A stretch of DNA of 64,000 bases. Origin: Methylibium rhizosphaerae (GTDB lineage: Bacteria > Pseudomonadota > Gammaproteobacteria > Burkholderiales > Burkholderiaceae_C). The position numbers and the translations under genes were made by a program. The stretch's first letter is position 1. Every line of letters starts with the position of its first letter. Location: NCBI RefSeq assembly GCF_006386545.1, contig NZ_SWAR01000028.1, positions 1-64,000 of the forward strand, given 5' to 3'. The notes under the pieces were generated by a model. That model had not been told where the DNA came from. It saw only the letters and a list, made by a program, of their open reading frames with translations, and made no database searches. Positions 1 to 64,000 of this stretch are shown here, piece after piece.

Positions 1-840
1 TCGATCACGATGGTGGTGTATGCGGTGGCGGCCGATGCGTCGATCATCCGCATCTTCCTGGCCGGCTTCCTGCCCGGCCTCCTGCTGATGCTGCTGTTCT
101 CCGGCTACATCGCCTGGTGGAGCGTGCGCAACAAGCCCAAAATGCCGCCGGCCGAACCGGTCATGAGCTTCATGGAGAAGCTGCGCCGTTCGCGCAACCT
201 CATTCCCTGCGGTGCGCTGATCGTCTTCATCGTCTGGGTGCTGATCGCCGGCTGGGCCACGGCCACCGAATGCGCAGCCTACGGCGTGGTGGGCGCGCTG
301 GGCCTGGCCCTGTGGAGCCGGTCGCTCAGCTGGCAGAACCTCAAGGACAGCCTGTTCGGCGCCGCCCGCACCAGCTGCATGATCATGTTCATCCTTGCGG
401 GGGCGGCCTTCCTCACCAAGACCATGGCCTTCACCGGCATCCCGCGCGAGCTGGCCGAGTGGGTGAATTCGATGCACCTGTCGCCCTATGCGCTGATCGC
501 GGTGCTGGTGCTGGTGTACCTCGTGCTCGGCACCGCACTCGACGGCATCAGCATGATCGTGCTCACGGCAGCGGTGGTGCTGCCCATGGTGCAGAAGGCG
601 GGCTTCGACCTGGTGTGGTTCGGCATCTTCGTGGTGCTGCTGGTCGAGATCGCCGAGGTCACGCCGCCGGTGGGCTTCAATCTGTTCGTGCTGCAGAACA
701 TGACCGGCAAGGACAGCAACACCATCGCCCGTGCCGCCATCCCGTTCTTCCTGTGCCTGGTGGCCTGCATCGCGCTCATCACGCTGTTCCCGGGCATCGT
801 GACGTCGGTGCCCGACCTGGTGATGGGCAAGGAGCGATGA
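1..840 (+). CDS. dctM: TRAP transporter large permease (DctM family), 3' part
   Basis: The reading frame is open from the first base, so the 5' end lies outside the window and about 279 C-terminal residues are present; full DctM proteins are roughly 430 residues or more. The protein is almost entirely hydrophobic helices, with a conserved C-terminal stretch around VEIAEVTPPVGFNLFVLQ that is typical of the DctM/TRAP-T large subunit. DctM is the inner-membrane, sodium-coupled translocation subunit of tripartite transporters fed by a periplasmic binding protein. The binding-protein gene follows 75 bp downstream. The small permease gene dctQ is expected upstream of the window. Confidence 0.9.
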   Translation, partial: SITMVVYAVAADASIIRIFLAGFLPGLLLMLLFSGYIAWWSVRNKPKMPPAEPVMSFMEKLRRSRNLIPCGALIVFIVWVLIAGWATATECAAYGVVGALGLALWSRSLSWQNLKDSLFGAARTSCMIMFILAGAAFLTKTMAFTGIPRELAEWVNSMHLSPYALIAVLVLVYLVLGTALDGISMIVLTAAVVLPMVQKAGFDLVWFGIFVVLLVEIAEVTPPVGFNLFVLQNMTGKDSNTIARAAIPFFLCLVACIALITLFPGIVTSVPDLVMGKER

Positions 841-915
841 CGCCGGAAACCGCACCGATCTCGCCTTCTGTGTAGCTGTTCGCACAACGAGCCCGAGGGC
901 TCAGGAGGGTTCACC

Positions 916-1902
916 ATGAATCGCAGGCAATGTGCCGGGCTCGTCGCCGGCCTGGCTCTCGTTCGCCCCGGCTTTGCGCAGGACAGGGCGGGGGTGCGGT
1001 GGAAGCTGGCCACCGGCTACCGGGCCGAGACCTTTCATGGGCGCAACCTGGCGCAGTTCGCCGCCGAGGCCGCGCAGGCCACCCAGGGCGTGCTGGCCAT
1101 CGAGCTGCATGCGAACGGCGCGTTGTTCAAGCTGGCCGACATCTGGCCGGCCTGCGAGCAGGGCCAGCTCGATGCAGGCGAGACCATCATGACCAGCCTG
1201 GTGAAGACGCTGCCCATCGCAGGCGCCGACTCGGTGCCCTTCGCGGTGAGCAGCTACGAGGACGCACGGCGCATGTGGCGGCACCAGCGTCCGCTGATCG
1301 AGCGGCAGTTCGCGGCCCGCGGGCTCGAGGTGCTGTACGCCGTGCCGTGGCCGCCGCAGGGACTGTTCTCGACCCGGCCGGTCGCGGTGTCGGCCGACCT
1401 CAAGGGCAGCCGCATGCGCACCTACAACCAGACGACGGTGCGCATCGCGCAGCTGCTGGGCGCCGCGCCGGTGGATGTCCCCATGGTCGACGTGGCCCGG
1501 GCCTTGGCGGCCGGCCGCATCGACACGATGATCACCTCCGCGGTCACCGGCGTGGAGAACCAGGTCTGGAGCCATGTGAAGCACTACTACGAGATCAATG
1601 CCTGGTTCCCCAAGAACATCGTGTTCGTGCGGCAGGCGGCGATGCGATCACTCGACGCCGCGCAGCAGCAGGCGGTGCGACGCGCCGCACTGGCGGCCGA
1701 GGCGCGCGGCTGGCAGGCCAGCATGACCGCCGCGCTCGAGTCGGTCGACGAGCTCAGGCGCCGCGGCATGAAGGTCGAGCGGGTGAGCCCCGAGTTCGAC
1801 AAGGAGATCAAGCGGCTGGGCGAGCGCTTCTCGCTCGAATGGATACGCGACGTCGGCCGAGAGGCCAATGAAATCTTCGTCCCCTACTACACACAACAGT
1901 GA
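916..1902 (+). CDS. dctP: TRAP transporter periplasmic substrate-binding protein (DctP family)
   Basis: A 328-residue protein with a short secretion signal ending near residue 21 (PGFAQ). It is followed by a DctP-like fold; the central segment GLFSTRPV...[11 protein letters not shown] matches the region that holds the substrate-contacting Arg in this family. An AGGAGG ribosome binding site at 903-908 sets the ATG. It delivers the ligand to the DctM permease encoded just upstream. The substrate cannot be read from sequence, but the next genes encode a 5-oxoprolinase-type enzyme and pyroglutamyl peptidase, so pyroglutamate or a related cyclic amide/carboxylate is the likely ligand (inference). 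Confidence 0.88.
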
Positions 1903-1963
1903 ATCCTTCGCGCGGGCCACGCCTACAGTCGTGCCGGCGCATCCAACTGAGTCAGATCGCAAG

Positions 1964-5647
<3,684 letters not shown>

Positions 5648-5648
5648 C

Positions 5649-6416
5649 ATGCTCCTGAAGCTGTCGCTGGTCGCGGCGTCGGTGCTGCTGTCGTCGCTGG
5701 CGGCGCGGCGGTTCGGGCATGCGGTGGCCGGTGCCCTGGCCGGCATGCCGATGATCGCGGCGCCCATCATGGCGCTGCTGCTGTTCGAGCACCCGGCCGC
5801 GCACGTGCGCGACATCGCGCTGGCCACGCTGGCCTGCGCACCGGCGGCGGTGCTGCACATCGTGGTGTTCGCGCGCTGCGGCACACGTTGGCCCTGGGGC
5901 GCCTGCCTCGGGTTATCGCTCGGGGCCTTCCTCTCGTTCGGCTTCCTGCTGGCCTGGGCGGACCTTCCGGCCTGGCTCGTGTGCCTGCTCGCCGCCGTGG
6001 CCCCGGGGCTGGGCCTGGCGGCCATGCCGGCCACCTGCCGCCGCGCCGGGCCGGTGTCCATCCCGCTTGCGGAACTGGCCTTCCGCGTGATCGCCGCCAT
6101 GGGCATGGCCACCACCATCCTGGTCGGGGCCGGCATCCTGCCGGCGGCGGCCAGCGGGCTGCTGCTGGCGGTGCCCATCACCGGCAGCGTGCTGCCGGCG
6201 TTCACGCTGCCGCGCCACGGGGCCGCGGCCACCGCCTCGCTGCTGGCGGGTTTCGCCCGGGGCCTGCATGGCTTCGCGAGCTTTTTCATCGCGCTGTATG
6301 TCGCGCTGCCGCACATGCACCCGGCCGCGGCCTTCGTGCTCGCGCTGGCCGTGGCGCTGGCGGTCGCGCTGTTCATGTACGCTGCGCGCCTTCGCGGCAA
6401 GCGGCAACCCACATGA
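5649..6416 (+). CDS. Uncharacterised integral membrane protein in the oxoprolinase operon
   Basis: A 255-residue protein made almost wholly of hydrophobic segments, about seven or eight predicted membrane helices, with an Ala/Leu/Gly-rich composition and a basic C-terminus. I do not recognise a named family and see no catalytic motif. It begins one base after the oxoprolinase stop codon and its own stop overlaps the pyroglutamyl peptidase start (ATGA), so it is certainly co-translated with both. Possible roles are export or import of an amino acid or peptide related to pyroglutamate metabolism, but this is context only. Confidence 0.75.
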   Translation: MLLKLSLVAASVLLSSLAARRFGHAVAGALAGMPMIAAPIMALLLFEHPAAHVRDIALATLACAPAAVLHIVVFARCGTRWPWGACLGLSLGAFLSFGFLLAWADLPAWLVCLLAAVAPGLGLAAMPATCRRAGPVSIPLAELAFRVIAAMGMATTILVGAGILPAAASGLLLAVPITGSVLPAFTLPRHGAAATASLLAGFARGLHGFASFFIALYVALPHMHPAAAFVLALAVALAVALFMYAARLRGKRQPT

Positions 6417-7066
6417 CCCTACAGCGGCGCATCCTGCTCACCGGCTTCGAGCCCTTCGGCGGCGAAGCCGTCAACCCGTCGGCCGACGTGGTGCAGGCGC
6501 TGCACGGCGGCGACCTCGCGGGCCACGAGGTGGTAGGGCTGGTGCTGCCCTGCGAATTCGACCGGTCGCTGCGGGTGCTCGGCGAGGCCATCGCGGCCCA
6601 CGAACCGTCGCTGGTGCTGGCGCTCGGGCAGGCGGCCAGCCGTGGCGAGATCAGCATCGAGCGGGTGGCGATCAACCTCGACGACGCCCGCATCGCCGAC
6701 AACGCGGGGGCCGAGCCGATCGATGCGCCCATCGTCCCGGGCGGTCCGGCGGCCTACTTCTCGACGCTGCCGGTGAAGGCCATGGTGTCGGCACTGCGCG
6801 AGGCGGGCCTGCCGGCCGGGCTGTCCTGCAGCGCCGGCACCTATGTGTGCAACCACGTCTTCTACTGGCTGCAGCACCGGCTGGCCGGCACCGGCGTGCG
6901 CAGCGGCTTCGTGCACCTGCCGCTGCTGCCGGTCCAGGCGGCGCGGCGGCCGGGGCAACTGCCCAGCATGGGCCTGCAGCTGATGACCAATGGCGTGCGG
7001 CTGGCGCTGCAGACCGCGCTCACCGTGGCCACCGACCTGCGCGTATCGGGCGGCAGCCTCGGCTGA
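6413..7066 (+). CDS. pcp: Pyroglutamyl peptidase I (pyrrolidone-carboxylate peptidase)
   Basis: A 217-residue cysteine peptidase of family C15, the usual length. The N-terminal LLTGFEPFGGEAVNPS motif, the Glu-containing GQAASRGEISIERVAINLDD segment, the nucleophile Cys in GTYVCNHVFY and the catalytic His in GFVHLPLLP give the complete Glu-Cys-His set. It removes N-terminal pyroglutamate from peptides in the cytoplasm. The start ATG overlaps the stop of the membrane protein gene by four bases. Free 5-oxoproline released by this enzyme is the substrate expected for the oxoprolinase two genes upstream. Confidence 0.93.
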   Translation: MTLQRRILLTGFEPFGGEAVNPSADVVQALHGGDLAGHEVVGLVLPCEFDRSLRVLGEAIAAHEPSLVLALGQAASRGEISIERVAINLDDARIADNAGAEPIDAPIVPGGPAAYFSTLPVKAMVSALREAGLPAGLSCSAGTYVCNHVFYWLQHRLAGTGVRSGFVHLPLLPVQAARRPGQLPSMGLQLMTNGVRLALQTALTVATDLRVSGGSLG

Positions 7067-7069
7067 GCG

Positions 7070-7270
7070 TCAGACCTCGCCCGACTCGCTGTAGCGCCGC
7101 CAGCGCTTCATCGCGGCTTCCATCGTCTCGACCTGCCGCTCGAAGCGCGGGCAGGCCTTGCAGGCCATGAGGTGCAGGCGCAGCGCGAGGCGTTCGACCC
7201 AGGGCAGCGCGCGGTCCTGCCGGCTGAGCAGGAGCGCAGCGGATTCGCGGCATGTACGTCTGAGCCTCAT
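7070..7270 (-). CDS. Small zinc-finger anti-sigma factor (ZAS/zf-HC2-like)
   Basis: A 66-residue basic protein containing His33-x3-Cys37-x2-Cys40 plus an upstream Cys7, the ligand pattern of zinc-binding anti-sigma domains. There is no membrane helix, so it would be a cytosolic anti-sigma factor. Its ATG overlaps the TGA of the sigma factor gene (ATGA), so the two are translationally coupled. A longer in-frame start at 7375 exists but adds only unconserved sequence lying within the sigma gene. It most likely holds the adjacent ECF sigma factor inactive until a redox or metal signal; the signal is inferred, not visible. Confidence 0.75.
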   Translation of the reverse strand: MRLRRTCRESAALLLSRQDRALPWVERLALRLHLMACKACPRFERQVETMEAAMKRWRRYSESGEV

Positions 7271-7854
7271 CGCGCGGTTCCCTTTTTCGTGGCGGCCGTG
7301 GCGCTTGCCTCTGCGAACCAGTTGAGCTGCAGGCATTCGCGCAGCCGCAGCCGCGCACGGTGCAGCATGACCCACAGGTTGGTCGGCGTCACGCTCAGTT
7401 CCTTACAGATCTCGTCGGTGTCGAGTTCCAGCCATTCACGCATGAGGAACACCCGCCCCAGCTGGTTGGGCAGCTTCTCGGTGCAGGCCTCGATGACGGC
7501 CATGAACTGGTCCTGCCGCAGCGCCGCCTGCGGGTCGCCCCACTCGGCCGGCAGCTCGCGGAAGTGGCCGTCTTCCTTGAACAGCAGGTCGAACTCGTCG
7601 CCTTCGGCGTCTTCGGCGGTGAGGGCGCATTCGCGGGTGTGGCGCCGCAGCTGGTCGACCACCTTGTGCTTGAGGATGCCCACCAGCCAGGTGCGCACCT
7701 GCGAGCGCCCGGCAAAGGCCTGCGGCTTCTCGAGCGCGGCCACGAGGGTGTCGGACACCGCGTCTTCGGCCCAGGCGTCGTTGCGCAGCTGCAGCCGGGC
7801 ATAGCGCAGCAGGTGCACCCGGTGGCTGTCGAGGTCGATGGCGAGATCGTTCAT
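7267..7854 (-). CDS. RNA polymerase ECF sigma factor
   Basis: About 195 residues with a region 2 helix (HLLRYARLQLRNDAWAEDAV, then SDTLVAALE) and a region 4 helix-turn-helix near the C-terminus (LDTDEICKELSVTPTNLWVM, then LHRARLRLREC). This is the standard layout of group IV (ECF) sigma factors; region 4 resembles the RpoE/SigF-like subset paired with short zinc anti-sigma proteins. I chose ATG 7854; another ATG at 7884 would add ten residues. It is divergent, with about 100 bp between, from the four-gene peptide-modification cluster starting at 7958, which is its most probable regulon, as in known bufferin systems. Confidence 0.85.
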   Translation of the reverse strand: MNDLAIDLDSHRVHLLRYARLQLRNDAWAEDAVSDTLVAALEKPQAFAGRSQVRTWLVGILKHKVVDQLRRHTRECALTAEDAEGDEFDLLFKEDGHFRELPAEWGDPQAALRQDQFMAVIEACTEKLPNQLGRVFLMREWLELDTDEICKELSVTPTNLWVMLHRARLRLRECLQLNWFAEASATAATKKGTAR

Positions 7855-7865
7855 TTGGGCGGCAG

Positions 7866-7893
7866 TGTAAGTAATCGACGGCATGGCGCGACA
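7866..7893 (+). promoter_or_regulatory. Possible ECF-type promoter for the bufferin-like cluster
   Basis: TGTAAGT at 7866-7872 and CGACA at 7889-7893 are separated by 16 bp, resembling the GTAAC / CGAA-type boxes of SigF-like ECF promoters. They lie about 65 bp before the peptide gene start, in the gap between the divergent sigma gene and the cluster. The match is loose and was made by eye. Confidence 0.3.
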
Positions 7894-7957
7894 CACGCTC
7901 GTCGCCGCAAGGTCTGCGGCGGCTCTTTTCGACAACGCACCCCCAAAGGAGCTCACC

Positions 7958-8245
7958 ATGAACCAACGCCTCGTCGTCTCTTCCGCCCTCGCTTCCGTGC
8001 TCGCCATGGGCCTCATCGGCGCCGCCGGCGCGGCCGACGACGCCAAGTCGGCCGGCAAGGAAAAGTGCTACGGCATCGCCAAGGCCGGCCAGAACGACTG
8101 CGCCAACCTTGCCGGCACCCATTCGTGCGCCGGCCAGTCCAAGATGGACAACGACCCGGGCGACTGGAAGTACGTGGCCAAGGGCACCTGCAAGCAGATG
8201 AACGGCATGTCGGCCGAAGAAGCCAAGATGAAGGCCAAGAAGTAA
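7958..8245 (+). CDS. bufA: DUF2282 secreted four-cysteine peptide precursor (bufferin, BufA1-like)
   Basis: A 95-residue protein with a clear Sec signal peptide (hydrophobic residues 5-22, cleavage near AGA-AD at 25-26). The mature part of about 70 residues carries four cysteines at 37, 48, 57 and 78 in the DUF2282 pattern [14 protein letters not shown]...HSCAGQS...KGTC. In the recently described bufferins such precursors are modified on cysteine by an MNIO enzyme and bind copper in the periplasm. An AAGGAG site seven bases upstream fixes the ATG. The MNIO, DUF2063 and DoxX genes follow directly. The mature product and metal specificity here are inferred from the family. Confidence 0.87.
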
Positions 8246-8252
8246 GCCGGCG

Positions 8253-9137
8253 GTGAACGAAGCAGCGGCGGCCGACATGAACGCACCTCTTTGCACCGGC
8301 ATCGGCTTTCGCCAGCCGCACTACCGCGAGCTGTTGGAGCGCAGGCCGCCGCTGGCTTTCCTCGAAGTGCATTCCGAGAACTTCTTTGCCGAGGGCGGTG
8401 CGGCGCTGGCCGTGCTGCACGAGGCCAGGAGCCACTATGACGTGAGCCTGCACGGCGTGGGCCTCGCGCTTGGCTCGGCGGCGGGGCTGGACCGATGGCA
8501 CCTCGAGCAGCTCGCGCGGCTGGTCGATCGCATCGAGCCGGTGCGGGTGAGCGACCACGCCTGCTTCGCGCGGGCGCCGCTGCGGGCCGGTGCAGCCCCC
8601 ACCCACGGCAACGACCTGCTGCCGGTCGCCTTCACGCCGGCCTCGCTGGACATCATGGCGGCCAACGTGTCGGCGGTGCAGGACCGGCTCGGGCGGCCCA
8701 TCCTCGTGGAGAACCTGTCGGCCTACCTGGGCTGGGCCGACGACTCGATGAGCGAACCCGAATTCTTCAACCGCCTGGCGCGGCGCACCGGCTGCGGCCT
8801 GCTGCTGGACGTGAACAACATCGTGGTCAACCAGCTCAATGCGGGCGCCGGCGATGCAGTGGCGGCGGCGAAGCGTTTTGTCGATGCCATCGATGCGCAG
8901 GCCGTCGGCGAGATCCACCTGGCCGGCTACGACGACAGCGGCGATCTCGTGATCGACGACCACGGCAGCCGGGTGCATGCGCCGGTGTGGCAGGTGTTCG
9001 AGCATGCGATGGGCAGGCTGCGCGGCACGCCGGTGCTTGTCGAGTGGGATACGCGCCTGCCGGCGCTGGACGTGCTGCTCGGCGAGGCGGCCGCGGCCGA
9101 GGCCCGCTGCGCCGTCCATGAAGAGGTTGCGGCATGA
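8253..9137 (+). CDS. bufB: MNIO-family (DUF692) multinuclear iron enzyme, BufB-like peptide modifier
   Basis: About 294 residues, TIM-barrel DUF692 family. Visible candidate metal ligands in order are the His/Glu pair in [10 protein letters not shown] (residues 36-45), [10 protein letters not shown], Glu in [10 protein letters not shown], Asp/Asn in [12 protein letters not shown], His in [10 protein letters not shown] and Glu in [14 protein letters not shown] enzymes use two or three irons and oxygen to rewrite cysteine residues in peptide precursors; here the substrate should be the upstream four-Cys peptide. GTG 8253 follows the precursor stop by 7 bp; ATG 8277 (eight residues shorter) is an equally good start. 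The stop overlaps the next gene by ATGA. Confidence 0.9.
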
Positions 9138-9931
9138 ACACCCGCGAGGCCACACGCCAGCAACTGCTGCTGCGCGCCATCGTGTCGCGCGGCGACGGCC
9201 TGGCACTCAACGGCTGGGTGCGCGAAAGCGGCGCCCGCATGGGCCGCGGGCTGGCGGCCTACCAGGCCAACCTGGGCGCTGCAGCCGAACGCGCCCTGGC
9301 CGGCAGCTTCCCGACCGTGCAGCAGCTCCTGGGCGAGGAGTCGTTCGCTGCCATGGCCCGGGACTTCGTGCGCCGGCGCCCGCCCGCGCGGGGCGACCTC
9401 GCCTGGCTGGGCGAGTCGCTGCCGGCCTTCATCGCCGACGCCGAAGGCCTGCGCAGCGAGCCCTACCTCGCCGACGTGGCCCGCCTCGAATGGGCGGTGC
9501 AGCGCGCCGAAGCGGCCGCGGATGACGACGGCCCGCTCTGCGGGCTAGAGCAGCTCGCGGCGCATGAGCCGTCGCGGCTCGCCTTGCGGTTCAGGGCCGG
9601 CACGGGCATGGTGGCCTCGTCCTGGCCGGTGGCCGGCATCTGGCTGGCCCATCGCAGCGATGCGAGCGATCGCTTCGACGGACTGTGGGAAGCCTTTGCC
9701 GCCGGCCGCGGCGAGACGGCGCTGGTGTGGCGCCGGGGGTGGCGCGCACAGGTGTGTGCGCTCGACGCGTCTGATGTGCCGTTCACCCGCGCGGCCATCG
9801 AAGGCCGCGACCTGGCTGCCGCGCTCGATGCCGCCGGCAGCTCGTTCGCCTTCGACGCCTGGCTCGCGCGCGCGCTGCGCGAGGGCTGGATCGCGGGCAT
9901 CGACCTCCTTTCCAACTCACCGGAGACCTGA
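9134..9931 (+). CDS. bufC: DUF2063 family protein, BufC-like partner of the MNIO enzyme
   Basis: A 265-residue protein whose N-terminal half ([43 protein letters not shown]) is the DUF2063 domain, once named a putative DNA-binding domain. DUF2063 proteins accompany DUF692 enzymes and are thought to act as partner or recognition subunits that present the peptide substrate, by analogy with the MbnB/MbnC methanobactin pair. Its start overlaps the MNIO stop codon (ATGA), consistent with a stoichiometric complex. The C-terminal half is less conserved, with no motif I recognise. Confidence 0.85.
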
Positions 9932-9933
9932 CC

Positions 9934-10401
9934 ATGCAAGCCGCTCATCAACCCGCCTGGCAGCGCCTGGAAGCGCTGTGGCAGCGCGCCGTGTCGGCGC
10001 TCGAAGCGCTGCAGCCGGCCGCGCAGCTGGCGGCGCGCCTGTACGTGGCCAAGGTGTTCTTCCTGTCGGGGCTCACCAAGATCCGCGACTGGGAGACCAC
10101 GCTCGCGCTGTTCACCGACGAGTACCAGGTGCCGCTGCTGCCGCCCGAGCTGGCCGCGCCGCTGGGCACCGCGGGTGAGCTGGTGCTGCCGGTGCTGCTG
10201 GTGCTCGGCCTGGGCGGGCGGCTTGCCGCGGCGGGGCTGTTCGTGGTGAACGTGGTCGCCGTGCTGAGCCTGGCCGAGATCGCCGAAGCGGCGCTGCAGC
10301 AGCACGTGTTCTGGGGCAGCCTGCTGTTGGGGCTCGTGCTGTGGGGCCCGGGGCGGTGGTCGGTCGACGCCTTCGTCTGGCGCCGCGGCCGCCGGCAGTG
10401 A
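9934..10401 (+). CDS. DoxX-family membrane protein of the bufferin-like cluster
   Basis: A 155-residue protein with four hydrophobic segments and the DoxX signature near the start of the first one (YVAKVFFLSGLTKIRDWE). It begins two bases after the DUF2063 stop codon, so it belongs to the same operon. DoxX proteins of MNIO clusters are inner-membrane proteins suspected to act in redox chemistry or thiol handling for the modified peptide; the exact role is not established. An amphipathic N-terminal 35-residue stretch precedes the first helix. Confidence 0.85.
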   Translation: MQAAHQPAWQRLEALWQRAVSALEALQPAAQLAARLYVAKVFFLSGLTKIRDWETTLALFTDEYQVPLLPPELAAPLGTAGELVLPVLLVLGLGGRLAAAGLFVVNVVAVLSLAEIAEAALQQHVFWGSLLLGLVLWGPGRWSVDAFVWRRGRRQ

Positions 10402-10414
10402 CACACTGCGGGCC

Positions 10415-10939
10415 ATGCTGGAACACACACGCTTCATGGCCCGCTACAACCGCTGGATGAACGAGCGGCTGTATGCCTGCGCGGCCGGCCTTCCGGACGA
10501 AGAACGCCGCCGCGACCGCGGTGCGTTTTTCGGCTCCATCCATCGCACGCTGGCGCATCTGGTGCTGGCCGACAAGATCTGGCTGGGCCGCTTTGCGGAG
10601 CAGGGCGTTCGCTTCGAGGCGCTGTCGGCCTCGGTGCTGGCCCGGCCCGACTTCACCGGCCTCGACCAGGTGCTGTTCGACGATTTCGACGAGATGCGCT
10701 CGCACCGTGCCGAACTCGATGCCGCGATCGAGGCCTGGGCCGCCGAGATGACGCCGGCCTACGTCCAGCAGACCATGCGCTATGCGAGCACGAAGGGCGC
10801 GCCGCGCGAACACCCGCTGTGGCAGGCGCTCAGCCACTTCTTCAACCACCAGACGCACCACCGGGGCCAGGTGACGACGCTGCTTCTGCAGGCCGGCGTG
10901 GACCCGGGCGTGACGGACCTGATCGCCCTGGTGAAGTGA
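10415..10939 (+). CDS. DinB family protein (putative metal-dependent enzyme)
   Basis: A 174-residue four-helix bundle protein of the DinB/YfiT type. The three-His metal site is visible as His in SIHRTLAHLVLADKIW and the pair in HFFNHQTHHRGQ. Family members include thiol-dependent S-transferases using bacillithiol, mycothiol or glutathione; in Proteobacteria most are uncharacterised. It lies 13 bp after the DoxX gene on the same strand and may be co-transcribed with the MNIO cluster, though it is not a usual member. It converges on tolA, whose stop is 12 bp away. Confidence 0.82.
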   Translation: MLEHTRFMARYNRWMNERLYACAAGLPDEERRRDRGAFFGSIHRTLAHLVLADKIWLGRFAEQGVRFEALSASVLARPDFTGLDQVLFDDFDEMRSHRAELDAAIEAWAAEMTPAYVQQTMRYASTKGAPREHPLWQALSHFFNHQTHHRGQVTTLLLQAGVDPGVTDLIALVK

Positions 10940-10951
10940 AGCAAGGCCCGC

Positions 10952-11788
10952 TCAGAAATCGCGGGCGCGGAAGCGGATCTCGATGGTGGGCGGCACGCGC
11001 CCGTCCACGTCGCGCGGCAGCACCTCGGTGCGGTCGATGGCGCGCAGCACGGCGTCGTCCCATTCCTTCTGGCCGCTGGCCTTGGTGATGCGGCGGCCGA
11101 TGATGGTGCCGTCGGGCGCCACCTTCACCTCCACCACGGCCACCGGGTCGCCGGCGATGGGTTCGGTGAACACGATGTTGGGCTTGATGCGCGCCACGAT
11201 GCGCCCGGCATAACCCGCCGAAGGTCCGGCCGACTGCGCCGCCGTGCCGGTGCTGTTGGGCGCGCCGGTGCCGCCGAGCTGTCCCATCATGCGTTCGAGG
11301 TTCTTCTTGCGCTCGGCCTCCAGCCGCTCCTGCTGGGCCTTTTCCTGCTCGGCCTTCTTGCGCGCTTCGTCGGCTTTCTTCTTCTCGAGCTCGCGGCGTT
11401 CCTGCGCTTCCTTCTCGCGCTGGGCCTTCTGCTCGCGTTCCTTTTCTTCCTCGCGCTGCTTCTGCTCGCGCTCCTTGCGGGCTTTTTCGGTGGCGATGTC
11501 GGCCTCGCGCTGCACCGGCTTGGGCGGCGGTTCCACCACCGGCTTCGGAGGCTCCACCGGCTTGGGCGGCTGCGGCTCGGGTTCCACCGCCTTCGGCGCG
11601 GCCACCTGCGGGACCGCCGCCCACAGCTCGGCCTCGACGCCGGCGATGTCGGCCGAGCGCCAGCTCACGCCCAGGCCCAGCGCCACGAGCAGCAGCAGGT
11701 GCACGCCGGCGGCCAGCGCGAAACCCGAACCCATGCGGTCGGGCGCGCGCGGACGCAGGCTGTACTGGGGCAGGGCGGTGGCGCTCAT
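10952..11788 (-). CDS. tolA: Cell envelope integrity protein TolA
   Basis: 278 residues in the typical three-part layout: one N-terminal membrane helix (residues 23-42, GFALAAGVHLLLLVALGLGV), a Pro-rich and then Lys/Glu/Arg/Ala-rich long helical domain (about 75-175), and a C-terminal TonB-like domain (GRIVARIKPNIVFTEPIAG onward). TolA bridges TolQR in the inner membrane to TolB-Pal during outer-membrane constriction. It is last in ybgC-tolQ-tolR-tolA; a 34-base gap separates it from tolR. The tolB and pal genes that usually follow are not here: the next gene is the convergent DinB-like gene. Confidence 0.93.
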   Translation of the reverse strand: MSATALPQYSLRPRAPDRMGSGFALAAGVHLLLLVALGLGVSWRSADIAGVEAELWAAVPQVAAPKAVEPEPQPPKPVEPPKPVVEPPPKPVQREADIATEKARKEREQKQREEEKEREQKAQREKEAQERRELEKKKADEARKKAEQEKAQQERLEAERKKNLERMMGQLGGTGAPNSTGTAAQSAGPSAGYAGRIVARIKPNIVFTEPIAGDPVAVVEVKVAPDGTIIGRRITKASGQKEWDDAVLRAIDRTEVLPRDVDGRVPPTIEIRFRARDF

Positions 11789-11822
11789 CGTCGGCTTGTG
11801 ATCCGCACAGACACGCTTCGGT

Positions 11823-12251
11823 TCACGTGCCGGTGGTCTTGACGGCCAGGCCCACGCGCTGCACGCCGGCGCGGTTGAGGGTGTCCATCACCTTCACCAC
11901 GGCCTCGTACTTCACGTTGCGGTCGGCCGAGATGATGACCGGGGCGTTGGCGCTGCCGCCTTGCGCCTCCTTCACCCGGGCGGCGAGGTTGCGCAAGGTG
12001 GCACGCTCGCCGTCCTTGCCGTCGATGCGCAGCTTGACGCTTTCGTCGGTGCCCAGCACCACCTCGATCACCTTGTCGGGCTGGCGCTTGGCCTGGCCCA
12101 CCGACGGCAGGTCCACCACGCCGGTGGTGATGAGCGGCGCGCTCACCATGAAGATGATCAGCAGCACCAGCATCACGTCGATGAAGGGCACCATGTTGAT
12201 CTCGCTCATGGTGCGGCGGCGCGTGCCGTGGCGTTGTACGAGCGCAGGCAT
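11823..12251 (-). CDS. tolR: Tol-Pal system protein TolR
   Basis: 142 residues, ExbD/TolR family. One N-terminal membrane helix (NMVPFIDVMLVLLIIFMVSA) with the proton-pathway Asp in FIDVML, then a periplasmic domain ending RVGLAVKT. It forms the stator/plug of the proton-driven TolQR motor that energises TolA. The gene lies 10 bp after tolQ and is transcribed with it. Confidence 0.95.
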   Translation of the reverse strand: MPALVQRHGTRRRTMSEINMVPFIDVMLVLLIIFMVSAPLITTGVVDLPSVGQAKRQPDKVIEVVLGTDESVKLRIDGKDGERATLRNLAARVKEAQGGSANAPVIISADRNVKYEAVVKVMDTLNRAGVQRVGLAVKTTGT

Positions 12252-12261
12252 GGTCGCGGCC

Positions 12262-12960
12262 TCAGTGGGTGGCGCCCGGCTGGCCGACGTTGCGCGCCAG
12301 GATGTTCGAGAACTCCTCGATGAAGGTCTCGAGCTGGATCGCGATGCGGTCGATGTCGCGTGCGAAGCGGTTGTAGGCCACCACCGCCGGGATGGCGGCG
12401 AACAGGCCGATGGCGGTGGCCACCAGCGCTTCGGCGATGCCAGGCGCCACGGTGGCCAGGGTCACCTGCTGCAGGTTGGCCAGTCCGGTGAAGGCATGCA
12501 TGATCCCCCACACCGTGCCGAACAGCCCGACATACGGGCTCACCGAGCCCACTGACGCCAGGAAGCTCAGGTTCGATTCGATGGCATCGAGCTCGCGCTG
12601 GAAGCTCGCGCGCATGGCGCGGCGCGAGCCGTCGATCAGCGCCGAGCCGTCGGTCACCCGCTTCTCGCGCAGCTTGAAGAACTCGCGCATGCCCGAGGCG
12701 AAGATGCGCTCCATCGGCGCGCCCTGCTGGTCGGTGGGCGCAACCTTGGCCGCATCGGCATACAGCTCCTGCAGCTGGCGGCCCGACCAGAACTCGCGCT
12801 CGAATTCCTCGTTGCTGCCGCGCACGCGCTTCAGGCCGAAGAGCTTGCCGAAGATGACCGCCCAGCTGATCAGCGAGGTGATCAGCAGGCCGGCCATGAC
12901 CACCTGCACCACGAAGCTGGCGTGCAGTACGAGATTGAGGATGTTGAGATCCTGGTTCAT
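12262..12960 (-). CDS. tolQ: Tol-Pal system protein TolQ
   Basis: 232 residues, MotA/TolQ/ExbB family, with three membrane helices: one near residues 10-37 and two C-terminal ones in the conserved segment SPYVGLFGTVWGIMHAF...LVATAIGLFAAIPAVVAYN. It forms the pentameric ring of the proton-powered motor with TolR. The start codon overlaps the ybgC stop codon (ATGA), so translation is coupled. Confidence 0.95.
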   Translation of the reverse strand: MNQDLNILNLVLHASFVVQVVMAGLLITSLISWAVIFGKLFGLKRVRGSNEEFEREFWSGRQLQELYADAAKVAPTDQQGAPMERIFASGMREFFKLREKRVTDGSALIDGSRRAMRASFQRELDAIESNLSFLASVGSVSPYVGLFGTVWGIMHAFTGLANLQQVTLATVAPGIAEALVATAIGLFAAIPAVVAYNRFARDIDRIAIQLETFIEEFSNILARNVGQPGATH

Positions 12961-13370
12961 CCGATGCGCTCAAGGATTTGGGAAGGAATGCGGCAGGGGC
13001 GGAAGCTGGCTGCTTCCACGAAGCCGATGCGGATGCTGCCCTCGGCGAGCACGGCACCGTTGCGCGTGGCCCGCTGAGAAATCAGCAGGCTGGCGCGGCC
13101 GCGCTCGACCACCCGCACGCTGACCGCCAGCTCGTCGTCGAGCCGGGCGGGCTGGCGGTAGCGGACCGAAGTATCGGTCACGACGAACATCGCCCCTGTT
13201 TCCGTGCGCAACTGCTCCTGGCCGAAGCCGAGCGAGCGCAGCCATTCGGTGCGTGCGCGCTCGAAGAACTTCAGGTAGTTGGCATAGAACACCACGCCGC
13301 CGGCGTCGGTGTCTTCCCAGTACACGCGCAGCGTGTGCTGGTAGTCGTCGTCTGGTCTGGTATCGGTCAC
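12957..13370 (-). CDS. ybgC: Tol-Pal associated acyl-CoA thioesterase YbgC
   Basis: 137 residues with a hot-dog fold of the YbgC/4-hydroxybenzoyl-CoA thioesterase type. The active-site Asp sits in YWEDTDAGGVVFYANYLKFF, followed by the helix FERARTEWLRSLGF. YbgC hydrolyses acyl-CoA or acyl-ACP thioesters and is linked to phospholipid metabolism at the division site; it is first in the tol operon in most Proteobacteria. It overlaps tolQ by four bases. Confidence 0.94.
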   Translation of the reverse strand: MTDTRPDDDYQHTLRVYWEDTDAGGVVFYANYLKFFERARTEWLRSLGFGQEQLRTETGAMFVVTDTSVRYRQPARLDDELAVSVRVVERGRASLLISQRATRNGAVLAEGSIRIGFVEAASFRPCRIPSQILERIG

Positions 13371-13403
13371 GCGCGGGATTATCCCTGCGCGCGAGGCCCC
13401 GCC

Positions 13404-13799
13404 TTACTGGCTGGCTCGGCGGTACACCGGACCCCACATCGGGTGGCCGGCTTCCGACTTCGTGAGCGCGAAGGCCGGGTCGGCCGCGCGAGCCGCCTTG
13501 AAGGCCGCCTCGCATTGCGAGGTGCGCTCGCTGGTGCAGTAGATGAAGGCGAGGTACTTGTGCGCGGCGGCCTTGTCCTTGGCCGAGGCGAGGCCGGTGC
13601 CGAGTGCGCTGTTGAAGAGCCTTTCGGCTTCGCCGTACTGCCCGTCGTCATAGGCGCGCATGCCGGCCAGCAGGGCCTTTTCGGCGGGGCGCTGGGCCAG
13701 GTCCATCACGCCGGTCGGGGCGCCGGGTTGCTGGGCACAGCCGGCCAGCAGGGCCAGTGCAAGGGCGCCGGCGGCGCAGGCGAGGAGGGGGCGCTTCAT
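13404..13799 (-). CDS. TPR-like lipoprotein, possibly T6SS-associated TssQ type
   Basis: 131 residues with a lipoprotein signal (ALALALLAGC, lipidation Cys near residue 20). The remainder is a short TPR-like helical protein: AEKALLAGMRAYDDGQYGEA and a later AAHKYLAFIYCTSERTSQCE. The spacing resembles TssQ-like lipoproteins found with type VI secretion kinases in Burkholderiales, but no other T6SS genes are in the window. The start ATG at 13799 overlaps the kinase stop codon, so it is co-translated with the kinase and may present its periplasmic partner. The TssQ label is tentative. Confidence 0.7.
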   Translation of the reverse strand: MKRPLLACAAGALALALLAGCAQQPGAPTGVMDLAQRPAEKALLAGMRAYDDGQYGEAERLFNSALGTGLASAKDKAAAHKYLAFIYCTSERTSQCEAAFKAARAADPAFALTKSEAGHPMWGPVYRRASQ

Positions 13800-15442
13800 G
13801 ATCCGAACTTGTGCTTGAGCATGATCGGTTGCCCGGCGCTGACGTTGACAGTCACGGTGTGCGGCGGGAACTCGTCGTTGCGTATGGTGATGGTGTGGCG
13901 GCCTTCGCTGAGCGTCAGCTTGTTGAGCGGCGGCGTCGTGCCGGCCGGCGCGCCGTCGACTTCGACATGGCCCCACGGGCTCACCGCAATCTGCAGCGTG
14001 CCGGTGGCCAGGGTGGGCGAGGCTGATGCAAGGCGGGTGCGGGCATCGCGGGCCTGGGCTTCACGGGCGCGACGCTCCTTCGGGGTTTCGACGGCCTTCC
14101 TGGCTGCTGCCGTCGCGGGCGCCAGTTCGACCACGGCGGTGGGAGGCTCCGCGGCCGGAGCAGCGGCATGCGTGCTGCCGGCCGCAGGTAGCGCCTCGGA
14201 GGCTGCGGCTTCGGGTACTGCAGCTTCCGAAGCGACGGGCACAGGGGTGGGTACTGCGGCCTGTGCCACCACGGCCGCGGGCGGGGCCGACGCGGCCTGG
14301 GCTGCCACGGGCCGCGAAGTATCGCTGTCGGACAGGCTGTGCCAGAGGCCGAAGCCCACCAGCGCCAGGCCGAACAGGCCGACTGCGCCCAGGGCCAGCC
14401 GCTGGCGCTGGCGCTGCGGCGGCTCGTCTTCGCCGCTGGTGGGTTCCTGCGGGTTCTGGTCGATCCAGCCGCGCAGGTCGCGCGCCAGCGCGCGTGCCGA
14501 ACGGTAGCGGTGGTTCGGGTCCTTTTCCATCGCGCGTGCCGCGATGTCCGACAGTGCCATCGGCACGGTCGTGTCGGCTTCATGGGCCGGCAGCGGCATG
14601 CGGTTCTGCACCGCGTTGGAGATCTCGACCAGCGAGTTGCCGACGAAGGGACGGGTGCCGGTGAGCAGCTCGTAGAGCACCACGCCGAGCGAGAACACGT
14701 CGGTGCGGCGGTCGGTGGGCTCCTCGCGCAGCTGCTCGGGCGCCATGTAGTAGGGCGAGCCGGCCACCAGGTCGATGCTGTCGCGCTGGTGGGCCACGCG
14801 GGCGATGCCGAAGTCGAGCACGCGCGGCTGCGTGCGGCCGACCATGAAGATATTGGCGGGCTTGATGTCGCGGTGCACCACGCCCTTGGTGTGGGCGTAG
14901 GCCAGTGCATCGGCCACGCGCCGCACGATGAGGGCGGCTTGTGCCGGCGTGGGACGCCAGCCTTCCTTCAGGAGCTGGCGCAGGTCCTTGCCCTTGAGCA
15001 GCTCCATCGCGATGTAGGCGCCCTGCGGGCTGACGCCGGCGTCGAACACGGTGACGATGTGCGGATGCGAAAGGCCGCCCGCGGCGCGCGCCTCGTTCAG
15101 GAACAGCGCATTGAACTGCTCGCGCTCCTCGTTCGAGAGCTGCACGTTCAGCGTCTTGATGGCGATGAGCCGCGACAGCAGCGGGTCGTGGGCCGCGTAC
15201 ACGGTACCCAGGCCGCCCTCGCCGATGCGGTACTTCAGCGCATAGCGGCCGATGTGGCCGATGGTGGGCAGGGATTCCGTGGGCGTGCCGGGCGGGACGT
15301 TGCTGGCCTCCTCCGGAAGCTCCGGCTCGAGCAGCACGGTGTCGGCCTCGTCCCAAGGATCGGCGGGCAGGGTGGCCGGCGGTATGGATTCGCTGGCCGG
15401 CAGCGACAGCATGTCGCTCGGGGGTTGACTGGGACGTTCCAC
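13796..15442 (-). CDS. Membrane-anchored Ser/Thr protein kinase with C-terminal PEGA domain
   Basis: 548 residues. The N-terminal half is a complete Hanks-type kinase: glycine loop GEGGLGTVY near residue 72, lysine in IAIKTLN, catalytic loop VHRDIKPANI with Asp192, DFG in VLDFGIARV, and APEQL. A single membrane helix (about residues 347-368) is followed by a long Ala/Pro/Val-rich linker and a C-terminal PEGA-type beta domain (GHVEVDGAPAGTTPPLNKL) outside the cytoplasm. This resembles PpkA-like and PASTA-free sensor kinases. A lipoprotein gene overlaps its 3' end; no cognate phosphatase or FHA protein is nearby. Its targets are unknown. Confidence 0.9.
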   Translation of the reverse strand: MERPSQPPSDMLSLPASESIPPATLPADPWDEADTVLLEPELPEEASNVPPGTPTESLPTIGHIGRYALKYRIGEGGLGTVYAAHDPLLSRLIAIKTLNVQLSNEEREQFNALFLNEARAAGGLSHPHIVTVFDAGVSPQGAYIAMELLKGKDLRQLLKEGWRPTPAQAALIVRRVADALAYAHTKGVVHRDIKPANIFMVGRTQPRVLDFGIARVAHQRDSIDLVAGSPYYMAPEQLREEPTDRRTDVFSLGVVLYELLTGTRPFVGNSLVEISNAVQNRMPLPAHEADTTVPMALSDIAARAMEKDPNHRYRSARALARDLRGWIDQNPQEPTSGEDEPPQRQRQRLALGAVGLFGLALVGFGLWHSLSDSDTSRPVAAQAASAPPAAVVAQAAVPTPVPVASEAAVPEAAASEALPAAGSTHAAAPAAEPPTAVVELAPATAAARKAVETPKERRAREAQARDARTRLASASPTLATGTLQIAVSPWGHVEVDGAPAGTTPPLNKLTLSEGRHTITIRNDEFPPHTVTVNVSAGQPIMLKHKFGS

Positions 15443-15541
15443 GGCGACGAGCTTAAGCGAACCCCAGGGGGGTCACAACCTCACAAAAGCGGCAATATGT
15501 CGCACCTTCGTAACAGAAACTCACGTCAAGGCGCAGGAGCG

Positions 15542-16723
15542 TTATTTCAGCACGCGCCGCAGTCTGGCGACCGCTTCTTCCAGCTCGTGCATCGCGTTGG
15601 CGAACGAGAGACGCAGGTAGCGCTCGCTGCCGTGACGGCCGAAGTCGCGGCCGGGCGTGAGCGCGATCTGCGCCGTGCGCATCAGCTCGAAGCAGAAGTC
15701 CCAGCTGCTGGCCGAAAACCGCGAGCAGTCGGCCCAGGCGTAGAAGGCGCCGTCGGGCATCACCGGCACGTCGAGGCCGAGCTCGCGCAGGGCCGGCACG
15801 ATGAAGTCGCGCCGCTCGCGAAATGCGGCGCGGCGGCGTTCGTATTCGTCCAGCGACGCGGGCTCGAAACACGCGAGCGCCGCATGCTGAGCGACGGCCG
15901 ACGGGCAGATGTAGAGGTTCTGCGCCAGCTTCTCCACCGGCTCCACGAGGCCGGGCGGCAGCACCAGCCAGCCCAGGCGCCAGCCTGTCATGCTGAAGTA
16001 CTTGGAGAAGCTGTTGATCGAGACCACGTCGTCGCCGAGCGCCAGCGCGCTGTGGCCGTAGCGCTCGTCGTAGCTGAGGCCGAGGTAGATCTCGTCCACC
16101 AGGGTGACGCCGTGGCGCGCGCGCACGACGTCCACGATGCGGGCCATCTCCTGAGGGTCGATCGAGGTGCCGGTCGGATTGGACGGCGATGCCAGCAGCA
16201 CGCCGTGCGTGCTGCCGCGCCACTCGCGCTCGACCATGGCGGCGCTGAGCTGGAAGCGTTCTGCCGGGCCCGCCGGCAGCCCGCGCGGCACGCCGTCGGC
16301 GGCGGCCACGAAATGGCGGTTGCACGGATAGCTCGGGTCCGGCATCAGGATTTCGTCGCCGGGGTTCACCAGCGCCAGGCAGGCCAGCTGCAGGGCGGCC
16401 GAGGCGCCTGCGGTGATGACGATGCGTTGTGCCGGAACGTCAAGTCCGAAACGCTGCGCATACCAGCGGCTCAGGGCCTGCCGCAGCGCCGGCAGGCCGG
16501 TGGCCGGCGTGTACTGCGTGCGCCCGGCCTGCAGGCAGCGCTGCGCGGCTTCGAGCACCGCGGGCGGCGCGGTGAAGTCCGGTTCGCCGATGTTCAGGAA
16601 GATCATCGGCGAGCCGCCCCGGGCCGGGTCGCACAGCGGGCCGGCGGCGATCTCGGCCGCGGCCTTGGCGCACTCCATCACATAGAACGGTTCGATGTGA
16701 TCGAGCCGCGAGGCAAGCTTCAT
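15542..16723 (-). CDS. PLP-dependent class I/II aminotransferase
   Basis: 393 residues, fold type I. Visible landmarks are the N-terminal NIGEPDFTAPP, the cofactor-stacking NPGDEILMPDPSYPCN, the Asn-Pro pair in ASPSNPTGTSI, Asp/Tyr in LVDEIYLGLSYD, the PLP lysine in SINSFSKYFSMTGWRLGW, and an Arg near the C-terminus (LRLSFAN). It is closest to the aspartate/alanine aminotransferase-like subgroup often found next to nusB in Burkholderiales. The amino donor and acceptor cannot be assigned. It follows nusB by 15 bp on the same strand. Confidence 0.9.
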   Translation of the reverse strand: MKLASRLDHIEPFYVMECAKAAAEIAAGPLCDPARGGSPMIFLNIGEPDFTAPPAVLEAAQRCLQAGRTQYTPATGLPALRQALSRWYAQRFGLDVPAQRIVITAGASAALQLACLALVNPGDEILMPDPSYPCNRHFVAAADGVPRGLPAGPAERFQLSAAMVEREWRGSTHGVLLASPSNPTGTSIDPQEMARIVDVVRARHGVTLVDEIYLGLSYDERYGHSALALGDDVVSINSFSKYFSMTGWRLGWLVLPPGLVEPVEKLAQNLYICPSAVAQHAALACFEPASLDEYERRRAAFRERRDFIVPALRELGLDVPVMPDGAFYAWADCSRFSASSWDFCFELMRTAQIALTPGRDFGRHGSERYLRLSFANAMHELEEAVARLRRVLK

Positions 16724-16738
16724 GACGGCCCCCAGGGC

Positions 16739-17233
16739 TCAGCGGGGCGCGCCGCGTGCCGCACCCACCTCGACCGGGCGCATGTCGGCCGCAGCCTTGT
16801 CGAGCACGCCGTTGACGTACTTGTGCCCGTCGGTGCCGCCGAAGGCCTTGGCCAGCTCCACCGCTTCGTTGATGGCGACCTTGTAGGGGATGTCGATGCA
16901 GTGCTTGAGCTCGTAGGAGCCGATGAGCAGCACGCCATGCTCGATGGGCGACAGCTCGGTGGTCTTGCGGTCCACATGGCGCGCCAGCACGGCGTCGAGG
17001 GCGGCCGCCTCGTCGATGCAGCCGTGCAGCAGCGCATCGAAGTGCGCGCTGTCGCACTTGTCGAAGCCCTCCTGCTCGCGCATATGGGCATCGATGACGC
17101 CGGCATCACTGCCGCTGATCAGCCATTCGTACAGGCCCTGCAGCGCGAACTCGCGCGAACGGCGGCGTGCCGACTTGGGGCGGGCGCCGCCCTGGCCCGG
17201 CCGGCCGGCCGGCTTCTTCTTGGCTTCGGTCAC
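16739..17233 (-). CDS. nusB: Transcription antitermination factor NusB
   Basis: 164 residues, all-helical. The RNA-binding N-terminus is preceded by a basic, low-complexity tail (residues 1-25) and reads [20 protein letters not shown]. The C-terminal [28 protein letters not shown] is the family's most conserved segment. NusB with NusE/S10 binds boxA RNA in rRNA operons. It overlaps the end of ribH by four bases; the ribH-nusB arrangement is widespread. Confidence 0.96.
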
Positions 17234-17694
17234 GTCAGGTCTTCCAGCAGGTTGGCCATCTCGACCGCCACGCGTGCGGCATCGCGGCCCTTTTCTTCTG
17301 CGCGAGCCCAGGCCTGGGCTTCGTTCTCGACGGTGAGGATGGCATTGGCGATCGGTAGCTCGCTGTCGAGCGCCACGCGGGTCACGCCGGCGCCGCTTTC
17401 GTTGGCCACCAGCTCGAAGTGGTAGGTCTCGCCGCGGATGATGCAGCCCAGCGCAATGAGGGCGTCGTAGCGCTCGCTCTCGGCCATGGCCTGCAGCGCG
17501 CTGGGCACCTCGAGCGCGCCCGGCACCGTCACGTGCCGGATGTGCTTGGGCGACACGCCCAGCACTTCGAGTTCGGCGAGGCAGGCCCGGGCCAGCGCCG
17601 CCGTGATATCGGCATTGAAGCGGGCCTGCACGATGCCGATGCGCAAGTCCTCGCCGTCGAGATCGGCCGCCTGGCCTTGGTCTGCACCTTGCAT
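17230..17694 (-). CDS. ribH: 6,7-dimethyl-8-ribityllumazine synthase
   Basis: 154 residues. The family motifs are present: [14 protein letters not shown] at the N-terminus (aromatic-binding Phe), [14 protein letters not shown], and the phosphate/active-site region [21 protein letters not shown], with catalytic His in YHFE. The enzyme condenses 3,4-dihydroxy-2-butanone 4-phosphate with the ribityl-pyrimidine to give lumazine, the penultimate step of riboflavin synthesis. It lies 24 bp downstream of ribBA. Confidence 0.96.
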
Positions 17695-17718
17695 TGGAGT
17701 TCTTTCAGGAGGAGAGGA

Positions 17719-18849
17719 TCAAACAGCCGGCCGTGCTTCGGCCTCCGAGGCGTGATGGTCGGCGGCGACGAAGCCGGTTACTTCGAGGCCGTAGCCGGTC
17801 ATGCTGGGCATGCGGCGGGGGCTGCCGAGCAGGCGCATGCGGGCGACACCCAGCTCGCGCAGGATCTGAGCGCCCACGCCATAGGTGCGCAGGTCCATCT
17901 GGGGCCGCGCGCCGGCTGAAGCAAGCTCGACCGGCGCGAAGTGCTGCAGCAGCCCTTCGCGGTCTTCGCCGCAGTTGAGCAGCACGGCCACGCCGCGGCC
18001 GGCGTCGCGCAGGGCGGCCAGCGCCCGCGGCAGCGGCCACGAGTGGCCGCATTGCTCGGCATCGAGCAGGTCCATCACCGACAGCGGTTCGTGCACGCGC
18101 ACCAGCACGTCGTCCTGCGCGGTCCAGCTGCCCAGCGACAGCGCCAGGTGCAGGCCGCCGGTGCGGTCGCGGAAGGCGGTGCAGTCGAACGGGCCCTGTG
18201 CGGTGAGCATGCGGCGGTGGCCGATGCGTTCGATGAGCGATTCGTTGCGGCTGCGGTACTCGATGAGGTCGGCGATCGTGCCGATCTTCAGACCGTGCTC
18301 GCGAGCGAATTCCTCGAGATCGGGCAGGCGGGCCATCGTGCCGTCGTCCTTCATGATCTCGCAGATGACCGCCGCCGGCGTGAGGCCGGCCATGCCGGCG
18401 AGGTCGCAGCCCGCTTCGGTGTGCCCGGCTCGCATGAGCACGCCGCCGTCTTGCGCCTGCAGCGGGAAGATGTGCCCCGGCTGCACCAGGTCACGGGTGC
18501 GCGCGTCCTTGGCGACCGCGGTCCGGATGGTGTGGGCGCGGTCGGCCGCCGAAATGCCGGTGGTCACGCCTTCGGCAGCCTCGATGGAGACGGTGAACGC
18601 CGTGCCGTGCTTGGTGCCGTTGCGCTGGGCCATGGGCGGCAGCTGCAGCCTTTCGCAGCGCTCGCGCGTCAGCGTGAGGCAGATGAGGCCGCGACCGAAC
18701 TTCGCCATGAAGTTGATCGCCTCGGGCGTGACGTGGTCGGCCGCCAGCACCAGATCGCCTTCGTTCTCGCGGTCTTCCTCGTCCACGAGGATGACCATGC
18801 GGCCCGCGGCAAGCTCGGTGATGAGCTCGGGAATGGGGGAAATCGCCAT
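17719..18849 (-). CDS. ribBA: RibBA: DHBP synthase with a degenerate GTP cyclohydrolase II half
   Basis: 376 residues. The N-terminal half (about 1-205) is 3,4-dihydroxy-2-butanone 4-phosphate synthase: acidic loop [19 protein letters not shown] and the C-terminal [20 protein letters not shown]. The C-terminal half has the GTP cyclohydrolase II fold ([10 protein letters not shown], later [13 protein letters not shown]) but lacks the three zinc-binding cysteines expected in the ECLTGD...RCDCG region; [19 protein letters not shown] stands there. It is therefore probably active only as RibB, as known for many betaproteobacterial RibBA proteins, and a separate RibA is expected elsewhere. Confidence 0.92.
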
Positions 18850-18897
18850 CCGCGGATTGTAGGCGGCGCCGTGCGCCGGCCCGGGCGACCGGGGCCT

Positions 18898-20040
18898 CTA
18901 GAAGCGTTCGCGGCCCGGCGGGCGCGCAATGATGCGCAGGTCGTCGCCGCACATCGACACCTCGGTGTAGCGCAGCCCTACGGCCTGGTCGAGTGACTCG
19001 AGCGGGCCGGCGCGCAGCATGCCGCGGCCCTGGCCAACCAGCTTGGGCGCCAGGTATACGAGGAACTCGTCGACCAGGCCGGCCTGCAGCAGCGAGCCGT
19101 TGAGCTTGTGGCCGGCCTCGACATGCAGTTCGTTGACGCCGCGGCGGGCCAGGTCCTTCAGCACCGCGTGCAGGTCCACCTTGCCGCCCGGGCCGGGCAG
19201 CAATGCCAGCTCGGCCCCGGCGGCTTCGAGCACCGCGCGTCGCCGCGCCTCCTCGCGCGCCGCATACACCAGCACCGTGCCGGGCGGCTGCAGGATGCGG
19301 GCATCGCCCGGCATCTGGAGTCCGGAGTCGAGCACCACACGCAGCGGCTGCCGTGCGGTCGGCACTTCGCGCACGTCGAGGCGGGGGTCGTCTTCCAGCA
19401 CGGTGCCGATCCCGGTCAGCACGGCGCCGGCGCGCGCGCGCCAGGCATGCCCGTCGGCCCGGGCCGAGGGCCCGGTGATCCACTGGCTGCGCCCGTTCTC
19501 CAGCGCCGTCTGGCCGTCGAGCGAGGCGGCGATCTTCATGCGCACCCAGGGCACGCCGCGCACCATGCGCGAAAAGAAGCCGAGGTTGACCTCGCGGGCC
19601 TCGTCGGCCAGCAGCCCCACGTCGACGCGGATGCCCGCAGCCCTCAGGCGCTCGATGCCCTTGCCGGCCACCAGCGGGTTGGGGTCGACCACCGCGACCA
19701 CCACCCGGCCGACCCCGGCCGCCACCAGTGCGTCGGCGCACGGAGGCGTGCGGCCGAAGTGGGCGCAGGGCTCCAGCGTCACGTACACCGTGGCACCGGC
19801 GGTCGATGCCCCGTGGGCGCGCAGCGCAGCCAGCGCCTGGACCTCGGCATGGCCCTGGCCCGGCGGCTGGGTGTGGCCGCCGAACGATTCGCCGCGGGTC
19901 GTGACCACCATGCAGCCGACGGCCGGGTTGGGCGGGCTGTGGCGCATGGCGCGACCTGCTTCCGCCAGGGCTGCCCGCATCCATTGCAGGTCCTGCCCGG
20001 CGTCCGGCTGCGAATCTGGGGATGGAGACGCTGAAGTCAT
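18898..20040 (-). CDS. ribD: Bifunctional riboflavin deaminase/reductase RibD
   Basis: About 380 residues. The N-terminal deaminase half has the zinc ligands in GHAEVQAL and PCAHFGRTPPCADAL and the substrate loop RHSPPNPAVGCMVV. The C-terminal half is the DHFR-like reductase (VRMKIAASLDGQTAL...SQWITG). It performs two consecutive steps of riboflavin synthesis. I used ATG 20040; ATG 20046 is also possible, and further upstream codons are unconserved. ribBA begins 48 bp downstream with no ribE between, unlike the usual ribD-ribE-ribBA-ribH order in Burkholderiales. Confidence 0.94.
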   Translation of the reverse strand: MTSASPSPDSQPDAGQDLQWMRAALAEAGRAMRHSPPNPAVGCMVVTTRGESFGGHTQPPGQGHAEVQALAALRAHGASTAGATVYVTLEPCAHFGRTPPCADALVAAGVGRVVVAVVDPNPLVAGKGIERLRAAGIRVDVGLLADEAREVNLGFFSRMVRGVPWVRMKIAASLDGQTALENGRSQWITGPSARADGHAWRARAGAVLTGIGTVLEDDPRLDVREVPTARQPLRVVLDSGLQMPGDARILQPPGTVLVYAAREEARRRAVLEAAGAELALLPGPGGKVDLHAVLKDLARRGVNELHVEAGHKLNGSLLQAGLVDEFLVYLAPKLVGQGRGMLRAGPLESLDQAVGLRYTEVSMCGDDLRIIARPPGRERF

Positions 20041-20077
20041 GGCCATAGAGTCTGCGGCGGTCCCGAGGGGAGGGTTC

Positions 20078-20623
20078 ATGGCACAGGCACGAATGGTGCG
20101 GCGTCGGGCTTCGACGCCGACCACCGGCTGGACGCTGGTGGAAATGCTGGTGGCATTGTCGGTCTTCGCCACGCTGCTGGCGCTGGCGGTGCCGGCCTGG
20201 CAGGCGCTGAACGCGCGGCAGCGGCAGCAGTCCGCGGCGTCTCGCATCGAGAGCCATGTGGCGATGGCGCGCAGCACGGCCATCTCGCGCAACGCGCGGG
20301 TCACGATGTCGCCGCTGCAGCCGGGCGACTGGGCCGGCGGCTGGCGGCTGCATGTGGATGACAACACGAGCGGCACCTGGGACGACGGCGAGGCGCTGCT
20401 GGCGCATGCAGAGCCTCTGTCGGGCGTTGCGGCGAGTGCTGAAGGTCCGCTGGGCCGGTATCTGTCGTTCGACGCTTCAGGCGCGCCTGTCCAGATGAAC
20501 GGTGCCTTCCTGGCCGGCACGTGGGTGCTTTGCAGCGCTCGCGATCAACCGGCCGTCAGGCTCGTTCTTTCCGCGTCGGGGCGGGTGCGGCGTGAGCAGG
20601 AGCCGCTTGCTGTGTGCCCCTAG
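20078..20623 (+). CDS. GspH/FimT-type pseudopilin, isolated
   Basis: 181 residues with a type III (prepilin) signal: basic leader ending TTGWTLVEMLVALSVFATLL, with Gly before the cleavage site, Glu at +5 and a hydrophobic helix. The position after the cleavage Gly is Trp rather than the usual Phe. The C-terminal domain (WRLHVDDNTSGTWDDGE...GRYLSFDASGAPV) matches the GspH/FimT fold. A GAGGGGAGGG site lies just upstream of ATG 20078. It is divergent from ribD and converges on pilE, which ends the minor pilin operon; it may be an additional minor pilin. Confidence 0.85.
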   Translation: MAQARMVRRRASTPTTGWTLVEMLVALSVFATLLALAVPAWQALNARQRQQSAASRIESHVAMARSTAISRNARVTMSPLQPGDWAGGWRLHVDDNTSGTWDDGEALLAHAEPLSGVAASAEGPLGRYLSFDASGAPVQMNGAFLAGTWVLCSARDQPAVRLVLSASGRVRREQEPLAVCP

Positions 20624-20640
20624 CCTTGATCAGCCGCTGG

Positions 20641-21063
20641 CTATTTCCAGCAACCGGCGGCAGGTGTCTTCTGGCCGGCGTTGTTGATCGTGAGCACGGT
20701 GCAGCCAGAGTCTTTCACCTGCGTACCCATCGCATTGGCGGCCAGCGCATAGGTGGTGGCAGTGGGGGGGGCGCTGAACGCGAAGCTGTATTGGGTGGCA
20801 AGTTCAGCCGCACACGACGTTGCCGGAAGCGCCACGGCCACGCCGGCAGCGGTCTGGTCGTAGCGCATGTTGGTGGTGTAGAAGCGCTCCATGAACTGCA
20901 CCAGCTCGTTCAGGCACACCTGCGCCTTGGCGCGGCGCGACTGCATGATCTGCTGCTGGTAGGCGGGGTAGGCGATCGCCGCGAGGACAGCCACCACCGC
21001 CATGGCGATCAAGAGCTCGATGAGTGTGAAGCCGCGTGCTCGGCCGGGCCGGGTGTTTTTCAT
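20641..21063 (-). CDS. pilE: Type IV pilin-like protein PilE
   Basis: About 140 residues with leader MKNTRPGRARG and the canonical FTLIELLIAMAVVAVLAAIA after the prepilin peptidase site (Glu at +5). The C-terminal part holds three cysteines, including the CTVLTINNAGQKTPAAGC pair that likely forms the disulfide-bonded D-region. It is the last gene of the fimT-pilV-pilW-pilX-pilY1-pilE operon, so it corresponds to the minor pilin PilE of Pseudomonas rather than the major pilin. The coding strand holds a run of eight C (20764-20771). Start chosen at 21063; ATG 21081 is also possible. Confidence 0.92.
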   Translation of the reverse strand: MKNTRPGRARGFTLIELLIAMAVVAVLAAIAYPAYQQQIMQSRRAKAQVCLNELVQFMERFYTTNMRYDQTAAGVAVALPATSCAAELATQYSFAFSAPPTATTYALAANAMGTQVKDSGCTVLTINNAGQKTPAAGCWK

Positions 21064-21143
21064 GCTGGAAGGTCTTGTCATGTGTGCTGCTCCTGGGCGG
21101 GGCTGGCCATTGGCCGGCCGCCGCCCGTCGTCCGCCCTGGGGT

Positions 21144-24100
21144 TTAGCGCCCGAAAAGTTCGCGCCAGTGCCGCGCGCCGCTGAACGGGGCGCTTTCGCC
21201 CTCCATGGTGAGGCTGCCCGAGGAAGTGCTGACCACCTTGCCCTCGGTGCCGTCGGGCTTGCGAATCACCGATTCCTTGTCGATGTAGTAAACGCCGCCG
21301 TTCTTGATGCGGATGGCGCTACCTGGCACATGCTTGCCACCCATGACAGGGAAGTCCGACGAATTCAGCGAGTTGTCGCGGTTGTAGTCGAACGGGCTGA
21401 CGATCAGGCGCGAGCCTGAGTTGGCGTTGAGCTCGTAGATCCAGCTGTCGCCCCCCGCCGAACAGGGATCGGTCGACGGCGTCACCGTTGCGAAGATGAT
21501 CCGGTCGCCGCGCACGAAAGGTGGCTGGTGCACGCGTTCACCCGACTCGGTGGAGAAGTCGAGATACCAGCCCATGTGGCTGTCGGATCCCGGCAGTCCC
21601 GCGGTGTTGCTCCACTTGATGGGAAAGTCGGTGGTCACGCGAGCGTCGCGTGCGCTGAAGCTCGAGGTGTCATCCACCAGGATCTTCTGCTGCAGCAGGT
21701 GGCTGCGCGTCAGGTTGGTGCTGTGCGTGGTGATCGTACGGTTCCAGATGGCGTAGAAGGTCTGGACCTGGGTGTTCGAGATGTCAGCCGCACCCAGGTA
21801 CTTGCCGGTGCCGAAGTACACGATGAACCCGTTGCCGCTGGGATGGGCACCCAAGGCAGGCTCAGTCGTGATGGGCTGCCGCGCTCCGTTGCTCGCCTTG
21901 GCCACGTACATCGGCAGCTTGCCGCTGCCACCGCTGTAGGCGACGTCCCAGCTGGCCGAAGACTTGGCAGACAGGTCGAACTTCCAGAGATTGCCGTACA
22001 GGTCGCCCGCGAACACGGCGTCCGTCGTGCCGTTGCCGTCCTGGTCAGCCAGGGTGACGCCGGTCAGGCCGTTGTCGGTGAAGGTGATGGAGCCGTCAGT
22101 GGTGGGCACCGGGATGCGGCGGATCAGCGAGCCGTCCTTCACGCTGACGATGTAGATCGAAGGTGCGTTCGCGCCGTCCATGTAGCCGCTGCCGAAGACC
22201 ACGCCGGTCACTCCGGAGTTCAGCCGCGCCACCTTGGGCTTCCCATTGGATATGCCCATGTTCGCATCGGAGAACTCCCACTTGAAGACCGATCCCGGCG
22301 TCGTTTCCGAGTAGGAGCTGGGGTTGGTGATGTCCAGGGCATAGACGGCCTTGCCGCCCAGCCCCAACCCGCCGAAGAGGTAGGTACTCCAGCTGCCGTC
22401 GACCGAAACGTCGTAGGCGATCATGCCGCCGTCGACATAGGCCTGGTGCTTGTAGTCGACGTTGGACAGCTTGCTGAGGTTCGGATAGACGGCGTTCGGC
22501 ACGAACGCAAGTCGTTCCTCACCGGTGTTGGCGTCGAAGCCGTGCAGCATGCCGTCGTTGGCGCCGACGTAAACCATGGGCAGCCGGTTCTTGTGCTTTT
22601 CCTTGAACTCGGCATAGCCCGCCTGATCGGGCAGGAAGAAGTCAGGCGCGCCGACGTACAGCGGGGCGGGCGAGGAGTTGATGATGTCGCCCAGCACGCT
22701 GCCGCGTTCACGGAAGGTCGTGCCCTCGAGTGCGCGGCTGCCGCGCAGGAATTCGAGCCGGCGCTCACCCAGCGAGTCGGACTGGTTCAGCGCCGTCTGG
22801 TGTACAGGGCTCAGTGAGCTCCAGCGGAAAGCCTTGGCGCCGTCGCTGTTGGTGATGATGGTGCGGCTACCCCAGTTCTTGTTGTTGATGAGCGCCTCCG
22901 CTGACCATTTCGGCGTCTCGCAGATGGTGCCGGCGACGCCGGAACAGCCCGCTCCATCGCCGTCGGCAATCGGGTAGGCCCTGAGCTTGCCGGACCAGTC
23001 ACCAGTGTTGAAGCCGGCCGCGTACACCGCGGAGCCGGCTGCGATGCGGCTGCTGTTGAGAGAGGCCGCCACGGCCGAGCCCTGCCGTTCGCTGATGCTG
23101 GAGACGATGTCCTGGAAGGCCTTCACAACATCGTTGGGCGACTCGGCGCTGTAGAAGCCGCCGCGGCCGTTGATGGCTGCGTGCCAGAGGTCGTAGACGT
23201 TGCCCGGAATGCTGTCAAAGCCAGTGGCGGGCCATGCTTTCGTTCCGTTGACCAGGTCGCCGTAGGCGCCCTTGTACATGTTGCCTTGCCAGTCCGCCCC
23301 GAGGTTGCCGGTCAGGCCCAAGCCGATGGTGTACGTCACCATGTGCTGCCAGGTGGCCGGATCGTTCTTCGGATTCCAGTACGACGACAACGTGGTCGTG
23401 GAGGACGTTCCCTTGACGGTCTCGTCACCCTTGACGGGGGTGTACTTGAGTGCGTCGGAGGAATTCAAGTCGGTGCGCAGATCCTGGGACCAATAGTGGA
23501 ATGCGATGTCCGCCAGGCTATGAGACGACCCATCGGTCTTCTTGTAGGGAGCTCGCGCCGAGTACCCGGCCCCGTCGGGCAGGGTCTTCGACGTGTTGTC
23601 GGCGTCGGTCATGCCGGCGGCCCAGCTGCTGTTCCAGATGCCGTCAGTCATCAGCACCGCGTAGTTGCCGCGGCACACATACTTGCCGGACGCGTTGTCG
23701 CCGATCGTGTTCTGCCAGGCCCGGTCTGTCTTGAACATCTCGCCGGTGCGCTGCAAGGCGGGCAGCAAAGGGGTGCCACCGCTCGCCGGTGACCGCTGGA
23801 GCCATCGGAAGAAGTTGGTCCGCGCCGTGCCGCTGAAGACGTTGAGCCGGCTGTCATAGTCCGTGCCAGAGCGGTCTTCGCAGCCGTTCGACGTGTTCAT
23901 GAATCCGTCGCACGTGTGGAGGTTCTGGAAGCCGATGCGGAACGTGCTGTCCAGCTTGCTGAACGCCAGCGTGGCGGCAGAGACGGTGGCCAGGTTGCGC
24001 GTCCGGTAGAACGAGTACCAGTTGGCGAAGTTCTGGCGCTCGTCCTTGTCGGTCGCGTTGACCACCCCATCGCCGTTGATGTCGACGGTGGCCGGCCCGG

Positions 24101-24671
24101 AGGTCGCGCTGACGATGACCCGCGTATAGCAGTCGTTGTCCAGGTAGGCGCCGAAGGTGTCTCTGGATGTCTTGTCGCAGTTGGCGTTGCTCAGGTTGAG
24201 CACGCCGTAGTCGGCCAACGAGTCCGTGGGCGCGTTCTGCAGCGTCTGCGTTGTGTTGTTCGGGTTGTAGTCGCGCGTCGCCTTGTAGTTGTTCGACAGG
24301 TTCACGGAGCCGCGGGTCGTATCGAACCCGTTGATCCATGCCGCGGTAAACGAAGTGGTCCGTGCCGTGCCGTTTTCATCCGGCGGCGCCACATACCGCA
24401 CGCCGGGGTTGTAGTACAGGGCGTTGTAGGCCGTCGAGCGCCAGCGCAGGCCCGTGTCGCTCACAACCTTGCTGTCGGGCACGGCCGCCCACGCCATACT
24501 CCCCGAATCGTCGATGGTGAGCGCAACGTTGGGCGGGACTCCCTGCAATGCGTACAGCGGCAAGTCGCTCAGGCTTGTAAGTGCCAGCGCCTGCTGACTC
24601 AGCAAGGTGCTGCAGCAGAAGGCGACCGCCAGCAGCGAAGCAGGGCGGCGGGAAAGGGATGCGGTCGACAT
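21144..24671 (-). CDS. pilY1: Type IV pilus adhesin/biogenesis protein PilY1
   Basis: 1175 residues with a Sec signal peptide (cleavage near ALA-LT, residue 30). A von Willebrand-like MIDAS motif DDSGS sits at residues 54-58. The C-terminal beta-propeller is the PilY1/PilC family domain, with the calcium loop DQDGNGTTDAVFAGD near residue 875. Two further EF-hand/dockerin-like loops are visible: DINGDGVVNATDKDE near 195 and DYNRDNSLNSSDF near 1090. PilY1 sits at the pilus tip with minor pilins and acts in adhesion, surface sensing and control of retraction. ATG 24671 is 9 bp after pilX. An upstream extension to 24794 is in frame but has no signal peptide. Confidence 0.95.
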   Translation of the reverse strand: MSTASLSRRPASLLAVAFCCSTLLSQQALALTSLSDLPLYALQGVPPNVALTIDDSGSMAWAAVPDSKVVSDTGLRWRSTAYNALYYNPGVRYVAPPDENGTARTTSFTAAWINGFDTTRGSVNLSNNYKATRDYNPNNTTQTLQNAPTDSLADYGVLNLSNANCDKTSRDTFGAYLDNDCYTRVIVSATSGPATVDINGDGVVNATDKDERQNFANWYSFYRTRNLATVSAATLAFSKLDSTFRIGFQNLHTCDGFMNTSNGCEDRSGTDYDSRLNVFSGTARTNFFRWLQRSPASGGTPLLPALQRTGEMFKTDRAWQNTIGDNASGKYVCRGNYAVLMTDGIWNSSWAAGMTDADNTSKTLPDGAGYSARAPYKKTDGSSHSLADIAFHYWSQDLRTDLNSSDALKYTPVKGDETVKGTSSTTTLSSYWNPKNDPATWQHMVTYTIGLGLTGNLGADWQGNMYKGAYGDLVNGTKAWPATGFDSIPGNVYDLWHAAINGRGGFYSAESPNDVVKAFQDIVSSISERQGSAVAASLNSSRIAAGSAVYAAGFNTGDWSGKLRAYPIADGDGAGCSGVAGTICETPKWSAEALINNKNWGSRTIITNSDGAKAFRWSSLSPVHQTALNQSDSLGERRLEFLRGSRALEGTTFRERGSVLGDIINSSPAPLYVGAPDFFLPDQAGYAEFKEKHKNRLPMVYVGANDGMLHGFDANTGEERLAFVPNAVYPNLSKLSNVDYKHQAYVDGGMIAYDVSVDGSWSTYLFGGLGLGGKAVYALDITNPSSYSETTPGSVFKWEFSDANMGISNGKPKVARLNSGVTGVVFGSGYMDGANAPSIYIVSVKDGSLIRRIPVPTTDGSITFTDNGLTGVTLADQDGNGTTDAVFAGDLYGNLWKFDLSAKSSASWDVAYSGGSGKLPMYVAKASNGARQPITTEPALGAHPSGNGFIVYFGTGKYLGAADISNTQVQTFYAIWNRTITTHSTNLTRSHLLQQKILVDDTSSFSARDARVTTDFPIKWSNTAGLPGSDSHMGWYLDFSTESGERVHQPPFVRGDRIIFATVTPSTDPCSAGGDSWIYELNANSGSRLIVSPFDYNRDNSLNSSDFPVMGGKHVPGSAIRIKNGGVYYIDKESVIRKPDGTEGKVVSTSSGSLTMEGESAPFSGARHWRELFGR

Positions 24672-24679
24672 GAAAACCC

Positions 24680-25183
24680 TCACTTGAAGACGACGGGCTT
24701 GATTTCTTGCAGCGTGACGCCGGCTTGCCCGGATCCGCCCTGGCCGTTGGCCGTGATTCGGTAGTAGAAGGTGCCCATGCCCTTGTCCGCGCATTCGACA
24801 CAGGGCTCGTTGCGTTTCCAGAACTCGATGAAGTACCTCGGGCTGGAGGGCAGTCCGGCGACCTCGGCTTGCTCGGCCTTCTCATTCCAGTCGGCGGCTG
24901 ACCACTTGGTGTAGTCGGTGTCGCCGAAGTTGAGCGACGAGTCGGTGTCGCGCGGACCCTGGCGGGCTGTCAGCGACTGTTCGCCTGCGCGCAAGCCCAC
25001 CTCGGCGGTCTGCAGGCCGATGGCACGGTCCTTCAAGTTGGCGCTCATGCGCTCTTCCAGCGTGGTCTGTCGCAGCGACGCCAGCCCCAGCAGGGTCAAG
25101 ATCACGAGCAGCACCAGCGTGATGATGAGCGCGGCGCCTTGCTGGCGGCCCGCGGTCGCAAGTGGGTAGGGCGTGGTCTTCAT
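24680..25183 (-). CDS. pilX: Type IV pilus minor pilin PilX
   Basis: 167 residues with the PilX_N motif: short leader MKTTPYPLATAGRQQG, then AALIITLVLLVILTLLGLAS, and the downstream helix QTTLEERMSANLKDRAIGLQ followed by AEVGLRAGEQ. This fits a minor pilin that primes the tip complex with PilV, PilW and PilY1. Its start overlaps the pilW stop by four bases. Two cysteines in EPCVECADKG lie near the C-terminus. Confidence 0.92.
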   Translation of the reverse strand: MKTTPYPLATAGRQQGAALIITLVLLVILTLLGLASLRQTTLEERMSANLKDRAIGLQTAEVGLRAGEQSLTARQGPRDTDSSLNFGDTDYTKWSAADWNEKAEQAEVAGLPSSPRYFIEFWKRNEPCVECADKGMGTFYYRITANGQGGSGQAGVTLQEIKPVVFK

Positions 25184-26151
25184 GGAATGAGGTTGCGCAG
25201 GGCAACCGTGTGGGTGAACGTACGGGTGATGCGGTCATCAACGCTGGAGCCGGCGGCGTTGGTCGCCACATTGGCCTGCGGACCTTGCAGCGTCAGCGTG
25301 ATTCGAACTGCCGAAATCTGGCCCCAGCTCGTCGCAGGCACGAGGCTCGCGTCGACGTACTGTCCGGACTCGGCCACCATGTAGGCGACCTGCATGTCCT
25401 GCACGCCGTCGATGACTTCCTGGGTGCCGGTCGGCGTGGCCCGGAACAGCGCGCGCCCGCCGGTGGCGGCGCGGCCCGTCTGCCCGACGTACCAGGCCGT
25501 GGCATGCAACCGGGCCACGACGGAGCCGGGTTTCATGCTGCCCTGTCCGAGGCTGCCCATCTTTATGTTGAGGCCGCTGGCATCGGTCACTTCGAAGACG
25601 TGGCCGTTGTCGACGTCGCAGGCGACCGCGATGTCGCCGGCCTTGAGGTCGTCGGCCTTGGCTGTGGCCTTCAGAATCAGGTCCCCGCCGGCAGCGGCTT
25701 CAGCTACCGACTCGCCGCCACCCATGGACGAACGGGTCTCGATGGCGTCGGTGCCAGGCACCCGTGCACCGATGGCCGCGCCGAACGGCATGCCGGTGAA
25801 TTCGGTACTGCCGCCATAGCCCCACACAGGGTTCCATAGCGCCCACCATTTGGTTTCGGGTGCCGGAATGATCGACGACACCTTGACCCAGCCGGGGGCG
25901 TCAGGAGCGTTGGTGTACTCACCCTTGGACGCACCGCAGGGGGTGCTGCCCGATTCGCGCAGTTCGCGGGACATCAGCTCGAAGGCGAAACGTCCGCCCT
26001 CCTGGATTCGCGACAGGTCATCGGTCGAACGAGACACCTGGCGCGAGCCGAGGAAGATGGCGATGGCGCCGCCGACGATCAACAGCCCCAGCGCAAGGGC
26101 CACCATCATTTCGACGAGGCCGAAGCCTCGGGCGCGTCGACGTGCGTTCAT
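25180..26151 (-). CDS. pilW: Type IV pilus minor pilin PilW
   Basis: About 323 residues, large for a pilin, as is usual for PilW. The prepilin leader MNARRRARG is followed by FGLVEMMVALALGLLIVGGA (Glu +5). The C-terminal domain includes the PilW-type segment GVQDMQVAYMVAESGQYVDA. It overlaps pilX downstream and pilV upstream by four bases each, so the operon is translationally coupled throughout. Confidence 0.92.
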   Translation of the reverse strand: MNARRRARGFGLVEMMVALALGLLIVGGAIAIFLGSRQVSRSTDDLSRIQEGGRFAFELMSRELRESGSTPCGASKGEYTNAPDAPGWVKVSSIIPAPETKWWALWNPVWGYGGSTEFTGMPFGAAIGARVPGTDAIETRSSMGGGESVAEAAAGGDLILKATAKADDLKAGDIAVACDVDNGHVFEVTDASGLNIKMGSLGQGSMKPGSVVARLHATAWYVGQTGRAATGGRALFRATPTGTQEVIDGVQDMQVAYMVAESGQYVDASLVPATSWGQISAVRITLTLQGPQANVATNAAGSSVDDRITRTFTHTVALRNLIP

Positions 26152-26654
26152 AGCTGGGTCACGAAGGAGAGTTGTTCGATCTGCTGCGTGCCGGACTTGT
26201 CCGGGTTGCCGCGGGTGTCGTCCCACTGCACGGTCACGATGCAGATGCCGGTGGTGCCGTTGCAATTGATGCCACCGCAGACATTCGCAGCCGCGCCGCT
26301 CAGGCTGGTCTGCATCTGGCCGATCCAGGCGGCGAGGTCACGGTCGGCCTGCGATTCGGAGGCCGCTCTCGTGTCGCACTTCCGCGGGATGTTGTACGCG
26401 TTCGACTTGGCTGCCAGCGAGTTCGCACGCATGCTGTCGACGATGGACTGGGCCTGGATGACCGCCACGCTGCGTTCATAGCTGCTCTGGCTGAACTTGA
26501 GGGCACGCGCCTGCAGGCCGGCGATACCCAGCATGCCGATGGACATGACCAGCACGGCCACCAGCACTTCGACAAGCGTGACGCCGCGGCTGGCGCGAGC
26601 TCTTGCGGAACTGGATCCGGGCCCGCGACGAAGGATGGATGTTTTATTGCACAT
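26148..26654 (-). CDS. pilV: Type IV pilus minor pilin PilV
   Basis: About 168 residues. Basic leader ending ASRG, then VTLVEVLVAVLVMSIGMLGI (Glu +5) and the PilV-typical GLQARALKFSQSSYERSVAV. The C-terminal part has paired cysteines around ANVCGGINCNGTTGIC. ATG 26654 overlaps the end of fimT by 11 bases. It is part of the tip-priming minor pilin complex. Confidence 0.92.
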   Translation of the reverse strand: MCNKTSILRRGPGSSSARARASRGVTLVEVLVAVLVMSIGMLGIAGLQARALKFSQSSYERSVAVIQAQSIVDSMRANSLAAKSNAYNIPRKCDTRAASESQADRDLAAWIGQMQTSLSGAAANVCGGINCNGTTGICIVTVQWDDTRGNPDKSGTQQIEQLSFVTQL

Positions 26655-27114
26655 TGGCCGATCCCAATCTGACGACAAGCGACTTCGAGTGCGGACCAAC
26701 GGTCACCGGCAGGTTGCCGTTGGTCATGAGAGTTCCGTCGGTGGCATAGGACAACCCGTCGCCGCGGAAGTCGGCGCAGAAGGCGCCCACGGTCGACTGC
26801 GACGAGATATCGCCTTGCCGCAAGACGGTGCCGTCGGACTGGCGCGTCATCTGCCAATTGGCGGCGGTTGTGCAGAACCGCACGGTCTGGTTCGATCGAA
26901 GCGCCTCACTGCGGGCGGCCTGGATGCCCGCCAGCAGCTCGTTGGCGGTAGTGGCGAGCCGGTTACGCTGCATCGTGGCCTGGAAGCTCGGTATCGCGAT
27001 CGACGCCAGGATCGCGAACACGGCGACCGTGACGATCAGTTCGACCAGCGTGAACCCGGCCGCTGCGCGCAGGGCGGGTATGGGTCGCTTTGCCGGGGTG
27101 TGCTGCGTGTTCAC
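26644..27114 (-). CDS. fimT: Type IV pilus minor pilin FimT/FimU (GspH family)
   Basis: About 156 residues starting at GTG 27114, preceded by AGAAG. The leader VNTQHTPAKRPIPALRAAAG is followed by FTLVELIVTVAVFAILASIA (Glu +5) and the GspH domain (FQATMQRNRLATTANELLAG, IQAARSEALRSNQTVRFC). An ATG at 27240 would give a long, improbable prepilin leader, so GTG was chosen. This is the first gene of the minor pilin operon. Confidence 0.88.
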   Translation of the reverse strand: MNTQHTPAKRPIPALRAAAGFTLVELIVTVAVFAILASIAIPSFQATMQRNRLATTANELLAGIQAARSEALRSNQTVRFCTTAANWQMTRQSDGTVLRQGDISSQSTVGAFCADFRGDGLSYATDGTLMTNGNLPVTVGPHSKSLVVRLGSANVQ

Positions 27115-27265
27115 TTTGCTTCTGTTGGGTGGTCGGCAAGCGAGGACTTCCTCCTGTGCTTGCCTGATTCGAGTTGGAGCGGAGGGTAGCAGCCGGCCTC
27201 GCCGCGGGGGGCGATGAAACGACGAATGGGCGCGGGCCACCGACGGTCGGCGGCCGGGTGTGGCG

Positions 27266-27724
27266 TCAGCGCTGGCGGCGAGAGGTTTCGCGCACCGCTT
27301 CCATGAACTCGCTCACGTCGTCGAAGCTGCGATACACGGAGGCGAAGCGGATGTAGGCCACCTTGTCCAGCCGCTTGAGCTCGCGCATGACCCATTCACC
27401 CAGGCGGGTGCTGCTCACCTCGCGTTCACCGCTGTGCAGCAGCGAGGTCTCGATGCGTGCCAGGGCCTGGTCGAGTGCCTCGGCGCTGACCGGCCGCTTG
27501 CGAAGGGCCAGCGTCATTGAAGCGCGCAATTTGCCGGGATCGAACTCGGTGCGCCGGCCGTCCTTCTTGACGATGGCCGGGTACTCGATCTCGGCGCGCT
27601 CATAGGTGGTGAAGCGCTTGTCGCAAGACAGGCACCGGCGGCGGCGTCGTATGACGTCGCCTTCATCGGACTCGCGGGTTTCCGAGACCTGGGTTTCGTT
27701 GTGGGCGCAGAAGGGGCAGCGCAT
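27266..27724 (-). CDS. nrdR: Transcriptional repressor NrdR
   Basis: 152 residues. The N-terminal zinc ribbon has cysteines in MRCPFC and CLSCDKRF, with the Arg-rich DNA-binding RRRRRC. An ATP-cone follows (VVKKDGR-type [18 protein letters not shown], then the conserved [17 protein letters not shown]). NrdR represses ribonucleotide reductase genes in response to dATP/ATP. It follows glyA by 48 bp, a common pairing in Burkholderiales. Confidence 0.97.
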
Positions 27725-27772
27725 GGGGCGGGCCGCAGGGCCGGCGGGAACCGGCCCTGCCTCGAGTGCCTG

Positions 27773-29020
27773 TCAGCGGTACACCGGGAAGTCGCGCGTC
27801 AGCGCCGCGACCTTTTCACGCACGGCGGCGACGGTGGCCTCATCGCGCGGGTTGTCCAGCACGTCGGCAATGAGGTGGGCGGTGCGCACTGCCTCGGCTT
27901 CCTTGAATCCGCGGGTGGTCATCGCCGGCGAGCCGAGGCGGATGCCGCTGGTGACCATCGGCTTTTCCGGGTCGTTGGGAATCGCGTTCTTGTTGCAGGT
28001 CATGTGGGCCTGCCCCAGGACGTTTTCCGCTTCCTTGCCGGTGATGCCCTTGGCCCGCAGGTCCACCAGCATCACGTGGCTTTCGGTGCGGCCGCTCACG
28101 ATCCGCAGGCCGCGCTGGGTCAGCGTGTCGGCCAGCGCCGCGGCGTTCTTCACGACCTGCTGCTGGTAGACCTTGAACTCGGGGCTGAGCGCTTCCTTGA
28201 AGGCCACCGCCTTGCCGGCGATCACGTGCATCAGCGGGCCGCCCTGGATGCCGGGGAAGATGGCGCTGTTGATCGGCTTGGCGACCGCATCCTTCATGAG
28301 GATGATGCCGCCGCGCGGGCCACGCAGGCTCTTGTGGGTGGTGGAGGTCACCACGTCGGCGAACGGCACCGGATTGGGGTACACGCCTGCCGCGATGAGG
28401 CCTGCGTAGTGCGCCATGTCGACCATGAAATAGGCGCCCACCGCCTTGGCCACCTTGGCGAAGCGCTCGAAGTCGATGCGCAGAGCGAAGGCAGAGGCGC
28501 CCGCGATGATCAGCTTCGGCTTGTGCTCATGTGCCAGCCGCTCCATCGCGTCGTAGTCGATGTCTTCCTGCGCGTTGAGGCCGTAGCTCACCACCTTGAA
28601 CCACTTGCCGCTCATGTTGAGCGGCATGCCGTGGGTGAGGTGGCCGCCTTCGGCCAGGCTCATGCCCATGATGGTGTCGCCGGGCTGCAGCAGGCCGAAG
28701 AAGACCGCCTGGTTGGCCTGCGAGCCGGAATTGGGCTGCACGTTCGCGTGCTCCGCGCCGAACAGCTGCTTCAGCCGGTCGATCGCGAGCTGCTCGACAA
28801 CGTCGACGTTTTCGCAGCCGCCGTAGTAGCGCTTGCCGGGGTAGCCCTCGGCGTACTTGTTGGTGAGCTGGCTGCCCTGGGCGGCCATCACGGCCGGCGA
28901 GGCGTAGTTCTCCGAAGCGATCAGCTCGATGTGGTCTTCCTGGCGGCGGTTCTCGGCCTGGATGGCGGCCCAGATCTCAGGATCGACGTTGGCAACGGTG
29001 GAAATGGAGCGGTCAAACAT
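27773..29020 (-). CDS. glyA: Serine hydroxymethyltransferase
   Basis: 415 residues, full length. Landmarks: [39 protein letters not shown], the PLP lysine in [15 protein letters not shown], and the C-terminal [15 protein letters not shown]. It converts serine and tetrahydrofolate to glycine and methylene-tetrahydrofolate, the main one-carbon source. The 223-bp leader upstream carries two strong inverted repeats (29123-29159). Confidence 0.98.
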
Positions 29021-29122
29021 GGATGGCAGTCCTCTTCATGACTTGAAGATCCCGAAGACACGCACTTAAGAAGAAGCAGTGTGCGGTCCGAGGGCTGCCC
29101 AGGCGAACGGCGGAAACGACGC

Positions 29123-29159
29123 GGGGAGCGCCGGCTGCGCTCCCCGGTGGTGCACCACC
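29123..29159 (-). promoter_or_regulatory. Two adjacent inverted repeats between the transglycosylase gene and glyA
   Basis: GGGGAGCGC (29123-29131) pairs with GCGCTCCCC (29137-29145) across a 5-nt loop, immediately followed by the perfect 14-bp palindrome GGTGGTGCACCACC (29146-29159). On the minus strand, which carries both flanking genes, the hairpin lacks a clean T-run, so it may be a weak terminator for the upstream gene, a leader structure of glyA, or an operator. I do not recognise a known riboswitch. Confidence 0.45.
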
Positions 29160-29243
29160 TCGGCCTTGACGGCCTTATCGCCAGTTGCGCAGCTTGCGCA
29201 GTGTAGCGGAGGCGATGCGTCGGCCGCGAGATCGCCCTACTAC

Positions 29244-30143
29244 TTATTGGAGGAGTGCGACCTGTTCGGCGGGCCGGGCTTCTTCCTTGGCCGGCGCCGG
29301 CGCGGGTGCGGGCTCCGCCGGGGCCGCGCCGGAGGCCGTGGCCGAGTGAGTGGAGACCGCCCGCACAGGGGCGGTGATTGGCACGAGGCGGCCCGCGACC
29401 ACCTGCCGCAGGTAGGCCTGCTCGGCCAGCACCTTGGCGGCATAGCCGCCGTCATCGTCGAGATTGGCGGCGCCGACGTAGTACTTCAGGCCGCCTTCCA
29501 GGCTGCCGGCCCTGGCGATGCACTCCTTCAGCACCTGCACGCCCACGCGCAGGTTGGTCACCGGGTCGAACGCGGCATGGTTGCCGCCGAAGCCTTCGTA
29601 TTTGTCGTCGTGGACGCGGGTCATCACCTGCATCAGGCCCTGGGCGCCGACGGGGCTCTGGGCAAACGGGTTGAAGCCCGACTCGACCGCCATCACCGCC
29701 AGGATCAGGGTCGGCTCGAGGCCGGCGCGTTGCCCGATGCCCCAGGCTTCCTGCACGAGGCGGCCGATGGGTTCGGGAGCCACCTTGTAGCGTCGTGCCA
29801 GCCAGTGGGCCACCGATGCCTGCTGGCGGGTGAGCGCCGACGGGTTGAGTGCCGTGGCCCGGGCGATCGCTTCCGGCTCGGCCAATGCGAGCAGCACGTT
29901 GGGGTCGCGTTCCAGCCGCGCCTCCTGGCGTGCCAGCAGCCAGCCGAGTGCCTTTTGCTCGGCACCACGGCGCAATTCAGGATGGGAGCCGACGAACACC
30001 ACCACCGCGGCGACGGCAAAGCCGAGCAGGGCAAGTGAGTTGTGGCTGACTTCGAGCAGGCCGTGGCCTACGTCCTTGAGGAACACGCGTGCGGAATCCG
30101 CTGCTGCGGCGCCGGTGCGCGCCCAATGTCGATACGCTGACAT
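29244..30143 (-). CDS. Membrane-anchored lytic transglycosylase (SLT domain)
   Basis: 299 residues. One membrane helix near residues 37-55 (LALLGFAVAAVVVFVGS) anchors the protein, then a helical region, then an SLT/goose-lysozyme-like domain with catalytic Glu in ILAVMAVESGFNPFAQSPVG and the GLMQVM motif. The C-terminus is an Ala/Pro/Glu-rich tail. It should cleave peptidoglycan glycan strands in the periplasm. The gene stands alone between ubiD (divergent) and glyA. Confidence 0.9.
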   Translation of the reverse strand: MSAYRHWARTGAAAADSARVFLKDVGHGLLEVSHNSLALLGFAVAAVVVFVGSHPELRRGAEQKALGWLLARQEARLERDPNVLLALAEPEAIARATALNPSALTRQQASVAHWLARRYKVAPEPIGRLVQEAWGIGQRAGLEPTLILAVMAVESGFNPFAQSPVGAQGLMQVMTRVHDDKYEGFGGNHAAFDPVTNLRVGVQVLKECIARAGSLEGGLKYYVGAANLDDDGGYAAKVLAEQAYLRQVVAGRLVPITAPVRAVSTHSATASGAAPAEPAPAPAPAKEEARPAEQVALLQ

Positions 30144-30370
30144 GTCTCTTCCTTTCCCTCCCTGCCTCGCCGCGCAGACTCCGGCGACATGAGGCAGTGA
30201 TAATTCGCCCGTTACAAAGATGCGCCTGCGCAGAGACAGCGAGGACGCCCGGGCCTGGTTGATTTGCGTCGATTGTTCAGGGGACTGAGGGTTCTCCCTA
30301 GTGAGTGGCGCGGATTCTAGAAACGCGTTTAATAACGGGTCAAGCCTAAGAAAGCCTTCTCTAATTCTTC

Positions 30371-31969
30371 ATGGTTATGAAATACCGGGATCTTCGGGAG
30401 TTTTTGGCCGGTCTGGAAGCGCAGTCTGAGCTCTTGCGGGTCGCAAAGCCAGTGTCTACACGGCTCGAACTCACTGCTTTGGGGGACCATGCCCTCAAGT
30501 CGGGGGGGCCGGCGCTGTTGTTCAGCCAGCCGACAAACGGTCAGCAAAGTTACAAATTCCCGGTCCTGGCCAACCTGTTCGGAACGCCCAAGCGGGTCGC
30601 CATGGGGATGGGGGCGGCCGATGTGGGCGAGTTGCGCGACATCGGCAGGGTCCTGGCCAGCCTCAAGGAGCCGGAGCCGCCGCGCGGCCTCAAGGACGCC
30701 GGCAAGCTGCTGCAGATGGCCAAGGCGCTGTGGGACATGAAGCCGGCGCGCAGCCGGTCCGGACCGTGCCAGGAGGTGGTCGTGGAGGGCGCCGATGTGG
30801 ATCTGGGCCGCCTGCCGGTGCAGTTCTGCTGGCCGGGCGACGCCGGGCCCCTGATCACCTGGGGCCTGGTGGTGACCCGCGGCCCGCAGGGCGTGCCGCA
30901 GCCGCGCCGCAGGCAGAACCTGGGCATCTACCGGCAGCAGGTCATCGGCCGCAGGCAGGTCATCATGCGATGGCTGGCGCATCGGGGAGGGGCCCTCGAC
31001 TTCCGCGAGTTCGCGCTCGCCAATCCGGGCCAGCCGTTTCCGATCGCCGTGGTGCTGGGCGCCGACCCGGCGACCATGCTGGGGGCGGTCACTCCGGTGC
31101 CGGACAGCCTGTCCGAATACCAGTTCGCCGGCCTGCTGCGCGGCAGCCGCACCGAGCTGGTGGACAGCGGCGTCGGTGAAGGCGAGCACAAGCTGCAGGT
31201 GCCCGCCCTCGCTGAAATCGTGCTGGAAGGCCACATCCCGACTGCGCCCGCCGGCTACCGGGGCACCAGCGAGCAGGGCGTGCCCCTGCAGGAAAGGGGT
31301 GGCTACCTGTTTGCACTCGAAGGTCCGTTCGGCGACCACACCGGCTACTACAACGAGCAGGAGTGGTTCCCGGTGTTCCAGATCGACCGCATCACCCACC
31401 GGCAGGGGGCGATCTATCACACCACCTACACCGGCAAGCCGCCCGACGAACCGGCCGTGCTGGGCGTGGCGCTGAACGAGGTGTTCGTGCCCATCCTGCA
31501 GAAGCAGTTTCCCGAGATCGTCGACTTCTACCTGCCGCCCGAGGGGTGCAGCTATCGCATGGCGGTGATCAGCATGCGCAAGAGCTACCCGGGACACGCC
31601 AAGCGGCTGATGTTCGGGCTGTGGAGCTTCCTGCGGCAGTTCATGTACACCAAGTTCATCGTGGTGACCGACGATGACGTGGACATCCGCGACTGGAAGG
31701 ACGTGATCTGGGCGATCACCACCCGGGTGGACCCGGTGCGCGACACCACGCTGGCCGGCCAGACGCCGATCGACTACCTCGACTTCGCTTCGCCCGAGAG
31801 CGGGCTGGGCGGGAAGATGGGCCTGGATGCCACCAACAAGTGGCCCGGCGAGACGCAGCGCGAATGGGGCAAGGTGATCCGCATGGACGCCGAGGTGGAG
31901 GCCCGCATGGCCGAGCTGTATGCGGAAATCACACGCGGGCAATCGCTGTCAAGCAGCGGGGCTCAATGA
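30371..31969 (+). CDS. ubiD: UbiD-family decarboxylase (3-octaprenyl-4-hydroxybenzoate decarboxylase)
   Basis: 532 residues. The alignment with E. coli UbiD is obvious by eye: [84 protein letters not shown], and the C-terminal [18 protein letters not shown]. UbiD uses prenylated FMN made by UbiX to decarboxylate the ubiquinone precursor. A roughly 20-residue stretch ([20 protein letters not shown]) is extra relative to E. coli. ATG 30371 or 30377 could start it. It is monocistronic; ubiX is not in the window. Confidence 0.95.
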
Positions 31970-32141
31970 CGGTTCCGGCCGTCATAGAACTGCCGGCGCG
32001 CGCCATGCTTGAAGTCCCCGGAGCCCTCTTCTAATGTAGGAAAGCCTGTCAGCAGGCATTCTCAAAGGCGCAGTCTCTGCGCGCCAGGAGCCCCGGACCC
32101 ATCTTCCTCTGGAGCCCCGGAACGGTGGCGTCAGCCACTCA

Positions 32142-32174
32142 CCCCTCCCGCCCAAGGCTGGGAGGGGTTTCAGT
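32142..32174. terminator. Rho-independent terminator between convergent ubiD and ydcF-like genes
   Basis: CCCCTCCC (32142-32149) pairs with GGGAGGGG (32160-32167), followed by TTTCAGTTTT on the plus strand. It lies about 170 bp after ubiD and 25 bp beyond the stop of the convergent gene at 32199. The T-rich tail serves the plus-strand direction. Confidence 0.7.
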
Positions 32175-32198
32175 TTTGGGGCTTGGTTTTCGTTGGCC

Positions 32199-32999
32199 TC
32201 AGGCGCGCACGAGCAGCCCGAGCAGTTCGTGCAGGACCAGCGACACCTGCTCATATCCCCGGCTCGAAGGCAGCCAGTCCAGCACCGGGCGGCTGGTGGG
32301 CACGAAAGAGCCCATCGGCGCCGGCGTGATGCGGAAGGCCCCGGCCGCGGCCTCCTCGAACACCTTGCGCGCGCGCGGCATGTGGTACGCGTGGGTCACC
32401 AGCACGATCTCCTTGACGCCGCTGCCGCGCAGCAGGGCCACTGTGCGGATTGCGTTTTCGCGGGTGTCGCGGGAGTCCGGTTCCATCCAGCGCAGCGGGC
32501 GGTTGTACTCCTGCTGGGCGATGCGTCCGGCCGCTTCGGCTTCCGAACGGCCGGACGTTTCGATGTGGGCCCATCCCAGGCCGCCGCTGAAGCCGACCGG
32601 CAGCCCGGTCTCGCGCCCCAGCCACAGGCCGTAGCGCAGCCGCACGAGCGACACGGAACTGAGGTCCGAAACGCCGTACTCGGGCGCCCGGGGGATCAGC
32701 CCGCCGCCGAGAACGATGATGGCCGTCGTGGGCGCCCGGTTCCTGCCCTCGGCCTTCAGGCGGGTCAGGTCGTCGCTGTAGAGCGCCGCCGGCGGCTTGA
32801 GTACGAAGTTCTGCAGCCAGCGCCCGGAGCCCTGGCAGGCACTCAGCCACAGCAATGCAGCACTCAGGAAGACCAGGAAGTAGCCCAGGCCCCGTCGTGG
32901 AAGGACCAGCCTCACACCCACCAGCATGAGGAGCAGCAGCGGCACCGGCGGAAGCACCAGCGCCGTGAGGATGGGCTTCCACGATTCAAGGCCTAGCAT
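32199..32999 (-). CDS. YdcF/DUF218 family membrane protein
   Basis: 266 residues. Two N-terminal membrane helices (about 10-30 and 38-58), then the DUF218 domain with IIVLGGGLIPRAPEYG, the acidic SRDTRENA segment and LVTHAYHMPRARKVFE. ElyC, SanA and YdcF of E. coli share this fold; ElyC/SanA affect envelope integrity and peptidoglycan precursor metabolism. The enzymatic activity is unknown. It stands alone, with convergent ubiD downstream and the divergent oligopeptidase upstream. Confidence 0.87.
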   Translation of the reverse strand: MLGLESWKPILTALVLPPVPLLLLMLVGVRLVLPRRGLGYFLVFLSAALLWLSACQGSGRWLQNFVLKPPAALYSDDLTRLKAEGRNRAPTTAIIVLGGGLIPRAPEYGVSDLSSVSLVRLRYGLWLGRETGLPVGFSGGLGWAHIETSGRSEAEAAGRIAQQEYNRPLRWMEPDSRDTRENAIRTVALLRGSGVKEIVLVTHAYHMPRARKVFEEAAAGAFRITPAPMGSFVPTSRPVLDWLPSSRGYEQVSLVLHELLGLLVRA

Positions 33000-33091
33000 T
33001 CGCTCTCCCTAGTTTGGTATGGGTCTGAAAAGCGCGCCGATTGTGCCGGAAGGGCATCATTCGCACTCCTCATTCCAATCAGGGAACCCCA

Positions 33092-35314
33092 ATGATCTGG
33101 ATGTTTTCTGCCCGGCGGCTGATCGTCGCCGTCTGCACTGGCTGGCTGCCGCTGATCGCGGCACAGGCCGCCGAAGCTCCTGCCGTGGCGCCGCCGCGGC
33201 CGGTGGTCGACAAGTTCTTCGGCACGTCCGTCGCCGATCCGTACCGCTACTTCGAGAACGCCAAGTCGCCGGAAGTGGCGGCCTGGATGAAGGCGCAGAG
33301 CGACACGGCCCACTCGACCCTGGCCCACATCGCCGGGCGCGACGCCATGCTGGCCACGCTCGAAAAGCTGGAGAACGCGAGTCCGGCGCGCGTCGTCTAC
33401 CCGGTGCGTACGACGGGAGGCCGGATGTTCTACGAACGCCGGGGCGCTGACGACAACCAGTTCAAGCTCTACATGCGAGAAGGCGTCGATGGCGCCGAAA
33501 CGCTGCTGGTCGACCCCGAGGCGCTGTCCGGGCGCACCGGCAAGCCGCATGCGATCAACTACTTCATGCCCTCGCGCGACGGCCGCTACGTGGCCTACGG
33601 CATTTCGTCGGGAGGCTCGGAAGCGGCGTCACTGGTCGTGCTCGACGTGAAGACGAAGAGAACCGTGGGCCGGCCTGTCACCCGTGCCGACTTCGGCTGG
33701 CCGGAATGGTCGGCCGACGGCCGGCTGCTCACCTTCACCCGCTTGAAGGCGCTGCGCAAGGGCGAGCCGGAGGTCAACAAGTACAAGCGTGCCGAAACCT
33801 ACGTGATCGACGTGGCGCGCGGCGGCGCGCTGCGGCCCCAGCCGGTGTTCGGGTTCCGGGCCCAGGGTGCGAAGCTGGCCGACGACGAAAGCCCGGCGCT
33901 GGACCTCACTGCAGATGGCCGCTGGGCCATCGGGCGCGTCTTCAACGGCGTGCAGCGGGAACTGCGGGTGTACGCAGCGCCGCAGGCCGATGCGCTGGCC
34001 GGGCGGGCGCGCTGGCGCGAGGTGGTGAGGACCGCCGATGCGGTGACCGGCATTGCCTACCACGGCGGGACGCTGTACGCGATGTCCCACCTGGAGGCGC
34101 CCCGGTTCAAGGTGCAGGCGCGCCCGCTCGACGGCACAAGCGACGCTGCCGCGTGGAAGCTGCTGCTGCCGGCGGGCGAGCGCGTCGTCACCGGCATCGC
34201 GGCAGCGTCGGATGCGCTGTACATCGAAGCGCGCGACGGCAATGTCAAGCGCCTGTTCAAGCGCGGCCATGCAGAGGGCGCCCCGGTGCAGGAAGTGGTG
34301 CTGCCGCTGCAGGGTTCGTTCAGCCTGAACGGCGACGAATCCAACTACTCGGCCGCAAACGGGCAGCTGCCCGGCCTGCTGATCGACCTGCAGAGCTGGA
34401 CGCGGGCGCGACAGCTGTACGAAGTGACCGCCGACGGCAAGGTTGCCAACACCGGCCTGCAGCCCCAGGGGCCCGAAGACGCGCCCACCGACGTGGAAGC
34501 CGCCGAGGTGCTGGTCAAGAGCCACGACGGCGTGATGGTGCCGATGTCCGTCGTGTATCGCAAAGGCACGCGGCTCGACGGCAGCAACCCGACCATCCTG
34601 TACGGCTACGCTTCCTACGGCATCACCGAAGAGCCGTTCTTCAGCACCTCGGTCCTCGCCTGGTTGCGCGCCGGCGGCGTGTACGCCTTTGCCAACCCGC
34701 GCGGCAGCGGCGTCTACGGGCAGGAATGGCACAAGGCCGGGAAGCAGGCCACCAAGCCCAACACCTGGAAGGACTTCATCGCCTGCGCCGAATACCTCAT
34801 CGGGCAGGGCTACACCTCGAGCCGGCGCCTGGGCATCTACGGCGGCAGCGCCGGCGGCATCCTGGTGGGGCGCGCCATGACGGAGCGGCCCGACCTGTTT
34901 GCCGCCGTGGTGCCCGCGGTCGGCGCGCTCGATGCGGTGCGCTTCGAGATCGGCCCGAACGGGCCGCCCAACATTCCGGAGTTCGGCACGGTCAAGACCG
35001 AGCAAGGCTTCCAGGCGCTGCTCGAGATGAGCACCTACCACCAGATCCGCGACGGCGAGAAGTACCCGGCGGTCATGTTCACCCACGGCGTGAACGACCC
35101 GCGTGTGGAGGTGTGGCACAGCACGAAGACGGCGGCGCGGCTTCTGGCGGCCAGCACCAGCGGCAAGCCGGTGCTGCTGCGCCTGGACTACCAGGCCGGC
35201 CACGGCATCGGCAACACCAAGCAGCAGCGCCTGGCCGAGCGGGCCGACGTGTACGCGTTCTTCCTGTGGCAGATGGGCGCGCCGGGTTACGAGCTGAAAG
35301 GCCTGGGAGGCTGA
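33092..35314 (+). CDS. Secreted prolyl oligopeptidase (S9A family)
   Basis: 740 residues with a signal peptide (cleavage near AQAAEA, about residue 27); AGGGA lies eight bases before ATG 33092. The N-terminal segment VVDKFFGTSVADPYRYFENA and the beta-propeller are those of the prolyl oligopeptidase family. The C-terminal alpha/beta hydrolase has the nucleophile in YGGSAGGILVG, Asp in THGVNDPRVEVWHS and His in QAGHGIGNTK. It should cleave short proline-containing peptides in the periplasm. A cupin gene follows after one base. Confidence 0.93.
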   Translation: MIWMFSARRLIVAVCTGWLPLIAAQAAEAPAVAPPRPVVDKFFGTSVADPYRYFENAKSPEVAAWMKAQSDTAHSTLAHIAGRDAMLATLEKLENASPARVVYPVRTTGGRMFYERRGADDNQFKLYMREGVDGAETLLVDPEALSGRTGKPHAINYFMPSRDGRYVAYGISSGGSEAASLVVLDVKTKRTVGRPVTRADFGWPEWSADGRLLTFTRLKALRKGEPEVNKYKRAETYVIDVARGGALRPQPVFGFRAQGAKLADDESPALDLTADGRWAIGRVFNGVQRELRVYAAPQADALAGRARWREVVRTADAVTGIAYHGGTLYAMSHLEAPRFKVQARPLDGTSDAAAWKLLLPAGERVVTGIAAASDALYIEARDGNVKRLFKRGHAEGAPVQEVVLPLQGSFSLNGDESNYSAANGQLPGLLIDLQSWTRARQLYEVTADGKVANTGLQPQGPEDAPTDVEAAEVLVKSHDGVMVPMSVVYRKGTRLDGSNPTILYGYASYGITEEPFFSTSVLAWLRAGGVYAFANPRGSGVYGQEWHKAGKQATKPNTWKDFIACAEYLIGQGYTSSRRLGIYGGSAGGILVGRAMTERPDLFAAVVPAVGALDAVRFEIGPNGPPNIPEFGTVKTEQGFQALLEMSTYHQIRDGEKYPAVMFTHGVNDPRVEVWHSTKTAARLLAASTSGKPVLLRLDYQAGHGIGNTKQQRLAERADVYAFFLWQMGAPGYELKGLGG

Positions 35315-35315
35315 C

Positions 35316-35825
35316 ATGGCCGCATCGCAGGCAGAAGCGCTGCGCATGCAGCTGATCCGCAATTTCGACCGGGTCGACAAGCAGCTGGAGCGCCGCGACC
35401 CGCTGTATGAAACGCTGTGCGCGAGGCTGGCGGTGGGCACGGCGGCCACCAAGCTGGGCGCCAGCATCGACATCCTGCCGCCGGGCAAGCGCGGCTGCCC
35501 CTACCACTACCACCACGCGCAGGAGGAATTGTTCGTGGTGCTCGAAGGGCAGGGCACGCTGCGCGTGGCCGGCGAGATGCTTGCGATCGCCGCCGGCGAC
35601 GTGGTGTTCATCCCGCCGGGCCCCCAGTACCCGCACCAGATCATCAACACGTCCGGAGCGCCGATGAAGTACCTGTCGATCAGCACGCGCGAAACCCCGG
35701 AGATCTGCGTGTACCCAGACTCGGGCAAGTACTCGGCGTGGAGCGGCGGCGCGGGTGCCGAAGGCCGCTTCGACAGCATCCAGCGCCTGGGCCCCGGGCT
35801 CGACTACTGGGAGGGTGAACCTTGA
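35316..35825 (+). CDS. Cupin-domain protein
   Basis: 169 residues with one cupin barrel. The metal-site motif 1 is GCPYHYHHAQEELFVVLEGQG (two His, Glu) and motif 2 GDVVFIPPGPQYPHQIINTSG (His). The architecture is that of small single-domain cupins of unknown substrate. Its start follows the oligopeptidase stop by one base (tgacATG), so the two are co-transcribed. The substrate is not identifiable. Confidence 0.85.
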   Translation: MAASQAEALRMQLIRNFDRVDKQLERRDPLYETLCARLAVGTAATKLGASIDILPPGKRGCPYHYHHAQEELFVVLEGQGTLRVAGEMLAIAAGDVVFIPPGPQYPHQIINTSGAPMKYLSISTRETPEICVYPDSGKYSAWSGGAGAEGRFDSIQRLGPGLDYWEGEP

Positions 35826-35864
35826 CGGCCGCGGTATCGTCGGGCTTTCGACCGGAGACCTGCC

Positions 35865-36401
35865 ATGTCTGAAACCATCACCCTGGGCGGCGGCTGCTTC
35901 TGGTGCCTCGAAGCCGTGTTCCTCGACGTGGAGGGCGTGCTGTCCGTCGAGTCGGGCTACAGCAACGGCGCGGTGCACAACCCGACCTATGAACAGGTGT
36001 GCACCGGCGACACCGGCCATGCCGAGGTGGTGAAGGTCGAGTTCGATCCGGAGCGCATTTCCCTGCGCGAGATCCTCGAGATCTTTTTCGTGATCCACGA
36101 CCCGACCACCCTCAACCGCCAGGGCAACGACGTCGGCACCCAGTACCGCTCCGGCATCTACACCCATACCGACGACCAGGCACGCGTCGCGCGCGAGGTG
36201 ATCGCCGAGCTCGAAGGTTCGCGCATCCACCGCAGCCCGGTGGTCACCGAGGTGGCGCCGGTCGCCAACTACTGGCGCGCCGAGGACTACCACCAGCGGT
36301 ATTTCGAGAACCACCCCAACCAGGGCTACTGCGCCTTCGTGGTGGCCCCCAAGCTCGAGAAATTCCGCAAGACCTTCGCGGCGCGGCGTCGCCGGGCCTG
36401 A
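35865..36401 (+). CDS. msrA: Peptide methionine (S)-S-oxide reductase MsrA
   Basis: 178 residues. The active-site motif GGCFWCLEAVF is at the N-terminus, followed by GYSNGAVHNPTYEQVCTGDTGHAE and the conserved NRQGNDVGTQYRSGIY. MsrA reduces methionine-S-sulfoxide in proteins using thioredoxin. Cys in GGCFWC is the nucleophile; no MsrB domain is attached and resolving cysteines are not obvious at the C-terminus. It is 39 bp after the cupin gene on the same strand. Confidence 0.96.
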   Translation: MSETITLGGGCFWCLEAVFLDVEGVLSVESGYSNGAVHNPTYEQVCTGDTGHAEVVKVEFDPERISLREILEIFFVIHDPTTLNRQGNDVGTQYRSGIYTHTDDQARVAREVIAELEGSRIHRSPVVTEVAPVANYWRAEDYHQRYFENHPNQGYCAFVVAPKLEKFRKTFAARRRRA

Positions 36402-36438
36402 GGCTCTACACTCGCGCCTCGCCTCCACTGTTGTCCGC

Positions 36439-36810
36439 ATGACGTCGACGCGCCGCACCGCCTTGCACCGCCGCGCCTGGGTTTCCTCCCTGGCGCTGCT
36501 GGCGCTCGTGCTGGCGCAAACGCTGGCGCTTGTGCACGGGGTGGTGCACCTGCCTTCGCACCCGGAGCTGTCGTCGCAGGAGGCCGCCGCTTCAGCCTCG
36601 GCCGACCACCTGCTGGGGCATGCGCAAGGCGACCAGCAAGGTCTGAGCTGCCAGCTGTTCGACCAGATCGCGCAGGCGGGCGGCCTGCCGGTCGATGCAC
36701 CGGCGTTCGTGCCACCGGCCTGCGCCGCCGTGCTCACGGCGCAGGCCGAGCCCGAAGCAGCGTCACAACCGCTCCTCGCCTTCCACGCCCGCGGGCCTCC
36801 GCAGGCCTGA
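36439..36810 (+). CDS. Small His-rich membrane-anchored protein next to a TonB receptor
   Basis: 123 residues. A hydrophobic signal-anchor at residues 14-33 (VSSLALLALVLAQTLALVHG) is followed by histidine-bearing sequence (HGVVHLPSHPEL...DHLLGHAQGDQQGLSCQLFDQ) and a second Cys near the end. It resembles DUF2946-type small proteins found beside metal-related TonB receptors, but I cannot assign a family firmly. It precedes the ZnuD-like receptor by 112 bp on the same strand. A periplasmic metal-binding accessory role is an inference. Confidence 0.65.
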   Translation: MTSTRRTALHRRAWVSSLALLALVLAQTLALVHGVVHLPSHPELSSQEAAASASADHLLGHAQGDQQGLSCQLFDQIAQAGGLPVDAPAFVPPACAAVLTAQAEPEAASQPLLAFHARGPPQA

Positions 36811-36811
36811 C

Positions 36812-36834
36812 GCCCCTTACGCCCCTTACGCACG
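36812..36834. repeat. Short direct repeat in the leader of the TonB receptor gene
   Basis: The heptamer CCCCTTA occurs twice within GACGCCCCTTACGCCCCTTA with a 9-bp period, in the 112-bp gap before the TonB receptor gene. No Zur-like AT-rich palindrome is seen in this gap. Confidence 0.35.
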
Positions 36835-36922
36835 TTGCCGACCGGTCGCCGCCTGGCTGACCGGTGCCGGCCATTTCGCATCGACGACTTTTCGCTGCGG
36901 CCGACGGCCGCAGCCTGCACTC

Positions 36923-38974
36923 ATGAAACGCTTTTCCTCCTCCCCGCGCCGCAGCCGCGTTGCCGCGGCAGTTTCCCTGTCGCTTGCCAGCCTTGCCGTG
37001 TCTGCCCAGACCCAGGCACCGACGGCGCTCGATCCGGTCGTCGTGACCGGCAACCCGCTGCGCAGCGAGACGCTGACCACGCCTTCTTCGACGCTGGCCG
37101 GCGACGCGCTGGTCCTGCGGCGCGGCAGCAGCCTGGGCGACACGCTGAACGGCCTGCCCGGCGTGTCGTCCAGCTACTTCGGCCCCAACGCCAACCGCCC
37201 GGTCATCCGGGGGCAGGACGGCGACCGGGTCCGCATGCTGAGCAACGCCGGCGCCTCGCTCGACGCCTCGGCCCTCAGCTTCGACCATGCGGTGCCGATC
37301 GACCCGCTGGTCGTCGAGCGCGTCGAGGTGCTGCGCGGCCCGGCTGCGCTGCTCTATGGCGGCAGCGCCGTGGGCGGCGTGGTCAATGCCATCGACAACC
37401 GCATCCCGCGTGACAAGGAAGACATGGTCAACGGCGCGGCCGAACTGCGGCTGGGCGGCGCCGCGAACGAGCGTGGCGCGAGCGCCTTGGTCGAAGGCGG
37501 CGGCAGCGGCTTTGCCTGGCATGCCGATGCCTTCGGCCGCGACACCGACGACCTGCACGTGCCCTCGTTCGACCGGCCGGTCGACGGCGGCGGCACCGAG
37601 CGCCGCAACCGCATCGTCAACTCGGCCAGCCGCGCCAAGGGCGGGGCGGTGGGCGGCTCCATGGTGTGGGACCACGGCTACCTGGGTGCATCGGTGGACA
37701 CCTACCGCAACGACTACGGGGTCGTGGCCGAAGAGGACGTCACCATCCGCATGAAGCGCGACAAGCTGGCGCTGGCGGGCGAGGTGCGCGACCTGGGCGG
37801 GCCGTTCAAGCTGGTGCGCGGGCAGCTGCAGCACACCGACTACCGGCATGCCGAAGTCGAGGGCACCGGCGAGGTGGGCACCACCTTCAAGAACAAGGGC
37901 ACCGACGGCCGGCTCGAAGCCGAGCATGTGTCCCTGGCCATGGCCGGCGGCACGCTGCGCGGCGTGCTCGGCGCGCAGGGCGAAAGCATGCGTTTCTCGG
38001 CGCTCGGCGAAGAGGCTTTCGTGCCGGGCACCCGCACCGAGCAGGGGGCGCTGTTCGCATTCGAGGAGCTGTCGTTCGAGCGGCTGTCGCTGACCGCCGG
38101 CGCACGCGTCGAGCACACGAGCGTGGCCTCCGACGGTGACGCGCCCGATGCGGCCGAGCCGCGTTTCGGCGCTCCGCAGACGCGCCGCTTCACGGCGGGC
38201 AGCCTGGCGCTGGGCGCGGCCTGGAAGCTGTCGCCGCAGTGGCAGCTGCTGGGCAACGTGGCGCGCACCGAGCTCGCGCCCACCTACTACGAGCTGTTCG
38301 CCAACGGCGTGCATGTGGCGACCGCGGCCTATGAGCGCGGCGACACCGCGCTGGACAAGGAACGCAGCACCAACGTGGACGTCGCGCTGCAATGGAAGGA
38401 GGGCGCGCACCAGGCCAAGGTCGGCGCCTGGACCAGCCGCTTTGCCAACTACATCGCGCTGCTGCGTACCGGCGAGCCCGATTTCGTCAACGACGAAGGC
38501 GAGGCCTTCCCGGTGTACGGCTTCGCCGGCGTGCCTGCGCGCCTGTACGGCCTGGAGGCCGAAGGCCGCTGGCGTGTGCTCGATGGCGCCCGGCAGGTCG
38601 ACCTGGACGGCCGGTTCGACCTGGTGCGCGCCGAGAACCGGGAGACCGGCGAGCCGCTGCCGCGCATCGCGCCCGCGCGCCTGACGCTGGGCGCGACCTA
38701 CACGCAAGCCGGCTGGTCCGCCCGGGCCGAGGTGCAGCGGGTGGCCCGCCAGACGCGCGTGCCGGCCGACGACGTGCCCACCGACGGCTACACGCTGGTC
38801 AACCTGTCGGCCAGCTACCGCCTGCGGCTGGCGGCCACCGATGCATTGCTGTTCGCGCGGCTCGACAACGCCGGCAACACGCTGGCCTACAACGCCGGCA
38901 CCATCGGCACGGTGAGGCCGCTGGCGCCGCTGCCGGGCCGGCGGCTCATGGCAGGCTTGCGTGTGGCTTTCTAG
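36923..38974 (+). CDS. TonB-dependent outer membrane receptor, ZnuD-like
   Basis: 683 residues with a signal peptide ending near VSAQTQA (about residue 29). The TonB box region LDPVVVTGN is followed by a plug domain with the signature RPVIRGQDGDRVRMLSNAGA and VERVEVLRGPAALLYGGSAVGGV, then the beta-barrel ending in a C-terminal Phe (RLMAGLRVAF). The plug motif and LSFDHAVPIDPL place it in the ZnuD/zinc-receptor group rather than siderophore receptors; zinc is the likely substrate, heme being a possible alternative. The preceding gene encodes a small His-rich protein. An upstream in-frame extension has no signal peptide. Confidence 0.88.
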   Translation: MKRFSSSPRRSRVAAAVSLSLASLAVSAQTQAPTALDPVVVTGNPLRSETLTTPSSTLAGDALVLRRGSSLGDTLNGLPGVSSSYFGPNANRPVIRGQDGDRVRMLSNAGASLDASALSFDHAVPIDPLVVERVEVLRGPAALLYGGSAVGGVVNAIDNRIPRDKEDMVNGAAELRLGGAANERGASALVEGGGSGFAWHADAFGRDTDDLHVPSFDRPVDGGGTERRNRIVNSASRAKGGAVGGSMVWDHGYLGASVDTYRNDYGVVAEEDVTIRMKRDKLALAGEVRDLGGPFKLVRGQLQHTDYRHAEVEGTGEVGTTFKNKGTDGRLEAEHVSLAMAGGTLRGVLGAQGESMRFSALGEEAFVPGTRTEQGALFAFEELSFERLSLTAGARVEHTSVASDGDAPDAAEPRFGAPQTRRFTAGSLALGAAWKLSPQWQLLGNVARTELAPTYYELFANGVHVATAAYERGDTALDKERSTNVDVALQWKEGAHQAKVGAWTSRFANYIALLRTGEPDFVNDEGEAFPVYGFAGVPARLYGLEAEGRWRVLDGARQVDLDGRFDLVRAENRETGEPLPRIAPARLTLGATYTQAGWSARAEVQRVARQTRVPADDVPTDGYTLVNLSASYRLRLAATDALLFARLDNAGNTLAYNAGTIGTVRPLAPLPGRRLMAGLRVAF

Positions 38975-39077
38975 GCAAGCCGGCGTTGCGCCAGGCCGTC
39001 AGTGCTAGCGCGGGGTACCTTTTGCGCGGGGCCGGTCGTTACACTGGCCGCCACCCCGTGCAGTAAGCCTTTGCCGC

Positions 39078-42074
39078 ATGTCGAGCCGACTCCCTCCGCT
39101 ATGCCAGTGCGCGCCGGCTCCAGCGTTGATGGTGAACGCAGCAGGCGCCGGCTGCACATGGGAGCTCAACGACGCTGCCCGCCGCTGGGCGCCCGCACGC
39201 CATTGGCATGAGGCCGAATGGGCCGCGCTGGCGCGGGCGGTGGCCGGCCAGGCGCAGCGCGGTGTCTTCGAGTCCGGCGACCCGGACCTGCGGCTGCGCT
39301 GGCACGCGGTGCCGCACGACGGCGGCTGGCTCGCCTGGCTGTCGCCGCACGAGGAAACGGCGGCTCCCGATGTCGAGGCGATGCGCGAGCAGGTCGAGCT
39401 GCTGCAAGAGCAGCTGCACATCGCCCAGGAGTTCGGACGCCTGGCCGTGTGGGCGCGTGACCTGCGAAGCGGCCGCGGCCATTGGGACGACCGCATGTTC
39501 GAGCTGTTCGGTTTCGACCCGGCACTCGGCACGCCGGAGCTCGAAGAGGCGCTGCAGCGCCTCCACCCCGACGACCGCGATCGCGCACGCGAAGACTGTG
39601 TCAGCTCGATGGTGCGGCCCGGCCGCCATGACGCGCACTACCGGCTGATGCTCGCGAAGGGCGGCGTCGCGCAGCTGCACAGCCTGTGGGAAGTGAAGAG
39701 CGACGCCGAGGGCCAGCCCGAGCGCATGGTCGGCGTGATGATCGACGACACCGAAAGCGTGCGGCTCGCGCAATGGCACCAGGCCGCCAGCACGCAGCTG
39801 GCGCTGGCGGTGGGGCTGGTGGGCATTTCGCTGTGGCGCATCGACCTTGCCACCCGGCGCATCCAGCTCAACGACTGGGGCTACCAGCTGATCGGGCGGA
39901 CCCCCATGCCTGACGGCATGCCGCTCGACGAGATGCGCGCCTGCATCCATCCGGACGACCAGGCGGCCATCGTGCGCGCGACCGAAGAAGCGGTGGCGGG
40001 CATCGGCATCATCGACGCGGAGGCCCGCTATCGCCGTCCGGACGGCAGCTATCGCACGCTGCTCACCCGCCGGGTGGCAGTGCGCGACGACGGCGGCCGG
40101 GCGGTGGCGCTGATCGGCGTGTCGCTCGACATGACGGAGCAGGTGCACGTTCGCGAGCGGGCCCTCGAGGCCACCCAGGGCATCGAGCTGATCGCCGACG
40201 CCACCGGCGTGGGCGTGTGGAGCGTCGACCTCGACACCGGCGCCAGCGTATGGAACCGCCAGATGCGCCGCATCTGCGGTCTGCCCGACGACGCACCGGC
40301 CCTGCAGGCCCAGCGCGGCCTGGAGCTGGTGCATCCGGAAGACCGCGACCGGGTGGCGCAGGGCCTTGCCGGGCTCGTGAGCGGCGACCCGGTGGCCGAC
40401 GATGCCGAGTTCCGCGTCTGCCGGCCCGATGGAGAGGTGCGCTGGGTGGTCGCACGTGCCCGGCGTGCGCAGCATGGCGAGCGTCACGTGGCCTTCGGCG
40501 TGCTGATCGACGTGACCGAGCAGCGCAGGACCCAGCAGCGCCTGCGCCTGGCCGAGCAGCGCACGCTGCTGGCGGCGCAGACGGTCGGGCTGGCCCACTG
40601 GGAGCGCGACCTCGAGACCGGCGATTCCTGGTGGGACGCACAGATGTACCGCCTGCGCGGGCTGGCTGCCGACGACCCGCGTTCGCCCAACGAGCTGCGG
40701 CACCAGTGCATCCATCCCGACGACGTGGCGCTGGTGGAGCAGCGCACCGCGCAGATCGTGCAGCGCGAGGGCGACTACTACTTCGAATTCCGCGTGGTGT
40801 GGCCCGACGGCACGGTGCGCTGGCTGGCGGCCCGCGGCTCGGTGCTGCGCGATGCCAGCGGCCGCGCGCAGCGCATGACCGGCTTCAACTGGGACGTGAC
40901 CGACCACAAGGTCAATGAAGACATGCGCCGCGAGAAGGCCGCGGCCGAGGAGTCCAGCCGCGCCAAGAGCGAGTTCCTGGCACGCATGAGCCACGAGCTG
41001 CGCACGCCGCTCAATGCGGTGCTCGGCTTCGCGCAGCTGATGCTCGAAGACGCCGGCGAACCGCTCACCACCGGCCAGCGCCAGCGCGCCGAGCGCGTGC
41101 GCAACGCCGGCAAGCACCTGCTGGCGCTGATCGACGACGTACTCGACCTCACCAGCATCGAGGCCGGCACCCTGCCGCTGCAGCAGGGGCTGGTGCCGCT
41201 CGCGCCGGTGGTGGGAGAAACACTGCAGTGGCTGGCGCCGGCGGCCGAGCGGGCCGGCGTGTCGCTGGATGCCGTGCCGGTGCGTGGTGCGGTGATGGGC
41301 GATCCGCGCCGGCTGCGCCAGGTGCTGGCCAACCTGCTGTCGAACGCGGTCAAGTACAACCGGCCCGGCGGCCGGGTCGAGCTGCGGGTGATCGAGGAGC
41401 CGAGCGACCGCTGGCTGGGCCTGCGGGTGCGCGACACCGGCCGCGGGCTCACAAGGGCGCAGCTGCAGCGCCTGTTCGAGCCGTTCAACCGGCTGGGTGC
41501 CGAGCGCGAGGGCATCGAGGGCACCGGCATCGGCCTCACCATCGTGCGCCACCTCGTCGAGCGCATGGGCGGCCGCATCGACGTGGACAGCACGCCCGGC
41601 GAAGGCACGACCTTCCTCGTGTGGCTGCTGCGGGCCCACGCCGACGTGGTCGAGGAGCCCACCGCGCCCATGGTGCTGGAGCTGCACGCGCCCGCTGCTG
41701 GCGAGTCGATCGACCTGCTGTACATCGAGGACAACCCGGTGAACGTGCTGCTGGTCGAGCAGCTGGTGGCCTTGCGGCCGGGGGTGCGGCTGCACAGCGC
41801 CGAAGACGGCAGCACCGGTATCGCCAAGGCCCGGGCCTTGCGTCCGCATGCGGTGCTCATCGACCTGCAGCTGCCCGACATCGACGGCTTCGAGGTGCTG
41901 CGTGCGCTGCGCGCCGAACCTTCGACGCGTGACCTGATCTGCATCGCGCTGTCGGCCAACGCCATGCCCGAAGACGTGCAGCGCGCGCTGCGCGACGGCT
42001 TCAACGACTACTGGACCAAGCCGATCGACTTCCCGCAGTTCCTGGCCGGGCTCGACGCCCTGTGCGGCGTGTGA
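39078..42074 (+). CDS. Hybrid sensor histidine kinase with four PAS domains (paralogue 1)
   Basis: 998 residues, no membrane helix. After a variable N-terminus and a short coiled coil (about 95-120), four PAS/PAC units run to about residue 615 (repeated motifs HPDDRDRAR, HPDDQAAIV, HPEDRDRVA, HPDDVALVE). HisKA with phosphorylated His639 (SHELRTPLNAVLGF) follows, then HATPase_c (NLLSNAVKYNRPGG, DTGRGL, GTGIGLTIV) and a receiver domain with phospho-acceptor Asp929 in VLIDLQLPDIDGF. It is a soluble sensor phosphorelay protein; its signal and output partner are not evident. The next gene is a close paralogue overlapping or abutting the stop. Confidence 0.92.
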   Translation: MSSRLPPLCQCAPAPALMVNAAGAGCTWELNDAARRWAPARHWHEAEWAALARAVAGQAQRGVFESGDPDLRLRWHAVPHDGGWLAWLSPHEETAAPDVEAMREQVELLQEQLHIAQEFGRLAVWARDLRSGRGHWDDRMFELFGFDPALGTPELEEALQRLHPDDRDRAREDCVSSMVRPGRHDAHYRLMLAKGGVAQLHSLWEVKSDAEGQPERMVGVMIDDTESVRLAQWHQAASTQLALAVGLVGISLWRIDLATRRIQLNDWGYQLIGRTPMPDGMPLDEMRACIHPDDQAAIVRATEEAVAGIGIIDAEARYRRPDGSYRTLLTRRVAVRDDGGRAVALIGVSLDMTEQVHVRERALEATQGIELIADATGVGVWSVDLDTGASVWNRQMRRICGLPDDAPALQAQRGLELVHPEDRDRVAQGLAGLVSGDPVADDAEFRVCRPDGEVRWVVARARRAQHGERHVAFGVLIDVTEQRRTQQRLRLAEQRTLLAAQTVGLAHWERDLETGDSWWDAQMYRLRGLAADDPRSPNELRHQCIHPDDVALVEQRTAQIVQREGDYYFEFRVVWPDGTVRWLAARGSVLRDASGRAQRMTGFNWDVTDHKVNEDMRREKAAAEESSRAKSEFLARMSHELRTPLNAVLGFAQLMLEDAGEPLTTGQRQRAERVRNAGKHLLALIDDVLDLTSIEAGTLPLQQGLVPLAPVVGETLQWLAPAAERAGVSLDAVPVRGAVMGDPRRLRQVLANLLSNAVKYNRPGGRVELRVIEEPSDRWLGLRVRDTGRGLTRAQLQRLFEPFNRLGAEREGIEGTGIGLTIVRHLVERMGGRIDVDSTPGEGTTFLVWLLRAHADVVEEPTAPMVLELHAPAAGESIDLLYIEDNPVNVLLVEQLVALRPGVRLHSAEDGSTGIAKARALRPHAVLIDLQLPDIDGFEVLRALRAEPSTRDLICIALSANAMPEDVQRALRDGFNDYWTKPIDFPQFLAGLDALCGV

Positions 42075-42082
42075 GCGGCCCC

Positions 42083-44758
42083 ATGCACGACCTCTGGCAG
42101 ACCCTTCCCGTGCCGGCGATACGCCTGCTGCCCGCCGCCGCGCAGGCAGGGCCGGGCTGGCAGCTGAACCCGGCGGCGCACCGGCTGGGTCACGCGGCCG
42201 TGCTGTGGCGGCAGTGGGCCGAGGCGATCCTGCAATCGGTCCATGGCGGAACGAGCACCGGAACACTGGCCGATGGGGCCGGCAGCACCTGCCTGCGATG
42301 GACCGCCGGCGTGCTGGAGCCCGGCTGGCTGGCCTGGCTGGAACCGGCGGAAGCCGCGACACCGGCCGCGGCGGCGGCCACCACCGACGAGGTGGTGCGC
42401 CAGCTGCGCCAGCGGCTGGACATCACCCAGCGTTTCGGCCGCCTGGGCATCTGGGAGCGCGACGTGCGCACCGGCCAGGGCCAGTGGGACCGCTACATCT
42501 ACGGCCTCTATGGCCTCGACCCCGACGCCGGCACGCCGACCATGGAACAGGCGGCGCAGCTGCACTTCCACCCGGACGACGCGCAGCGTGCGATGGACAC
42601 CTGGCACCAGTCGATCCGGCAGCCGGGGCAGTACGAGCTGCACTTCCGGCTCTATACCCGCGAAGGCCGTCTCAAGTCGCTGCATTCGATGTGGGAGGTC
42701 ATCAACGGCGCCGACGGCCAGCCGGAGCGTGCCATCGGCGTGCTGCTGGACGACACCGAAAGCATCGAGCTGGCCCAGCTGCACCAGGCCTCCAGCCTGC
42801 AGCTCGACCTGGCGGTGCGGCTGGGCGGCATCGTCGTGTGGCGGCGCGACCTCGACAGCGACGTCGTGCACCTGAGCGAATGGGGCTACCGCCTGCTCGG
42901 CCTGCCTTACAGCGAAGAAGGCATGAGTGCCGAGGAACTGGCGAACCTCGTCCATCCCGACGACAAGCCGGCGGTGAAGCAGGCGACGCAGCGGGCGCTC
43001 GAATATCCGGAGGCGGTGGACGTGGAGGCGCGCTACCGCCGTGCCGACGGCGTGTACCTCACCGCGCTGTCGCGCCGCGTCGCCGTGCGCGACGCCAACG
43101 GCAAGCCGGTGGCTCTGCTGGGCGTGAACCTCGATCTCACCGAACGCCGCGCCGCAGAAGAGCAGCTGCGCAGCATCGAGCAGCGCGCGCGGCTGGCCAC
43201 GTTGGCGGTGGGCATGGGCACCTGGGAGCACCGCCCGGGCTCGGGCGGCATCTACTGGGACGACCAGATGTACCGCCTGCGCGGCCTCGAACCGGGCGGC
43301 CCGCAACCGCCGGCCGAGCTGCATGCGGCCTCGCTGCACCCCGCCGATCGCGAACGCGCGCTCGAGCGGCTGGAAGCCGCGCTGCACGGCAGCGGCGAGG
43401 CCTATGAAGACGAGTACCGCGTGGTGTGGCCCGACGGGCGCGTGCGCTGGCTGGCGGCGCGCGGCATGCCGCAGGCGGGCCTGCAGGGCCGCATCGCCGG
43501 CATGCTGGGCGTGAACTGGGACATCACCGACTACAAGCAGGCCGAGCAGGCGCTGCGCGACAAGGCGGCCGCCGAACAGGCCAGCCGCGCGAAAAGCGAA
43601 TTCCTGGCGCGCGTGAGCCACGAGCTGCGCACACCGCTCAATGCGGTGCTGGGTTTCACCCGCCTGCTCGCCACTGATGCCGAGCACCCGCTGCGCGAGA
43701 CTCAGCAGCAGCGCATTGCCATCGTCGAGACGGCCGGCGCGCACCTGCTCGCGCTGATCAACGACACGCTCGACCTCGCCAGCATCGAAGCGGGCACGCT
43801 GCCGCTGGACAACGAGCCGGTGCGGCTGGCGCCGGTGCTCGCCCAGGCGCTGCAATGGGCGCAGCCGGCCGCCGCGCGCGCCGGCGTCGACCTCGAGGTG
43901 CTGGACTGCGAGGCGGTGGCGCAAGGCGATGCACGGCGGCTGCGCCAGGTGTTCATCAACCTGCTCACCAACGCCATCAAGTACAACCGCCCCGGCGGCA
44001 GCGTGGCGGTGCGGCTGCTGCCGGTCAGCGACCCGGCCTGGCTGGCGGTGGAGGTGCGCGACACCGGCCGCGGCCTCACGCCGGCCCAGATGAACCAGCT
44101 GTTCGAGCCCTTCAACCGGCTGGGCGCCGAGCTGGAGGACATCGAAGGCACCGGCATCGGGCTCACCATCGTGCACCACCTGGTCGAACGCATGGGCGGT
44201 GCCATCGTGGTGGACAGCGAGCCCGGCGTCGGTTCATGCTTCACGGTGTGGTTGCCGGCGGCGACTGCCGGAGCCGGGGCTGACGAAGGCTCCCACCACG
44301 ACCAACCGCATCGGCAACCCGCGCCTGGCGCCACACTTGGCGTCGCGGCCGACGGCAGCGCGGCCCACGCGAACATGGGGAAGACATTGGACGTGCTCTA
44401 CATCGAAGACAACGCCGTGAACGTGCTGCTCGTCCAGGAGCTGGTGGCGCTGCGCCCGGGCTGGACCCTGCATGTGGCCGACACCGGCGAGGCCGGCGTG
44501 CGCAAGGCGCTCGACCTGCATCCGACCGTGGTGCTGGTGGACATGCAGCTGCCGGACTTCGACGGCTTCGAGGTGCTGCGCCGCCTGCGCGGCCAGGCCG
44601 GGCTCGAGTCCAGCAGGTTCATCGCGCTGTCGGCCAACGCGATGCCCGAGGACATTGCCGTGGCCCGCGAAGCGGGCTTCCACGACTACTGGACCAAACC
44701 GATCGACTTCGGCCAGTTCCTGGGCGGGCTCGACGCCCTGGCGGCCGCGCAGGCTTGA
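42083..44758 (+). CDS. Hybrid sensor histidine kinase with three PAS domains (paralogue 2)
   Basis: 891 residues from ATG 42083; GTG 42062 or 42071 would overlap the previous gene. Layout: N-terminal variable region, coiled coil, three PAS/PAC units, HisKA with His513 (SHELRTPLNAVLGFTRLL), HATPase_c (NLLTNAIKYNRPGG, GTGIGLTIV), an Ala/His/Gly-rich linker, and a receiver with Asp820 in VLVDMQLPDFDGF. It is collinear with the preceding kinase (for example DDTESIELAQLHQASS against DDTESVRLAQWHQAAS) but lacks one PAS unit. A tandem duplication with loss or gain of one PAS is the simplest account. Confidence 0.92.
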   Translation: MHDLWQTLPVPAIRLLPAAAQAGPGWQLNPAAHRLGHAAVLWRQWAEAILQSVHGGTSTGTLADGAGSTCLRWTAGVLEPGWLAWLEPAEAATPAAAAATTDEVVRQLRQRLDITQRFGRLGIWERDVRTGQGQWDRYIYGLYGLDPDAGTPTMEQAAQLHFHPDDAQRAMDTWHQSIRQPGQYELHFRLYTREGRLKSLHSMWEVINGADGQPERAIGVLLDDTESIELAQLHQASSLQLDLAVRLGGIVVWRRDLDSDVVHLSEWGYRLLGLPYSEEGMSAEELANLVHPDDKPAVKQATQRALEYPEAVDVEARYRRADGVYLTALSRRVAVRDANGKPVALLGVNLDLTERRAAEEQLRSIEQRARLATLAVGMGTWEHRPGSGGIYWDDQMYRLRGLEPGGPQPPAELHAASLHPADRERALERLEAALHGSGEAYEDEYRVVWPDGRVRWLAARGMPQAGLQGRIAGMLGVNWDITDYKQAEQALRDKAAAEQASRAKSEFLARVSHELRTPLNAVLGFTRLLATDAEHPLRETQQQRIAIVETAGAHLLALINDTLDLASIEAGTLPLDNEPVRLAPVLAQALQWAQPAAARAGVDLEVLDCEAVAQGDARRLRQVFINLLTNAIKYNRPGGSVAVRLLPVSDPAWLAVEVRDTGRGLTPAQMNQLFEPFNRLGAELEDIEGTGIGLTIVHHLVERMGGAIVVDSEPGVGSCFTVWLPAATAGAGADEGSHHDQPHRQPAPGATLGVAADGSAAHANMGKTLDVLYIEDNAVNVLLVQELVALRPGWTLHVADTGEAGVRKALDLHPTVVLVDMQLPDFDGFEVLRRLRGQAGLESSRFIALSANAMPEDIAVAREAGFHDYWTKPIDFGQFLGGLDALAAAQA

Positions 44759-44774
44759 GGCGGCGCGGCCGGCC

Positions 44775-45413
44775 TCAGGGCGCCAGCCGCTCCCGCAGCC
44801 ACTGCCCGTCGGGCTGCAGCCGGTAGCTCAGCCGGTCGTGCAGCCGGCTGCGGCGGCCCTGCCAGAACTCGAAGCGGTCGGGCACCAGGCGGTAGCCGCC
44901 CCAGTGGGGCGGTCGCGGCGGGTTGAGCCCGTGCTGCAGGCTGGCCTTGGCGGCATTGGCCACCAGCACGGCGCGCGAGGCGATCACCTGGCTCTGCGGC
45001 GAGGCCCAGGCTCCCAGCCGCGAGTCGAGAGGGCGCGAGGCGTAGTAGGCATCCGACTCCTCGGCGGTGGCCTTCTCCACCTTGCCCTCGATGCGCACCA
45101 CCCGTTCGAGGTCGACCCAGTGGAACTGCAGCGCGGCGAACGGGTGGGCGGCCAGCTCGCGACCCTTGCGGCTGTCGTAGTTGGTGTACCAGACGAAACC
45201 GCGCTCGTCGAAGCCCTTGATCAGCACGATGCGGGTGGACGGCCGGCCATCGGCACCCACCGTGGCCAGCGTCATCGCATTGGGTTCGGGCACGCCGGCG
45301 TCGATCGCGGCTTGCAGCCAGTTTCGAAACTGCTCGAAGGGCGCGGCATGCGCGTGGTCTTCATCGAGTTCGTCGAGCTCGTAGCTCTTGCGCAGGTCGG
45401 CGAGTCTGGTCAT
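44775..45413 (-). CDS. pdxH: Pyridoxamine 5'-phosphate oxidase
   Basis: 212 residues, the usual length. FMN- and PLP-binding motifs: [24 protein letters not shown], the central RVEG-like [24 protein letters not shown], and the C-terminal [23 protein letters not shown]. It makes pyridoxal phosphate from pyridoxamine or pyridoxine phosphate. The gene converges on the second histidine kinase, 16 bp apart, and follows an SDR gene on the same strand. Confidence 0.96.
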
Positions 45414-45439
45414 GCCCCGCAGTATAGGAATCCGGGCCT

Positions 45440-46444
45440 CTAGATCGCGCCCACGCTGCCCGTCACCGGCAGCACGATGCCGGTGATGTAGCCCGAGCAC
45501 ACCGGCGCGGCCAGGAACACATAGGCCGGCGACAGCTCCTCCGGCTGGGCTGCGCGCTTCATGTCGGTCGACTTGCCGAACTCCTTGACCTTCTCGGGCG
45601 GCGAGTCGGCCGGGTTCAGCGGTGTCCACACCGGGCCGGGGGCCACCGCGTTGACCCGGATGCCCTTGTCGACCAGGTTGCTGGCCAGCGACTTGGTGAA
45701 CGCATGGATGGCGCCCTTGGTGGTGGCGTAGTCGAGCAGGTGGGCGCTGCCGCGCAGGCCTACCACCGAGCCGGTGTTGATGATCGAGCTGCCCGGCTTC
45801 AGATGCGGCAGGGCCGCGCGGGCCATATGGAAGTAGCCGTAGACGTTGGTGCGCAGGGTTTCGTCGAAGCGCTCGTCGCTCAGGTCCTCGAGCGACTCGG
45901 CATGTTCCTGGAAGGCGGCGTTGTTGACCAGCACATCGAGCCGGCCGAAGGCCTCGAGCGTCTTGTCGACCGCCTTCTTGCAGAAGGCCGGGTCCTTCAC
46001 GTCGCCGGGCAGCAGGATGCCGCGGGCGCCTTCGGCCTCGACGCAACGCAACGTTTCCTCGGCGTCGGCGTGTTCGCTCAGGTAGGCGATGGCCACGTCG
46101 GCGCCTTCGCGGGCATACAGCACCGCGACCGCCCGGCCGATGCCGGAATCGGCGCCGGTCACCAGCGCGACCATGCCGCGCAGCTTGTTGCTGCCTTCAT
46201 AGCCGGGCGCCATGAAACGCGGCGGCAGCTGCAGCTCGCTTTCATGGCCGGGCTTGTCGATGTGCTGTGCCGGCAGGTCGGCAGGCTGTTCCCGCGCGCC
46301 GGCCTGCACCGGCTGCTTCGGCTTCTGCCCGTTGCCGGCCCTGGACTTGCCGCTGTCACGCTGGTCCTGCTCGCGCTGGATGTCGCGCTGCTTCGAGGCC
46401 ACGGCTGTCGTGCCGTCGCCGTTACCTTGCTTGCTCTTGACCAT
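45440..46444 (-). CDS. SDR-family NAD(P)-dependent oxidoreductase with charged N-terminal extension
   Basis: 334 residues. The first 75 or so residues are highly charged and Gln/Lys-rich without a signal; then a classical short-chain dehydrogenase begins with the nucleotide motif [20 protein letters not shown], has NNAAF, and the catalytic Tyr-x3-Lys in [14 protein letters not shown]. It resembles the YghA / general stress protein 39 group, whose natural substrate is uncertain. Divergent from the molybdenum hydroxylase operon, 156 bp apart. Confidence 0.88.
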
Positions 46445-46600
46445 GGCTACCTCACTTGGATGGAGTTGTGCACAGCCGGCACCGGCAGGCGGCATGCCCG
46501 CTCGGGCAATCGCGGGTCCTCATGCACTCTTAACGAATTCGACGTATACCGGCGCCTCCCATCAGTCGCCCCCGAGCGATACACACAAGGAGGTTCCCCC

Positions 46601-47062
46601 ATGACGACGAATCTCACCGTGAACGGCAAGCCGGTCACCGTGGATGCCGATCCATCCACTCCGGTGCTGTGGGCGCTGCGCGACCACCTCGGCCTCACCG
46701 GCACCAAGTTCGGCTGCGGCGCCGCCCTGTGCGGCGCCTGCACCGTGCACCTCAACGGTCAGGCCACGCGTTCGTGCGTGACGCCGATCTCGGCAGTGGC
46801 CGGGCAGAAGATCACCACCATCGAAGCCGTGGGCACCGACCGCGTGGGCAAGGCGGTGCAGGCCGCCTGGCAGAAACACGACGTGGCGCAATGCGGCTAT
46901 TGCCAGAGCGGCCAGATCATGAGCGCGACGGCCCTGCTGCGTACCAACAAGAAGCCGACCGATGCCGACATCGACGGCGCGATGGCCGGCAACGTGTGCC
47001 GCTGCGGCACCTATGCCCGCATTCGTGCGGCCATCCACGACGCTGCCCGTTCGCTGGCCTGA
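46601..47062 (+). CDS. (2Fe-2S) subunit of molybdenum hydroxylase (IorA-like)
   Basis: 153 residues with two [2Fe-2S] clusters. The plant-type ferredoxin motif is FGCGAALCGACTVHLNG and the second, C-terminal motif is QCGYCQSGQIMSA plus NVCRCGTYARI. AAGGAGG lies just upstream of ATG 46601. It passes electrons from the molybdenum subunit encoded 17 bp downstream. This two-subunit arrangement without an FAD subunit is that of isoquinoline 1-oxidoreductase and related aldehyde dehydrogenases; the substrate here is unknown. Confidence 0.93.
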   Translation: MTTNLTVNGKPVTVDADPSTPVLWALRDHLGLTGTKFGCGAALCGACTVHLNGQATRSCVTPISAVAGQKITTIEAVGTDRVGKAVQAAWQKHDVAQCGYCQSGQIMSATALLRTNKKPTDADIDGAMAGNVCRCGTYARIRAAIHDAARSLA

Positions 47063-47079
47063 GCAAGAAGGGAGACACG

Positions 47080-49320
47080 ATGAACTACCTCGCCTTGATG
47101 GAACGCGTGGGCCGCGCGCAGCAGCGCGCGGCCGGCGCCGCCGAACCGGCCGACGGCATGAGCCGCCGCGGCTTCCTGAAGTTCGGCACGGCCGGCGGCT
47201 TTGCGCTCGGCATGTTTGCCGTCGGCAGCGACACGCTGGCGCAGCAGGTTGCGGCGCCCGCCGGTGGCCTGAAGCCCTTCGAGCAGCCCGGCGCCTTCGT
47301 GCGGGTGGAGCCCGACAACACGCTGGTGGTGCAGGTGAACCGGCTCGAATTCGGCCAGGGCGTGCACACCGGTTTGCCCATGCTGGTGGCCGAAGAGCTC
47401 GATGCAGACTGGAGCAAGGTGCGCGCCGAACTGGCACCCGCGGGCGACGCCTACAAGGATCCGGGCTTCGGCATCCAGATGACCGGCGGCTCCACCGCCC
47501 TCAACCATTCGTGGCAGCCCTATCGCGAACTCGGCGCGCGGGCGCGCGCGATGTTCGTGGCCGCGGCGGCGCAGCGTTTCGGCGTCGCGCCCGAGCAGGT
47601 CAAGATCGCCAACGGCGTGGCCAGCGCCGGCGGGCAGAAGGCCACGCTCGGCGAGCTGGCGGCCGACGCGATGAAGCAGCCGGTGCCCCAGAAGGTGGCG
47701 CTGAAGGACCCGAAGGACTTCCGCCTGCTGGGCAAGCGCACGGTGCGCCTCGACCAGGCCGCCAAGAGCAGCGGCCGGCAGGACTTCGGCATCGACACCA
47801 GGCTGCCCGGACTCAAGGTGGCGCTGATCGCTCGGCCGCCGGTGTTCGGCGCCCGGCTGGCCGGCTACGACGCGGCCAAGGCGAAGGCGGTCAAGGGCGT
47901 GGTCGAGGTGCTCGAGATCCCGCTCGATCGCGGCGCCACCGGCGTGGCGGTGGTGGCCGACGGCTACTGGCCGGCCAAGCAGGCGCGCGACCTGCTCGAG
48001 CCGCGCTGGAACACCGACGGCGTCGAGAAGGCCGACAGCGACAAGCTGCTTGCCCAATACCTGGAGCTGGCGAAGCAGCCGGGCCTGAAGGCCCGAGAGG
48101 CCGACCAGTCGGCGCTGGCCGCGGCACCGCGCAAGCTCACCGCCGAATACAGCTTCCCCTTCCTCGCACATGCGCCGATGGAGCCGCTGAACTGCACCGT
48201 GCAGTACAGCGGCGACCGTTGCCGCGTGTGGGTCGGCTCGCAGTTCCAGACCATGGACCAGATGGCGGTGGCCGGCGTGCTGGGCCTCAAGCCCGAGCAG
48301 GTGGAGCTCAACACCATGATGGCCGGCGGCGGTTTCGGCCGCCGCGCGGTGCCGGGCTCCGAATACGTGGCCGAAGCGGCGCAGGTGGCGAAGGCCTGGC
48401 GTGCCAAGGGCCGCAACGAGCCGGTGAAGGTGATGTGGAGCCGCGAGGACGACATCCGCGGCGGCTACTACCGCCCGCTGCACGTGCACCGTGCCGAGAT
48501 CGGCTATGACGCGCAGGGCAAGGTGCTGGCCTGGAAGCACACCATCGTCGGCCAGTCCATCCTGATGGGCACGCCGTTCGAGGACTTCCTCGTGAAGAAC
48601 GGCATCGACGGCACCACCACCGAAGGCGTGGTCGATACGCCCTACGACCTGCCGCTGTCCCTCGACGTGCACCACACGAAGGTGAACGTGCCGGTGCTGT
48701 GGTGGCGTTCGGTGGGCAACACCCATACCGCCTACGTGATGGAAACGCTGATCGACGAGATCGCGCGCAGCGTGGGCAAGGACCCGGTGGCCTACCGCAA
48801 GTCGCTGCTCGGCGAAAAGCACAAGCGCCATGTCGCCGCGCTCGATCTCGCGGTGGAGAAGTCCGGTTACGGCAAGAAGCAGTTGCCCAAGGGGCGTGCC
48901 TGGGGCGTGGCGGTACACGAGTCGTTCGGCTCGGTGGTGGCCTATGTGGTGCAGGCCTCGCTGAAGGACGGGCAGCCGGTGCTGCACGAGGTGACGGCCG
49001 GCGTGCATTGCAACTTCTGCGTCAACCCGCTCGCGGTGGAGGCACAGGTGCAGGGCGCGGCGCTCATGGGCCTGGGCACCACCTTGCCCGGCGCCGCCGT
49101 CACGCTGAAGGAAGGCGTCGTGCAGCAGAGCAACTTCGGTGACTACACGGTGGCTCGCATCAACCAGATGCCGAAGATCAGCGTGCACATCGTGCCGAGT
49201 GCCGATGCACCCACCGGCATGGGCGAGCCAGGCCTGCCGCCGCTGGCGCCCGCCTTTGCCAATGCGCTGGCGCAACTGAGCAAGAAGCCGCTGCGCGAAC
49301 TGCCGTTCAAATTGGCGTAA
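47080..49320 (+). CDS. Molybdopterin-binding subunit of molybdenum hydroxylase (IorB-like), Tat-exported
   Basis: 746 residues. A twin-arginine signal (SRRGFLKFGTAGGFALGMFA, residues 28-47) indicates export with the small subunit. The remainder is the xanthine dehydrogenase/aldehyde oxidase large-subunit fold: EFGQGVHTGLPMLVAEEL, MEPLNCTVQYSG, GGGFGRRAVPGSEY, and the C-terminal GEPGLPPLAPAFANAL with the catalytic Glu in GEPGLPP. It holds molybdopterin cytosine dinucleotide and hydroxylates an unidentified heterocycle or aldehyde. A strong terminator follows, and a MocA-like cytidylyltransferase gene lies 250 bp further. Confidence 0.92.
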   Translation: MNYLALMERVGRAQQRAAGAAEPADGMSRRGFLKFGTAGGFALGMFAVGSDTLAQQVAAPAGGLKPFEQPGAFVRVEPDNTLVVQVNRLEFGQGVHTGLPMLVAEELDADWSKVRAELAPAGDAYKDPGFGIQMTGGSTALNHSWQPYRELGARARAMFVAAAAQRFGVAPEQVKIANGVASAGGQKATLGELAADAMKQPVPQKVALKDPKDFRLLGKRTVRLDQAAKSSGRQDFGIDTRLPGLKVALIARPPVFGARLAGYDAAKAKAVKGVVEVLEIPLDRGATGVAVVADGYWPAKQARDLLEPRWNTDGVEKADSDKLLAQYLELAKQPGLKAREADQSALAAAPRKLTAEYSFPFLAHAPMEPLNCTVQYSGDRCRVWVGSQFQTMDQMAVAGVLGLKPEQVELNTMMAGGGFGRRAVPGSEYVAEAAQVAKAWRAKGRNEPVKVMWSREDDIRGGYYRPLHVHRAEIGYDAQGKVLAWKHTIVGQSILMGTPFEDFLVKNGIDGTTTEGVVDTPYDLPLSLDVHHTKVNVPVLWWRSVGNTHTAYVMETLIDEIARSVGKDPVAYRKSLLGEKHKRHVAALDLAVEKSGYGKKQLPKGRAWGVAVHESFGSVVAYVVQASLKDGQPVLHEVTAGVHCNFCVNPLAVEAQVQGAALMGLGTTLPGAAVTLKEGVVQQSNFGDYTVARINQMPKISVHIVPSADAPTGMGEPGLPPLAPAFANALAQLSKKPLRELPFKLA

Positions 49321-49357
49321 TCGCGCGCAATCTCGCGCTCCCTCGTGGTGCGTGTCC

Positions 49358-49394
49358 AAGGCCTGCAGCGCCCGCGTTGCAGGCCTTTCGTTTT
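49358..49394 (+). terminator. Rho-independent terminator after the molybdenum hydroxylase operon
   Basis: AAGGCCTGCA (49358-49367) pairs perfectly with TGCAGGCCTT (49378-49387), a 10-bp stem with a GC-rich 10-nt loop, followed by TCGTTTT. It ends about 75 bp after the large-subunit stop. Confidence 0.85.
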
Positions 49395-49420
49395 GATCAA
49401 GCGATTTCTTCACGGGGTAT

Positions 49421-49462
49421 CGCCTTAGGGAGAGTGCCTTAGGGATATCGCCTTAAGTGAAG
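49421..49462. repeat. Three imperfect 14-bp tandem repeats upstream of the mocA-like gene
   Basis: CGCCTTAGGG (49421), TGCCTTAGGG (49435) and CGCCTTAAGT (49449) start at exact 14-bp intervals. They lie 110-150 bp before the cytidylyltransferase start, between the terminator and the gene. A regulator array is possible; a decayed repeat is equally so. Confidence 0.5.
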
Positions 49463-49572
49463 TCCCCATTTCGCCCGGTGCGCGAAAGCTGTCCCATAGG
49501 AACGGGGAGCAGACTTGTCATGTGTGCATGGGGCAGTCGCAGTAGCAATTGCAGTTGCAGTGGAGGTGCCGC

Positions 49573-50214
49573 GTGAAGACGGCAGAACCTGTCATCGTCG
49601 TATTGGCCGCTGGTAGCGGTTCCAGATTCCAGGGGCAGCATCACAAGCTGATGCAGCCGCTCGGGTCGCTCAGCGTGCTGGCCACCACCTTGCAGCATGC
49701 GGTTGCGACCAGCCTGCCGGTGGTCGTGGTCACGACCGAGTCGCTTGCCGAGCAGGCGCGTCACGTGGTGGCCGCCAAGGACGTGGTGCTGTTGCCCATG
49801 GTGGGCTCGGCCAGCATGGAGCCGCTGGGCATGGGCTATTCCATTGCCGCGGGCGTGACCGCGCGGCCGCATGCCTGCGGCTGGCTGGTGCTGCCCGGCG
49901 ACATGCCGATGGTGCAGCCGGCTTCGCTGCAGGCGGTGGCCCGGGCGCTGGTGAACCACCCGGTGGCCTATGCGCAACACCAGGGCCGGCGCGGGCACCC
50001 CGTCGGATTCGCCGCCGAGCTGTATTCGGAGCTCGCCACCCTGAGCGGTGACGAAGGCGCCCGGCGCCTGCTGGGGCGCTATCCGTCCCACGGCGTCGAG
50101 GTCGACGACCCCGGCGTGCTGCTCGACGTCGACACCGAGGACGACCTGCATGCGCTGCGCCTCGTGCAGGGCGGCGGCGGTGCGCTGCACAACACCGCGC
50201 TGATGTTCAAGTGA
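49573..50214 (+). CDS. MocA-like molybdenum cofactor cytidylyltransferase (NTP transferase)
   Basis: 213 residues from GTG 49573 with GGAGGTG eight bases upstream. The nucleotidyltransferase motif VVLAAGSGSRFQGQHHKL opens the protein, with GMGYSIAAGV and LVLPGDMPMVQPASL following. MocA enzymes attach CMP to molybdopterin, giving the cytosine dinucleotide cofactor of the XDH/AOX family; the molybdenum hydroxylase just upstream is the obvious client. A MobA-type GMP transfer is less likely given that context. Confidence 0.83.
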   Translation: MKTAEPVIVVLAAGSGSRFQGQHHKLMQPLGSLSVLATTLQHAVATSLPVVVVTTESLAEQARHVVAAKDVVLLPMVGSASMEPLGMGYSIAAGVTARPHACGWLVLPGDMPMVQPASLQAVARALVNHPVAYAQHQGRRGHPVGFAAELYSELATLSGDEGARRLLGRYPSHGVEVDDPGVLLDVDTEDDLHALRLVQGGGGALHNTALMFK

Positions 50215-50217
50215 GCG

Positions 50218-50850
50218 TCAGCTGAGCCCGTGGCGGCACGCCAGCGCCGCCAGCCGCTCGATCTCGGCATCGCGGATGCCCAGCTTGCGCAGGCCGTCGG
50301 CCGTGGCCAGCAGGTAGTCCAGCGTGGTGCCGAAGCGCCCGCGCGCGTCGCGCAGGATGCGCACCATCTGGTCATCGTCGATGGGTCCGGTGTAGCTCGG
50401 GCTGCTGCGGCTCAGGGTGAAGGCCAGCGCCTTGACCGGCCCCTGCGCGGTGCGGCAGGCGAGCCAGCGCGGGTCGTACACGCCGGTGGGCATCTCGCGC
50501 AGCCACAGCCTCTGCAGCTCTTCATGGCCGCGCTCGCGCGGCACCCGGTACACCATGCCCACGCAGGAGCCGCCGGCCAGCAGCGTGAACACGAGGCCGG
50601 GCACCTCGGGCGTGCCTCGGTTGATGCGCGAGCGCATGCGCAGCGAGCGGTGGTAGCCGTGCACGCGCGCCAGGCGCTCTTCGTGCGCCTCGAACTCGGG
50701 CCGCCAGATCAGCGACGCATAACCGAACACCCAGAGGTCCTGTTGCGGATCCCAACCGCGCAGCGTGTGTTCGAACAGGTGCTGCGGATCGCGCAGCGGC
50801 GTCGGGAACGCTGCTTCTGGCGCGGTCCCGGCAGTCAGGTCTTCAAGCAT
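50218..50850 (-). CDS. chaC: Gamma-glutamylcyclotransferase, ChaC family
   Basis: 210 residues. The signature DLWVFGYASLIWRPEFE (glutathione-binding YGSL-type motif), followed by VHGYHRSLRMRSRINRGTPE and PRERGHEELQRLW; a Glu in the latter region is the usual catalytic acid. ChaC cleaves glutathione to 5-oxoproline and Cys-Gly. ATG 50850 fits better than an upstream ATG at 50925. Convergent with the mocA-like gene and divergent from edd. Its product is the substrate of the 5-oxoprolinase-type enzyme at the left end of the window. Confidence 0.88.
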   Translation of the reverse strand: MLEDLTAGTAPEAAFPTPLRDPQHLFEHTLRGWDPQQDLWVFGYASLIWRPEFEAHEERLARVHGYHRSLRMRSRINRGTPEVPGLVFTLLAGGSCVGMVYRVPRERGHEELQRLWLREMPTGVYDPRWLACRTAQGPVKALAFTLSRSSPSYTGPIDDDQMVRILRDARGRFGTTLDYLLATADGLRKLGIRDAEIERLAALACRHGLS

Positions 50851-50937
50851 GGGGCGAGGTTGCGATGCCGTGCCCCGAGGTGTCAAGCGCACGGAATTTG
50901 CCGGCCTGGAAAAAACATCCGCCACGTGCGGTTCGAT

Positions 50938-50966
50938 TTGACGATGTAACCGAGTTACCTAATAAT
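50938..50966 (+). promoter_or_regulatory. Sigma-70 promoter of edd-eda with embedded HexR-like operator
   Basis: TTGACG (50938-50943) and AATAAT (50961-50966) are separated by 17 bp, close to consensus. The spacer holds TGTAACCGAGTTACC (50945-50959), with the perfect inverted repeat GTAAC-cga-GTTAC. It matches the TGTA...TTAC layout of HexR sites found at edd/zwf promoters in Proteobacteria. A repressor bound there would occlude RNA polymerase. The assignment to HexR is by motif resemblance; hexR is not in the window. Confidence 0.65.
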
Positions 50967-51010
50967 CAGCCCATCAGTTACAAGCCGATTTCCCCCCGGC
51001 GAATCTCCCG

Positions 51011-52834
<1,824 letters not shown>

Positions 52835-52863
52835 CCTCCTTCCAGAACGAAAGAACCCGTCCG

Positions 52864-53487
52864 ATGAACACGCTCGAACTTGCAAGCCATGGCCCGGTGA
52901 TTCCGGTGATCGTGATCAAGCGCCTCGAAGACGCCGTGCCGATGGCAGAGGCCCTGGTGGCCGGCGGCGTGCGCGTGCTCGAGGTCACGCTGCGCACGCC
53001 GGTGGCGCTGAAGGCGATGGAGGCCATCGCCAAGGCGGTGCCCGATGCCATCGTCGGCGCCGGCACGGTGCGCTCGGTGTCCGACGCGCAGGCCGCCAAG
53101 GATGCCGGCTGCCGCTTCGCGGTGAGCCCCGGCTACACCACCGAAGTGGGTCGCGCCGCGCGCGAGATCGATCTGCCGCTGCTGCCCGGTGTCGCCACCG
53201 GCAGCGAGGTGATGACGGCCAATGCCGATGGCTACTACTTCCTGAAGCTCTTTCCGGCCACCGCCGTGGGCGGCGTGCCGCTGCTCAAGGCGCTGGCCGG
53301 GCCGTTTCCCGACGTGGTGTTCTGCCCGACCGGCGGCATCACGGCCGAGACGGCGCCGCAGTTCCTGGCGCTGCCCAACGTGAAGGTCTGCGGCGGCTCG
53401 TGGCTCACGCCCGACGACGCGGTGCAGGCCGGCGACTGGGCTCGCATCACGCGGCTCGCCAAGGCGGCGGGCGCGCTGCGCGGCTGA
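52864..53487 (+). CDS. eda: KDPG aldolase (2-dehydro-3-deoxy-phosphogluconate aldolase)
   Basis: 207 residues. Catalytic Glu in VLEVTLRTPVALKAM, phosphate-binding GAGTVRSVSDAQAAKDAG, and the Schiff-base Lys in GYYFLKLFPATAVGG. It splits KDPG to pyruvate and glyceraldehyde 3-phosphate. Second gene of the edd-eda operon; a palindromic repeat lies immediately after. Confidence 0.97.
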   Translation: MNTLELASHGPVIPVIVIKRLEDAVPMAEALVAGGVRVLEVTLRTPVALKAMEAIAKAVPDAIVGAGTVRSVSDAQAAKDAGCRFAVSPGYTTEVGRAAREIDLPLLPGVATGSEVMTANADGYYFLKLFPATAVGGVPLLKALAGPFPDVVFCPTGGITAETAPQFLALPNVKVCGGSWLTPDDAVQAGDWARITRLAKAAGALRG

Positions 53488-53496
53488 GCGCGGTGT

Positions 53497-53526
53497 GCTC
53501 CCTCTCCCGCTGGCGGGAGAGGGAGC
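53497..53526. repeat. Intergenic REP-like palindrome between eda and rbsD
   Basis: Perfect 14-bp stem, GCTCCCTCTCCCGC (53497-53510) and GCGGGAGAGGGAGC (53513-53526). It shares the CCCTCTCCC/GGGAGAGGG core with the element inside the oxoprolinase gene at 4408-4442. No T-run follows on either strand, so it looks like a dispersed repeat serving as a transcript end between convergent genes, not a typical terminator. Confidence 0.75.
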
Positions 53527-53532
53527 CCCTCT

Positions 53533-53928
53533 TCAGAACACCACGCCCGCGAACAGCATCACGTTCGCATACGGTGTGAACTCGCCGGTGCGCACGATGG
53601 CGCGGGCGCGCCTGCTGCGGCGCTTGAAGCTTTCGTGGCTCACCGTCTGCAGCGGCACGCCGCCCAGCCATGCCGGCAGGCGCGCCGCCAGCTCCGGGCT
53701 GCGCGCGGCCAGCTCCTCGGCACACAGCGCGTGTTCCACCTGCATCTCGCAGAGCACTGCGGCCAGCACGTCCGAAAACGCGGGGACGCCGCGGGTCACC
53801 GCAAGGTCGATGCAGCGCACGCCCGGCGGCACCGGCAGGCCGGCATCGGCGATCACGAGCGCGTCGCCGTGACCCAGCATGGCCACCAGCTGAGACAGCT
53901 CGCCATGCAGCAGCGCGGCCTTCTTCAT
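53533..53928 (-). CDS. rbsD: D-ribose pyranase
   Basis: 131 residues. The catalytic His and substrate Asp lie in LLHGELSQLVAMLGHGDALVI, with AGLPVPPGV and the C-terminal FTPYANVMLFAGVVF typical of RbsD/FucU. It interconverts pyranose and furanose forms of ribose before phosphorylation. Its start overlaps the rbsK stop by four bases; it is the last gene of the ribose operon. Confidence 0.95.
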   Translation of the reverse strand: MKKAALLHGELSQLVAMLGHGDALVIADAGLPVPPGVRCIDLAVTRGVPAFSDVLAAVLCEMQVEHALCAEELAARSPELAARLPAWLGGVPLQTVSHESFKRRSRRARAIVRTGEFTPYANVMLFAGVVF

Positions 53929-54827
53929 TCCACGAGCTCCTCGCGGTGCGGCATGGCGGACATCGCGCCCCGGCGTGACACGCTGAAGGCGGCGGCGCGC
54001 TGGGCGAAGGCCACCGCGTCGTGCAGCGACAGGCCGTCGCGGCAGCGGGCCGCGGCCAGCGCGCCGATGAAGGTGTCGCCGGCGCCGGTGGTGTCCACCA
54101 CCCGGGCCACCGGCTGCGCCTCGTGGCGCATCGCGCCGCCGGTCGTCGAGACGTACACGCCGCGTTCGCCCAATGTGACGATCACCGTGCCGGCGCCGAG
54201 CTGGCGCAGCCGTTCGGCAACGAGCACCTCGTCGACCGGCTCGCCCGGCGCCTGGCCCGCGAGCGCCGCGGCCTCGCTTTCGTTGGGCACCAGCAGGCTC
54301 ACCTGCTGCAGCAGCTCGGGCGAAAGCGGCTGCACCGGCGCCGGGTTCAGCAGCACCGGCACGCCGGCCGCATGGGCGATGCCGATGGCCCGCTGCACCG
54401 CGGCCAGCGGGCTTTCGAGCTGGCACACCAGCATCGACGCCGCAGCGATCGTGTCGGCCGCGGCATCGACATGCGAAGTGGTCAACGCCGCGTTGGCGCC
54501 GGCTTCGATGGCAATGCTGTTCTGGCCGCTTGCGTCGTCGACCAGCACGATGGCGATACCGCTCGGGCCGCTCACCGTGACGAGGTGGTCCACGGTCACG
54601 CCTTCGGCCTGCAGCGTGGCCCGCATCTGCGTGCCGAAGACGTCGCTGCCCACGCAGCCCACGAAATGCACCTCGGCGCCGAGCCGCGCCGCAGCCACCG
54701 CCTGGTTCGCTCCCTTGCCGCCGGGCAGCGTCTCGAAGCCGCGGCCGCAGACCGTTTCGCCGGGACGGGGCAGTTGCTGCACGCGCAGCACCATGTCCAT
54801 GTTGGCGCTGCCCACGACGACGATCAT
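53925..54827 (-). CDS. rbsK: Ribokinase
   Basis: 300 residues, PfkB family. N-terminal VVVGSANMDMVLRVQQLPRP, the GGKGANQAVAAARLG signature, and the C-terminal anion-hole motif VVDTTGAGDTFIGALAAA with catalytic Asp in GAGD. It phosphorylates ribose to ribose 5-phosphate. Four-base overlaps with rbsR upstream and rbsD downstream show translational coupling. Confidence 0.96.
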   Translation of the reverse strand: MIVVVGSANMDMVLRVQQLPRPGETVCGRGFETLPGGKGANQAVAAARLGAEVHFVGCVGSDVFGTQMRATLQAEGVTVDHLVTVSGPSGIAIVLVDDASGQNSIAIEAGANAALTTSHVDAAADTIAAASMLVCQLESPLAAVQRAIGIAHAAGVPVLLNPAPVQPLSPELLQQVSLLVPNESEAAALAGQAPGEPVDEVLVAERLRQLGAGTVIVTLGERGVYVSTTGGAMRHEAQPVARVVDTTGAGDTFIGALAAARCRDGLSLHDAVAFAQRAAAFSVSRRGAMSAMPHREELVE

Positions 54828-55837
54828 GCGGGCTCCTTGCGGGCGGCGGTGGACCGCCGCAGGCACAGCGCCGGCTGCAGGATCTCGCGGCGCAGCGGCT
54901 TGTCGCGCTGGGCGATGCGCTCGAGCAGCAGGCGGGCCGCCAGCGCGCCGGTCTGGTGCTTGGGCTGCACGATGGTGGTGAGCGGCGGGTTGCTGTAGGC
55001 GGCCAGGGCGATGTCGTCGAAGCCGATCACCGACAGGTCCTCCGGGATGCGCAGCCCGGCCTCGGCGGCCGCGCACACGGCGCCGATGGCCATGAGGTCG
55101 TTCGACGCGAACACGGCGCTGGGCCGCCGCTGCCGCATCCTGAGCAGCGAGGTCATCGCCTCATGGCCGCCGGCGCTGGTGAAGTCGGCACTGCGCAGCA
55201 GCTTGTCGTCCACCTGCAGGCCGGCTTCGGTCAGCGCGCGGTGATAGCCCTGCACCCGCTGGCGGGCCGGCGACAGCGGCTGCGGCCCTGCGATGCAGGC
55301 GATGCGCCGGTGGCCGAGCTCGAGCAGGTGGCGGGTCGCGAGGTAGCCGCCGAGTTCATGGTTCACCTCCACCAGGTCGGCGGCCAGGTCGTCGATCTCG
55401 CGGTCGACCACCACCTGCGGCATGCCGGCCGAGCGCAGCGTGGCGATCAGCTCCGGGTCGCCGCCGGAGGACAGCACGATGAGGCCGTCGACCTGCTTTT
55501 CGCTCAGCACGCGCACGTACTGGGCCTGCTTGTGCGGGTCGTCGTCGGAGTTGCACAGGATGACGTTGAAGCCGGCTTCGAAGCAGGTGTCCTCGATGCC
55601 CCGGATGATCTCGGCGAAATACGGGTTCGAGTTGTTGGGGATCATCATCCCCACCGTGTGCGTGCGGCTGCTCTTCAGGCTGCGGGCCAGCGCGCTCGGC
55701 ACGTAGTTCAGCGCGGCGATGGCCTGCTGCACCCGCTCGCGCGCGGCCTCGCTCACGAAGCGCGTGCCGTTGATGACATGCGACACCGTGGTGACGGACA
55801 CCTGCGCATGCTGGGCGACGTCCTTGATGGTGATCAT
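54824..55837 (-). CDS. rbsR: LacI-family transcriptional regulator of the ribose operon
   Basis: 337 residues. N-terminal helix-turn-helix MITIKDVAQHAQVSVTTVSH plus hinge helix (YVPSALARSLKS), then a periplasmic-binding-protein-like effector domain (TVGMMIPNNSNPYFAEIIRG, FDDIALAAYSNPPLTTIVQP). It is encoded inside the operon between rbsC and rbsK, overlapping both by four bases. The two AACGTT-centred palindromes upstream of rbsB (59451-59476) are LacI-type sites and its likely operators, giving autoregulation of the whole operon. Confidence 0.93.
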   Translation of the reverse strand: MITIKDVAQHAQVSVTTVSHVINGTRFVSEAARERVQQAIAALNYVPSALARSLKSSRTHTVGMMIPNNSNPYFAEIIRGIEDTCFEAGFNVILCNSDDDPHKQAQYVRVLSEKQVDGLIVLSSGGDPELIATLRSAGMPQVVVDREIDDLAADLVEVNHELGGYLATRHLLELGHRRIACIAGPQPLSPARQRVQGYHRALTEAGLQVDDKLLRSADFTSAGGHEAMTSLLRMRQRRPSAVFASNDLMAIGAVCAAAEAGLRIPEDLSVIGFDDIALAAYSNPPLTTIVQPKHQTGALAARLLLERIAQRDKPLRREILQPALCLRRSTAARKEPA

Positions 55838-56865
55838 GCGGTGCGTCGCTGGGTGAGCCGGGCGCGGTACACGTCGAGCACCACCGCCAGGATGATGACG
55901 AAGCCGGTGACCATCTGGCGCAGGAAGTCGCTCATGCCGATGAGGATCAGGCCGTTGGCCAGCACGCCGATGATGCAGGCGCCCAGCAGCGTGCCGATGA
56001 TGGAGCCGCGTCCGCCCGACAGGCTGGTGCCGCCGATGATGACCGCTGCAATGGCGTTGAGCTCGAAGCCGATGCCGATGATCGGGCTGGCGATGGTGAG
56101 CCGCATCATGTAGATCACCGCGCCCACGCCCACCGCCACGCCGGCGATCACGAAGGCGGCGATCTTGTAGCGCCGCACGTTGTGGCCGGCCAGCCGCACC
56201 GCCTCTTCGTTGTTGCCGATCGCATAGAGCAGCCGGCCGAACACGGTGCGGTTGAGCACGAACCAGCCGATCGCCACCAGCGACAGCGCGACCAGGAAGA
56301 TCGCCGGTACGCCCAGCAGCGTGGCGCTGCCGAAGTTGTTGAAAGCGTCGGGGAATTCGTAGATGGAGCGCGCCTCGGTCCACTGCAGCGCCGCGCCGCG
56401 CGCGATGTTGAGCATGCCCAGCGTGACGATGAACGAAGGGATGCCCCAGAACGCCGACACCCAGCCGTTGGCCAGCCCGCAGGCTGCGCCCACCGCAATG
56501 CTGGCCGCCAGGGCCAGCGCGATGGCGGCGCCCACCGGCAGCGTCTCGACCTTGAGCACGGTGCCTGCCACCACGGCGCAGAAGGCCATCACCGAGCCCA
56601 CCGACAGGTCGATGCCGCCGACGAGGATCACGAAGGTCATGCCCACCGCGAGGATCACGTTGATGCTGATCTGCGTGAAGATGTTCGTGATGTTGTTGGC
56701 CGTGAGGAAGATGGGCGACAGCATCGAGAACACCGCGATGAGCGCCAGCAGCGCCACCCCGATGCCGGCCTCCCGCAGCACCGTGCGGGCGCGGGCCTGC
56801 CAGGCAGGCGTGAGTGAAGCGGGGGCTGGCATCACGGAGCCCTGATGATCAAGCAGCTTCTGCAT
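55834..56865 (-). CDS. rbsC: Ribose ABC transporter permease
   Basis: 343 residues with about ten membrane helices. Family motifs: FVILVGGIDLSVGSVMAFCA, IPSFIVTLGMLNIARGAAL, and the ATPase-contact segment IGNNEEAVRLAGHNVRRYKI. ATG 56865 overlaps the end of rbsA by 17 bases; ATG 56832 is a possible alternative. It forms the inner-membrane channel for ribose with RbsA and RbsB. Confidence 0.95.
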   Translation of the reverse strand: MQKLLDHQGSVMPAPASLTPAWQARARTVLREAGIGVALLALIAVFSMLSPIFLTANNITNIFTQISINVILAVGMTFVILVGGIDLSVGSVMAFCAVVAGTVLKVETLPVGAAIALALAASIAVGAACGLANGWVSAFWGIPSFIVTLGMLNIARGAALQWTEARSIYEFPDAFNNFGSATLLGVPAIFLVALSLVAIGWFVLNRTVFGRLLYAIGNNEEAVRLAGHNVRRYKIAAFVIAGVAVGVGAVIYMMRLTIASPIIGIGFELNAIAAVIIGGTSLSGGRGSIIGTLLGACIIGVLANGLILIGMSDFLRQMVTGFVIILAVVLDVYRARLTQRRTA

Positions 56866-58408
56866 CGTTGGTACTCCCGGGATGCATGTATTCCTGGTAG
56901 GCCATCGCCAGGATGGCCTCTTCATCGAAACGTTCGCGCGGCAGCTCTCCGGCCAGCGCGCCCTTGCTGAGCACGAGGATGCGGTCGCACACGCTCATCA
57001 GCTCGCGCAGGTCGGACGACACCACCAGCACGGCCAGGCCGTCGGCCGCCATGCGCTCGAGCAGGGCATGGATCTCGGCCTTGGCGCCCACGTCCACGCC
57101 GCGCGTGGGCTCGTCGAGCAGCAACACCTGCGGCTGGCGCAGCAGCCACTTGCCCAGCACCACCTTCTGCTGGTTGCCGCCCGACAGCTCGCGCACCGGC
57201 TGCCCCACCGAGGCGAGCCGGATCTTCAGGTCGGCGGAGGCACGCCGGGCGGCGGCTTCTTCGTCGCCCGCACGCAGCAGGCCGCGGCGCGACACCGCGC
57301 CCAGGTGGGCCAGGCTGATGTTGGCGCGGATCGGCATGTCGAGAATGAGCCCCTCGTCCTTGCGGTTCTCGGTGACGAGGCAGATGCCCTGGGCCAGCGC
57401 ATCGCGCGGCGAGCGGATGCGCACCGGCCGGCCATCGCGCAGCACCGTGCCGGCCGCCGGGGCATCGGCGCCGAAGATCGCGCGCACGGTTTCCGTCCGG
57501 CCCGATCCCACCAGGCCGGCCAGGCCGACGATCTCGCCATAGCGCAGCGTGAAGTCGATCTGGCGCCCGGCGCGCTGGCCGCGGTAGCGCAGCCCCTGCA
57601 CCTGCAGCGCAGGCGCACGGTCGGCCTGCAATGCCGCCGGCTTGTGCGGCGGCCGCTCCTCGAGCGCGCGGCCGACCATCAGGCGCACCAGCTCGTCGGG
57701 TGAGGTGTCGGCCATGGCCTGCGTGGCGACCTTGCGGCCGTTGCGCAGCACGGTCACGCGGTCGCACATCTCGAACAGCTCCTGCAGGTGGTGCGACACG
57801 AACACCACCGTGACGCCGCCGTCGCGCAGCTGGCGGATGAGCTGCAGTAGCCGGTCGGTCTCGCGCGGCGTGAGCGTCGCGGTGGGCTCGTCCATGATCA
57901 CGATGCGGCTGCGGCTCGATAGCGCCTTGGCGATCTCGATCAGCTGCCGCTGCGCCATGCCGAGGCTGCCCACGCGGGTCTGCGGCGACAGGTCGTCCAG
58001 GCCCACCAGGGCCAGCAGCTCACGGGCGCGGCGCAGGGTGGCCGCGCGGTCGAGCAGTCCGAAGCGCCGGCGCGGCAGCTGCTCGAATAGCAGGTTCTCC
58101 GCCACCGACAGCTCGTCGAGCATGTGCAGCTCCTGGTGCACCACACGGATGCCGGCGCGGATCGCGTCGAGCGGCGTGTGCGGCGCATAGGCGGTGCCGA
58201 AGAGCGTCATGCTGCCGGCGTCGGGCCGTTCGGCCCCGCCCAGCAGCTTGATGAGGCTCGACTTGCCGGCGCCGTTCTCGCCGGCCAGCGCATGCACCTC
58301 GCCGGCATGCAGCTCGAGGTCCACGCCGTCGAGCGCCACCACGCCGGGATAGCGGCGGGTGAGGCCCTGGAGCGAGAGGGCGGTGGGGCGGTCAGAAGGT
58401 GTCGGCAT
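56849..58408 (-). CDS. rbsA: Ribose ABC transporter ATP-binding protein (two ABC domains)
   Basis: 519 residues with two tandem ABC domains. The first has Walker A GENGAGKSSLIKLL, a signature region LGMAQRQLIEIAKAL and Walker B RIVIMDEPTATL. The second has a degenerate Walker A (GLVGSGRTETVRAIFG), the signature LSGGNQQKVVLGKWL and Walker B LLLDEPTRGVDVG. This asymmetry is normal for RbsA/MglA. It powers ribose import and lies between rbsB and rbsC. Confidence 0.95.
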   Translation of the reverse strand: MPTPSDRPTALSLQGLTRRYPGVVALDGVDLELHAGEVHALAGENGAGKSSLIKLLGGAERPDAGSMTLFGTAYAPHTPLDAIRAGIRVVHQELHMLDELSVAENLLFEQLPRRRFGLLDRAATLRRARELLALVGLDDLSPQTRVGSLGMAQRQLIEIAKALSSRSRIVIMDEPTATLTPRETDRLLQLIRQLRDGGVTVVFVSHHLQELFEMCDRVTVLRNGRKVATQAMADTSPDELVRLMVGRALEERPPHKPAALQADRAPALQVQGLRYRGQRAGRQIDFTLRYGEIVGLAGLVGSGRTETVRAIFGADAPAAGTVLRDGRPVRIRSPRDALAQGICLVTENRKDEGLILDMPIRANISLAHLGAVSRRGLLRAGDEEAAARRASADLKIRLASVGQPVRELSGGNQQKVVLGKWLLRQPQVLLLDEPTRGVDVGAKAEIHALLERMAADGLAVLVVSSDLRELMSVCDRILVLSKGALAGELPRERFDEEAILAMAYQEYMHPGSTNDAEAA

Positions 58409-58444
58409 ACAAGGGCGAACGGCAGTCTCTTCCCGTGTGTGGTC

Positions 58445-59410
58445 CTACTTCAGGTTCTTTGCCGTCACCAGCTCGATCGGCGTCTTGATCCACCCCTTGA
58501 GCTGCTTGCCTTCCTTGCGAGCCTTGATGCCCTGGTCGATGGCGTTGGCCGCCATCTGCGAGCCGAACTGGTCCACCGTGGCCAGCACCTTGCCGCTCTT
58601 GATGAGCGGGCGGATGGCCGGGATGTTGTCGAAGCCCACCACCTTGATCTGGCCCGACTTGCCGGCGGCGTCGATCGCCTTGGCCACCCCGAGCGCCATC
58701 GAGTCGTTGGCCGCCATCACGCCCTTGATGTCGGGGTTGGCCGTCAGGATGTTGGTGAACACCGCGTTGGCCTCTTCGGTTTCCCAGTGCGCGGTCTGCG
58801 AGGCCACGACGTTGAGCTTGCCCTGCTTGGCCGCGTCCTCGAAACCGAGCTTGCGCTGCAGCGCGTTGTCGGCGCCGGGGTTGCCTTCGATGATCACCAC
58901 CTTGGCGCCGGGGCCCAGGGCCTTGGCCAGCTCGTCGCCGGCCATCTTGGCGCCGGCGCGGTTGTCCGGGCCCACGAACGCGAGGTCGAGGCCGGCCTTC
59001 TTCATGGCGGCCGGGTCGAGGGCCACGTCGAAGTTCACCACCGTGATGCCGGCCTTCAGGGCCCGCGCCACCGGCGCCACCATGGCACGCGAGTCGGCCG
59101 GTGCGATGACGATCACGTCGTACTGCTGGGTGATGAAGTTCTCCACCGCGGCGGTCTGCGCATCGAAGTCGGTCTCCGACTGCATGCCCACCGCCTTGAG
59201 CGTGAAGTCGCCGCGCTTCTTCTCGTGCGCGATGGCGCCTTCGGTCATGTTCTTGAAGAACTCGTTGGCCAGCGACTTCATCACCAGGCCGACGCGCGGC
59301 TTGGCGCCGGCTTGCTGTGCATGGACGGGCAGGCAGGTGGCGGCCAGCAGGCCGAAGCTGGCGGCCAGCACGGACAGGGCGGCCGCTCGGCGGTTGAGGC
59401 GCAATTTCAT
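58445..59410 (-). CDS. rbsB: Ribose ABC transporter periplasmic binding protein
   Basis: 321 residues with a signal peptide (cleavage near VHAQQ, residue 32). The mature protein is a type I sugar-binding fold: RVGLVMKSLANEFFKNMTEG, VIVIAPADSRAMVAPV, IKGVMAANDSMALGVAKAI, VVGFDNIPAIRPLI. First gene of the rbsBACRKD operon. Specificity for ribose is inferred from rbsK and rbsD in the same operon. Confidence 0.92.
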   Translation of the reverse strand: MKLRLNRRAAALSVLAASFGLLAATCLPVHAQQAGAKPRVGLVMKSLANEFFKNMTEGAIAHEKKRGDFTLKAVGMQSETDFDAQTAAVENFITQQYDVIVIAPADSRAMVAPVARALKAGITVVNFDVALDPAAMKKAGLDLAFVGPDNRAGAKMAGDELAKALGPGAKVVIIEGNPGADNALQRKLGFEDAAKQGKLNVVASQTAHWETEEANAVFTNILTANPDIKGVMAANDSMALGVAKAIDAAGKSGQIKVVGFDNIPAIRPLIKSGKVLATVDQFGSQMAANAIDQGIKARKEGKQLKGWIKTPIELVTAKNLK

Positions 59411-59450
59411 GAAGCTGTCTCCTGGTGTGTTGTGCTCGGTGCGGGTCGTC

Positions 59451-59476
59451 GCGCAAACGTTTGCGCGAACGTTTGC
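59451..59476 (-). promoter_or_regulatory. Twin LacI-type operators upstream of rbsB
   Basis: GCGCAAACGTTTGCGC (59451-59466) is a perfect 16-bp palindrome with central AACGTT. A second site GCGAACGTTTGC (59465-59476) has the same AACGTT centre, with one mismatch from symmetry, and its centre is 12 bp away. They lie 41-66 bp before the rbsB start. The layout fits two RbsR dimers binding on nearly the same helical face. Confidence 0.8.
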
Positions 59477-59632
59477 ATTTCAGCGGCGGCCTGGCTTCGC
59501 GTCAATGCAGGGATAACCCGCGATCGGTGCCGGGCCCTCGGATGGGTGAGGTGTGCGCGCGACGGTTCGCCCGGGCGGGCCGCCTGGCGCTGGTATCTTG
59601 CCGGCCGACTCAAACCAACCGGAGGGAACCTC

Positions 59633-60526
59633 ATGAAAACCGCCTTGCGTACGACGCTGGCTGCCGCGCTGTTGTCGGCCAGCCTGGGCTTGCCGGCCTG
59701 GCAAGCCAGGGCTGCCGAAACCCCGGCGGCGCCCCAGGCGCAGATGCCGGCGCCGCCGGCCGTGAAGGCCGAGCATGGCCCGCGCACGGTCACTCTCGGC
59801 GAGCAGGGCTCGCTCAAGCTGCCGGCCGGCTATGTGTACCTGAACCCTGCCGATGCGGCCGCGATGCTCACCTACTGGGGCAACCCGGGTCCGCACGACA
59901 CGCTGGGCATGGTGGTCGGCTCCGGCGATAACGACGGCTGGGCCATCACGCTGGAATTCCACAAGGAAGGCTATGTGAAGGACGAGGACGCCAAGAGCTG
60001 GGACGCCGACGAGCTGTTCAAGTCGGTGAAGGAAGGCACCGAAGCGTCGAACGAGGAGCGCAAGAAGATGGGCGGCGGCGAGCTGCACGTCATCGACTGG
60101 GTGCAGCGGCCCGCGTACGAGGCGGCCACGCACCGGCTGGTGTGGGGCTTGCGCGCCGAATCCATCGACGCCGGCCAGCGCAGCGAAAGCGTCAACTACC
60201 GCACCTACGTGCTCGGCCGCGAGGGCTTCATCGAGATGAACCTCATGACCGAGCCGCAGCAGCTCGAGGCCACCAAGCCGCGCGCGAACGAACTGCTCGC
60301 GGCCACCAGCTTCAACGACGGCAAGCGCTACGAGGACTTCAATGCCGGCACCGACCGTGTGGCCGAGTACGGCCTGGCGGCGCTGGTGGCCGGCGGCGTG
60401 GCCAAGAAGCTGGGCCTCTTTGCCACGCTGGGCCTGCTGCTGGCGAAGTTCTGGAAGGTGGCGCTGGTTGGCCTGGCCGTGTTCGGCGGCGGCCTCATGA
60501 AGCTGTTCAAGCGCAAGGCCGACTGA
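59633..60526 (+). CDS. DUF2167 family membrane protein
   Basis: 297 residues. Signal peptide (cleavage near ARAAE, about residue 27), a Pro/Ala-rich linker, then the DUF2167 domain: LGEQGSLKLPAGYVYLNPAD, GMVVGSGDNDGWAITLEFHK, WVQRPAYEAATHRLVWGL, and VNYRTYVLGREGFIEMNLM. Two C-terminal membrane helices follow (about 250-290). GGAGGGAA precedes ATG 59633. DUF2167 proteins are widespread and of unknown function. The gene stands alone, divergent from the rbs operon. Confidence 0.88.
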   Translation: MKTALRTTLAAALLSASLGLPAWQARAAETPAAPQAQMPAPPAVKAEHGPRTVTLGEQGSLKLPAGYVYLNPADAAAMLTYWGNPGPHDTLGMVVGSGDNDGWAITLEFHKEGYVKDEDAKSWDADELFKSVKEGTEASNEERKKMGGGELHVIDWVQRPAYEAATHRLVWGLRAESIDAGQRSESVNYRTYVLGREGFIEMNLMTEPQQLEATKPRANELLAATSFNDGKRYEDFNAGTDRVAEYGLAALVAGGVAKKLGLFATLGLLLAKFWKVALVGLAVFGGGLMKLFKRKAD

Positions 60527-60544
60527 TGGCGCCGGCCTTGCCCT

Positions 60545-62374
60545 TCAGCCCCTCTGCCTCGCGTTGATCCAGCGGTCGATCTTCGCTTCGAGCACGGCCA
60601 GCGGCATCGAGCCGCTGGCCAGCACCTGCTCGTGGAAGTCGGCCAGTGCAAAGCGCGACCCGAGCGCCGCCCTGGCGCGGTCGCGCAGTTCCTCGATCTT
60701 GATGCGGCCGATGGCATAGCCCAGCGCCTGGCCGGGCCACACCATGTAGCGCTCGATCTGCACCCGGCTGTCGCGCTCGGTGAAGCCGGTTTGTTCCTGG
60801 AAGTAGGCGATGGCCTGCTCGCGGGACCAGCCCTTGGCATGCATGCCGGTGTCCACCACCAGGCGCACCGCGCGCATCATGGCCATGCCGAGGTGGCCGA
60901 GGTGGGCGTTCGGGTCGTCGTACAGCCCCAGGTCGTAGCCCAGCGTCTCGGCATACAGCCCCCAGCCTTCGCCGAACGCGTTGTAGAAGTAGAAGCGCTG
61001 CAGCTTGGTCACCGGCAGTTCCTGCGCCAGCGCGATCTGGAAGTGGTGTCCCGGCTGCCCTTCGTGCAGGTAGAGCGAGGCCATGCGCGGCGTGGCATAG
61101 GCGGCCGGGTCGGTGATCACCGCGAAGAAGATGCCCGGCCGCGAGCCGTCGAGCGAGGGCTGGGTGTAGTGGTCGCTGGCGGTGTAGCGGGTGAGCTCGG
61201 GCTCCGGGCGGATCTCCAGCGGCGCCTTCGGCACGCGGCTGAAGAGCTGCGGCAGCTTCGTTGCGATGCGGCGGTTGAGCTCGGCATAGGCATCGAGCAC
61301 CTGCTGCTCGGTCTTGTACGGATAGTTCTCGGGACGCTTCGCATGCCAGGTCAGGAAGTCCGCCAGGCTGCCTTCGAAGCCGTACTGCGCCTGCACCTCG
61401 GCCATCTTGCCGCGCAGGCGCTGCACTTCGCGCAGGCCCAGCTGGTGGATCTCTTCAGCCCCCATGGTGGTGCTGGTGTGGGTGCGCACGAACTGCTCGT
61501 ACCAGGCGTTGCCGCCGGGCAATGCGGACCAGCCGGCACTGGTGCGGCTGCGCGGCAGCACCTCGCGTTCCACCGCGTCGGCCAGCCGCACGAGGGCCGG
61601 ATGGAGCCGCTGCTCGATCACTCGCCGGTACTCGGCTGCGAGCCGGTCGCGGTCGGCGGCGGCAAAGCGCGCCGGCATGGTGGCGATGGGCGCGTGATAC
61701 GGGCTCTTGTCGACTTCGGCGGGCGCCAGGTTGCGCAGCATGGGCAGCAGGCGCTCGATGATCGGCCGCGGGTGCACGATGCCGCGCTTCAGGCCTTCGC
61801 GCAGGTTGGCCACTGCCTGGTCGCACCAGGCCGGCAGCGCCCGCAGGCGGGAAAGATGCTGCTCGTAGTGGGCCACCGTGGCGAACATCGACAGGCCGCT
61901 GTCGGCGGCATTGGCCAACTCGAACGGCGGCTTGCCGGGGGTCTGGTCGAGCGGCAGCAGGTGGTCGGGGTGCTGCAGCTGCGCGAGCTGGTCCTGCGCG
62001 TGGTAGGCCAGCACGTCATAGGCGATCAGGTCGATTTCACCCAGCGCCTTGCGGTCGATGCGGCGCAGGTCGGCGAGCGTCTTGCGGTACAGCGCCGCGC
62101 GTTTCGCACGGTGGGCCGGCGAGATGTCGATCGGCAGGCTGGCGGCCTGCGCCGGCGTGGCGCTGCCCAGGCGGCTGGCCCAGAACGGGTCGGCATCGAG
62201 CAGGGCGGCGAAGTAGCGGTCGGCCAGCGCGGCCAGGCGCGCGGCCGCCGCCGATGACGGCGCCGTGGCGGTGCTGGCGCTGGTGGCGGCTAGCGCCCAT
62301 GCAGGCGCGGCAAACGGGGTGGCGCAGGCTGCGAGCAGCAGCTTGCGACGGGCCGGGGTCACCGGTGCGTCCAT
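60545..62374 (-). CDS. DUF885 family protein (putative exported metallopeptidase)
   Basis: 609 residues with an Arg-containing N-terminal signal (ARRKLLLAACATPFAAPAWA). The DUF885 domain has the zinc-like motif LYLHEGQPGHHFQIALAQE and the downstream Glu in NAFGEGWGLYAETLG, an HEXXH-like arrangement (HEGQPGHH). Family members are thought to be periplasmic carboxypeptidase-like enzymes, mostly uncharacterised. Convergent with the DUF2167 gene, 18 bp apart. Confidence 0.87.
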   Translation of the reverse strand: MDAPVTPARRKLLLAACATPFAAPAWALAATSASTATAPSSAAAARLAALADRYFAALLDADPFWASRLGSATPAQAASLPIDISPAHRAKRAALYRKTLADLRRIDRKALGEIDLIAYDVLAYHAQDQLAQLQHPDHLLPLDQTPGKPPFELANAADSGLSMFATVAHYEQHLSRLRALPAWCDQAVANLREGLKRGIVHPRPIIERLLPMLRNLAPAEVDKSPYHAPIATMPARFAAADRDRLAAEYRRVIEQRLHPALVRLADAVEREVLPRSRTSAGWSALPGGNAWYEQFVRTHTSTTMGAEEIHQLGLREVQRLRGKMAEVQAQYGFEGSLADFLTWHAKRPENYPYKTEQQVLDAYAELNRRIATKLPQLFSRVPKAPLEIRPEPELTRYTASDHYTQPSLDGSRPGIFFAVITDPAAYATPRMASLYLHEGQPGHHFQIALAQELPVTKLQRFYFYNAFGEGWGLYAETLGYDLGLYDDPNAHLGHLGMAMMRAVRLVVDTGMHAKGWSREQAIAYFQEQTGFTERDSRVQIERYMVWPGQALGYAIGRIKIEELRDRARAALGSRFALADFHEQVLASGSMPLAVLEAKIDRWINARQRG

Positions 62375-62449
62375 GCGGTCTCCTCTGTCCTTGTGGGCTT
62401 GGAAGGCGCGGATCGTCGCACGCTTTTCCAGGCCGCGCAGGGCAGTGGG

Positions 62450-64000
62450 CTACGCCGCTTCGATGCGGCGCTGGCCGGCGCCGGGGCGCACTTTCAGCAC
62501 CGGGTCGCTCGCCACGGTGAAGCTGCGGCTGTCGATCGTGTTCACATAGCGCCACTCGGCCCGCGCGTCGGCGGCCGTCGCGGTGAGCACCATGTAGCCG
62601 CGCCGGTGGGTGTCGCAGTACTGCAGCGGCCCGATCAGCTGGGCGAGCCCGGCGGCGAGCTGGGCCGGGTCCTGGCCGGCGAGCACTTCCTCCAGCCCCG
62701 GCGACGTGACGCCCGGCGTGGCGAATTCGACGCCCACCTGCCGGCCCTGCGCATCCTGCAGGTCGCTGGCCCAGGCGTTGTGCGTGTCGCCGGCCAGCAC
62801 CACGAGGTTCTTGTCGAGCGCACGGGCCATGCCCAGCACCGTCTCGCGCGCGGCGGCATAGCCGTCCCAGGCGTCGAGGTTGTACGGGATGGACGGCTGG
62901 GCGAGGATGGCCTGTTCCTGCGGCGTGAGGGAGCCGGGGTCGGTCTGCGCGCGCGTGGCGATGTCGGCGTATTGCGCCACGCTGACCTGCTGCAAGGCGA
63001 CCGGCGCCGGGATCAGCATGCGGCCCATCAGCACCTGCTGGCCCAGCACCTGCCAGGTGGCGGTGGACGCCTGCAGCCGGCCTTGCAGCCAGGTGGTCTG
63101 CGCAGCGCCCAGCAGCTGGCGGTCCGCCGCGGTCACGTCGGCCGCGAAGCGCGCCGCGTCGAAACCGTTGGCGGTCACGTAGGCGGCGATGTCGAGCTGC
63201 AGGTCGCGGCCGACCAGCCGGGTGTCGAGCATGTGCAGCGACACCAGCGAGCCGAAGTCGAACGAACGGTAGATGCGATCGGGTTGCGCGGCGTCGGGCA
63301 GCCGGATGGGCATCCACTCGTGATACGCCTGCAGCGCGGCCGCCTTGCGCGCCGCGAAGCTGCCTTCGGTGGCCTCGGTGTGGTTCTCGGCGCCGTTGCG
63401 CCAGGTGTCGTTGGCGATCTCGTGGTCGTCCCACACCGCGATGAGCGGCATGGCGGCATGCAGGGCCTGCAGGTCGGCGTCGCTCTTGTACTGCGCATGG
63501 CGCCGGCGGTAGTCGGCCAGCGCGAGGGTTTCGGTTTCCGGCACGCTCACCCGGCCGAGCGCGGCGGCGTTGCCCGAGGCGTAGCCGTCCTTCGGGTACT
63601 CGTACAGGTAGTCGCCCAGGTGCACGGCCGCGTCCACGTCGGCGAGCGCCGCTGCATCGGCATAGGCATTGAAGTAGCCGCGCGGATAGTTGGCGCACGA
63701 GAACACCGCGAGCTTCACCTGCTGAACCGCGCCCGCCGGCAGCGTGCGGGTGCGGCCGACCGGCGAGTGGGTGCCGCTGCCGAAGCTGAACCGGTAGAAG
63801 TAGCGCGTGCCCGGCTGCAGCCCGATGGCATCGACCTTGACGGTGTAGTCGCGCTCGGCGCCGGTGCTGGTGGTGCCTTGCGCCACCACGCTCGCGAAGG
63901 CGGCATCGGTGGCCACCTGCCAGCGCAGCTGCAGCGCCGCGTCGCGTGACGGCGTGGCGCGGGTCCACAGCATCACGCGGTCGGGCTGCGGGTCGCCGCT
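62450..64000 (-). CDS. phoD: PhoD-family alkaline phosphatase/phosphodiesterase, 3' part
   Basis: The frame is open to the window edge, where SGDPQPDRVMLWTR appears, the start of the conserved PhoD domain; the N-terminus and any Tat signal are beyond the window. Metal-site motifs seen are HLGDYLYEYP, AVWDDHEIANDTW, the VVLAGDTHNAWASDL segment and GVEFATPGVTSPG. About 516 residues are present. PhoD enzymes are calcium/iron phosphodiesterase-type alkaline phosphatases exported through Tat for phosphate scavenging. An internal GTG at 63976 is not the true start. Confidence 0.92.
   Translation of the reverse strand, partial: SGDPQPDRVMLWTRATPSRDAALQLRWQVATDAAFASVVAQGTTSTGAERDYTVKVDAIGLQPGTRYFYRFSFGSGTHSPVGRTRTLPAGAVQQVKLAVFSCANYPRGYFNAYADAAALADVDAAVHLGDYLYEYPKDGYASGNAAALGRVSVPETETLALADYRRRHAQYKSDADLQALHAAMPLIAVWDDHEIANDTWRNGAENHTEATEGSFAARKAAALQAYHEWMPIRLPDAAQPDRIYRSFDFGSLVSLHMLDTRLVGRDLQLDIAAYVTANGFDAARFAADVTAADRQLLGAAQTTWLQGRLQASTATWQVLGQQVLMGRMLIPAPVALQQVSVAQYADIATRAQTDPGSLTPQEQAILAQPSIPYNLDAWDGYAAARETVLGMARALDKNLVVLAGDTHNAWASDLQDAQGRQVGVEFATPGVTSPGLEEVLAGQDPAQLAAGLAQLIGPLQYCDTHRRGYMVLTATAADARAEWRYVNTIDSRSFTVASDPVLKVRPGAGQRRIEAA

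Follow-up and report, generated by a model that had tools for sequence, protein, structure and literature searches.

Bufferin-type clusters are widespread in Pseudomonadota, and switches controlling them have been described mainly in two settings, NrsF-type systems and the Neisseria and Haemophilus EGKCG clusters. In gigPABT-rpoQ-rsqA of Cupriavidus metallidurans, the same four genes stand in the same order as at the locus analyzed here, divergent from an ECF sigma/anti-sigma pair, and the operon is induced by copper and gold. RsqA is described as membrane-bound, whereas the anti-sigma factor of our locus is a soluble ZAS protein of 66 residues (PMC10304878). An NrsF orthologue of C. metallidurans appears in the alignment of PMC3511200. 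In the SigF-NrsF system of Caulobacter, an ECF sigma factor likewise controls a DUF2282-DUF692-DUF2063-DoxX operon, and the regulon includes a YedY/MsrP-like gene, resembling the predicted link to msrP discussed below. There, the anti-sigma factor is NrsF and the sigF promoter resembles the promoters of its targets (PMC3511200, PMC12452194); here, in contrast, no such promoter is found before the sigma gene, and one is embedded ahead of the anti-sigma gene.

Neisseria sigmaE-MseR and Haemophilus RpoE2-HrsE share with our locus an ECF sigma factor and a soluble ZAS-type anti-sigma factor. HrsE has 67 residues, MseR displays a Cys/His spacing identical to that reported here, and both pairs control an MNIO-DUF2063-DoxX cluster together with msrAB (PMC2893595, PMC7907618). 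Their precursors are EGKCG-repeat peptides, whereas ours belongs to DUF2282. The Neisseria sigma gene lies within the same operon and is autoregulated (PMC2893595), while in Haemophilus the cluster is separate from the sigma gene (PMC7907618). A precedent for the embedded promoter is offered by SigH-RshA of Corynebacterium glutamicum, where a SigH-dependent promoter inside the sigma gene transcribes the anti-sigma gene only, although regulon and phylum are unrelated and there is no bufferin operon (PMC3489674).

The peptide operon and its divergent regulators

The six ORFs at 7070-10401 of the window (the whole 64-kb stretch of DNA analyzed) all lie where the sequence-only reading had placed them. 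Profile matches and coordinates confirm what it described: genes for DUF2282 peptide, MNIO enzyme, DUF2063 partner and DoxX protein that diverge from overlapping sigma and anti-sigma genes. The plus-strand operon is tightly packed, with gaps of 7, -4 and 2 nt. It begins with bufA (7958..8245), encoding a Buf1/DUF2282 precursor of 95 residues with a Sec-type signal peptide, as judged by inspection. Membership in DUF2282 is borne out by PF10048 (3.7e-26), the match spanning all four Cys (37, 48, 57 and 78), which are invariant in 81/81 sequences. The BufB-like MNIO (DUF692) gene follows at 8253..9137 on the same strand (PF05114, 2.5e-90), its product also matching PDB 3BWW at 5.9e-32. Overlapping it by 4 nt is the gene of the BufC/PME1-like DUF2063 partner (9134..9931, plus strand; PF09836, 7.6e-18). 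For this protein phmmer returned no PDB relative, and a 15-sequence profile searched against the PDB gave only unconvincing matches to the designed protein Tako8, and not 3DEE. The last gene (9934..10401, plus strand) encodes a GigT/HvfX-like membrane protein of the DoxX family (PF07681, 1.1e-17). Both MNIO and DoxX proteins score below NCBIfam equivalog cut-offs, the former by 4 bits (306 against 310 for NF050167, MNIO_BufB) and the latter with 58 bits against 80 for HvfX, NF050144.

DUF2282 is the Buf1 signature, MNIO and DUF2063 (PME1) genes adjoin the precursor gene in one operon, and the core genes bufA, MNIO, DUF2063 and DoxX match the published set (PMC12452194), which agrees with the earlier assignment to the bufferins. 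Judged by their sequences, these genes form a Buf1 bufferin (captophorin) cluster, of a kind already published. That reading had also called the metal and the modified Cys unknown. For the family this no longer holds, as the characterized bufferins, oxazolin, fontiphorin and gonophorin are copper binders (PMC12452194, PMC13097082) and Cys-derived thiooxazoles have been published for relatives; by analogy, the product of this locus may likewise carry Cys-derived 5-thiooxazoles, bind copper and protect the cell from it.

On the minus strand, the ECF sigma factor of 195 residues (7267..7854) exceeds the cut-offs of both TIGR02943 (232 bits vs 162) and NF009173 (303 vs 255). Its gene overlaps by 4 nt that of the 66-residue ZAS-type (zf-HC2) cytoplasmic anti-sigma factor (7070..7270, minus strand). 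Matches to NF052368 (65.3 bits, cut-off 50) and PF13490 (5.2e-6) uphold the proposal of a zinc anti-sigma factor. Besides HxxxCxxC, we found a fourth ligand, Cys7; 48/48 sequences retain C7, H33, C37 and C40, whose spacing (C7-x25-H33-x3-C37-x2-C40) equals that of C4/H30/C34/C37 in MseR. The protein thus combines the features of the ZAS class, namely Hx3Cx2C, an upstream Cys at fixed spacing and solubility, with no transmembrane stretch seen within its 66 residues. A PDB search with it yielded no meaningful relatives. By analogy, it would bind and inhibit its sigma factor, with release upon a redox change. The SigF-NrsF group (ECF16) is defined by a six-helix NrsF and GTAACC-N16-CGAA; no NrsF gene was found in this genome, and the promoter here is GTAAGT-N16-CGAC.

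Two regulator types and two promoters

Gene order at the locus is identical in dozens of named genomes, and strains of Caldimonas, Hydrogenophaga and Ideonella are among the relatives that share the layout. Within 151 genomes of the same family, comprising 99 DUF2282 genes, a ZAS-type anti-sigma gene accompanies 45/99, divergently in 45/45, so an unrelated sigma pair lying beside the operon by accident was ruled out. This pairing and the recurrence of the gene order indicate that the layout exceeds chance. NrsF-type anti-sigma genes occur at 17/99, and the two types never occur together (0 cases).

Each regulator type comes with its own promoter: GTAAGG-N15/16-CGAC at ZAS loci and GTAACC-N16-CGAA at NrsF loci. 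For the bufferin operon, a sigma-dependent promoter is predicted 91 nt before bufA, with the sequence GTAAGT-N16-CGACACA (7865..7895, plus strand). With 27.5 bits it is the best match in the 64-kb window to a matrix built from relatives only. The same element is present in 40 loci; the count for the bufA promoter element reaches 45/81 loci, compared with 6.9 in shuffles. Its strict form precedes 25/45 of the ZAS-adjacent DUF2282 genes vs 5/54 of the others. At NrsF loci, GTAACC/CGAA precedes bufA in 13/13, of which one has CGTA as a variant box and another a spacing of 17 nt; it also stands before the sigma gene in 12/13, whereas no sigma-directed copy of the promoter was found at ZAS loci.

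While the peptide operon itself is known, ZAS-type regulation of a Buf1 operon was not found described in the literature examined. We consider it reasonably probable that a bufferin branch swapped its NrsF switch for a soluble zinc anti-sigma factor with a new promoter specificity, leaving the sigma factor without autoregulation. An embedded promoter would then have been selected for the anti-sigma factor alone, giving negative feedback only, and copper peptides would have been placed in a methionine-oxidation regulon.

A candidate promoter within the sigma gene

The second-best match in the window (19.4 bits, the next site scoring 8.5) lies inside the sigma gene and points toward the anti-sigma gene (TGTAAGGAACTGAGCGTGACGCCGAC, 7382..7407, minus strand), its CGAC box ending 112 nt upstream of the anti-sigma ATG. 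Among 76 exact promoter matches in the 151 genomes, 35 sit 97-192 nt upstream of a ZAS gene. The embedded GTAAGG-N15-CGAC might merely follow from the conserved amino acids ICKELxxTPTN, with no internal promoter, as its codons belong to a conserved part of sigma region 4 and the protein dictates several box bases. We regard this as quite improbable, because the element is kept in 36/51 sigma genes, while synonymous codon resampling under each locus's own usage yields it in 2.0 on average and in at most 7 over 500 resamplings. In addition, a synonymous-site scan of 176 columns places the two informative silent positions of the element 1st and 5th. At the element, TGT outnumbers TGC as the Cys codon by 36:7, whereas the ratio for the remaining Cys of these genes is 28:102. 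In the top-ranking column, where the residue may be P, S, A or T, the codon is nonetheless held at NCG, ending in G in 37/41 (expected 15); these codon counts come from related genomes, whose independence is incomplete. The codon usage thus points at a feedback promoter of its own for the anti-sigma factor, apparently maintained within the sigma gene by unusual synonymous codons.

Regulon, trigger and alternative explanations

In relatives, other copies of the promoter precede msrA, msrB, msrP and bufA2, as well as a catalase-like gene. The description of the regulatory pair as self-contained is not quite right, since its own genome holds good matches before msrP (17.8 bits) and egtB (20.2 bits), regulon assignment resting on consensus matches. 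With one site in one genome, egtB is perhaps a member; msrB of this genome was rejected, having no site. Genome-wide counts were discarded as evidence: a reversed control pattern is equally frequent (in this genome three strict-core matches against four for the control, near chance), so that location of the matches alone is informative. Of 14 matches in genomes where no ZAS gene was detected, 3 also precede msr or DUF1223 genes, indicating that sigma factor and promoter are not strictly coupled.

Taken together, the comparisons make it likely that this is a Buf1 bufferin operon controlled by an ECF sigma factor, which a cytoplasmic zinc anti-sigma factor keeps in check, and that the operon is joined to a methionine-repair response, with feedback through the anti-sigma factor only. 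Oxidation, or a thiol-reactive metal, at the Cys7/His33/Cys37/Cys40 zinc site would free the sigma factor, which would then initiate at GTAAGG-type promoters, including that of bufA-MNIO-DUF2063-doxX and elsewhere in the genome at least that of msrP, perhaps egtB. The embedded promoter would raise the anti-sigma factor alone and thereby shut off the response. The MNIO-DUF2063 pair would convert Cys of the cytoplasmic precursor to thiooxazoles, and the exported peptide may buffer periplasmic copper while Msr enzymes repair oxidized methionine.

The sequence-only reading had proposed a metal- or oxidant-triggered response. This can be narrowed: the ZAS protein is more probably acted on by an oxidant (or thiol-reactive metal), copper being rather what the product binds. 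The oxidant is the better bet because the promoter is shared with methionine sulfoxide reductases and homologous sigma/anti-sigma pairs control msrAB. Against it counts that in N. meningitidis a system of this type was not activated by oxidants (PMC2893595). A further argument against an oxidant is that metals act on the related gig and sigF operons: Cu(II) and Au(III) induce gigPABT in C. metallidurans (PMC10304878), and in Caulobacter chromate and cadmium elicit a response of the sigF operons (PMC3511200). The sigma pair might accordingly sense copper (or gold) itself, the operon being a dedicated metal response like gigPABT and the msr promoters belonging to other sigma factors; zinc at a Cys/His site is displaceable by copper. 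Yet the gig and sigF systems use membrane NrsF anti-sigma factors, Caulobacter and the examined NrsF loci have a different promoter, further copies of the ZAS-type promoter precede msrA, msrB, msrP and the catalase-like gene, and the ZAS homologues HrsE and MseR control msrAB, so that we hold direct metal sensing to be unlikely, if the most credible of the alternatives. Somewhat less likely still is a peptide whose metal is not copper, or one acting mainly as a sacrificial thiol or oxidant scavenger. The promoter common to msr genes would fit such a role, and the authors of PMC12452194 expect functions beyond copper, but the characterized relatives named above bind copper (PMC12452194, PMC13097082).

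Under the preferred reading, an oxidant-responsive switch on a copper-binding peptide, the promoter in common ties copper-binding peptides to periplasmic methionine sulfoxide repair. As two mutually exclusive regulator-promoter pairs serve one peptide operon, a comparison of sister genera can put the question of metal or oxidant to the test. The embedded promoter makes the feedback design testable by a one-base silent mutation (TGT/TGC), and suggests that regulatory information may reside at synonymous sites of a sigma gene.

A Buf1 operon with a soluble zinc anti-sigma factor

The sequence-only reading had placed six genes at 7070-10401, which open reading frames and family matches confirmed. 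On the forward strand, bufA (7958-8245) encodes a DUF2282 peptide of 95 aa that begins with a signal sequence; genes for an MNIO enzyme, the DUF2063 partner and a DoxX membrane protein follow, with gaps of 7, -4 and 2 nt. On the reverse strand, an ECF sigma factor gene (7267-7854) overlaps by 4 nt with the gene of a 66-aa zf-HC2 protein (7070-7270). The genome, searched for both families, holds a single DUF2282 gene and a single DUF692 gene. The MNIO enzyme matches structure 3BWW, a Histophilus MNIO, at 5.9e-32 and retains its His/Asp/Glu motifs. Anti-sigma residues C7, H33, C37 and C40 are invariant across 48 sequences, as are the four cysteines of the peptide across 81. In the founding Caulobacter study, thiooxazoles were reportedly assigned to two of four such cysteines.

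The peptide operon belongs to a known kind, the Buf1 bufferins, with DUF2282 as signature and MNIO, DUF2063 and DoxX as published core genes (PMC12452194). Such peptides are united under the name captophorins, with 5-thiooxazoles and copper binding (PMC13097082). The regulator differs from the type published for Buf1: near these clusters, sigma factors with NrsF anti-sigma factors are on record, and the same bufferin landscape paper makes no mention of zf-HC2 or zinc anti-sigma factors (PMC12452194). Buf2 clusters are on record without sigma factor genes. Precedents for soluble zinc anti-sigma factors (ZAS) are MseR of Neisseria and the 67-aa HrsE of Haemophilus, which regulate msrAB as well as MNIO-DoxX clusters whose precursors are of the EGKCG type (PMC2893595, PMC7907618); the ligand spacing of MseR is identical to that of the window's protein.

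We compared the positions of DUF2282, ZAS (NF052368) and NrsF in 151 genomes of the family. A ZAS gene lies within 5 kb at 45 of 99 DUF2282 places, always divergent and upstream, and NrsF is found at 17; the two never occur together (0/99), and 37 places have neither. One Polaromonas eurypsychrophila locus (L071, 3452-5001) has an altered anti-sigma frame, with the sigma match ~500 nt off, possibly reflecting decay or a frameshift.

Elsewhere, the window carries a ZMP/ZTP riboswitch (29090-29198, reverse strand; Rfam RF01750, 59.3 bits) and a 1259-aa single-gene fusion of hydantoinase/oxoprolinase A and B subunits (1868-5647, forward strand).

Promoter elements of bufA and of the sigma factor gene

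In 45 of 81 sequences, the region upstream of bufA contains a GTAA-type box followed 14-18 nt later by a CG box, against 6.9 in shuffles. The form GTAA(G/T)-N15/16-CGAC is found at 40 loci, with a spacing of 15 nt in 33 and 16 nt in 7; the predicted promoter of the window, GTAAGT-N16-CGACACA, lies 91 nt upstream of bufA. A different element, GTAACC-N16-CGAA, marks a set of 13 NrsF-type loci (spacing of 17 nt at one, CGTA box at one); it lies ahead of bufA in 13/13 and of the sigma-nrsF genes in 12/13, an arrangement like that in Caulobacter. No such element directed at the sigma gene was found in the ZAS loci. Many Hydrogenophaga/Polaromonas-type loci (L020, L037, L040, L044, L062 and others) carry an extra secreted TlpA/redoxin-like gene between sigma and bufA, with a CxxC (CAVCRDKMPELR); this gene often has its own copy of the ZAS-type promoter.

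A predicted promoter inside the sigma factor gene

With a matrix built from relatives only, a scan of both strands of the window ranked the bufA site (27.5 bits) and a site inside the sigma gene (7382-7407, reverse strand; 19.4 bits) as the top two, the next scoring 8.5. The embedded site points toward the anti-sigma gene, and its codons encode ICKELSVTPTN. It was observed in 36 of 51 sigma genes, compared with 2.0 under synonymous-codon resampling (maximum 7 in 500 runs), and its Cys codon is TGT 36:7, compared with 28:102 in the rest of the same genes and 105:614 in neighbouring genes; kinship of the genomes inflates these counts, but the other Cys columns are subject to the same kinship. 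In a silent-position scan of 41 sigma genes below 85% identity (176 columns), the codon that contributes CG to the CGAC box (for P, S, A or T) ends in G in 37/41 against 15 expected and ranks first, and the Cys ranks fifth. Silent positions at residues 32, 51, 53 and 61 (about 7670-7762, reverse strand) are also unusually conserved among relatives, with no explanation.

Across the 151 genomes, TGTAAGGAN14CGAC has 76 exact matches, 35 of them 97-192 nt upstream of a ZAS gene on the same strand. A precedent exists in Corynebacterium, where a SigH-dependent promoter for the anti-sigma gene lies within sigH (PMC3489674). The joint swap of regulator and promoter and the embedded promoter are apparently new, no account of either having been found in the accessible literature.

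Candidate regulon and trigger

Other strict-motif copies in the family genomes lie mostly 30-120 nt upstream of an ORF. Genes for MsrA, MsrB, MsrP, BufA2 bufferins, ArsS, DUF1223, thioredoxin-like and mercuric-reductase-like proteins recur downstream; a catalase-like protein and a methionine-rich repeat lipoprotein are single cases. The latter, a small lipoprotein of MKKEEMM repeats (L100, 51-end), resembles hypochlorite-scavenging methionine-rich peptides. The motif also precedes BufA2-type genes in other genomes (L101, L115, L120, L125), so both bufferin families may be under a single sigma factor. In the genome itself, TGTAAGNAN14-15CGAC matches three times: at the bufA promoter, inside the sigma gene and ahead of the ergothioneine synthase gene egtB (~20 bits, about 80 nt upstream; C143:213593-213622, L086), the last not seen in relatives. 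Its msrP (contig C2; L158, 1366-1450) has GTAAGG-N16-CGACAGA 84 nt upstream of the ATG, the -35-like box overlapping the stop codon of the gene upstream; no match was found at its msrB. The tie between motif and ZAS-run regulon is suggestive, not exclusive: in genomes where no ZAS gene was detected, genes of these kinds still follow 3 of the 14 matches.

By analogy, known kin argue for oxidants as the trigger, as the HrsE system responds to HOCl and H2O2, but one of them, the MseR system, shows no response to oxidants (PMC2893595). Copper is a possible trigger; copper and gold both induce gigPABT-rpoQ-rsqA of Cupriavidus metallidurans, which has an identical divergent layout (PMC10304878). Everything past the sequence level is what we infer. 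Most likely, oxidation or thiol attack would strip the ZAS protein of its zinc and free the sigma factor. The latter would then activate the bufferin operon together with methionine repair and, from the embedded promoter, production of the anti-sigma factor that inhibits it. At NrsF-type loci, sigma and anti-sigma factor would be amplified together instead.
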